Shown: in pieces, positions 1 to 39,116 of the stretch
Layout of the letters: every line of letters starts with the position of its first letter
How positions within the stretch are numbered: the first letter of the stretch is position 1
Origin: Nitrospirota bacterium
GTDB lineage: Bacteria; Nitrospirota; 9FT-COMBO-42-15; HDB-SIOI813
Length of the DNA: 39,116 nt
Reading direction: 5' to 3'
Assembly: GCA_020846775.1 (NCBI GenBank)
Contig: JADLDG010000111.1
Span: forward strand, 1 to 39,116
Notes under the pieces: model-generated
The model's input: only the letters and a program-made list of their open reading frames with translations
Databases searched by the model: none
What the model was told of the DNA's origin: nothing
Program-made: the position numbers and the translations under genes

Positions 1-1258
1 CTCCAGTCAGTGTTAAAGACCATAGCTTCTCCTTGGGTATACTCTGGCATACTATTGAGAGGTCCGCGTCTGCCAGTTGGAGGCGAGCATTCTCTATATA
101 CGCCTCCGCCTCTTGCCTTCCAGTATCTATGGCGGCCTCCTTGGGGGAGTCGAATGGGATGAGATATTCCCCTAATCCATCCGTCCCAAGAAGCTCATCG
201 ATGCCGCCAACTTTGTTCTTCTTGCCTATCAGGCCAACGAGTATTTCGACATTTTTGGAGGCCCGCAACGCTGCGTTTGTAGCATTAGCGGAACCCATTA
301 TTATGTGCGTGTAGTCAGAATAGTAACGTGTCTCGAACAGGTAAACCTTGGCATGCAAGCCAGTAGAGAGTGGCTGGTCCGACTGATTGTCTTCCTCACC
401 ATCTTCGGTTTCCGCAGCTTCGTCCAGATGAAGACACTGTGAAAAAAGGCTGAGTGTGTCCTTTTTTATACTTATTAGGGACTCAGGCCTGGATATTAAT
501 GCGTCTGCCGATTTGGTTTTCTTCACCAAGGATTGAAGGGCCTCGTCAGAGCAGAATGGTGAGATAACAGCCATTTTATTTGACGTTGGCGGTTCCCAGT
601 CAAACTCTTTGGTCCCGGGAAGATAGAAGGCCAATTCATCAAAACCATCGGGAAGCTCCCATTGGGCTCTATGCATATCCTCTGAAAACCTGATTGTCTG
701 CTCGATTCTGGCCTGATCAACGTCTCCTGTGGCAAGCCCGGGAAGTGATTTGAAGAAGTGTGCCAGGGGTTTATTGACCTTTGCTTTGCGTCCTCCGATT
801 GTGCCTTCGAGCTGAAGCGAAAGGTCCCAAGATTGATCAAACGTCATATTTCTGGTTAAGACAACCAGCCTGAGCATTGAGCCGCTTTTGTCCGGGCTGA
901 CAAACCGGATAGCCCACACTTTCGGATGGAAGACCCCTCCGTTTGGAGCCTTAACCTCTACGACCATTCCTTCCAGAAAACCAAAAAGTGGATTTGGCTT
1001 GGCGATCTGGGGCACCTGAATTCGACCTTTTTGAACATATACGGTAATTCTCTTTGAGTACCTCCGTATGGCCTCAAGGATTGACAAGGGATCAGGCTCA
1101 GCCTGCCCCCAGCTTGTTATCAAAGCAAGGTACACGGGAGCTTCAAGCAGCAGGGCTGGGTCCATTGAAAACGTCGTTGCAATGGCCTCGTCGAAAATCA
1201 TCCCCGGTGGAGGAGTGAGGGCTGAAGTGTAAAGGCTTCGGGAGTTTGGATTCAGCAT
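1..1258 (-). CDS. PLD-superfamily (HKD) nuclease-like protein, partial
   Basis: I translated this frame by hand from the ATG at 1258 to the window edge: 419 residues with no stop, so the gene continues to the left. Two HKD-type half motifs are visible: FHPKVW (H111, K113) followed by LTRNMT at 134-139, and LHAKVYLF (H302, K304) followed by MGSANAT at 321-327. Paired H-x-K plus a downstream Asn (GSxN) is the catalytic pattern of phospholipase D superfamily nucleases and phosphodiesterases. The start overlaps the stop of the DUF6361-like gene (ATGCTGA), so the two are translationally coupled. PLD-like proteins in such cassettes often accompany helicases in defence or mobile modules; the next gene lies outside the window, so that role is inference. 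Confidence 0.8.
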   Translation of the reverse strand, partial: MLNPNSRSLYTSALTPPPGMIFDEAIATTFSMDPALLLEAPVYLALITSWGQAEPDPLSILEAIRRYSKRITVYVQKGRIQVPQIAKPNPLFGFLEGMVVEVKAPNGGVFHPKVWAIRFVSPDKSGSMLRLVVLTRNMTFDQSWDLSLQLEGTIGGRKAKVNKPLAHFFKSLPGLATGDVDQARIEQTIRFSEDMHRAQWELPDGFDELAFYLPGTKEFDWEPPTSNKMAVISPFCSDEALQSLVKKTKSADALISRPESLISIKKDTLSLFSQCLHLDEAAETEDGEEDNQSDQPLSTGLHAKVYLFETRYYSDYTHIIMGSANATNAALRASKNVEILVGLIGKKNKVGGIDELLGTDGLGEYLIPFDSPKEAAIDTGRQEAEAYIENARLQLADADLSIVCQSIPKEKLWSLTLTG

Positions 1259-2481
1259 TTCTTCCCCCGGTTCATGCCCTGATAGAGATCATTCAAGAGA
1301 ACCTTTACATTAGGCCAACGGTAAACAAGTTTCCCGACACCGGAATACCCGCCCCATTGCTTAAGTGCCAGTTGATTCCTGAATCGAGAACGTGAACCTT
1401 TGAGTTTCATCTCCCGGTGCTTAACAAGGTTCATTGCCTCTGCGTTCTCAAGCAGGTCTTTGGGGGATTTTCGGGCCAGCTCGATCCACTGCTGCACAAA
1501 GGACCGTGTCTGTGGAGTGATCGTGTGACGACGGTCAATGGTCAACTCCCAAAGGCGGTTTACTAACCAGGCTCTTACTTCATCAAGAGGAAAGTTTTTT
1601 ACCCAATCATCGAAACTGGCCTGATGTTCTGAGACACGGTCATCAAGACCACGAAGTTGAGCAAGCTGGATGTTGTAGGATAACGCCGCCCCGTGCAACG
1701 TCTCGGAGAATAGCCGAGCGTGAGTCAGCAGCTCTTTATGCTCCTGAGAAAAATGACCGTAGTCTGGGTGCTCCCATGGAGCTCTGGTGTCTGCAGGTTC
1801 GCAATGCAGCGATAAAAAGGAAAGTAGGCTTTGTGAACAACTAACCTGAATGCGGTCCCGAATAAATTCGGCTTCTTCTAGGGATAAGGCAAAATCCACT
1901 TTTGCGGGAAAGGTATCCGGGGGCGCAGGTAACCGAGGGTGCCAGCTCAGGACTCCCAATCTCTGATCGTCATTGATGTCATCACCTCGCGCTTTGGCAT
2001 CTTTCTCCAGAGCTTTCAAAGTATTTTGACGCCGATAGATCTCGTCGATTCGCTTGTAGTATTCTTCCTGAGAGTATGGTGTGAGGCGAATACCCCATGC
2101 GCCGAGACCAGCCCAGTAAACAGAACTGGGTAACCGTTTGAGTCGTTTGCCAGCTGTTTTGCCGAAAACGCCTGCCTGGTCATCGGAGTCCAGAAGAGGT
2201 TGAACCAGATCTCTTTCCAGTTTGTCAGCCTGGATCGCAAAGCTATCCATTGAAAGTCGCTTATCTTCCAGTCCCTGATATATCCATGGCGTGAACAGCA
2301 TGTACCGAAGACGGGTCTGGATCGTGCTTGTGCCAGGGAACAATTGATCCGCAAAACTATCTCTCACAGAGCCGAGGCCCAGCTCATCACGGCTTTCCTT
2401 CTCCTGAAAAAGGGAAAGGATGCGAAGAGTGCGCTCTCTCGCCTTTGAATCGTGATCAATCCATGCAAGGACGGACGGCAT
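1252..2481 (-). CDS. DUF6361-like family protein
   Basis: This 409-residue protein has no transmembrane segment or signal peptide. Its N-terminus (MPSVLAWIDHDSKARERTLR, then DELGLGSVRDSFADQLFPGT and RYMLFTPWIYQGL) resembles what I remember of the DUF6361 family; I recognise it by pattern only. Function is unknown. The start is supported by an AAAGGAG Shine-Dalgarno nine bases upstream of the ATG. The stop overlaps the start of the PLD-like gene, so the two form one operon and probably one complex or pathway. The ribosome-binding site begins just past the end of a degenerate IS66 fragment, which suggests the cassette arrived by insertion. A defence role is plausible but not shown. Confidence 0.7.
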   Translation of the reverse strand: MPSVLAWIDHDSKARERTLRILSLFQEKESRDELGLGSVRDSFADQLFPGTSTIQTRLRYMLFTPWIYQGLEDKRLSMDSFAIQADKLERDLVQPLLDSDDQAGVFGKTAGKRLKRLPSSVYWAGLGAWGIRLTPYSQEEYYKRIDEIYRRQNTLKALEKDAKARGDDINDDQRLGVLSWHPRLPAPPDTFPAKVDFALSLEEAEFIRDRIQVSCSQSLLSFLSLHCEPADTRAPWEHPDYGHFSQEHKELLTHARLFSETLHGAALSYNIQLAQLRGLDDRVSEHQASFDDWVKNFPLDEVRAWLVNRLWELTIDRRHTITPQTRSFVQQWIELARKSPKDLLENAEAMNLVKHREMKLKGSRSRFRNQLALKQWGGYSGVGKLVYRWPNVKVLLNDLYQGMNRGKKC

Positions 2482-2510
2482 ATTTCGTTACTCCTTTGCA
2501 AGCACTTAAA

Positions 2511-2874
2511 TTACCCTACCCTCACACGGGGAAGTACCTCAGGCAACGGCCTTCGACCACCCTTAATACGTTTGTGAGAGACTCACGGTAATTTCTTCTG
2601 TCTTCTTATCATCAGGGGATGCCTCAATGGTTTCTTCTGCCTCGTTAAACAGATATGTCTGAAAAGCATCCTGACCGCTATACTTCTCAAATGTTCGCCC
2701 GTATATAGAAGCCTTTAAGTGCCTAAGCTGCTCTTTCAGTAAATAGAACTTCTCTATTAGGTCTGTATGGCTTCTCTCAAGGTCAGTATATCTTTGCTCA
2801 GAGGCAGCCTAGGAATAAATAATCTTTTTTAGTTTGCCAACATCATCGGGCAGGTGTGTGAGCTCAATATTCAC
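2511..2874 (-). pseudogene. IS66-family TnpC N-terminal remnant
   Basis: Reading from a GTG at 2874 gives an IS66 TnpC-like N-terminus (NIELTHLPDDVGKLKKIIYS), then an in-frame TAG at 2809-2811. The same frame continues with LIEKFYLLKEQLRHLKASIYGR and TFEKYSG, the leucine-rich coiled coil and the 'GRxxEK' element of the family. Near 2575 the frame shifts and continues as SHKRIKGGRRPLPEVLPR, the conserved linker before the zinc-binding part of TnpC, ending at TAA 2511-2513. There is thus at least one nonsense mutation, one frameshift and loss of the whole catalytic domain. It is a dead fragment at the edge of the DUF6361/PLD cassette. Confidence 0.72.
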
Positions 2875-3017
2875 GCAGAGGCATTATAGCATAACCCCAT
2901 GTATCTACAAGACAGTTATTACTTTTTTTAATTGGCACATGTAATGTTATAAAATATTGACATGATGGCCGGGGTCTGGCATGGCATTATCCCCAATTGT
3001 GATTTTATCTGAAAACC

Positions 3018-3455
3018 TTATTTTGAACTCAGGCAAAAAAATTGCTGAATGAATGATTCTCTCTCTTCTATCTGATTAGAGGTATATCTTCCATTTCGTG
3101 GAGTCAACCTGACATAGTTATCAATAACCAATGTTGCTCGACCAAACTTATAAGACTTCAAATAGGGAGTAATCTGCTTTAGTAGGTCCAGCGCTTGCCT
3201 GTTTGAGATTGAATATGTAAAACTTGGTGTATGATTATCGCGTGAAGTGCGCTTAGTTGTAATTAGACCTGCACCTACTGTTTCTTGGACGTAATTGAGC
3301 AGATTACGTTCTGTATTACTGATGCTTACAACGAGCTGACGATTATCAGCTCTATGCTTCCTGCTCAGTGAAATAGTTCCTTCTCCATCAATCAGGCCAG
3401 CGATGTAAGCTGCTTCTTCAGATGTAATTTTATTTGTTTGCCTGTATATTGCCAT
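3018..3455 (-). CDS. LAGLIDADG homing endonuclease (single motif)
   Basis: This 145-residue protein has one LAGLIDADG motif, YIAGLIDGEG, at residues 17-26, followed by the family's alternating beta-strand pattern (TISLSRK, QLVVSISN) and a C-terminal ALDLLKQITPYL helix. One motif implies it works as a homodimer on a near-palindromic target. E25 occupies the usual metal-binding acidic position. The gene lies about 90 bases downstream of the 3' end of the intron-containing tmRNA gene, on the same strand, beyond a strong terminator; it is not inside the intron. I see no strong Shine-Dalgarno, and its promoter is unclear. The likely target is the intron-less ssrA T-loop region, which is an inference from position. 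Confidence 0.88.
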   Translation of the reverse strand: MAIYRQTNKITSEEAAYIAGLIDGEGTISLSRKHRADNRQLVVSISNTERNLLNYVQETVGAGLITTKRTSRDNHTPSFTYSISNRQALDLLKQITPYLKSYKFGRATLVIDNYVRLTPRNGRYTSNQIEERESFIQQFFCLSSK

Positions 3456-3497
3456 CCTGTCATCCGTTTCTTCAGAATGATTTTATACTATTTTACA

Positions 3498-3537
3498 TAT
3501 AAATAAAGCCCCTGACTGAACATATGTCAGGGGCTTT
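3498..3537 (-). terminator. Rho-independent terminator of ssrA
   Basis: A 12-bp perfect stem (AAAGCCCCTGAC with GTCAGGGGCTTT, 3505-3516 and 3526-3537) with a 9-base loop is followed on the minus strand by a T-rich run (TTTATTTATAT). It begins seven bases past the tmRNA CCA end, so it should end tmRNA transcription before the endonuclease gene. Confidence 0.85.
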
Positions 3538-3543
3538 GCAAAT

Positions 3544-4227
3544 TGGTGGAGGCGGCGGGACAGCGTTTCCACTTCTTTCGAAGTGGGCTGGACTATGCCT
3601 TCATCCTGTAACATCCAGGATGCGGGGCGTCTTATCCACTTATAAAGTGGATCCTAGTACCCGCTCATTCAATGAAGACCAGCGGGTCTATGAGTCTCTA
3701 CAGGGCAGCCCTGAGGTTTGCCCCCTTGCTACCCCTCGGCGTTACCATGACATCCAGGTTCCCCTCACCCTGCCCTCTCCCCGAAGGGGAGAGGGCAGGT
3801 GAATACAAAGCCGAAATGCCGTCAGGCTTCACCGATGTGAGCCCCGTTTTCACTCTGCCCTTACGGGCAAAGGCGACCCTTGTTGATCGAACCCGCGTCC
3901 GGAAGCGTTCAGCATCAGGACCTCTACATGCTTAGCCGTGCGAATTAAGGTTTCGCAGTTCATCATGCCCGCAGGCAGGCTCAAAAGAACCGCTATCCCG
4001 CTGTAGTCTCACCCACCCCCTGCAGGAGGAAAAAGGCAGGCCAGCCTGTAATTATGACACCCTAATCCTGCGGCACAGGCAGCCTCAGGCAGGGCGTCGC
4101 AGCCTAATTAGGCAGCGAGAGCGTAATCTGCGTTAGCAGTTGTGTTTTTCCCGTTTTTTTAATGAGGCCTACGGGACCTCAGCATGCAATCCTGGCATCT
4201 TCGTCCCCGTCGAAGCCAGTCGCCCCC
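3544..4227 (-). ncRNA. ssrA: tmRNA (transfer-messenger RNA), interrupted by a group I intron
   Basis: tmRNA rescues stalled ribosomes together with SmpB. The 5' end GGGGGCGACTGGCTTCGACG starts at 4227 and the 3' end CGCCTCCACCA finishes at 3544; the two ends form a 7-bp acceptor stem with one G-U pair, discriminator A and encoded CCA. The tag frame runs GGG (4152-4150) to TAA (4110-4108) and encodes GKNTTANADYALAA, with the canonical YALAA end. Upstream of the T-arm the typical CTAAGCATGTAGA and GGACGCGGGTTCGAT elements are present. Exon 1 is 4227-3886 and exon 2 is 3560-3544; joined they give GCGGG-TTCGATT-CCCGC, a perfect T-arm, and a mature length of 359 nt. The intron occupies 3885-3561. 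smpB lies about 0.75 kb upstream on the same strand. Confidence 0.95.
3561..3885 (-). ncRNA. Group I intron in the ssrA T-loop
   Basis: This is a 325-nt self-splicing-type intron without an ORF. The 5' exon ends in U (3886). P1 forms between exon CGAU and the internal guide GUCG (3877-3874), with the U-G wobble exactly at the splice site. The last intron base is G (3561), as required for omega-G. The 3' P7 element is GGCATAGTCC (3599-3590); its AGTC (3594-3591) can pair with GACT (3696-3693) in a GTAGAGACTCATAG element. P9 is a perfect 7-bp stem CCACTTC/GAAGTGG with a GAAA tetraloop (3586-3569). Further hairpins are ATCCACTT/AAGTGGAT (3652-3634) and CATCCTG/CAGGATG (3622-3602). A peripheral GC-rich hairpin near 3799-3764 resembles a dispersed genomic repeat. 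Exact subgroup and P3-P6 pairing were not worked out. Confidence 0.9.
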
Positions 4228-4249
4228 AAGCTTCGGACGTAATAAATGT

Positions 4250-4337
4250 CTTTCTGCGGCGTTGGACTCCTCAGGGAATCCTCAACGTACTTTTCAAGTA
4301 CGCCTCCGGTTCCCTTCGTCGTCCGCCTTGCAGAAAG
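4250..4337 (-). repeat. 88-nt bulged palindrome / possible structured RNA upstream of ssrA
   Basis: On the minus strand the ends CTTTCTGC and GCAGAAAG pair perfectly, followed inward by GGCG/CGCC, GAC/GTC, GGGAA/TTCCC and CGTACTT/AAGTACG closing a GAA loop. The pairs are separated by nearly symmetric purine-rich internal loops (GACGAA opposite TGAGGA, CCGGAGG opposite TTGAGGA). It lies 23 bases upstream of the tmRNA 5' end. It could be a dispersed miniature element or a structured leader; no other copy is in the window. Confidence 0.6.
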
Positions 4338-4393
4338 CCATTTCTTACGCCCTAGTTAAGCTATGTTATCAAAGAACAAGGTTTCTGTTTAAT

Positions 4394-4870
4394 TTAATGC
4401 TGACCGTGCGGCTCATAAGGCTCGTAGAACTCATTGTCTATCGCTGCCCTTATATCTTTTATACTGTATCCTTTGTTATTCAGCTCTTTGGCACGTATAG
4501 CCTCTAACATGCATATATCACATCCGGAGCCATGGCCATCTGTAAAGCATGTCCTGAGACTCTTGTGATCATGGTCTTCTGCGCAGTAACAATAGCAATA
4601 GAGTTGATCGAGTACCTCAGGTATTTCGGCCGCTGCGGCGTATGCCTCCCGGACCTGCCCGGTAAAATAAACAGTCGGCACGATTGCCCCCATCTCTCCT
4701 CCCCGCCAATCCGGGTTGTTTTTATACTCCATATATACTTCAGGCTGACTACTGTCGCGGGAAGTGGAATGCGTATCCTTGTCCGGATTTTCCCTCCCCT
4801 GTTTAGTACAACCTGCAGAAATTGAAACAACTGCTGCTACTAAAATAATGATTAAGATATTCCTGTCCAT
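4394..4870 (-). CDS. PCYCGC-like cysteine-rich lipoprotein
   Basis: This 158-residue protein has an N-terminal hydrophobic segment ending in a lipobox (SISAGC, Cys21), so it should be a membrane-anchored lipoprotein. After a polar linker it has VLDQLYCYCYC (Cys 92, 94, 96), then CFTDGHGSGCDICMLEA (Cys 108, 117, 120), and ends in a short histidine-containing tail. The arrangement matches the PCYCGC-motif lipoprotein family, but the motif is YCYCYC here. The clustered Cys and nearby His (AEDHDHK) suggest metal binding, which is inference. The start has an AAGGG Shine-Dalgarno nine bases upstream. It sits between ssrA and smpB on the same strand; nothing in the sequence links it to trans-translation. 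Confidence 0.75.
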   Translation of the reverse strand: MDRNILIIILVAAVVSISAGCTKQGRENPDKDTHSTSRDSSQPEVYMEYKNNPDWRGGEMGAIVPTVYFTGQVREAYAAAAEIPEVLDQLYCYCYCAEDHDHKSLRTCFTDGHGSGCDICMLEAIRAKELNNKGYSIKDIRAAIDNEFYEPYEPHGQH

Positions 4871-4913
4871 TCGAAAATACCCTTATTAACCCATCCCCAC
4901 CCCTTCGATTTCT

Positions 4914-4956
4914 CTCAGGACAGGCCTTACCCTCTCCCCTTGAAGGGGAGGGGATT
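4914..4956. repeat. Palindromic intergenic repeat
   Basis: The gap between smpB and the lipoprotein gene holds a TCAGGACAGGCCT element followed by a CTCCCCT-TGA-AGGGGAG hairpin. The first recurs inside the CCA-enzyme gene near 14.86 kb; the second resembles the hairpin inside the ssrA intron near 3.78 kb. There is no T-run after it on the minus strand, so it is not a convincing terminator. Confidence 0.5.
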
Positions 4957-4970
4957 TTGGTAGGTTAGCA

Positions 4971-5423
4971 TTATTTCTGCCTTTCCCTGAATGCCTGGGC
5001 TACCTCCCTGCCGGCATCTCTCTTCTTTATATCCTCTCTCTTGTCATAAAGCTTCTTCCCTTTTGCAACGCCTATTTCAACTTTTGCAATCCCCCTCTTA
5101 AAATAAACCTTGAGCGGTACTAAATTATACCCCCTCTGCTGTATCTTCCCGAAAATCGTGGAAATCTCTTTTCTGTGAAGAAGGAGCTTGCGTCTCCTCC
5201 CCTGCTCATGGTTGTTAATATTTCCAGCCTTATATGGACTTATATTGCAGTAGAGGAACACCTCTCCCCCCTCTACCCTTGCATGACCATCTTTCAGGCT
5301 CACCCCTCCATCACGCATTGACTTGATCTCAGTTCCCAGCAGCTGTATACCCGCCTCATAAGTGTCTTCAATAAAATAATCATGAAACGCCTTCTTATTT
5401 GATGCAACTAAACTTTCACTCAC
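4971..5423 (-). CDS. smpB: SsrA-binding protein SmpB
   Basis: SmpB binds the tRNA-like domain of tmRNA and delivers it to stalled ribosomes. The 150-residue length is typical. Recognisable parts are the [18 protein letters not shown] start, [19 protein letters not shown], the oligonucleotide-binding barrel through [24 protein letters not shown], and the basic C-terminal tail ([19 protein letters not shown]) that enters the decoding centre. The start is GTG, with AAAGGG about ten bases upstream. The tmRNA gene itself lies downstream on the same strand, so both partners are in one locus. Confidence 0.97.
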
Positions 5424-5523
5424 GACTTCATAACCCTTTAAAAAATAGAATAAATATTTGAATCCTAAGTAGACTTATGATAACATAGCGCATAGTCAAA
5501 GGCAAATAGACGTAATTTATCTA

Positions 5524-5552
5524 TTGACAACCCCTTATTAGTTTTTTATGCT
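5524..5552 (+). promoter_or_regulatory. Sigma-70 type promoter of tRNA-Leu
   Basis: TTGACA (5524-5529) and TATGCT (5547-5552) are separated by 17 bases. The expected start point falls a few bases upstream of the tRNA-Leu gene. glnD begins right after the tRNA, so this may drive both. Confidence 0.65.
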
Positions 5553-5564
5553 TGATAATTCAGC

Positions 5565-5649
5565 GCCGAAGTGGTGGAATTGGTAGACACGCATGTTTGA
5601 GGGGCATGTGGGTTTTCCCGTGGGGGTTCAAATCCCCCCTTCGGCACCA
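5565..5649 (+). tRNA. tRNA-Leu (anticodon GAG)
   Basis: An 85-nt class II tRNA with acceptor stem GCCGAAG/CTTCGGC, a D-arm with GGTAGACAC, anticodon stem CATGT/GCATG around the loop TTGAGGG, a variable arm TGGGTTTTCCCG, T-arm GGGGG-TTCAAAT-CCCCC and encoded CCA. The loop places GAG at the anticodon, reading CUC/CUU leucine codons. Confidence 0.95.
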
Positions 5650-5657
5650 ATCTCGTT

Positions 5658-8330
5658 ATGACCTCATTAAGTCAAATCCTCTCTGACACTTCAGACAGAG
5701 CCGCACTAATAGACAACCTTAAGAGCTATCTATCGAAAAAACGTCAGGAAATACATGACCTTCATAAAGATGGCGCATCCGGTTTGTATATAACCACACG
5801 CATCTCCAGTCTTACCGACCGGATAATATCAGAACTTTATAATCAGGAAATGAAGAAGTATGAAAAATCACATGATATCTCTGTAGGGGATAAGTGCTCC
5901 GTTATCGCCGTCGGTGGTTACGGAAGAGGAGAACTGAATCCCTGGTCTGATATAGACATAATGTTTCTCTACCATGAAGATTTAAAAGATGCTGTGGAAA
6001 CAATATCCACGAATATACTCTACTTGTTGTGGGACCTCAGGTTTAACATCGGTCACAGTTTACGGACAATAGAGGATTGCATTAAGATAGGCACCGCAGA
6101 TTTTACCGTGAGGACTGCCCTTATGGAGTCAAGGCTGATCACAGGCAGTGAACCACTTTTCAGACAGTTTCAAATGACCTTTATGGAAAAGGTTATAGCA
6201 AGAAATGTACGTGCATATATTGATGAAAGACTTAAAAATATGCGTGAGAGATACAAACAGTACGGTACGTCCATTTACCTGGTCGAACCAAATGTCAAAG
6301 AGGGCAAGGGGGGGCTGAGGGATATTCACTGCCTGAGGTGGGTAACAATTGCACGATACAGAATAGATTCCCTGGCTGAATTTCATAAACAGGGGTATAT
6401 CACCAATGTGGGATATAAGGAGCTTGCAGATGCAAAGGATTTTCTTCTCAGGGTCAGGAATGAACTGCACTTTCATTCCAATAAGGCATCAGATGTTCTT
6501 ACAGTTGAAGATCAGTGGAGGATATCCAAACTCTTCGGCTATACTGACGAAGACCACCGCCTTGGTGTAGAGGCATTCATGAAAGACTACTACATGCATG
6601 CATCCCATATCCATGACATCTCTCAAAGGATGATAGAAAAGGCACTGCCTGTCCAGAAGTGGAAAAAGGGCATGGAGACCATAACATCCAGGTTTGTCAA
6701 ACCATGCTATGTATTGACTAAGGATACAATACATGTGCCTGAGCGCCATCAGGAAATATTGTTAAGTGATGGCAAGAATGCCGTTTATCTGTTTTATCTT
6801 TCATTAATTCATAACCTCAGGATATCCACTCATACCATGAGTATGCTATACAGGAATTCGGCCGTAATACCAAATGATCTTTATAAGTCTCCTGGAATTA
6901 ACCAGGTATTCCGGAAGATACTCTCATGGCCTCAGGGTGTTGCAGATACAGTCCGGGAGATGCACAGGGTAAAACTCCTTCAAAAACTGATACCTGAGTT
7001 TGAAAAAATATCATGTTATGCATCGTATGATTATTATCACAAATATACAGTTGATGAACACAGTTTTATAGCGGTCGAGACAGCTGAAGAGCTATTGCAT
7101 TCTCATAGCTTTATAGCAAAGGTCTACAGGGAGATAAAACGAAAGGACCTGCTCCACCTTGCACTGTTGTTACATGACGCCGGCAAAGGCAGCGGTGAAG
7201 ACCACTCAACCAGGGGTGAAAGGATAGCAGAGAGGGTTGGGCGGCAGTTAGGCTTTAACGATGAAGACACGGCCCTGCTTGCATTTCTTGTCAAGCACCA
7301 CCTCATCATGCCAAACACAGCATTCAGGAGGGATCTGAGTGACACCAAGGTAATCCTTCTTATTGCAAGGCTTGTAGCAAGGCCGGAGGTACTGAAAAAG
7401 CTCTTTATCCTGAGTTATGCAGATATAAAGGCAGTAGGTCCGGAGACATGGAATGATTGGAAGGAACACCTCCTGAGCGAGCTATACAGTAAGGTAATGG
7501 AAGAGTTATCAGGCACCAGGACGATATATTCAGTTGAAGAAATACTTGTAAAGACAAAGAAGGACATCAGTGAAAAACTCTGCCTGATATACCCTCCTGT
7601 ATGGCTTGATGAACAATTGCAGTATATGGAGTCTCGCTATCTCCTTATTACCCCGCCTGAGAAGATAATTAATCACCTCCATATGATTAACCGTCTCAAT
7701 ATTGATAAAGAGGAAAAGGTCCTTGTAGATGTAATCCTTGAAAAGGGCATGGCTGAGTTTACAGTTTACACCTATGACAACATTACGCCTGGACTCTTTT
7801 CAAAGATTGCAGGGGTTCTTGCAGCTGCAGGATATAATATCCTCGATGTTCAGATATATACGACACAAAAAGGGATCGTTGTAGACACCTTCCATGCCCA
7901 GGACCCCTACCCCGAAGGTGTATCATCGCAACTCCGTCAGGCCACAGTGAGAAAACATATATGCGAAGTACTGACCGGGACTACAACGGTAGAAACCCTG
8001 TTCAGGAAATATGCCAGTAAATTACCCAAGAGAAAAACCATCGCTATAGCAGCACAAACACAGGTTGAGATTGATAACGAGTCCTCAGATGATTTTACCA
8101 TTATAGACGTATTTGCGGCAGACAGGCAGGGACTCCTGTACATAATTACCAGGACCATATTTGAACTGGGCCTCGCAGTATTCTCCTCAAAGATAGCCAC
8201 ACACGTTGAACAGATAGTGGATGTATTCTATGTAAAAGACATCAATGGCAGCAAGATAACAGATCATGACAGGGTCACAATGGTAAAACAGCGGTTACTC
8301 GAAGCCATTGAGGAGTATTCAAAGCTGTAA
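5658..8330 (+). CDS. glnD: [Protein-PII] uridylyltransferase / uridylyl-removing enzyme GlnD
   Basis: GlnD senses glutamine and adds or removes UMP on PII proteins, setting nitrogen assimilation. At 890 residues it is normal length. The nucleotidyltransferase signature [16 protein letters not shown] is at 86-101, with D98 and D100 as metal ligands. A GlnD linker region ([13 protein letters not shown]) follows. The HD uridylyl-removing domain includes [13 protein letters not shown] and [14 protein letters not shown] (HD near 506). Two ACT domains close the protein (about 700-780 and 815-890), the glutamine-sensing part. The ATG is only eight bases past the tRNA-Leu CCA and has no clear Shine-Dalgarno; I keep it because the next in-frame Met would remove N-terminal sequence. 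The exporter operon begins 14 bases after its stop. Confidence 0.96.
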
Positions 8331-8344
8331 AGAAAGAGTTTGTT

Positions 8345-9484
8345 ATGTTTTGGCTCGCCTTAAAAACGCTTTTTCATGAAAAAGGACGGCTTATGATAAC
8401 CCTGATTGGGATAACATTTGCCTCGATCCTTGTTCTTGCACAGATCGGTATGTATCTCGGGATGATGGGAAATGCCACTTCAATTATAAGCCATATTGAT
8501 GCAGATATATGGATAACCTCAAGAAATATTCAGAATTTTGATTTTGCAAATCCTTTTCCTGAGAACAGGATTAACCGGGTCAAGGCCCTGCCTGACATAT
8601 TATGGGCAGAGAAATTACTCCTGACCTATGGGTTTCTTAAACTTTCAAATGGCGGCAGGGAACAGATTCAGATTGTTGGATTTAATCCGGACACAGGGGT
8701 AGGCGCACCATGGTCCATGTTGAGCGGTACTCCCTATGATGTTAAAGGTGGAAGATACATGATTCTTGACAAGACATCTGAACAAAGGCTTGGAAAGCTT
8801 GTCATCGGAACAACGTGGGAACTTACCCTTGCCAATCCTCATTCATTCAAGCTCGTTGGAATCTCTAATGGAATAAAGAGCTTTACCACCATGCCTATAA
8901 TCTTCATATCCTATAATCAGGCAATGGATATTATTTCAGGATTCAGCGCTGAAAGAGATACTCAATTTATCGTGGCCAAGTTAAATAATAAAGAGAGGTT
9001 AAATGATATTGTTACCGAGTTAAGGAGTTCTATGAAGGATAATGATGTGTTTACCAAAGATGAGTTCATATGGAAAACCATTATGTACTGGACTATCCAG
9101 ACAGGAATGGGGATGAGTTTTTTCCTGACTGCACTCCTCGGACTGGCAGTAGGCGGGGCAATAGTAGGCCAGACAATCTACGCAAATACTATGGAACATA
9201 TAAGGGAATTCGGCACGCTAAAGGCAATAGGCGCAAGGAACATTGATGTTTATAAAGTCATTTTCAGTCAGGCAGGTTTAAGCGCTGTGATAGGTTATAT
9301 CATGGGAGCAGTTTTTATACTTGCCGTAAAGAATGGATTGGAAAAGGGAGGTGTTACCCTGTATCTGAGCTTCCAGCTCTATGTATTGTTATTTATAATT
9401 GTTTTTTTAACATGTATACTCTCTGCATGGTTTTCCGTCAGAAAGGTCAAGAAACTTGACCCTGTAATGGTTTTCAGGGCATAG
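8345..9484 (+). CDS. ABC exporter permease, FtsX/DevC-like
   Basis: This 379-residue inner-membrane protein has the MacB/FtsX-type layout: one N-terminal transmembrane helix (about 17-39), a large periplasmic domain (about 45-245), then three helices near 255-280, 305-330 and 345-368. The last loop has the FtsX-like pattern MEHIREFGTLKAIGARNIDVYKVIF at 285-309 (the coupling region). The N-terminal ALKTLFHEKGRLMITLIGITFA resembles DevC permeases. It is followed at once by its ATPase and a membrane-fusion protein, so the set should form a tripartite, possibly outer-membrane-spanning exporter. The substrate is unknown. The spacing to glnD suggests co-transcription. Confidence 0.85.
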   Translation: MFWLALKTLFHEKGRLMITLIGITFASILVLAQIGMYLGMMGNATSIISHIDADIWITSRNIQNFDFANPFPENRINRVKALPDILWAEKLLLTYGFLKLSNGGREQIQIVGFNPDTGVGAPWSMLSGTPYDVKGGRYMILDKTSEQRLGKLVIGTTWELTLANPHSFKLVGISNGIKSFTTMPIIFISYNQAMDIISGFSAERDTQFIVAKLNNKERLNDIVTELRSSMKDNDVFTKDEFIWKTIMYWTIQTGMGMSFFLTALLGLAVGGAIVGQTIYANTMEHIREFGTLKAIGARNIDVYKVIFSQAGLSAVIGYIMGAVFILAVKNGLEKGGVTLYLSFQLYVLLFIIVFLTCILSAWFSVRKVKKLDPVMVFRA

Positions 9485-9488
9485 AATT

Positions 9489-10166
9489 GTGATGACAAAT
9501 ATACTTGAGGTCCGGGATGTCACAAAGATATATGAGGAAGGCAATACCAGGGTGAGGGCAATAGATTCCGTATCACTGGCCCTTAATAAGGGCGAGGTAC
9601 TCCTTATCATGGGGCCTTCCGGTTCTGGAAAGACTACACTTCTATCAATGATGGGGTGTATACTCTCGACAACTTCAGGTGATATTATAATTGAAGATAT
9701 CGTTGTGAACCATCTGCGGAGGAATTTACTTCCTGATATCAGGAAGCGATACTTCGGTTTTGTATTTCAGTCATTCAACCTGTTTCCATCCCTGAAGGCA
9801 GCAGAAAATGTAGAGGTTGTTCTCAGGCTTAAAAATTACAACAAACAAAGTATAAAGATGGAGGCGATGAATCTATTAGACAGGGTAGGACTTTATAACA
9901 GGGCTAACTTCTTTCCAAGGGACCTGAGCGGCGGAGAAAAACAGAGGGTGGCATTTGCGAGGGCGCTGGCAGGTAATCCCCCTATTATACTTGCTGATGA
10001 GCCCACTGCAAATCTTGACTCAAAAACCGGCCGGGAAGTTCTGGAGATTCTCAAAAGACTTGCTGAAGAATCAGATAAGGCAATAGCAATTGTGAGCCAT
10101 GATCCCAAGGCAGAGGCATTGGCTCACAGGATTATATATATAGAAGACGGAAGGATTAAGCAGTGA
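9489..10166 (+). CDS. ABC exporter ATPase, LolD/MacB/DevA-like
   Basis: A 225-residue stand-alone nucleotide-binding subunit that powers the neighbouring permease. Walker A is GPSGSGKTT (42-50), the Q-loop is FVFQSFNLFPSL (91-102), the ABC signature is LSGGEKQR (146-153), Walker B is IILADEPTANLD (166-177) and the switch His is in VSHDPKAEALAHR. These are the features of the LolD/MacB/DevA group. The gene starts four bases after the permease stop region and its stop overlaps the next start (GTGA), so translation is coupled. ATG or the following ATG (second residue) could be the start. Confidence 0.93.
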   Translation: MMTNILEVRDVTKIYEEGNTRVRAIDSVSLALNKGEVLLIMGPSGSGKTTLLSMMGCILSTTSGDIIIEDIVVNHLRRNLLPDIRKRYFGFVFQSFNLFPSLKAAENVEVVLRLKNYNKQSIKMEAMNLLDRVGLYNRANFFPRDLSGGEKQRVAFARALAGNPPIILADEPTANLDSKTGREVLEILKRLAEESDKAIAIVSHDPKAEALAHRIIYIEDGRIKQ

Positions 10167-11224
10167 AGAAATATCTGTATATAGCTGCTGGGATGTCACT
10201 TGCAATATCTATATACCTGATTTCAGGCCATGCAGCAAGACTATCGGCTACCGGGAACAAAAATGACAACGCCGCAAGCCGTAAAGCTCAGACCGCAGTC
10301 CCTGCATACGGGCGCTATGTAGCGGCTGAAGGCAAGGTCGAGACACTGCCGGGACGTGAAGTGGATGTAGGAAGCGAGTTTAATGGTAAGATTGAAAAGT
10401 TTTATGTAAAAGAAGGAGACAGTATAAAGAAGGGTTCAATCATCGCAAGGCTTAACAGCAAAGACTTAAAGGCAAGGCTGAAGGAGGCTGAATCAGACCT
10501 TATAGTAGCCAGGGCAAAATACAGGGAGGCCGCATCAGGTTCAAGAGAAGAAGAAATCAAAAAGGCAGATGCATTATTTGATGCGGCGGCTGCTGATGTT
10601 GATCTTGCGGCCAAGTATCTCACAAGACATGAGTTATTATTCAAGGATGGGTTAATCTCAAAGATCCAGTACGAGGAAAGTGAAAATAAATACAAGGTTG
10701 CAAAGGCAAGGGAACAAGCTGCAGAACAGGAAAGACGTCTGGTTGAAAAGGGACCTAAGGAGGAAACATTAAAGCTGTTGATGGACTCTGTAAATAAGGC
10801 TGAGGCATCTGTAGAATATGTCAAAACGATCATAGATAAGACCGTAATAACCTCACCAATCACAGGAAAGGTAATTCACAAATATCTTGAAGAAGGTGAG
10901 ATTGTATCTGATGAATATCCTGTACTCTTGACAATTGCCGATGTGTCAAACGTAAGAATAAGTGCAGAAGTAGATGAAACGGACATAGGCTTAATTAGTA
11001 TGGGAGATGCTGTTGAGATAACTTCAGATGCTTACAAGGGAAAGCCGTTTAAAGGGGAAATTCAGGAGATTGCAAGTTATGTGGGTGTCCGGGATATACG
11101 CCCCAATAACCCGGCAAAGAATCTGGATAAAAAGGTCATAAAAGTTAAGATAAAGCTCCTTGAAAAAACACCCCTTAAACTCGGTATGACCGTGGATGTC
11201 AGGATTAAACCGACCATCCGTTAA
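10163..11224 (+). CDS. Membrane-fusion (HlyD/DevB/MacA-like) adaptor protein
   Basis: This 353-residue protein is the periplasmic adaptor of the exporter. An N-terminal anchor (about 3-23) is followed by a biotinyl-lipoyl half (GKVETLPGREVDVGSEFNGK, then EGDSIKKGSIIARL), a long charged coiled-coil hairpin (about 95-225), the second lipoyl half (VITSPITGKVIHKYLEEGEIV) and a beta-barrel (VSNVRISAEVDETDIGLI). The start GTG overlaps the ATPase stop by three bases. Gene order permease-ATPase-adaptor with this domain set resembles devBCA-type exporters that work with TolC; no TolC gene is in the window. Confidence 0.9.
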   Translation: MKKYLYIAAGMSLAISIYLISGHAARLSATGNKNDNAASRKAQTAVPAYGRYVAAEGKVETLPGREVDVGSEFNGKIEKFYVKEGDSIKKGSIIARLNSKDLKARLKEAESDLIVARAKYREAASGSREEEIKKADALFDAAAADVDLAAKYLTRHELLFKDGLISKIQYEESENKYKVAKAREQAAEQERRLVEKGPKEETLKLLMDSVNKAEASVEYVKTIIDKTVITSPITGKVIHKYLEEGEIVSDEYPVLLTIADVSNVRISAEVDETDIGLISMGDAVEITSDAYKGKPFKGEIQEIASYVGVRDIRPNNPAKNLDKKVIKVKIKLLEKTPLKLGMTVDVRIKPTIR

Positions 11225-11312
11225 ATAAGCTGCTGAAGGGATCATGTCTTGCAAAATCACATGCCGGGTTTTAATGATCTGTCATTACAGGATATGCCCC
11301 CACAGCCCGGGC

Positions 11313-11744
11313 TTATTTGCTGATCAGTCTGGCATTCAGTTTAATCTCAGTCCCGGTCAGGGCCTTTGAGACCGGGCAGGTCTTTTTTGTAGCTTCGGCC
11401 TTATCCAGGAATACCTTCTCGTCTATTCCAGGGACTTCGGCTTCAGTATCAAGTGTGATGGAGGTAATTTTAAAACCCTCTTCAAGTTTCTCAAACTTAA
11501 CACTTGCATTTGAGTGAATACGTCGCGGAGAGAAACCGTCCTGAGCAAGCCCGTTCGCCAGGGCCATGGAAAAACAACCGGCGAGAGCCGCTCCTATCAG
11601 CTCTTCAGGATTGGTGCCAGTCCCCTCTTCAAATCGTGAAGAAAAAGAATATGCCCCTTCAAAGGCACTACTCCCCAGTTTCATACGGCCCTTACCCTCT
11701 TTCAGATTTCCTTCCCAAACAGCATCTGCTTTACGTACAGGCAT
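11313..11744 (-). CDS. OsmC/Ohr family peroxiredoxin
   Basis: A 143-residue thiol peroxidase-like protein acting on organic or fatty-acid peroxides in the cytoplasm. The family core GTNPEELIGAALAGCFSMAL gives the first catalytic Cys (57), and KKTCPVSKAL gives the second (123); the VRKADAVWEGNLKEGKG N-terminus resembles the OsmC branch. An AAGGAGG Shine-Dalgarno sits eight bases before the ATG. It is a single gene, convergent with the exporter operon; the 88 bases between them hold no clear terminator. The 257 bases on its other side, up to the next gene, are AT-rich and should hold two divergent promoters, but none is clear. Confidence 0.92.
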   Translation of the reverse strand: MPVRKADAVWEGNLKEGKGRMKLGSSAFEGAYSFSSRFEEGTGTNPEELIGAALAGCFSMALANGLAQDGFSPRRIHSNASVKFEKLEEGFKITSITLDTEAEVPGIDEKVFLDKAEATKKTCPVSKALTGTEIKLNARLISK

Positions 11745-12001
11745 AATTGATACCTCCTTGCATTTAAGTAGTTATTGATAATAACATAGCAACTTAAGTT
11801 AGTTAATGTCAACATTATAGTGCCACACGATTGTCACACGTGCATAAGAACCCTTGATTATGGTTTTACTTTAAAGATGCGTTATATTAGAGATTGACAG
11901 GTCATCACACTCCTGATATTTTAGCCTTATCAAAACACATTACCACATAGACAGCAGTAAACATGGATTCTTAATATAACTGATCCTTAATTAGGTGACT
12001 C

Positions 12002-12904
12002 ATGCGGTTCATTAATTTTAAATGGCTAATATTTATCACTATCCTATCTATGTTAACTGCATGCGTCTCTGTATCCAAAAATATATTTGATCCTGCTGTC
12101 CTGTCGTCAAGTCAGAAATTTATTATGGTTAATAATGTCCCCGTCGTGTACACAGACGCGGGACATGGCGAAGCTATTCTCATACTATCTACTTATCCGT
12201 TAAGAACAGAATCATGGAGCGGATTAACCAGCCTCCTCAGCAAGAACTTCCGTATTATTGTGGTCGAGCCTCCCTGGCTGATGGAACCTGACGCTATGAA
12301 CGGTGACTTCTCCTCCGAACACATACTCCAGATATACCGATCTTTTATCCGACAGATTGGGATCAAAAAGACTCATGTCCTGGGTGTGGGAGAAGGTGGC
12401 GGTCTCGCCGTTGCATTCGGCCATCATTTCCCTGAACATATTATAGCAGCGATAAGCATCAACGGGTTTGAAGGTGTGACCTGGTCAGAAGAATCGAAGT
12501 CAATGCTTGATCTGATATATTCTACTGAAGAAGATGGAATCATGAAGATGCTCAAGACTTCTTCTCTGCGGTACCAGCAGGAAATTCCTTCCGGTCCGGA
12601 CATGAAACCAATAGTGAAAGCTCCCCGGAATAAGCAACTGATAAATGCCATACTTAAGCGTAGGGATGATTTTAAGCAGGATATAAGATCCCTCTATATA
12701 ACTTCAATGATAGAGTACATTGACTTTCCTGTGATGATTATCCGCTCTGACAAAGATACCGTGCTTCCGGAGAGGTATACTGAGTGGTCACAGAATCGTA
12801 TTCTCAGTGTCCGGTACGAGCTCCTCCCAAATGCCGGACATTTTGCATTTCTGGATCAACCTGAAAATACGGCTGAGCTGATACGTGAATTCATACAAAA
12901 ATAA
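12002..12904 (+). CDS. Alpha/beta-hydrolase-fold lipoprotein lacking the nucleophile Ser
   Basis: A 300-residue protein with a lipoprotein signal (LSMLTAC, Cys21). The rest follows the alpha/beta-hydrolase pattern: VPVVYTDAGHGEAILILST (oxyanion strand), RIIVVEP, the nucleophile elbow HVLGVGEGGG (125-134), IIRSDKDTVLP with the acid and NAGHFAFLDQPE with the His. In active enzymes the elbow is G-x-S-x-G-G; here the Ser position is Gly130, so ordinary ester or C-C hydrolysis by Ser is not expected. It may be a binding or scaffold protein, or use another chemistry. The downstream PAP2 gene follows by 49 bases and could share its transcript. Confidence 0.75.
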   Translation: MRFINFKWLIFITILSMLTACVSVSKNIFDPAVLSSSQKFIMVNNVPVVYTDAGHGEAILILSTYPLRTESWSGLTSLLSKNFRIIVVEPPWLMEPDAMNGDFSSEHILQIYRSFIRQIGIKKTHVLGVGEGGGLAVAFGHHFPEHIIAAISINGFEGVTWSEESKSMLDLIYSTEEDGIMKMLKTSSLRYQQEIPSGPDMKPIVKAPRNKQLINAILKRRDDFKQDIRSLYITSMIEYIDFPVMIIRSDKDTVLPERYTEWSQNRILSVRYELLPNAGHFAFLDQPENTAELIREFIQK

Positions 12905-12953
12905 CGCTCCAACCCGCATACATACTTTTGTGCTATTTACATTTCGCAGTAAG

Positions 12954-13763
12954 ATGAAAAAGGTGTGGATTCTTCCACAATGCTTTTTAATTCTGATGTT
13001 ATGGTGTAACCCGTACGTTTACGCCGATAATAATCATCAAAACTCATTACCTTATCATTATCAACTTTGGAATGATGCGAAGGAGCTTGCATATAAGCCT
13101 TTGCACTTTTCCAAAGCTCAATGGTTTCTCGCCGGAGGAGTCGTGGCGGCAACGGTACTTGCCCTGCCCTATGACGGCTGGATACGAGAAGAGTATACGG
13201 AGCACAAAAACGATTTAAACACCGATATAAGCGAGCATACAACTTCCTTTGGAGATTATCGTTATCAAATTCCCCTACATACTTATCTCTGGAGTCTGGG
13301 TACGGCATTTAATTACTTGCCCATGAAAAAGGCTGCTGCGGACGGTATAGAAGCCAGCCTTCTATCCGCGGGTCTTGTCACACCACTCATTACGGTCATC
13401 AGTGGACGTGCGCTGCCAATTCATAACGAGAAACCACTTAAATTCCATCCTTTCATTTTCAAGTCGGGCCATGAAAGTTTTCCCTCCGGCCACACAACCG
13501 AGGCCTTCGCTATGGCTGCTGTCTTAGATGCAAACTTTCGTCAAACATTTGGTTATTGGCACACACCTTTTCTCTTCGCTCTCTCCACGGCAACAGCATA
13601 CTCTCGCGTTTATGATCAGAAACACTATTTGTCTGATGTCATCCTCGGAGCAGGTATTGGTACCTCCATAGGTTACTGGGTGGCCGGGCAAAATCACAAT
13701 GTTCCTTCGTACATTTTCATTTGGCCCACTCCAAATGGATTCGTCCTTGTTTGGGAATTTTAA
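12954..13763 (+). CDS. Secreted PAP2-family (type 2 phosphatidic acid) phosphatase
   Basis: An acid phosphatase of the PAP2 superfamily, probably acting on lipid or isoprenoid phosphates at the envelope. I start it at the internal ATG (MKKVWILPQCFLILMLWC), because this begins a clear signal peptide ending near YVYA-DNN; the longer frame from 12885 overlaps the previous gene and would bury the signal. Motifs: KPLKFHPF preceding, PSGHTTEAF (motif 2) and SRVYDQKHYLSDVILG (motif 3, SR-H-D). Motif 1 is less clear (SGRALPIHNEKPLKF). Length is 269 residues. No strong Shine-Dalgarno precedes the chosen start. The 267 bases after it, up to tRNA-His, contain no gene I can support. Confidence 0.85.
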   Translation: MKKVWILPQCFLILMLWCNPYVYADNNHQNSLPYHYQLWNDAKELAYKPLHFSKAQWFLAGGVVAATVLALPYDGWIREEYTEHKNDLNTDISEHTTSFGDYRYQIPLHTYLWSLGTAFNYLPMKKAAADGIEASLLSAGLVTPLITVISGRALPIHNEKPLKFHPFIFKSGHESFPSGHTTEAFAMAAVLDANFRQTFGYWHTPFLFALSTATAYSRVYDQKHYLSDVILGAGIGTSIGYWVAGQNHNVPSYIFIWPTPNGFVLVWEF

Positions 13764-14030
13764 AATAACACGTTTTCCCAGTAATTTCCGTTCTCCCCAC
13801 GACTCAAAAGCGTGGACACGGGGGAATAAATCTGGTTCCGGGGTGGGGAATAAAGTTGAGCCTCGACACGTGGGCGCGCCACTGAGTTTACCTATGTCTT
13901 TGTGCGATAAGTGAACCCTATTCCTTAGTCATCGGACTAACATTACGCATCACACGGAATAGTTGATTTGTAGAGGACCACGATTCTGGCTGGTCCCCAA
14001 ATCTCTGTCTGGCCTCTCCAGAGGATTTAT

Positions 14031-14107
14031 TGGGGTGAGCGAGGGGACTTGAACCCCCAGCCTCCGGAGCCACAGTCCAGCGCTCTGACCAATTGAGCTA
14101 CGCCCAC
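14031..14107 (-). tRNA. tRNA-His (anticodon GTG)
   Basis: A 77-nt gene: acceptor stem GTGGGCG/CGCTCAC, D-arm GCTCAATTGGTCAGAGC, anticodon stem CTGGA/TCCGG around CTGTGGC (GTG), T-arm GGGGG-TTCAAGT-CCCCT, discriminator C73 and encoded CCA. The base before position 1 is G (14108), which supplies the G(-1):C73 pair typical of histidine tRNAs. Confidence 0.95.
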
Positions 14108-14142
14108 CATAATTTGTTCCACTATTCTGCAGCAAGGAATTA

Positions 14143-14172
14143 ATTTTAACTCTATTTGCGACTGGATGTCAA
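14143..14172 (-). promoter_or_regulatory. Probable promoter of tRNA-His
   Basis: On the minus strand TTGACA (14172-14167) and TAAAAT (14148-14143) are 18 bases apart, placing the start point roughly 28 bases before the tRNA. Confidence 0.5.
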
Positions 14173-14218
14173 TATTAGTTGGCAAGAATTTTTTAGAATA
14201 AAGGAACACTTCAAGTCT

Positions 14219-15706
14219 TTATCGGTACAACAACTGCCTTGCCAATGCCAGAGCCTCATCATGATTATTCAACTCACCTGCATCCTGTGCGCTCCGTATC
14301 TGCTCAAGAATACGCCCCATTTCAGGTCCTGGAACCATTCCAAGGGTCATCAGATCTCTGCCTGTAATCAGGTCTCTCCTTTCAAGCCTGTTTTTGATAA
14401 CCTCATAGTATTCCTTAATGGTTTCTTTTGACCACCTCATGAAATCTTCCCGCCACTCGGCGCTTGAATCAGGGCCTGATGTGCTTTTAATATCCGCAAT
14501 TGCAACAATGGCAGAGGGGACTGCGTCGTCTTTCATCTTCCGGAACCATCTCATCTTTGTGGCTGGTTTTACATCATGTTTCGACAGACTCAGGACGTGC
14601 AGGTGCTCGGCAATCAACAATTTTAGAAAGTCCCTGTCACGGTTTGACATTCTTAATCTCACTGCAATTTCATCCATTAGCCCTGTCCCTTTTTCGTCAT
14701 GTCTATAGAAGGTAATTCGTCCCGTATCTGGATTTACTTCACGGCAGACTGGTTTACCGACATCATGTAACAGTGCAGCTAATTTTGTAAGTGGCAGACG
14801 GTTATTCCTGCCAAGGTTGGCGGCGACTTCACCTGATAGTCCCGCCCTCACCCCTTCGCATCCGCTCAGGCCTGTCCTGAGCGAAGGCGGAGGAGCAGGC
14901 CTGTCCCTCTCCCTACTCAAGTTTCCAAAGAAAGTAGAGATGTTATTGATAATCTCCTCACAGTTTTCCATCACCAGCAAGGAGTGTTCCCAGACATCCT
15001 TATGGTGAAATGCATTCTGAGAACACCCCTTCATTGCCCTGATCTCAGGGAATATTGCCTCTAATATACCGATCTGGTCCATTTGTTTAATGAACTGAGT
15101 ACTATGTGTTGTTCCAAGGATTAATAATAACTCAGATAATATTCGTTCACCGGATACGGTCGTCAGCAGGCCAACATTTTTCCTGATAGCATCAAGGGTT
15201 AAGACCTCAATATCAAAACCTAAAACCGCAGAAAACCGGAATGCCCTTACCATCCTGAGTGGATCAGAGACTAATGTATCCTGCCGGACTGACTTTATTA
15301 TCCCATTTTTAATATCCTGAGCTCCATTCAGTGGATCCAACGGTTCCGAAATAGTGCCGTCCCTGTTAACCTCAAGCGCCATAGCATTTATTGTAAAGTC
15401 CCTCTGCATGAGGTCATCATAAATGGTCCCGCCCCTTATTTCCGCTATGTCGAGGTAGTTACTGCAGTCTTCCCTGTCAACGACACGATAGCATGGGGTA
15501 TGTGGTTTCTTCTCCATGGGAACTATCGCAGCATTATGATATGCCGCCAGATTATATGCAAAATCTCTTGCACCCTTGCATGTGAGATCTACATCTTTAG
15601 GCTGCACATTCAACATCATGTCCCGGACAGATCCGCCAATCAGAAACAACCTCGGGATGTCTTCAGGATATTTATGCAGCCATTTTTCAAGAGTTATAAG
15701 TTTCAT
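14219..15706 (-). CDS. cca: CCA-adding enzyme / poly(A) polymerase with HD domain
   Basis: A class II nucleotidyltransferase that repairs or adds the tRNA 3' CCA (or adds A residues). Residues 21-45 hold LFLIGGSVRDMMLNVQPKDVDL with the GGSVRD motif and the DVD metal site. RDFTINAMAL and DPLRMVRAFRFSAVLGF are the neck motifs. An HD domain follows (HHKDVWEHSLLVMENC, then LLHDVGKPVC and LIAEHLH). At 495 residues it is of usual length for the HD-containing group. Two stretches are odd: about 263-294 (RERDRPAPPPSLRTGLSGCE...) and about 366-375 (HVLSLSKHD) are translations of dispersed palindromic repeats inserted in frame. Both tRNAs here encode CCA, so repair or polyadenylation may be its main role. 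Confidence 0.9.
   Translation of the reverse strand: MKLITLEKWLHKYPEDIPRLFLIGGSVRDMMLNVQPKDVDLTCKGARDFAYNLAAYHNAAIVPMEKKPHTPCYRVVDREDCSNYLDIAEIRGGTIYDDLMQRDFTINAMALEVNRDGTISEPLDPLNGAQDIKNGIIKSVRQDTLVSDPLRMVRAFRFSAVLGFDIEVLTLDAIRKNVGLLTTVSGERILSELLLILGTTHSTQFIKQMDQIGILEAIFPEIRAMKGCSQNAFHHKDVWEHSLLVMENCEEIINNISTFFGNLSRERDRPAPPPSLRTGLSGCEGVRAGLSGEVAANLGRNNRLPLTKLAALLHDVGKPVCREVNPDTGRITFYRHDEKGTGLMDEIAVRLRMSNRDRDFLKLLIAEHLHVLSLSKHDVKPATKMRWFRKMKDDAVPSAIVAIADIKSTSGPDSSAEWREDFMRWSKETIKEYYEVIKNRLERRDLITGRDLMTLGMVPGPEMGRILEQIRSAQDAGELNNHDEALALARQLLYR
14820..14920. repeat. Palindromic repeat inserted in frame in cca
   Basis: The core CGCTCAGG-5 nt-CCTGAGCG pairs perfectly and is flanked by CTTCG/CGAAG on the two sides. 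It encodes the low-complexity residues 263-294 of the CCA enzyme, between the first His and the HD pair of the HD domain. A related TCAGGACAGGCCT element is at 4914. Confidence 0.65.
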
Positions 15707-15875
15707 TATTTTTCATTGACAGTTGTGCGACTCACCTGATACATTATCATTACTAACAGTACATTCTGTACAAAAGCGATCCGGAATGCAAATCCTTCCG
15801 TTACCTGATCACAAAATAAATCAGTTACTCTTATAATATTGTGCATGCCATAACGCACAGTAAGGAACGGTTATC

Positions 15876-17687
15876 ATGCTTGAGACATTACAGAAATACT
15901 TCGGCTTTAATAGTTTTTACCCGCTTCAGGAAGACATTATAAGGGACGCCTTGAACCGACTCGATGCATTTGTCCTTATGCCGACAGGCGGCGGCAAGTC
16001 CTTATGCTATCAACTCCCTGCCTTGCTATTTGATGGTTTAACCGTTGTCATATCTCCGCTGATTGCCTTAATGAAAGATCAGGTGGATGGTCTGATAGCA
16101 GATGGTATATCCGCAACATTCATAAACAGCTCGCTCAATTATAGAGAGATTGATTCGAGAAAACAGAGCTTGGCAGACAATGAAGTTAAAATCCTGTATA
16201 TCGCCCCTGAAAGACTGGTTATGCCGGAATTTCTGCAGTTCATGCAGGGCCTGAAGGTATCCATGTTTGCTATTGACGAATCACACTGCATTTCAGAATG
16301 GGGACATGACTTCAGACCTGAATACCGGCAGTTAAGCATGTTGAAAGACAAATTCCCTGGTGTACCAGTCATGGCCCTTACAGCAACTGCCACTCCAGTA
16401 GTACAGAGAGACATTATTTCTCAATTAAGGTTAGAGAATTGTAAGGTTTACACGGCAAGCTTCAACAGGAAGAATCTGTATTATCAAATCAGACCAAAAG
16501 ACAACCCATTTCGTCAGATACTCCAATATCTTGAAGAACGAAAGAAAGAATCAGGGATTATTTATTGTCAAAGCCGCAAGAGCGTTGAAGAAATTGCCCA
16601 ACGACTTCAAACCAAAGGATTCAGGGCACTCCCATACCATGCCGGTCTGACTTCTGATATAAGGACTAAAAATCAGGAACGGTTTATTCATGACGATGCT
16701 GAGATCATAGTGGCAACAATTGCATTCGGGATGGGCATAGACAAGCCTAATGTCCGGTACGTCATCCACTATGACCTGCCCAAGAGCATTGAAGGGTATT
16801 ATCAGGAAACAGGGCGTGCAGGAAGGGATGGTTTGAAGAGCGAATGTGTACTTTTTTTCAGTTATGCTGATAAATTCAAGCTCGAGCACTTCATTGAGCA
16901 GAAGGCTGATGAGAAGGAAAAACAATCTGCTTACAGACAATTACGGGAGATTATGGCCTATTGTGAAAGCAGGGTGTGCAGGAGAAAGATGTTACTGGCA
17001 TACTTCGGCGAAGACTTCGATGAACCGGACTGCGGCAATTGTGATAACTGTTTAGAACCGGGAGAAAAGTTTGACGGCACGATTGCAGCTCAAAAGATAT
17101 TATCCTGTATTTACAGGACAGGAGAACGTTTTGGAATAACTTATGTAGCAGACGTCCTGACAGGCTCCAGGAATCAGAAAATCCTTGAAAATCGTCATGA
17201 TACAATCAAGACTTATGGTGTCGGTAAAGAATATCCTAAAGAACAATGGCAGTCATTCACCCGTGAATTAATTCAAGCAGGATATTTAAAACTGGATGGA
17301 GATAAATATCCTATCCTGAAATTAAATGAAAAAAGCCGCTCGGTCTTATTCAATAATGAAATGGTGTATCTGACGAAACCGGAAGAACGGATAGAAAATC
17401 GTAAGGATGAAGAGACTAAAAAGGCGGAGATTGAGTATGATAAAACTTTATTTGAACGATTAAGAACCCTGAGAAAGACGATCGCAGACAACGAACAGAT
17501 ACCGCCATATGTCATCTTTCACGATACTGCACTAAAAGAAATGTCAACATGTTGCCCCACAAGCCTGTATGATTTCCGGAATATCAAGGGTGTTGGTGAA
17601 CAGAAACTGCAAAAATACGGAGAGATATTTGTAAAAGAGATTTCCGGCTATTTGGGGACCTATAGCTCACCCTCCCACTCCTTGTAA
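15876..17687 (+). CDS. recQ: ATP-dependent DNA helicase RecQ
   Basis: A 603-residue 3'-5' helicase for recombination and fork repair. Motif I TGGGKSLCYQLPAL starts near 37, motif II is DESHCISEWGHDFRPEY at 134-150, motif III LTATAT follows, and motif VI is GYYQETGRAGRDG. The RecQ-Ct zinc module has YCESRVCRRKMLLAYFG and DCGNCDNC (four Cys, about 363-394). A winged-helix part and a C-terminal HRDC domain (about 520-598) complete the E. coli-like layout. The 169 bases upstream, shared with the divergent cca gene, contain a GTACA-TTC-TGTAC inverted repeat (15759-15771) that might be an operator; evidence is weak. Its 3' end overlaps the convergent HD gene by 28 bases. Confidence 0.97.
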   Translation: MLETLQKYFGFNSFYPLQEDIIRDALNRLDAFVLMPTGGGKSLCYQLPALLFDGLTVVISPLIALMKDQVDGLIADGISATFINSSLNYREIDSRKQSLADNEVKILYIAPERLVMPEFLQFMQGLKVSMFAIDESHCISEWGHDFRPEYRQLSMLKDKFPGVPVMALTATATPVVQRDIISQLRLENCKVYTASFNRKNLYYQIRPKDNPFRQILQYLEERKKESGIIYCQSRKSVEEIAQRLQTKGFRALPYHAGLTSDIRTKNQERFIHDDAEIIVATIAFGMGIDKPNVRYVIHYDLPKSIEGYYQETGRAGRDGLKSECVLFFSYADKFKLEHFIEQKADEKEKQSAYRQLREIMAYCESRVCRRKMLLAYFGEDFDEPDCGNCDNCLEPGEKFDGTIAAQKILSCIYRTGERFGITYVADVLTGSRNQKILENRHDTIKTYGVGKEYPKEQWQSFTRELIQAGYLKLDGDKYPILKLNEKSRSVLFNNEMVYLTKPEERIENRKDEETKKAEIEYDKTLFERLRTLRKTIADNEQIPPYVIFHDTALKEMSTCCPTSLYDFRNIKGVGEQKLQKYGEIFVKEISGYLGTYSSPSHSL

Positions 17688-18313
17688 AACCGGTCAAGAT
17701 AATCCTCCATGTACTTATGGCGTTCTTCCGCCATCTGCCTCGCAATCCTCGTATTCATCCGGTCTTTCAGGAGAAGCAGCTTCTCATAGAAGTGATTAAT
17801 GCTGGGCCCGGTATTCTTGAAGTATGAATCCTTGCTCTGATGGAGGACCGGATCTTCTCCCGGCACATGTATCGGACGTTTTTTATACCCGCCATACGCA
17901 AAACATCGGGCTATCCCGACTGCCCCTATAGCATCAAGACGGTCTGCATCCTGAACAACCTTTCCTTCAACCGTTTGCATATCAGTCGCCACACCTGCGC
18001 CTTTGTATGACAGTGTCGCAATAATTTCGCATACGTGGTTCACAACATCCTCCGGCAGCTTCTGTTCCATCAGGATCTGTCTCGCTATTCTTGGCCCTAC
18101 CGTATCATCACCATTATGAAACTTATGGTCTGCTATATCATGCAGGAGGGCGGCAAGCTCCACTATAAACATATCACATTTCTCTTCACGTCCCAGATGC
18201 TGTGCCATCTTCCAGACACGGTAAACATGCCACCAGTCATGACCGGAGCCTTCACCCTCAAAACGTTTTTTTACTTCTTCTGCGATAGCTGCGATGACCA
18301 CATTACTATTCAT
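17660..18313 (-). CDS. HD-domain phosphohydrolase
   Basis: A 217-residue HD superfamily protein of the YedJ/YpgQ type. Metal-binding signatures are HDWWHVYRVWKMAQHLG near 24-40, ELAALLHDIADHKFHNGD near 57-74 with the HD pair, and DADRLDAIGAVGIARCFAYGG near 128-148 with the final Asp. The family hydrolyses phosphate esters or nucleotides; the exact substrate is not evident. Its stop overlaps the convergent recQ end by 28 bases, and its start lies eight bases after the GH57 stop on the same strand, so it is probably co-transcribed with that gene. Confidence 0.9.
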   Translation of the reverse strand: MNSNVVIAAIAEEVKKRFEGEGSGHDWWHVYRVWKMAQHLGREEKCDMFIVELAALLHDIADHKFHNGDDTVGPRIARQILMEQKLPEDVVNHVCEIIATLSYKGAGVATDMQTVEGKVVQDADRLDAIGAVGIARCFAYGGYKKRPIHVPGEDPVLHQSKDSYFKNTGPSINHFYEKLLLLKDRMNTRIARQMAEERHKYMEDYLDRFYKEWEGEL

Positions 18314-18321
18314 ATTTCACC

Positions 18322-20541
18322 TTATACGCACCAGCGGATTGCTTCAAACTCTTCAGTTGGCACCTCAAACGATAAGTATCCCGTCTTGGGCCACCTCTCC
18401 AATTCTTCTTCTCCACGAGATACAACCACTGCTAACTGGACTTCCTCGTTTTTTGATGCCTTAATTGATTTAAATGGTACAGCTACCTCTATTATCTCAT
18501 CTGCTGCGACCTTCTCAACGTCACGGACCTTCTTCCATTGCCCTTTTTCATCTTTCTCATACTGCACTGCAGCAGCCTTACCTGTGTGAGAGATAGCAAT
18601 TTCAATCCTGCTGGCATGCGGTTTTATTATATGGATGTTAAACGTTATCCTTCCATCATCAGTCACAGAGATAAGATTGGCGCATGAATCAAGCCGAAGA
18701 AAAAGATTGTCCAGGTCAAATCCATAGTATATTCCATACAGGATATTATCTACCTGGTGCATTGCACCACCGGTAGCCCGTGTGTCATAAACTCCTGCAG
18801 GCAGCCATTCATAATAGCTTGTAACCCTGCCGTCAATCTCCGGTTTGAGGAATGCTACCAGTTCCCGGGTCAGTTTACGCTCCCGCTCCCCTTTCAATAG
18901 TGATATCTTAAAGTGCTCAGGAGCCTCCTGGCCGAGTATTTTGTAAACACCCATAAGTTGAGCCCTGAAGAGCTCGTCAAATTTGTCGTCCATGCCTGAA
19001 TTGTGCTCTTCTCCAAACCACCAGCACCAGTCACTACCCTCGGCAATATACATCTTCTCCCACGCCTCAGCAATCTTGTCCTTATCAATTCCATCTTCTT
19101 TTTTCACTGTGGCTGTCAGAAAGTCCCTTGTCTCTGTTACAAGATCCCATGCGGAATTATCCTCTTCATGTCCGATCCATATCTTAAAATTGTGATTGAT
19201 CCAGGAACCTGGGAATAATCTTCCCATATCCCTGGCCGGAGGCTGCTCAGCAAGATAATCACCCACCCTGACAGTCTTAAACGCACTATCCCTGCTCAAC
19301 CTTTCATAAAGGCATGAAAGAAAATCATGTCCGTCATTTTTATAATGTTCCCAGGCATTCTCTCCATCCAGTATTATGGAAACCAGATGGTCGCCATCAT
19401 GCCATTCGACATTCTTTCTGATCCGGTGCAGCCGTGATACAAGGTCGTCAACGGCCTTCCTGGCGTCCCACTTGGAATATACAAAACCTATGAGGTCCGA
19501 GATCTGATGATCCCTGAAGATCATTGATAACCTGTGGCCTTTTCTTTCTATAGAGTATGGTTTATAGAGGGCCTCCGGCACAGGGTCCTCATCCGAAAGC
19601 CTTCTGTTGAACTGAACGTCCAATGACCTTGCCAGAATCTCTTCATCTGTTGCAATCCATTTTATCCCTGCCCGTCCCAAGATAGGTATAATTTCCTCAC
19701 TGACAGAGCCCTCGGATGGCCACATCCCCTGTGGAGGGGAACCAAATATACGGGTATGATATGCGACAGCATTTTCAATCTGTGCCTTTGCATCCTCAGG
19801 ATGCCTGAACCTCTTCTTAGGCAGTGATATATCGGGGATAGCAACCTTAGCAATATCTGTATCACACAGTAATGGGAGGATCGGATGATAATAGGGGGAT
19901 GCTGTTACCTCAATCTGCCCTCTTTCCATCAGCTTTTTATATTCCGGTATAATCATCCTCATCACTTCTATCTGCTTATTTATCAACTCGCACTTTTCAG
20001 TCTCAGAAAAATCTCTCCCCTTTTGAATAAGGGACTTCAGGAAAGGATCATGTTCCTTAAATATTGGATCAAACCATGCAAGATTAAACCATACCTGCAG
20101 GTCAAGAAAATCCTGTGTGGTGAACCGGCGGCATGCCTTCTCAATCGCCTGCGGGGTTAGGGAATATCCCCTTCTCTCCAGGATATCCCTGTAACGTGGA
20201 TAAACAAACAGCATATTATCCCACTGAAGTGAGAAGAAATTTGTTAATATAAATATCTTATCAGAGACAGTCAGTTCGGATGCCTGCTTAAGTGTCAGGT
20301 CCATATATTCATCAGTAGCCCCGCTGTCTGTGTATTTCAGTATCTGCTCTACTAATGACGGGACCATATTAATGGTCTGATGAATGTCCGGAAACTTTTC
20401 AAGCATTGCGACCATATCGTAATAATCTTTTATTCCATGCAGACGAACCCATGGCATTACAAACTTATCAGATAAAGGATCCAGATAATATGGCTGGTGC
20501 ATATGCCAGAGAAAGGCTATGTGTAGTGGTCTGTCCTTCAT
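18322..20541 (-). CDS. Glycoside hydrolase family 57 protein
   Basis: A 739-residue cytoplasmic alpha-glucan-active enzyme (amylase, amylopullulanase or branching-type; the specificity is not clear from sequence). GH57 conserved regions are visible: HMHQPY at 13-18, GQIEVTASPYYHPILPL, GMWPSEGSVSEEI with the probable catalytic Glu near 277, and WIATDEEILA with the probable Asp near 298. A HDGDHLVSIILDGENAWEHY block follows. The C-terminal 200 residues form a beta-rich domain (GRVTSYYEWLPAGVYDT...). No signal peptide. The HD phosphohydrolase follows and ftsB precedes by 15 bases, so it is at the tail of the eno-ftsB transcript. Confidence 0.92.
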   Translation of the reverse strand: MKDRPLHIAFLWHMHQPYYLDPLSDKFVMPWVRLHGIKDYYDMVAMLEKFPDIHQTINMVPSLVEQILKYTDSGATDEYMDLTLKQASELTVSDKIFILTNFFSLQWDNMLFVYPRYRDILERRGYSLTPQAIEKACRRFTTQDFLDLQVWFNLAWFDPIFKEHDPFLKSLIQKGRDFSETEKCELINKQIEVMRMIIPEYKKLMERGQIEVTASPYYHPILPLLCDTDIAKVAIPDISLPKKRFRHPEDAKAQIENAVAYHTRIFGSPPQGMWPSEGSVSEEIIPILGRAGIKWIATDEEILARSLDVQFNRRLSDEDPVPEALYKPYSIERKGHRLSMIFRDHQISDLIGFVYSKWDARKAVDDLVSRLHRIRKNVEWHDGDHLVSIILDGENAWEHYKNDGHDFLSCLYERLSRDSAFKTVRVGDYLAEQPPARDMGRLFPGSWINHNFKIWIGHEEDNSAWDLVTETRDFLTATVKKEDGIDKDKIAEAWEKMYIAEGSDWCWWFGEEHNSGMDDKFDELFRAQLMGVYKILGQEAPEHFKISLLKGERERKLTRELVAFLKPEIDGRVTSYYEWLPAGVYDTRATGGAMHQVDNILYGIYYGFDLDNLFLRLDSCANLISVTDDGRITFNIHIIKPHASRIEIAISHTGKAAAVQYEKDEKGQWKKVRDVEKVAADEIIEVAVPFKSIKASKNEEVQLAVVVSRGEEELERWPKTGYLSFEVPTEEFEAIRWCV

Positions 20542-20555
20542 CTATAAACCCTCTT

Positions 20556-22177
<1,622 letters not shown>

Positions 22178-22196
22178 TCAAACATCTCCTTTCAGG

Positions 22197-23630
22197 TTAA
22201 CCGTTAAGTTGTTTCTTCAACAGTTCATTCACCTTCGCCGGGTTGGCCTTTCCAGCTGACAATTTCATCACCTGTCCGACAAAAAAACCTATCAACTTAT
22301 CTTTTCCGCCCCGATACGCCTCTGCTTCCTTAGGGTTTTCGGATATAACCTGTGCTATAAACTTTTCTATTTCACCTTCATCCGTAACCTGGACAAGCCC
22401 CTTTTCTTTTACTATTGCTTCAGGATCTTTCCCCGTCCTGCACATATCTTCAAATATGGTTTTGGCTATCTTACCGCTTATTACACCTTCATCTATCATC
22501 TTTATCATCCTGGACAAATGAGGAGGTCTTACAGGAGAATCATCAATGTCCGTACCTGAAAGTTTCAGCTCCCGCAGAAGATCTCCCATTATCCAGTTGC
22601 TTAAGGCCTTCGGACTGCGGTACTCCTTTACACATTCTTCAAAATAGTTCGCAAGCGCCCTTGATGCGGTAAGTACCTGTGCATCGTATTCCGGTATATC
22701 ATAGTCGTGCACAAATCTCTCCCTCTTTTCATCAGGCAATTCCGGAAGTCTCTTTTTAATCTCCTCCTGCCATTCTGCTGAAACCTCCAGAGGGACTAGA
22801 TCCGGTTCCGGGAAATATCTGTAATCATGTGCTTCTTCTTTTGACCTCATGGAGACTGTAACTCCCCTGTCAGTATCCCACAACCTGGTTTCCTGAACAA
22901 TCCTGCCGCCACTCTCAATGACGCCTATCTGTCTGTTGATTTCATACTCCAGCGCCTTTTGTACATATCTGAAGGAATTCATATTTTTCACCTCTGCCTT
23001 AGTACCTAATGCCTTCTCTCCAGCAGGTCTTACAGATACATTAGCATCACAACGGAAACTTCCTTCCTCCATATTGCCGTCACATATTTCAAGATAGCGC
23101 ACTATTTCTCTCAGCTTCTTCAGATAGCTAACAGCATCTTCTGGAGTGCGTATATCAGGTTCACTTACAATCTCAATAAGCGGTACACCAGCCCGGTTTA
23201 AATCAACGAGACTCGAATCTGCAGAACCATCATGAATGGACTTGCCTGCATCCTCTTCCATATGTATCCTGGTCAGATTAATCTTTTTTATTCCGCCATC
23301 CGCATCTATATCAATATATCCGCCTGTTGATAAGGGAAGTTCATACTGAGATATCTGGTAACCCTTGGGGAGATCAGGATAGAAATAGTTTTTCCTCGCA
23401 AAACGGCAGTATGGCTCGATCCTGCTGTCTGTGGCAATTGCCATCATAACAGCATAATTAACCGCCTCCCTGTTCAACACAGGAAGAACTCCTGGAAGAC
23501 CAATACATACGGGACATGTCTGCGTATTTGGCAAAGCGCCGAATTTAGTGCTGCAGCCGCAGAATATCTTGGACCTGGTCCGGAGCTGGGCATGAACCTC
23601 AAGCCCTATTACTGCCTCGTATTTTTTCAT
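22197..23630 (-). CDS. gatB: Asp-tRNA(Asn)/Glu-tRNA(Gln) amidotransferase subunit B
   Basis: Subunit B of GatCAB binds and phosphorylates the mischarged tRNA. The 477-residue protein begins [15 protein letters not shown], has the zinc-site cysteines FCGCSTKFG and [10 protein letters not shown], the [18 protein letters not shown] kinase motif, [17 protein letters not shown], and the C-terminal YqeY-like helical domain ([28 protein letters not shown]). The start follows a GAAAGG Shine-Dalgarno located at the end of a ctcattgc repeat. Its presence suggests indirect Asn- or Gln-tRNA charging in this organism. Confidence 0.98.
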
Positions 23631-23644
23631 TAAAAAAACCTTTC

Positions 23645-23680
23645 AACTCATTGCTCATTGCTTTGCACTCATTGCTCTTA
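23645..23680. repeat. ctcattgc tandem repeat, gatA-gatB junction
   Basis: Copies of actcattgctcattgc and cactcattgct cover the junction. On the coding strand they read GCAATGAG..., providing the last codons and stop of gatA. Related arrays lie at 28253 and 30158. Confidence 0.7.
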
Positions 23681-25124
23681 TTTTATGCCACTCAGTCGCC
23701 TGCTCATATGCATATGCTGTCTGCAATACCCTTTCTTCATCAAAGTGCCTGCCAAGTATCTGGAGTCCAACCGGCAGGTTGTCCTCCGTAAACCCGCAGG
23801 GTATGGATATCGCCGGAATCCCCGCAAGGTTTGCAGAGATTGTAAATATGTCTGACAAATACATCTGAAGAGGGTCTTCTGTCTTTTCACCAATCTTAAA
23901 GGCCGGAGTAGGGGCAGTCGGCGTCAATATTGCATCAACCCTTTCGAATGCCTTATCGAAGTCACCCTTGATGAGCGTCCGTGCCTGCTGGGCCTTCTTG
24001 TAATAAGCGTCATAATAACCTGCGCTTAGGACATAGGTCCCAAGCATTATCCTCCTCTTTACCTCTGGCCCAAAACCCTCATCCCGAGTCTTCATATACA
24101 TGTCAATCAAGTTGTCAGAATCCTTCGTCCTGAGACCATATTTTGCGCCGTCATACCGGGCCAGATTAGAGCTCGCCTCTGCCGTAGCTATTATATAATA
24201 AGTTGCAACTGCATATTCTGTATGAGGGAGAGAGATCTCTTCAATAACAGCGCCAAGCCGCTCAAATACCCTGACTGCTTCTCGCAGAGAACTGTCAACA
24301 GAAGGGTTCATACCGCTGATAAAGTACTCCCGCGGTATACCAAGTTTTAGGCCCTTTATATCTCTTCCGAGCATAGCCTTATAATCCGGCACAGGAAGGT
24401 CAGCAGATGTAGAGTCCATCGGGGCATGACCGCTTATGGCATTTAACATTATTGCACAATCAGTGACATCTTTCGTCAGCGGACCTATCTGATCAAGTGA
24501 TGACGCAAAGGCTACAAGCCCGTAACGCGACACCCGGCCATATGTAGGCTTCAGACCTACTACCCCGCAGAGGGCGGCAGGCTGACGGATAGAGCCCCCG
24601 GTATCTGAACCAAGCGATGCAATGCACTCGCCTGCGGCAACGGCAGCAGCCGAACCACCGCTTGAACCACCCGGGACCCTCGTAATATCCCACGGATTTC
24701 TGGTTACCCTGTACGATGAGTTTTCAGTGGAGGAGCCCATGGCAAACTCATCCATGTTTGTCATACCTGTATGGACATATCCCCTGGTCTTAAGTCTCTC
24801 TATAACATCAGCAGTATAGGGCGGGCGAAAACCCTGAAGAATCCTGGATGCACACGTAGTCTGAATTCCCTCCGTACACATATTATCTTTTATGGCTATT
24901 GGAATACCGGTAAGTATTGGAAAGTCTTCTTTATCATGAATTATCCGGTCAGATGTTTTAGCCTGCTCAAACGCCTTATCGGCACATAATAATACATATG
25001 CCCTGACCTTATCCTCAACTTCATCAATGCGCGAGAAGACAGATTCTGTTATTTCCTTTGCTGACACCTCCTTTTTCTTCAGGAGATCGTGCAGTTCATG
25101 TATGGTAAGTTTATAGAGGTCCAT
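23655..25124 (-). CDS. gatA: Asp-tRNA(Asn)/Glu-tRNA(Gln) amidotransferase subunit A
   Basis: The glutaminase subunit of GatCAB, 489 residues. The amidase catalytic triad is visible: Lys79 in [10 protein letters not shown], the cis-Ser in [15 protein letters not shown] (Ser154), and the nucleophile in [13 protein letters not shown] (Ser178). The C-terminal residues RAMSAKQ and the stop are encoded by a ctcattgc-type repeat, so the natural terminus may have been extended or replaced. panD lies just upstream on the same strand with 14 bases between, separating gatA from gatC. Confidence 0.98.
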
Positions 25125-25138
25125 CTTGATTAGTCTCT

Positions 25139-25501
25139 CTATATATCCCCTATTCTCTTGATTTTATTTTTCTCATCCACAATTATTATCTTTGGTTTGA
25201 ACGCCTTCATCTCTTCCTCATTGAAAGACTCGTAGCAGAATATAACGATCTTGTCACCAACAATCCCTTTTCTTGCAGTTGGACCATTGAGGCAGACCTG
25301 ACCGCTCCCATTAGGGCCCGGTATTACATAAGTCTCAAACCTTTCCCCATTATGCAGATTAGACACCATAACCTGTTCATAGGGAAGAATACCTGCAGCC
25401 TTAATGAGATCTTCATCAATAGTTATACTACCTTCATAGGATAAATTTGCTTCAGTTACAGTAGCCCTGTGGATCTTTGCCCTCAACATCACCCTTAACA
25501 A
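25139..25501 (-). CDS. panD: Aspartate 1-decarboxylase
   Basis: Makes beta-alanine for pantothenate and CoA. The 120-residue proenzyme matches the family length. Self-cleavage between Gly24 and Ser25 (YEGSITID) yields the pyruvoyl group; Lys9 in [11 protein letters not shown] and the [17 protein letters not shown] block are conserved. It sits between gatC and gatA, an unusual place; spacing is short on both sides (20 and 14 bases), so all should be co-transcribed. Confidence 0.96.
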
Positions 25502-25521
25502 GTTAAACCTCCCTTTTAAAT

Positions 25522-25809
25522 TTACTCTATCACCTTCGGTACCCTGAAAAATTCCTCTGTCCTGTCCGGTGCATTACCAAGCGCCTTTTCCCTATCAAGA
25601 GATATTTTAACCTCATCCTCCCGAAGGACATTTTTAATCGGCAGGACATGAGATGTGGGATCAATATTTTTTGTATCAAGTTCATTCAACTTCTCTACAT
25701 ATGTCAGGATATTGCTAAGCTGACCAGTGAGGGTATCTATCTCCTCATCTCTCAGTGCCAGCCGGGCTAATTTAGCAACATGCTCTACTTCTTTGCGTGT
25801 TATTTTCAA
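25522..25809 (-). CDS. gatC: Asp-tRNA(Asn)/Glu-tRNA(Gln) amidotransferase subunit C
   Basis: The small GatCAB subunit that wraps GatA and GatB together. I start it at TTG 25809, giving MKITRKEVEHVAKLARLAL, the usual N-terminus; the upstream GTG at 25821 overlaps the Shine-Dalgarno AAAGG and is therefore less likely. The protein is 95 residues with the family helix TRKEVEHVAKLARLAL, YVEKLNELDTKNIDPTSHV and the C-terminal NAPDRTEEFFRVPKVIE. The ribosome-binding site lies at the end of the C-rich repeat just upstream. Confidence 0.93.
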   Translation of the reverse strand: MKITRKEVEHVAKLARLALRDEEIDTLTGQLSNILTYVEKLNELDTKNIDPTSHVLPIKNVLREDEVKISLDREKALGNAPDRTEEFFRVPKVIE

Positions 25810-25824
25810 CTGGAAATGCACCTT

Positions 25825-25932
25825 TCAAATCCCCCCTTACCCCCCTTTTCCAAAGGGGGGAATCTTATTTCTCCCTCTGAAAACGGGGGATCTCGTTTCC
25901 CCCTTTGGAAAAGGGGGTTTGAGGGGGATTTT
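25825..25932. repeat. C-rich imperfect palindrome, copy 1 (uvrD-gatC gap)
   Basis: The ends AAATCCCCCCTTACCCCCC and AAGGGGGTTTGAGGGGGATT are inverted relatives, with further CCCCTTTGGAAAAGGGG-like hairpins inside. The left end is nearly identical to copy 2 at 28131. The edge carries GAAAGG, used as the gatC Shine-Dalgarno. Confidence 0.75.
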
Positions 25933-25944
25933 CTATAACAATTC

Positions 25945-28122
25945 TTATACTGTCTGTAAATTAGCAAATTTTACGGCAAGCTGCTTTGAGCCTACCGAAT
26001 TAAACTTCACAACTACCTTTTCTTCCTCACCGTGTCCCTCAGACTTCTCTACGACACCGACTCCCCACAACTGATGATTAACACGATCCCCGGCCTTGAA
26101 TCTTCCCTGCCCCCAACTTACCCGCGTGGTATTCATGTTGTCCCGGTAAACAGGCCTATTATACATAGGAGGGTTATCTATTTCTATCCTTATTTTTTTA
26201 TTTCCCCTGATATCTCTGATGAACCTCGATTCAGTTCTTTCCATCAACTGGCCAAAGATATTCCTCCTCTTTGCCCCCGTAATAAACAACTTCTCCCTTG
26301 CCCGCGTAATACCGACGTAGCATAATCTCCGCTCTTCTTCGATAGCCTCCGTATTATCCATACTCCCCGCATGTGGAAGCATCCCCTCTTCAAGTCCGGT
26401 AATAAACACAACCGGAAATTCAAGACCCTTTGCACTGTGAAGGGTCATCAGGGCTATATTATCCGATGACTTAAGTTCTGGATCATCAGAGCTGCTGAAG
26501 AGGCTGGCCTCATCCAGAAATCCACAGAGATCCATACCAGGCATCCTCTCCTCATATCTTTTTACTGCCGCAAGGAGTTCCATTATATTTTCTATACGGT
26601 CTTCCCCTTTTTCATCTTTCTTCAATGCATCAAGGTATCCTGACACCTCAAATAAAGACTTCACAAATTCCGAAGGAGACAATTCCCGTACTAGTCCTGT
26701 CAGCCGCTCCATTATATCCGCAAATACCTTTAACCTGGGATTATCTGCAGATAATTTCAGTACTCCTTCATATAACGACGCCTGAGATATGCCTGCATAT
26801 TCTTCAACGGACTTTACTGTCACCGCACCAATACCCCTGTGGGGGACATTTATTATCCTGCGCAGATTGATATCATCTTCAGGATGAAGAGATGCCTTGA
26901 CATAAGCCATTATATCCTTGATCTCTTTTCTCTCATAGAATTTAAGGCCGCCGACAATAATGTACGGAATCCCCGACTCAATCATAATCTCTTCCAGTAT
27001 GCGCGACTGGGCGTTAGTCCTGTAAAGAATGGCAATATCTCTCCCCTTCCGTCCATTCTTCATCTCTGATCTTATACAGCGCGCCACATACTTGGCCTCT
27101 TCCCTCTCGTCATCGGTCCTGCGGTAATCAACAGGCTCCCCCTCTGGATTCTCGGTCCATAATTTCTTTACATGCCTCCCTGTATTTCTTTCTATCACCG
27201 TACCGGCAATATCAAGGATTGAAGTGGTCGAGCGATAGTTTTGCTCAAGCCTGATAACAGTTGCAGAAGGAAAATCGGTCTCAAAACTTAGTATGTTCTG
27301 CAGTTCTGCGCCACGGAAACGGTAAATACTCTGATCATCATCTCCTACTACACAAAGGTTCTGATATTTTTCTGTCAGCCGCCTGATAAGTTTGTACTGG
27401 GCGGCATTTGTGTCCTGATATTCATCAACCAAAACATACTGAAATAGCTCCTGATACTTCCGGAGTATCTCCTCATTCGTCTCAAGGAGTTCAACACATT
27501 TCATTATAAGGTCATCAAAATCCATTGCGTGCCGGCTTACAAGTTTTTCCTGATAGAGCCTGTAGACCTTTAATGCCTTATCATCCATTCCAAAGCCCTT
27601 TGACGTCTTTGCAAACTCGTCAGGGGTTATCAACCTGTTTTTCAAGTGCGAGACCCTGTTTGAAATCGAATTTGCCGGGTATAGCTCATCATTTATATTG
27701 AGTTCCTTTACACATTCTCTGACGAGATCCATCTGATCAGACTTGTCATATATGTAAAAATCGTTCCTGAAACCAAGGGCACTTCCATGCCTCCTTAACA
27801 GGCGCAGACAGATAGAATGAAATGTGCCAATCCAGAGCCCGGCAATATGACTCCCTTCCCCTGACCTGACGTCCCTGCTTACAGCGTCGCTTACCCTTGC
27901 AATACGCTCCTTCATCTCTTCAGCAGCCTTATTGGTAAATGTTACGGCAAGTATATTTGACGGAGATACGCCTCTGTTGAATATAAGATTGGCAATGCGA
28001 CAGGTTATAACACGGGTCTTGCCGCTGCCTGCACCTGCAAGTATAAGAAGGGGACCCTCTGTATGCTCAACCGCTTTTTTCTGCGGAGGATTAAGATTAT
28101 TAAAAAAGTCTTTTGCGTTCAC
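25945..28122 (-). CDS. pcrA: UvrD/PcrA-type superfamily 1 DNA helicase
   Basis: A 3'-5' helicase for nucleotide-excision and mismatch repair or fork clearance. I start it at GTG 28122 (KDFFNNLNPPQKKAVEH follows), with GAAAGG nine bases upstream; a longer frame from 28260 would translate the neighbouring C-rich repeat. The resulting 725-residue protein has the Q motif LNPPQKKAV, Walker A LAGAGSGKT (near 28-36), motif II DEYQDTNAAQYKL, QSIYRFRGA, LEQNYRS, MTLHSAKGLEFPVVF and the VGITRAREKL motif VI. The C-terminus has the PcrA-like GDRVNHQLWGVGVV Tudor-type tail. Both flanks hold copies of the same repeat. Confidence 0.96.
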   Translation of the reverse strand: MNAKDFFNNLNPPQKKAVEHTEGPLLILAGAGSGKTRVITCRIANLIFNRGVSPSNILAVTFTNKAAEEMKERIARVSDAVSRDVRSGEGSHIAGLWIGTFHSICLRLLRRHGSALGFRNDFYIYDKSDQMDLVRECVKELNINDELYPANSISNRVSHLKNRLITPDEFAKTSKGFGMDDKALKVYRLYQEKLVSRHAMDFDDLIMKCVELLETNEEILRKYQELFQYVLVDEYQDTNAAQYKLIRRLTEKYQNLCVVGDDDQSIYRFRGAELQNILSFETDFPSATVIRLEQNYRSTTSILDIAGTVIERNTGRHVKKLWTENPEGEPVDYRRTDDEREEAKYVARCIRSEMKNGRKGRDIAILYRTNAQSRILEEIMIESGIPYIIVGGLKFYERKEIKDIMAYVKASLHPEDDINLRRIINVPHRGIGAVTVKSVEEYAGISQASLYEGVLKLSADNPRLKVFADIMERLTGLVRELSPSEFVKSLFEVSGYLDALKKDEKGEDRIENIMELLAAVKRYEERMPGMDLCGFLDEASLFSSSDDPELKSSDNIALMTLHSAKGLEFPVVFITGLEEGMLPHAGSMDNTEAIEEERRLCYVGITRAREKLFITGAKRRNIFGQLMERTESRFIRDIRGNKKIRIEIDNPPMYNRPVYRDNMNTTRVSWGQGRFKAGDRVNHQLWGVGVVEKSEGHGEEEKVVVKFNSVGSKQLAVKFANLQTV

Positions 28123-28130
28123 TCGAAATA

Positions 28131-28213
28131 GCCTTTCAAATCCCCCCTTACCCCCCTTTTCTAAAGTGGGGCAACTAATTTCCCCCTTTGAAAAAGGGGG
28201 AGTAAGGGGGATT
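28131..28213. repeat. C-rich imperfect palindrome, copy 2 (upstream of uvrD)
   Basis: This begins CCTTTCAAATCCCCCCTTAC like copy 1 and ends AAAAAGGGGGAGTAAGGGGG. The edge next to uvrD again provides GAAAGG as a Shine-Dalgarno. It lacks the middle segment of copy 1. Confidence 0.75.
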
Positions 28214-28252
28214 ATTTTCATACCCATTTGTGAGTTCCGGCTCATGACGGTT

Positions 28253-28283
28253 CTGCTCATTGCTCATTGCTTTCCACTCATTG
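28253..28283. repeat. ctcattgc tandem repeat, uvrD-glmS gap
   Basis: Three ctcattg units (gctcattgctcattgc, then actcattg) in the short gap between glmS and uvrD. Confidence 0.65.
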
Positions 28284-28302
28284 TTATAAATCAAGTCGGA
28301 CT

Positions 28303-30132
28303 TCACTCCACCGTAACACTCTTGGCTAAATTCCTCGGCTGGTCTACATCGCAGCCTCTTATGACTGCAATATGATATGCAAACAATTGAAGCGGGATGG
28401 CAAGTAGAACCGGCATAAGTAAATGATCAAATTCAGGCAGATAAAACACATGGTCTACCCGTCCTGTAATGTCCTGATCCCCTTCTGTTGCAAAGGCGAT
28501 TACCTTGCCGCCCCTTGCCTTGACCTCCATTATATTGCTCAATACTTTGTCATATACGCTGTTTTTTGAGATGAGTACTATCAAAGGCATCTGGTCATCT
28601 ATGAGCGCTATAGGGCCATGCTTCATCTCACCGGCAGGATAGCCTTCGGCATGTATATATGATATCTCCTTTAACTTTAATGCCCCCTCAAGCGCTATCG
28701 GATAGTCAGGCCCCCGCCCAAGATATAAAAAATCCTTGTAATTAAAATATGCCCTGGCTATCTCCTCGATCTGGTCATTCTTCTCCAGCAGTTTCTCTGC
28801 AAGGTTGGGCAACCGGGACAAGAGGTCCAATCGGCGAATCCCTTCATCCTGAGACACCATACCCTTTGTACGGCCAAGATACAGGGCAAATAAATAGAGG
28901 GCCACAAGCTGTGTTGTGAATGTCTTGGTTGCGGCAACGCCTATTTCCGGGCCGGCATGTGTATATATTACTCCGTTTGATTCCCTTGCTGCCGTACTCC
29001 CGACAACATTACAGATTACGAATGCCTTGCCCTTTTTACCCCTTGCCTCGCGAATAGCAGCCAGTGTGTCTGCAGTTTCCCCTGACTGAGTAATAGCGAT
29101 GAGCAGACTATTTTCATCTATTATAGGATCGCGGTATCTGAACTCAGACGCGACATCTACCTCAACAGGTATCCTTGCCATCTCCTCTATCATGAACTTC
29201 CCAACAAGCGCCGCATGCCATGATGTTCCGCATGCTACGATATAAATGCGGCTGAGCTTTTGAATATCAGATACTGACATTCCGACTTCATCCAGGTACA
29301 CATCACCGGTGTCATGGGACACCCTGCCGCGTATAGTATCCGTAATCGCCCTGGATTGTTCGTATATCTCTTTAAGCATAAAGTGCTTATAGCCGCCCTT
29401 CTCAGCCATAACTGGATTCCACATCACCCTGGACAATTCTTTTTCAATTGGATTGCCGTCAATATCCATAATCTGAATACCTTCAGGGGTAAGGGTGATA
29501 ATCTCCCTGTCATCTAAAAATATCACATCCCTTGTATGGCTTAGGATTGCAGGTATGTCGGATGCCAGAAATGCCCCGCCCTGACTCAATCCTGCCACTA
29601 ACGGACAACCATTCCTGGCGCCAACAAGAATCTCAGGTTCTTCCTGGCGAAATGCAGCAATCGCATACGCCCCCTTTATCTCCATGACAGACTCCTGCAC
29701 TGCCTGAACCAGTGAAAGACCCTTTTTTACCTGCCTGTCTATCAGGTGGGCAATGACTTCCGTATCTGTTTCTGAGGAAAAGTGACAACCTTCAGCGATA
29801 AGATCTTTCTTGAGTTGAGCATAATTCTCGATAATCCCGTTATGTACAACTACAATATTTCCCACCCTGTGAGGATGCGCATTCTCTTCTGATGGGCGTC
29901 CATGAGTCGCCCATCTCGTATGTCCGATGCCAATTGTGCTGTACAACTTCTGTCCGGATAAAGCAATCTCAAGATTTATGAGTTTGCCGACACACCTGCG
30001 CACATCAATCTTGCCATCCTGGATAAACGCAATACCCGCCGAGTCATACCCCCTGTACTCAAGCCTTTTAAGGCCTTCAATAAGGATAGGCACTACATTC
30101 TGATTGCCGATGTACCCAATTATCCCGCACAT
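28303..30132 (-). CDS. glmS: Glutamine-fructose-6-phosphate aminotransferase (isomerizing)
   Basis: Makes glucosamine-6-phosphate, the first step to UDP-GlcNAc. The 609-residue protein starts MCGIIGYIG with the N-terminal nucleophile Cys2, followed by GHTRWATHGRPSEENAHPH, VVHNGIIENY and the glutaminase domain to about 220; two SIS domains follow (VACGTSWHAALVGKFMIEE, ITQSGETADTLAA, GRGPDYPIALEGALKLKEISY) and the C-terminal LAKSVTVE is canonical. I see no glmS ribozyme: only 60 bases separate it from glmU. It pairs with glmU in one pathway and transcript. Confidence 0.98.
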   Translation of the reverse strand: MCGIIGYIGNQNVVPILIEGLKRLEYRGYDSAGIAFIQDGKIDVRRCVGKLINLEIALSGQKLYSTIGIGHTRWATHGRPSEENAHPHRVGNIVVVHNGIIENYAQLKKDLIAEGCHFSSETDTEVIAHLIDRQVKKGLSLVQAVQESVMEIKGAYAIAAFRQEEPEILVGARNGCPLVAGLSQGGAFLASDIPAILSHTRDVIFLDDREIITLTPEGIQIMDIDGNPIEKELSRVMWNPVMAEKGGYKHFMLKEIYEQSRAITDTIRGRVSHDTGDVYLDEVGMSVSDIQKLSRIYIVACGTSWHAALVGKFMIEEMARIPVEVDVASEFRYRDPIIDENSLLIAITQSGETADTLAAIREARGKKGKAFVICNVVGSTAARESNGVIYTHAGPEIGVAATKTFTTQLVALYLFALYLGRTKGMVSQDEGIRRLDLLSRLPNLAEKLLEKNDQIEEIARAYFNYKDFLYLGRGPDYPIALEGALKLKEISYIHAEGYPAGEMKHGPIALIDDQMPLIVLISKNSVYDKVLSNIMEVKARGGKVIAFATEGDQDITGRVDHVFYLPEFDHLLMPVLLAIPLQLFAYHIAVIRGCDVDQPRNLAKSVTVE

Positions 30133-30157
30133 ATCACCCCTCCTGATTCATCTTTAT

Positions 30158-30209
30158 GCACTCATTGCTCATTGCCAAGTACTCATTGCTTCTTAATGCT
30201 CATTGCTTT
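30158..30209. repeat. ctcattgc repeat array, glmS-glmU gap
   Basis: At least three units (actcattgctcattgcc, actcattgct, gctcattgc) fill the gap. The array encodes the final residues SNEH and the stop of GlmU. Confidence 0.7.
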
Positions 30210-31593
30210 TTTTACTCTTCTTTTTCCTCTCCTCCACCCAGCCTTCTCTGTTCTCCTGCTCAACACGACTAATGGCAAGGGCGCCGGGCGGGACATCTTT
30301 TGTAACAGTTGAACCTGCGGCTACAAAGGCCCCTTCTCCAACCTCAACAGGGGCTATAAGCTGAACATCACTTCCAATGAATACCCGGTCTCCAATGATC
30401 GTCTTGTACTTATTCTTTCCGTCATAGTTGCAGGTTATTGTCCCAGCGCCGATATTAACACCACTTCCAATCTCTGAATCACCAAGATAGGTGAGGTGAT
30501 TGGCCTTGGAACCATCTCCCATAACAGTCTTCTTGAGTTCAACATAATTCCCAACCCTGACATTCTTCTCCAGGGTGCATCCCGGTCTTAAATGCGCAAA
30601 GGGTCCAACCTGGGCATTGTCACCAACAATACTTTCTTCAATAACACAGGAATCTTTTAATAACACACCGGACCCTATGCGGCTGTTCACAATCGTGTTA
30701 TTTGAGAAGATTACGCTCCCGTCTCCTATTGACGTATTACCCTGGATTACTGTGCCGGGATAGATCGTCACATCCTGTCCTATGCTGACATCGGTATCAA
30801 TATATGAGTTATCCGCGTTGATAAAAGTAATACCATTCAGCATATGCCTGTTATTAATCCGCCTCCTCATTATGCCTTCTGCCCTGGCAAGTTCAATCCG
30901 GCTGTTAATCCCCATCACCTCTTGTGAGTCATTCGTTTTATAGGCAGAGACTTTAAGTCCTTTTTTAAGGCCTATTTCGATACTGTCAGTGAGATAGAAC
31001 TCTTTCTGGGAATTCTCTGACCTGATCTCATATATAACCGAGGATAAGAGGGTGCTGTCAAAGGCATAAATACCGGTATTTACCTCTCTGATCTGCTTAA
31101 TGTCGTCATCCGCATCCCTGTCCTCAACTATCCGTGCAATAGAACCATCAGGTCTTCGGACAATCCTCCCGTAACCTGACGGGTCTTCCACATCTGTCGT
31201 AAGCACTGTCAAGGATGACCCCTCCTTCTCATGCATGACAAGGAGACCTTTGACAGTCTCAGGTGTTATAAGAGGGACATCGCCGCACAAAATAAGAACT
31301 GTCCCTTTATAATCTTTCAGAGAATCCATTCCTGTTTTTACTGCATCGGCAGTACCATCCTGCCGTATCTGCAAGACAATCTCCACATCCGTTCCGGCCA
31401 GGGCATCCTTTACCGTGTCAGCCTGATGACCCACTACCACTATAATTTTTTCTGAATGCAACCCTTCAGCAACACTGACAGGGTAGAGGAACATCGGCTT
31501 TCCCGATACAGGATGGAGTACCTTGGCAAGACCGGATTTCATCCTCTTACCAAGCCCTGCTGCCAGTATAATAGTTGCTAAATTCTTGCTCAT
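30193..31593 (-). CDS. glmU: Bifunctional UDP-GlcNAc pyrophosphorylase / GlcN-1-P acetyltransferase
   Basis: Catalyses the last two steps to UDP-GlcNAc. The 466-residue protein has the uridylyltransferase motif LAAGLGKRMKSGLAKVLHP (about 11-29), LCGDVPLITPET, and a C-terminal left-handed beta-helix of hexapeptide repeats with LRPGCTLEKNVRVGNYVELKK, HLTYLGDSEIGSGVNIGAGTI and CNYDGKNKYKTIIGD, the acetyl-CoA and active-site region. The basic tail KKKSKKSNEH comes partly from an intergenic ctcattgc repeat. It lies upstream of glmS, with the DUF502 gene two bases before its start. Confidence 0.98.
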   Translation of the reverse strand: MSKNLATIILAAGLGKRMKSGLAKVLHPVSGKPMFLYPVSVAEGLHSEKIIVVVGHQADTVKDALAGTDVEIVLQIRQDGTADAVKTGMDSLKDYKGTVLILCGDVPLITPETVKGLLVMHEKEGSSLTVLTTDVEDPSGYGRIVRRPDGSIARIVEDRDADDDIKQIREVNTGIYAFDSTLLSSVIYEIRSENSQKEFYLTDSIEIGLKKGLKVSAYKTNDSQEVMGINSRIELARAEGIMRRRINNRHMLNGITFINADNSYIDTDVSIGQDVTIYPGTVIQGNTSIGDGSVIFSNNTIVNSRIGSGVLLKDSCVIEESIVGDNAQVGPFAHLRPGCTLEKNVRVGNYVELKKTVMGDGSKANHLTYLGDSEIGSGVNIGAGTITCNYDGKNKYKTIIGDRVFIGSDVQLIAPVEVGEGAFVAAGSTVTKDVPPGALAISRVEQENREGWVEERKKKSKKSNEH

Positions 31594-31595
31594 AG

Positions 31596-32264
31596 TCAGA
31601 CCTTAACCCCGGCCTCTTTGGAATCCCCTGCCTTTGTTGAAGAAAATCCCTCCGGTCCCTTGTGCTGTTTCGCGTCTTTCAGGTGAGGAGGCGTGTAAAG
31701 CCCACCTGAGATCAGCATCTTCATCGCATCCTCCACACCCATGCTAAGCGGTGTTACCTTGTTTTCAGGTACAAATATAAAATATCCTGTTGTTGGATTA
31801 GGTGTAGTAGGAATAAAGACATTAACCACAGTCTCCGTAGTTAAATTCTGGACTTCACCGCGGGTCACACCTGTGATAAAACCCAGGGAATAGACACCAT
31901 CCCTCGGAAATTCTACAATGACAACGCGGTTAAAATGCTCCTTCCCCTGAAGCGATAAGGTGTCAACAATATGCTTGAATACAGTATAAATGCTCCTGAC
32001 CAGCGGTACCCTGTTCATCGCCCGCTCCGACAGGTTCATCACCTTTTTCCCGATAAAATTGGTTGTCAGCACCCCGACCAGAAAGATCAGGATAACGAGC
32101 GTTATAATCCCCATTCCCGGGATATAGTACTTACCAATCCCTTTGAGGGAGTCGCCGAGAAAGCCTTCAAGGAATCTGAGGAGCGTTGATAATACGAGAT
32201 ACGTACCCCAGATAGGTGTAATGACTAAAAGACCGGTGATGAAATATCTCTTTAGTTGACCTTT
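31596..32264 (-). CDS. DUF502 family membrane protein
   Basis: A 222-residue inner-membrane protein with two helices (about 8-30 and 52-75) after MKGQLKRYFITGLLVITPIW, a typical DUF502 opening. The soluble part has NRVPLVRSIYTVFKHIVDT, VVIVEFPRDGVYSLGFITG and the family core VNVFIPTTPNPTTGYFIFVP. I choose ATG 32264; a TTG at 32312 would add 16 residues over a promoter-like sequence. Function is unknown. It is the first gene of the minus-strand block and is divergent from tmk; the 176-base gap should carry both promoters. Confidence 0.88.
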   Translation of the reverse strand, partial: KGQLKRYFITGLLVITPIWGTYLVLSTLLRFLEGFLGDSLKGIGKYYIPGMGIITLVILIFLVGVLTTNFIGKKVMNLSERAMNRVPLVRSIYTVFKHIVDTLSLQGKEHFNRVVIVEFPRDGVYSLGFITGVTRGEVQNLTTETVVNVFIPTTPNPTTGYFIFVPENKVTPLSMGVEDAMKMLISGGLYTPPHLKDAKQHKGPEGFSSTKAGDSKEAGVKV

Positions 32265-32440
32265 CATTATATTACGACATAATACAATATAAGGGCTGAT
32301 AGTATCAAGCAATTTATAGAAGAAACCATGGACACGCTTGCCAACTTACGACCCGCTGTATTTACTTCGTGGCGATTGGCACCCTCATTTTTCAGCGTCA
32401 ACCGTTTGATATTTATCTGATCATACGTTATCATGGTCAA

Positions 32441-33082
32441 ATGGAGGGGAAATTTATAACATTTGAAGGCATAGAAGGGTGCGGCAAGACGACCCAGGCA
32501 AAACTCCTGGTCCAATATCTCGAGGGAAAAGGATACCGTGTATTGATGACCAGAGAGCCGGGCGGCACAGCTATCAGCGAGGCTGTCCGGGAGATTCTGC
32601 TTTCCACTGATTTCAGCAATATGCATCCTCATACCGAAGTCCTTTTATATCTTGCAAGCAGGGCGCAGCATGTAAATGAAGTAATCAGACCCGCATTAGA
32701 TGATGGTAAGATAATTGTTTGTGACAGATTCTCTGATTCCACCTTTGTTTATCAATCTCTCGTAAGAGGTTTAGACATGCACATGATCAAGTCTATTAAC
32801 AGATTTGCAACTGGAAAACTCTCACCTCACTTAACCTTTGTGTTGGATATAGACCCTGAAGAAGGATTAAGGCGAGCAAGGTCACGAAATCAGAAGAATA
32901 TGAGGGAAGAAGACAGGATTGAGAAGGAGGCCATGGATTTTCATCAGAGGGTAAGGGAAGGCTATCTCAAATGGGCCGCAGAAAATCCTGACCGGTTATA
33001 TGTAGTCCGGTCAGACAGGGAAAAAGAAGAGGTGCATGAGGAAATAGTTGGACTGATGGAGAAGACAGGGAAATTTCAATAA
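32441..33082 (+). CDS. tmk: Thymidylate kinase
   Basis: Phosphorylates dTMP to dTDP. The start at ATG 32441 gives MEGKFITFEGIEGCGKTTQA, the normal N-terminus with the P-loop, and a 213-residue protein; the frame from 32369 would add an unrelated leader. Other motifs: TREPGGTAISEAVREIL, CDRFSDSTFVYQ and the LID region RSRNQKNMREEDRIE. The stop overlaps the holB start (TAATG), so translation is coupled. It opens the tmk-holB-ricT-metG-tatD cluster. Confidence 0.96.
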   Translation: MEGKFITFEGIEGCGKTTQAKLLVQYLEGKGYRVLMTREPGGTAISEAVREILLSTDFSNMHPHTEVLLYLASRAQHVNEVIRPALDDGKIIVCDRFSDSTFVYQSLVRGLDMHMIKSINRFATGKLSPHLTFVLDIDPEEGLRRARSRNQKNMREEDRIEKEAMDFHQRVREGYLKWAAENPDRLYVVRSDREKEEVHEEIVGLMEKTGKFQ

Positions 33083-34068
33083 TGGGTTTTAAAGAGATCA
33101 GAGGCCAGGAAAGGGCAATAAATATACTTAAACGGGCAATAGCAACTGACCATGCAGCTCATGCGTACATCTTCCATGGACCGGAGGGTGTTGGCAAGAA
33201 GCTTGCGGCAATGACTTTTGCAATGGCAATGAATTGTACTGAAGACAAAGGCGATGCCTGCGGTCAATGTATTTCATGCAGAAAGATCTCATCAGGGATA
33301 CATCCTGACTTTACATTACTTGACCAGGATAGCGGCGATATCAAGATCGCTGCAATAAGGGATTTAATAAACGGGATGGTATATAAACCACTCGAGGCAA
33401 AAAAACGGGTGATAATAGTGAATGGGGCTGAAAGATTTAACCTCTCTTCATCCAATGCCTTTCTTAAGACCCTTGAAGAACCGCCTGCAAACACAGTTAT
33501 AATCCTCATAAGTTCAAGCCCTGACATGTTACTTCAAACCATCCTGTCAAGATGTCAGAAGATCTCGTTCAGTCAAATTCCTCCTGACATTATTGCCGGC
33601 ATTTTAATGGATAAGATGGGTATTGAAGAAGTACAGGCTGATTTTGTTTCCTGCATGTCAGATGGAAGTCCCGGCAAGGCAATATCCTTAGCATCAGAAG
33701 ATATCCAGCAGATACGGCTTCACATTTTAAACGGGATATTCACAACGAACAGGGAAAGCAGAGGTGCCGTATTTGAGTTATCAGAAAAATATTCAAAAGA
33801 CGACGACTCCTTTTACAATGTCCTCTTTTGGATCATAACCTGCCTGAGAGACATGCTCATATTGAAGGAAAATGGAGACTCCGGCCTCATCATCAACAAA
33901 GACGTGAGCAGAATCCTGACGGATTTAAAAAACAGGATGAGCCTGGAGAGGCTGCTTGATATAATGGGAATGGTAAAGTCCGTTTATAAGGGACAGGAGA
34001 GGAATATGAACAGACAACTTGCCCTGGATGTGCTGGGCAATAAAATTGCTGACGGAATATCCGTATAA
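33082..34068 (+). CDS. holB: DNA polymerase III subunit delta'
   Basis: The clamp-loader subunit delta', 328 residues. It has the AAA+ P-loop-like YIFHGPEGVGKKLAAMTFA, a zinc module (CTEDKGDACGQCISCRK), the sensor-like LKTLEEPPANTVIILISSS and the SRC motif ILSRCQKISF. The start overlaps the tmk stop by one base. The tmk-holB-ricT order is conserved in many bacteria. Confidence 0.93.
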   Translation: MGFKEIRGQERAINILKRAIATDHAAHAYIFHGPEGVGKKLAAMTFAMAMNCTEDKGDACGQCISCRKISSGIHPDFTLLDQDSGDIKIAAIRDLINGMVYKPLEAKKRVIIVNGAERFNLSSSNAFLKTLEEPPANTVIILISSSPDMLLQTILSRCQKISFSQIPPDIIAGILMDKMGIEEVQADFVSCMSDGSPGKAISLASEDIQQIRLHILNGIFTTNRESRGAVFELSEKYSKDDDSFYNVLFWIITCLRDMLILKENGDSGLIINKDVSRILTDLKNRMSLERLLDIMGMVKSVYKGQERNMNRQLALDVLGNKIADGISV

Positions 34069-34100
34069 AGCAGAACCGTCAAACCTTGCGGGAGCAACAA

Positions 34101-34793
34101 ATGGAAGAAAACAATAATATAGAAACAGCACCGTTGAAAGAAGGTATAAAGATAGTCGGTATCAGAAGCAGGGACCGTGGAGTTATAGTGCACTTTGATC
34201 CTCAGGATATTATCGCCCGTGTAGGTGACTATGTTGTTACAGAAGGAGAATATGGAGAAGAGATTGGACGCGTAGTGTCGCCGCCAAGATATGTCCTGAA
34301 AGTGCTCAACAATAAACCACTCAAAAAGATATTACGTACGGCTGTCAGTGATGACTTACAAAAACTTGAATCCCATTCAAAGATGGAACAGGAGGCCTTT
34401 TCATACTGTAATGAGCGCATATCGGACAGAAGACTCCAGATGAAACTGATAGACGTTGAATTTTCATTCAATGAAAGCAGGATATCTTTCTACTTTTCTG
34501 CTGACACACGAATAGACTTCAGGGAACTGGTTAAGGATCTTGCTTATAAATTCAATGCACGCATTGAATTAAGACAGGTAGGGATCAGGGATGAGGCAAG
34601 GATGATAAGCGGTTTTGGCACATGCGGACGCCCTTTGTGCTGCGCTACATTCCTGAAAGAATTCACCACTGTATCTATAAAAATGGCAAGGGAGCAGGGC
34701 ATCGTGATCAATCCCGTCAAGATATCCGGGATGTGTGGAAGGCTTATGTGCTGTATCGCCTATGAACAGGGAAGCAAGAATGACAAAAGGTAA
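34101..34793 (+). CDS. ricT: PSP1-domain protein RicT (YaaT-like)
   Basis: In Bacillus the homologue belongs to the RicAFT complex affecting RNA processing; its role here is not known. I start it at ATG 34101 (MEENNNIETAP), which has GGGAG seven bases upstream; a TTG at 34086 is an alternative. The 230-residue protein has the PSP1 core (VGDYVVTEGEYGEEIGRVV) and the Cys-rich C-terminal CGRPLCCATFLKEF and MCGRLMCCIAYE, which bind Fe-S clusters in the family. It overlaps metG by 14 bases. Confidence 0.92.
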   Translation: MEENNNIETAPLKEGIKIVGIRSRDRGVIVHFDPQDIIARVGDYVVTEGEYGEEIGRVVSPPRYVLKVLNNKPLKKILRTAVSDDLQKLESHSKMEQEAFSYCNERISDRRLQMKLIDVEFSFNESRISFYFSADTRIDFRELVKDLAYKFNARIELRQVGIRDEARMISGFGTCGRPLCCATFLKEFTTVSIKMAREQGIVINPVKISGMCGRLMCCIAYEQGSKNDKR

Positions 34794-36720
34794 ATTCATA
34801 ACGACTCCTATCTATTATGTCAACGATGTACCGCACATAGGTCATGCATACACTACAGTGGCCGCTGATGTCCTTGCAAGGTACTATAGGATGTGTGGTC
34901 ATGAAGTCATGTTCCTTACAGGGACCGATGAGCACGGACAGAAAGTACAGGAGGCTGCGGCACGACACGGTAAATCTCCTGAGTCATATGTAGATGAACT
35001 TGTTGTAAGATTCAGTGAACTCTGGAAGTCGCTTCACATATCAAACGACGACTTTATACGTACAACAGAGGAAAGGCACATAAGGGTTGTACAGGGGGCT
35101 TTAGATCTCCTGTTCAAAAAAGGTGATATATATAAAGACACCTATGAGGGTTGGTATTGCCTTCCTGATGAACGTTTCTGGACAGAGAAGGACCTTGCAG
35201 ATGGGAAATGTCCTGAGTGCGGCAGGGGTGTTGAAAAGATCTCCGAGAGCAACTATTTCTTCCGTATGGGAAGATACCAGGCGTGGCTTACAGACTATAT
35301 AAACAACCATCCTGATTATATCCAGCCGGTATCGAGAAGGAATGAAGTGCTGGGTTTCCTTCAAAACCAGCTTGGAGACCTCTGCATATCAAGACCAAAG
35401 GCACGGCTGTCATGGGGGATACCCCTCCCGTTCGATAATGAATACGTGACATATGTCTGGTTTGATGCCCTTGTAAACTATATATCTGTGCCAGGTTATC
35501 TCTCTGATATGGACAGATTCACGAAGTGGTGGCCTGCTGACTTCCACCTCATTGGCAAGGACATACTCACCACTCACTCTGTATACTGGTCCACAATGCT
35601 GAAGGCACTGGGTGCCGAACTTCCAAAGACCATCTTTGCACATGGATGGTGGACTGTAGAGGGTGAGAAGATGTCAAAGAGCCGCGGGAACGTGGTTAAT
35701 CCCGTTGACATTATACGGGAGTTTGGAGTTGACCAGTTCAGATATTTCCTCATGCGTGAGGTAACGTTCGGACTTGACGGTGATTTCTCGAAGGATGCAA
35801 TGATAAGAAGGATCAACAGCGACCTTGCAAATGACCTTGGAAATCTCCTGAACAGGACTATATCAATGATAGAAAAATATTGTGACGGGACGATTCCATC
35901 GCCTTCAGCATCTGCATCTGCAACTTCTCAGGACATGACTATCAGAGGCTCCGCAGAAGGTCTTTCCGTTAAGGTCGCCGGCTTCATGGAGAGGCTTGAG
36001 TACAACAAGGTCTTAAATGCTTTATGGGAGGTGATAGGCTCAGCCAACAGATATATTGATGAATCTGCACCCTGGACACTGGCTAAGTATGCATCAAAGA
36101 GGGAGCGTCTTGCTACAGTCCTCTATAATTCGGCAGAGGTGCTGCGCATAATCACCCTGCACATTTTCCCTTATATGCCTGAGACGGCTAAAGAGATGTG
36201 GCATCAGCTCGGTATAGAGGAAGATATTGAATCAGTCAGCCTTGATTCGTCAAGTAAATGGTGCGGCCTTAAGTCAGGACTGCGTGTCAAAAAGGGAAGG
36301 GTATTATTTCCGAGGATAGATACTGAAATTAAAAGTGAGGGGTCAAAGATAATGGATGAGATAAAAGAAACTGCAGTAGAAAAACCGGTAGTCAGTGATA
36401 CCATCTCTATTGAAGATTTTGCAAAGATCAAACTCAGGGTGGGAAAGATAATCAGTGCAGAAGGCGTCCCGAATTCAAAGAAACTTATTAAACTGATGAT
36501 AGATATTGGAGATGAAAAGAGACAGTTGGTTGCAGGCATAGCATTACATTACAAGCCGGAAGAGATCGTGGGGAAGAGTGTTGTCATAGTGGCAAACCTT
36601 AAACCTGCAAAGCTTATGGGCATAGAGTCACAGGGGATGGTGCTGGCGGCAAGCAGCGGAGACACACTGACATTACTGCAGCCGGGTCAGGATATACAGC
36701 CTGGAGCAGTTGTCAAGTAG
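34780..36720 (+). CDS. metG: Methionyl-tRNA synthetase
   Basis: Charges tRNA-Met. The ATG at 34780 (MTKGKFITTPIYYVNDVPHI) fits the family start, with AGGGA upstream; longer frames begin inside ricT. The 646-residue protein has the HIGH motif (PHIGHAYTTV), a zinc-region CPEC, the KMSKS signature in EGEKMSKSRGNVV, the anticodon-binding helices (about 390-520) and a C-terminal tRNA-binding OB domain (IKLRVGKIISAEGVPNSKKL), the Trbp111-like extension of many bacterial enzymes. A short Ser/Ala-rich stretch (PSPSASASAT) joins the core and the helical part. Confidence 0.97.
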   Translation: MTKGKFITTPIYYVNDVPHIGHAYTTVAADVLARYYRMCGHEVMFLTGTDEHGQKVQEAAARHGKSPESYVDELVVRFSELWKSLHISNDDFIRTTEERHIRVVQGALDLLFKKGDIYKDTYEGWYCLPDERFWTEKDLADGKCPECGRGVEKISESNYFFRMGRYQAWLTDYINNHPDYIQPVSRRNEVLGFLQNQLGDLCISRPKARLSWGIPLPFDNEYVTYVWFDALVNYISVPGYLSDMDRFTKWWPADFHLIGKDILTTHSVYWSTMLKALGAELPKTIFAHGWWTVEGEKMSKSRGNVVNPVDIIREFGVDQFRYFLMREVTFGLDGDFSKDAMIRRINSDLANDLGNLLNRTISMIEKYCDGTIPSPSASASATSQDMTIRGSAEGLSVKVAGFMERLEYNKVLNALWEVIGSANRYIDESAPWTLAKYASKRERLATVLYNSAEVLRIITLHIFPYMPETAKEMWHQLGIEEDIESVSLDSSSKWCGLKSGLRVKKGRVLFPRIDTEIKSEGSKIMDEIKETAVEKPVVSDTISIEDFAKIKLRVGKIISAEGVPNSKKLIKLMIDIGDEKRQLVAGIALHYKPEEIVGKSVVIVANLKPAKLMGIESQGMVLAASSGDTLTLLQPGQDIQPGAVVK

Positions 36721-36728
36721 GTCAGCAT

Positions 36729-37505
36729 ATGCTAATAGACACCCACTGCCACCTGACCATGCCTGACTACGAGGCTGACAGGCCAACCGTAATACAACGT
36801 GCAATTGATGCCGGTATCTCTCATCTGATAACGATCGGCACTGACATAGAAGACAGCAGGCAGGCAATCGCCGTCGCAGAACAACACGACAACATCTACG
36901 CCGCCGTTGGTATTCACCCTCATGACGTAAAAGAGATCACAAATACTGACAAAATATCTGATACTATTAAAGAGCTTGCATCAAACAAAAAGGTAGTAGC
37001 CCTTGGAGAGACAGGTCTTGATTACCACTACATGCATTCCGAGGCCAAAATCCAGCAGGACCACTTCAGGCTTGAGATAAACCTGGCGAAATCCCTTGGA
37101 CTCCCTGTTATCGTCCACAGCCGGGAGGCACAGGACGACACTCTTCAAATCCTGAAGGAAGAAAGTGTCGGGACAACCGGCGGAGTATTGCATTGCTTCT
37201 CAGGCGGCATGGAGATGGCAGAAAAGGCGATGGAGATGGGACTCTACATTTCTTTCTCCGGAGTAATCACATTTAAAAATGCCCGTAATATACTCGACAT
37301 CGTGAAGGCAATTCCAATCAACAGGATACTGATTGAGACAGATGCACCCTTTCTGACCCCGGTCCCCTACAGAGGGAAGAGGAACGAACCAGCGTATGTC
37401 AGACAGGTGGCAGAAAAGATTGCAGAGGTAAAAGGTATCTCACTGGAAGAGCTGGGAAGGGCTGTAATGAGCAACGCATCAAGATTGTTCAAGATTACAA
37501 TTTAA
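36729..37505 (+). CDS. tatD: TatD-family metal-dependent DNase
   Basis: A 258-residue TIM-barrel hydrolase. Metal ligands appear in the classical motifs [50 protein letters not shown] and [11 protein letters not shown]. TatD enzymes trim DNA (and in some cases RNA) 3' ends. It starts eight bases after metG with a TAGGT ribosome-binding site, continuing the tmk-to-tatD cluster. It probably shares a transcript with metG. Confidence 0.96.
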
Positions 37506-37524
37506 AAAAGAGGTGAACACTGAT

Positions 37525-38979
37525 ATGTCAGAGCCTATATTGATAGCCAGAGGAAACAGGGATCTGTTCCTCCTCCCTAAGATGGCCAACCGGCACGGTC
37601 TCATTGCAGGGGCCACAGGAACCGGAAAAACAGTTACACTTCAGGTAATGGCTGAGAACTTCAGCAGGGCAGGAGTTCCTGTTTTCATGGCTGACATCAA
37701 GGGGGACCTCTCAGGTATAAGCCAGCCGGGGACAGAAAAGCCAAAGATCGTGGAACGGGTTAAGCAGCTCGGGTTGACAGGTTTCAGTTATTACGCCTCC
37801 CCGGTGATATTCTGGGATGTATTCGGAGTACAGGGGCATCCTGTAAGAACCACCGTCTCAGAGATGGGGCCGCTCCTCTTCAGCCGGCTGCTGAACCTCA
37901 ATGAAACCCAGAGCAGTATACTTTCGATGGTATATAAGATAGCTGATGACAACGGCATGCTCCTGCTGGATCTTAAAGATCTGCGTTCAATGGTTCAGTA
38001 TGTCGGAGATAATGCCGGCGAGTTCACTACCAGTTATGGAAGGGTCTCAACGGCCAGCATTGGTGCGGTACAGCGAGGTCTGATGGCCCTGGAAGAGCAA
38101 AGCGGCGACAGGCTTTTTGGAGAGCCTGCACTGAACCTTGACGATTTGATACAGACGGACACTGATGGCAAAGGCATAATCAATATTCTCGCCGCTGATA
38201 AATTGATGCAGTCACCAAAGATGTATGCAACCTTTTTACTATGGCTCCTTTCCGAACTGTTCGAGCAGCTCCCCGAGGTTGGAGATCTGGAAAAACCCAA
38301 ACTGGTTTTCTTCTTTGATGAGGCCCATCTCCTGTTTGAAGATGCGCCGTCGGTGTTGCAGGATAAGATCGAACAGGTGGTTAGACTGATACGTTCAAAA
38401 GGTGTAGGGGTTTACTTCATCAGTCAGAACCCCCTTGATCTACCGGACAAGGTACTCGGACAACTCGGCAACCGTGTCCAGCATGCCCTGCGTGCATTTA
38501 CCCCACGGGATCAGAAGGCAGTGAGGGCTGCTGCAGAGACATTCCGGAGCAATCCCGGGCTTGACGTAACAGCTGCAATAACTGAACTGGGTGTGGGCGA
38601 GGCGCTGGTATCCATGCTCGATGAAAAGGGGGCCCCCGGTATTGTAGAACGGGCATTCATCCTTCCGCCGCATAGTCAAATTGGCCCCATCAACAATGGT
38701 GTCAGGGAAATGGTTATCCGCCGGTCGGCTATTTACGGTCATTATGAAAATTCTGTTGACCGTGAGTCGGCTTATGAGATGCTGAAAAAACGTGCGGAAC
38801 ATGCAGCTCTGAACACCGCCAGGCAAGAACCAACTTCATCCGGAGGCAACAGGGCTGGACGCAAGCCGGACTCATTGGTGGAGGTAATGGCCAAAAGCGC
38901 AGCCCGTGCCATTGGAAGCAAGGTAGGCCGTGAGATCATGCGGGGAGTTCTTGGGTCAATATTCGGGAAAAGGAGTTAG
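37525..38979 (+). CDS. HerA/FtsK-like ATPase, DUF853 family (YjgR-like)
   Basis: A 484-residue ATPase of unknown role. Walker A is [10 protein letters not shown] near 29-38, Walker B is [13 protein letters not shown] and the sensor-like [17 protein letters not shown] follows; [11 protein letters not shown] after the P-loop is diagnostic of the DUF853 group. I choose ATG 37525, which has AGAGGTG about nine bases upstream; the GTG at 37513 is part of that site. The C-terminal 90 residues include an Arg/Ala-rich linker ([18 protein letters not shown]). Its start lies close to the tatD stop, so it may be co-transcribed. Confidence 0.9.
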
Positions 38980-39042
38980 CGAGGATATTGGGGTTGTGTC
39001 CCGATTCGTGTGGAAAATGACATATCCCGGTATCCATGGTTA

Positions 39043-39116
39043 TTAAATGACCTCCACATTTGCCTTTAAATCAATGATCTTTAGTCGTCCCATATCTGAG
39101 TATACCCCTTTAAGCA
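39043..39116 (-). CDS. Possible C-terminal tail of a truncated gene at the right edge
   Basis: An open frame enters from the window edge and ends in TAA at 39045-39043, coding LKGVYSDMGRLKIIDLKANVE and VI. It is convergent with the DUF853 gene. At 23 residues it is too short to identify, and may be chance. Confidence 0.25.
   Translation of the reverse strand, partial: LKGVYSDMGRLKIIDLKANVEVI

What the first reader, a model, noticed from the sequence alone, without database searches (positions are those of the whole stretch)
3544..4227. Group I intron splits the T-loop of the tmRNA gene
Both tmRNA ends, the tag ORF and the tRNA-like elements are intact, but 325 nt lie between TTCGAT and T of the T-loop. 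Precise removal restores GCGGG-TTCGATT-CCCGC. The splice-site U-G pair in P1 (CGAU/GUCG), omega-G, a GGCATAGTCC P7 strand and a P9 hairpin with a GAAA tetraloop are all present. Group I introns in bacterial ssrA have been reported (clostridia), so this would be a rare new lineage case. Trans-translation then depends on splicing.
Basis: partly seen in the sequence, partly recalled or inferred. Interest (0 to 1): 0.92.

Follow-up and report, generated by a model that had tools for sequence, protein, structure and literature searches.

The report
Intron-split tmRNA with neighbouring homing nuclease
The gene for the ribosome-rescue RNA (tmRNA) in this Nitrospirota bacterium is interrupted by a self-splicing intron, as was claimed, but the new part is a separate DNA-cutting 'homing' enzyme gene just behind it: the same pair occurs in dozens of bacteria and is probably how these intron-only elements still spread.

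Summary
On the minus strand, ssrA (4227..3544) carries a 325-nt group I intron (3885..3561) in the T-loop. In silico removal gives a 359-nt tmRNA with tag ANADYALAA. It is the genome's only tmRNA. Covariation over 38 related introns supports P1-P9 (99.1% of pair cells paired; 0/500 shuffles). This type is known: 883 intron-form tmRNAs in 21 phyla, mainly at this loop position (PMC11915505).

Relatives sit in the same place in Gamma- and Betaproteobacteria, Nitrospirota and a Chloroflexota MAG. In 369 Gammaproteobacteria drawn without regard to it, 22 have the intron; 18 of those carry the gene or a remnant directly downstream, against 2 of 347 others, both broken copies behind an intronless ssrA (Fisher p about 1e-24). 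Same-strand downstream copies: 36 intact with intron, 0 intact without.

Best reading: collaborative homing. The free-standing nuclease cuts empty ssrA at the T-arm; the intron protects its own copy and rides along. This may explain why few tmRNA introns carry an endonuclease (4.1%). Splicing and cutting are untested. Distant phage relatives also lie at tmRNA genes of every form.

The parts
3544..4227 (-). ssrA (tmRNA) gene including the intron; exon 1 = 4227..3886, exon 2 = 3560..3544
   Evidence: RF00023 140.4 bits; spliced form called by ARAGORN as a 359-nt tmRNA; only tmRNA in the genome
3561..3885 (-). group I intron, 325 nt, inserted between nt 6 and 7 of the T-loop (TTCGAT^T; position 7 in the numbering of PMC11915505)
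   Evidence: RF00028 34 bits, E=1.6e-6; covariation of 38 introns; -1U and omega-G
4108..4137 (-). tag reading frame, ANADYALAA*
   Evidence: ARAGORN on the spliced sequence, positions 91-120
3886..3889 (-). 5' strand of P1 (CGAU in the 5' exon), pairs with GUCG at 3877..3874; U.G at the splice site
   Evidence: paired in 38/38 sequences
3591..3594 (-). 3' strand of P7 (AGUC of AUAGUCC), pairs with GACU at 3696..3693
   Evidence: invariant in 38/38
3569..3586 (-). P9 hairpin with GAAA loop
   Evidence: 5 of its 7 pairs covary on both sides
3764..3803 (-). REP-like palindromic hairpin inserted in the P5 loop of the intron
   Evidence: fold -34.6 kcal/mol for 3806..3761, z -5.1; near-identical copies dispersed in many genomes of the phylum; absent from the related introns aligned
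3505..3537 (-). intrinsic-terminator-like hairpin between the ssrA 3' end and the endonuclease gene
   Evidence: 12-bp stem, -21.4 kcal/mol, z -6.1, T-rich tail; hairpins by eye at this place in nearly all related loci
3018..3455 (-). free-standing LAGLIDADG homing endonuclease gene, 145 aa, one motif (AGLIDGEGT), outside the intron
   Evidence: PF14528 and PF00961; I-CreI/I-MsoI-like predicted fold; same position in dozens of genomes
4971..5423 (-). smpB, protein partner of tmRNA, same strand upstream
   Evidence: PF01668, E=1.5e-57

Best explanation
ssrA is interrupted in its T-loop by a group I intron that must splice before tmRNA can fold and be charged. The gene just behind ssrA encodes a single-motif (I-CreI-like, presumably homodimeric) LAGLIDADG endonuclease whose target is inferred to be the uninterrupted, pseudo-palindromic T-arm of ssrA (GCGGGTTCGATTCCCGC). 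When donor and empty ssrA meet in one cell, the nuclease cuts the empty gene and repair copies in the intron, and often the 3' exon, terminator and nuclease gene. The intron destroys the site in its own gene and so protects the host from the neighbouring nuclease: collaborative homing of two separate genes, here in a bacterial chromosome. Shown: intron anatomy, the conserved arrangement, its statistical association, loss of intact nuclease where the intron is absent, purifying selection on the nuclease. Inferred: splicing, cleavage, target site, homing.
For: Intron. Gene order ssrA-intron-3' exon-terminator-HEG with 52-192 nt to the HEG in most loci. Independent sample: R1 finds 22 intron ssrA in 369 Gammaproteobacteria; 18/22 have the HEG or a remnant downstream; HEG search of the same genomes gives 17 of those plus 2 others, both broken HEGs behind intronless ssrA (Fisher p 5e-23 for 17/22 against 2/347, 8e-25 with the remnant). 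Nitrospirota, 296 genomes: intact HEG in 3 of 6 intron ssrA and 0 of the other 290. Intact/intron 36, broken/intron 13, broken/intronless 3, intact/intronless 0 for same-strand downstream HEGs. HEG dN/dS 0.13-0.23. Fold: I-CreI, TM up to 0.75, E 1e-8. Copies of the ssrA 3' exon just beyond the HEG in L053, L069, L081, L115 and phage L180. Phage relatives of about 31-43% identity nearly all lie at tmRNA genes or ssrA introns.
Against: No cleavage, splicing or mobility assay exists here. Parcubacteria L074 and L088 carry an intact HEG convergent with an uninterrupted ssrA, although its T-arm differs symmetrically (GGATTCGATTTCC). Four of 22 gammaproteobacterial and two Nitrospirota intron ssrA have no HEG downstream. 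HEG and intron distances correlate only weakly (Mantel r 0.20; partial 0.15, p 0.015), and intron subtype changes at least 6 times on the weakly supported HEG tree, so the two do not travel as one strictly linked unit.
Confidence: 0.77

Rival explanations
1. The downstream LAGLIDADG protein is mainly a maturase that helps the ssrA intron splice; adjacency reflects that need.
For: Some LAGLIDADG proteins are maturases; a maturase is among the PDB sequence hits (2ab5).
Against: Introns persist with no HEG (4/22 and 2 Nitrospirota) and with a broken HEG (13 loci). The motif acid (AGLIDGEG) is invariant in all 31 HEGs aligned, as expected for a nuclease.
Confidence: 0.08
2. The HEG is an ordinary free-standing element homing into the region behind ssrA, and the intron is an unrelated passenger that persists only because it protects the site.
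For: Intron and HEG trees and distances agree poorly; phage relatives also sit beside standard and permuted tmRNA genes without a group I intron.
Against: The association with the intron is very strong in a sample drawn without regard to the HEG, and intact same-strand HEGs were not seen with intronless ssrA. This differs from the best explanation only in whether the intron gains mobility.
Confidence: 0.13
3. The insertion is a genomic-island or assembly artefact, not an intron.
For: ssrA is a common island integration site (PMC11915505).
Against: P1-P9 covariation, same junction in dozens of independent genomes, spliced product is a clean tmRNA, one copy in the genome.
Confidence: 0.01

Closest known systems
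Group I introns in the tmRNA T-loop (tmRNA intron form; PMC11915505)
   Same: Same gene, same loop position 7 (TTCGAT^T), -1U and omega-G, P7.1 region present.
   Different: That survey counts HEGs only inside introns (36 of 883, 4.1%); its main text does not contain 'downstream' or 'free-standing'. Here the HEG lies outside, behind the ssrA terminator.
Collaborative homing: F-CphI and the psbA intron of cyanophage S-PM2 (PMC6083498; reviewed in PMC3984707)
   Same: A free-standing endonuclease next to an intron-bearing gene, with the intron expected to block self-cleavage.
   Different: Phage protein-coding gene and Endo VII-type nuclease there, with cleavage shown; bacterial RNA gene, LAGLIDADG nuclease and many lineages here, cleavage not shown. 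The 2014 review names two phage systems only.
I-CreI / I-MsoI (single-motif LAGLIDADG homodimers)
   Same: Predicted fold, length, single motif.
   Different: Those are intron-encoded in organellar rRNA genes (own knowledge); about 20% identity; E replaces the second acid of the motif.

Membership tests
Group I intron | Conserved core P3-P9 with P7/P3 pseudoknot | tested here: met
   covariation count; RF00028 E=1.6e-6 but below the gathering score
Group I intron | -1U paired with G in P1 and omega-G | tested here: met
Group I intron | Guanosine-dependent self-splicing | not testable with these tools
   needs RNA experiment
tmRNA intron form | Insertion in the TpsiC loop restoring a standard tmRNA | tested here: met
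LAGLIDADG homing endonuclease | LAGLIDADG motif and fold | tested here: met
   PF14528, PF00961; I-CreI fold
LAGLIDADG homing endonuclease | Site-specific DNA cleavage | not testable with these tools
   biochemistry needed; dN/dS 0.13-0.23 shows constraint only
Collaborative homing | Endonuclease gene is free-standing and adjacent to the intron-bearing gene | tested here: met
Collaborative homing | Endonuclease target spans the intron insertion site and is blocked by the intron | tested here: inconclusive
   indirect only: intact same-strand HEG always with the intron, 36 to 0; Parcubacteria exceptions; cleavage not testable here
Collaborative homing | Intron moves by the free-standing nuclease | not testable with these tools
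   mobility assay needed

The most novel reading that the evidence does not exclude
There is a LAGLIDADG subfamily dedicated to tmRNA genes of bacteria and phages. It sits beside or within standard, intron-split and permuted ssrA, and drives T-arm-directed homing in all of them, so that ssrA architecture is partly shaped by one nuclease family.
Probability: 0.5. Interest if true: 0.82.

Novelty: new variant of a known kind. Interest (0 to 1): 0.7.

Why it matters
The tmRNA intron survey left open why only 4% of tmRNA introns carry an endonuclease, against 54% of archaeal rRNA introns. In the gammaproteobacterial sample the endonuclease is present in most cases but lies outside the intron, behind the terminator, where a search of introns would not look. 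It also gives a chromosomal, many-species set for collaborative homing, so far described from two phage systems, with natural intermediates (intron without HEG, HEG remnant without intron, HEG inside the intron, displaced unit) in which steps of intron mobility can be tested. The target is an RNA of ribosome rescue, so fitness costs of splicing and cutting can be measured.

Tried and rejected
Island or assembly artefact: rejected by covariation and recurrence. Permuted tmRNA reading: the weak RF04321 hit (25 bits) is below threshold and the gene is collinear. Essential maturase: unlikely, introns persist without the HEG or with a broken one. Strict co-inheritance of intron and HEG as one unit: not supported. 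Plasmid carriage: no HEG match in 72,556 plasmids. My first P7 register was one column off and was corrected. Model R1 was built from introns with a downstream HEG, so it may under-count other ssrA introns; Bacillota were not sampled.

Full report
OBSERVATION. On the minus strand of the window an ssrA gene runs from 4227 to 3544. Rfam's tmRNA model matches 4220..3884 with 140 bits and then loses the T-stem; ARAGORN does not find the gene. Removing 3885..3561 gives a 359-nt RNA that ARAGORN calls a tmRNA with tag ANADYALAA*. The genome (2.73 Mb, 99.6% complete) has no other tmRNA above the cut-off. smpB lies upstream at 5423..4971.

THE INSERT IS A GROUP I INTRON. RF00028 matches 3895..3569 with E=1.6e-6, below its gathering score. 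Related introns were taken from 37 other loci and aligned (A2). A hand-checked structure with P1, P2, P3, P4, P5, P6, P7, P7.1, P7.2, P9 and the T-stem has 99.1% of cells paired, 32 of 58 pairs changed on both sides and no shuffle of 500 as high; sliding the partners gives 37-45%. -1U, the U.G pair and omega-G are present throughout. P7 never varies, so covariation says nothing about it. The window's intron also holds a REP-like palindrome in the P5 loop; near-identical copies are scattered through other genomes of the phylum.

KNOWN KIND. PMC11915505 reports 883 intron-form tmRNAs in 21 phyla, most at loop position 7, the position found here; 36 of them (4.1%) hold an endonuclease gene inside the intron. 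Its supplements could not be read, so whether Nitrospirota are among the 21 phyla is unknown to me.

Behind the ssrA terminator-like hairpin (3537..3505) lies a 145-aa LAGLIDADG ORF, 3455..3018, same strand. The same-genus genome G001 has the same order with a 69%-identical protein, and G172 of another family of the phylum has a 56%-identical one. G009 has an intronless ssrA with only a stump of the gene. A scan of one genome per species (GTDB r220) found 54 loci. For nearly all loci of 43% identity or more the tmRNA gene lies directly upstream on the same strand and is about 600-800 nt long, that is intron-bearing. Hosts are Gammaproteobacteria (Thiocapsa, Methylophaga, Thioalkalivibrio and many MAGs), Betaproteobacteria, Nitrospirota and one Chloroflexota MAG. 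More distant relatives (L091, L093-L100) show no ssrA nearby by pattern search.

ASSOCIATION TEST. That set was found through the nuclease, so I drew genomes without regard to it. A covariance model of the intron's 3' part plus 3' exon (R1) finds 22 intron-form ssrA in 369 Gammaproteobacteria. Eighteen have the nuclease gene or a remnant directly downstream; L118, L125, L126 and L129 have none. A profile of 31 nucleases (A4) on the same 369 genomes finds 19 carriers: 17 of the 22, and two others. In those two, G378 and G312, a broken copy sits directly behind an intronless ssrA. Fisher p is 5e-23, or 8e-25 with the remnant counted. In 296 Nitrospirota the intron model finds six clear intron ssrA (G000, G001, G006, G172, G242, G278), one displaced fragment (G252) and two weak matches; intact nucleases occur in three of the six and nowhere else. 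G006's contig ends about 146 nt after ssrA, so its absence there is not informative.

INTACT NUCLEASE NEEDS AN INTERRUPTED SITE. Among distinct same-strand downstream copies: 36 intact with intron, 13 broken with intron, 3 broken with intronless ssrA, 0 intact with intronless ssrA. This is what a nuclease aimed at the empty T-arm predicts. Closely related pairs give dN/dS 0.13-0.23. The AlphaFold model (pLDDT 91) matches I-CreI (TM up to 0.75); PDB sequence search gives I-MsoI and I-CreI. Those enzymes are homodimers on pseudo-palindromic DNA (established knowledge), and the T-arm GCGGGTTCGATTCCCGC is one (inference).

FOOTPRINTS OF MOVEMENT. In L053, L069, L081 and L115 a further copy of the ssrA 3' exon lies right behind the nuclease gene; in phage locus L180 a decayed copy followed by a terminator-like hairpin lies beyond it. 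In G252 an intronless ssrA is followed about 2.7 kb later by intron 3' part, 3' exon, terminator and nuclease stump, with other genes between; L092 shows a similar displaced piece. These suggest that intron, 3' exon, terminator and nuclease can move together, leaving the old 3' exon behind. Distance comparisons show only a weak intron-nuclease link once tmRNA distance is removed (partial Mantel r 0.15, p 0.015), and intron subtype changes at least six times on the poorly supported nuclease tree, so intron and nuclease are also reshuffled.

EXCEPTIONS AND WIDER FAMILY. Elusimicrobia L085 and L086 have the nuclease inside the intron. Parcubacteria L074 and L088 have an intact nuclease convergent with an uninterrupted ssrA whose T-arm differs symmetrically. 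In viral contigs the best 23 relatives (31-43% identity, several near-duplicates) lie at tmRNA genes or introns in 22 cases: antisense inside an ssrA intron (L159, L164, L167), convergent behind intron-bearing ssrA (L175, L176, L180), next to standard tmRNA (L169, L170, L174), or beside or within permuted tmRNA (L161-L163, L166, L173, L178, L179, L181); L177 has only a group I intron match and L172 only tRNA genes. Twelve weaker relatives (L182 and beyond) show none. L160 and L165 were judged by model R1 alone.

INTERPRETATION. Collaborative homing (F-CphI and the psbA intron: PMC6083498; review PMC3984707) fits best: a free-standing nuclease and an ORF-less intron share one site, and the intron shields the site. 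My searches of the library found no paper that reports this for ssrA. Library coverage is partial: most subscription papers are missing, probably among them the original reports on tmRNA introns, so priority cannot be claimed.

WHAT IS NOT SHOWN. Splicing, cleavage, the target site and homing are inferred. The strength of the claim outside Gammaproteobacteria and Nitrospirota is unknown; Bacillota, which hold most tmRNA introns, were not sampled.

Noticed in passing
window 3764..3803: REP-like palindrome (CCTGCCCTCTCCCCTTCGGGGAGAGGGCAGG) inside the intron's P5 loop; near-identical copies in many genomes of the phylum, few in the window's own genome.
   Followed up: partly
L247 (G252) 146..496 and 3246 onward: Intronless ssrA followed about 2.7 kb later by a displaced intron 3' fragment, 3' exon, terminator and HEG stump; two protein genes lie between (one looks like a radical-SAM protein, by eye).
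   Followed up: partly
L074, L088 (about 4001-4890): Parcubacterial HEG convergent with an uninterrupted ssrA whose T-arm carries symmetric changes; possible resistance of the target.
   Followed up: partly
L178, L179, L181: Phage LAGLIDADG genes inside the span of a permuted tmRNA match; L161-L163, L166 and L173 beside one.
   Followed up: no
L159 2860-3940: Phage ssrA with group I intron carrying an antisense LAGLIDADG gene, next to tRNA genes.
   Followed up: partly
L170, L171: Phage contigs with tmRNA, bacterial class A RNase P RNA and a long tRNA array.
   Followed up: no
L180 1788..2202: GOLLD RNA near an intron-bearing phage ssrA.
   Followed up: no
L053, L081 after the HEG: Intact second copy of GGGTTCGATTCCCGCCGCCTCCACCA followed by similar sequence in both genomes, like an attachment-site repeat of an integrated element.
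   Followed up: no
window 1252..2481 minus and 4394..4870 minus: DUF6361 protein downstream of the HEG, and a PCYCGC-motif protein between ssrA and smpB.
   Followed up: no
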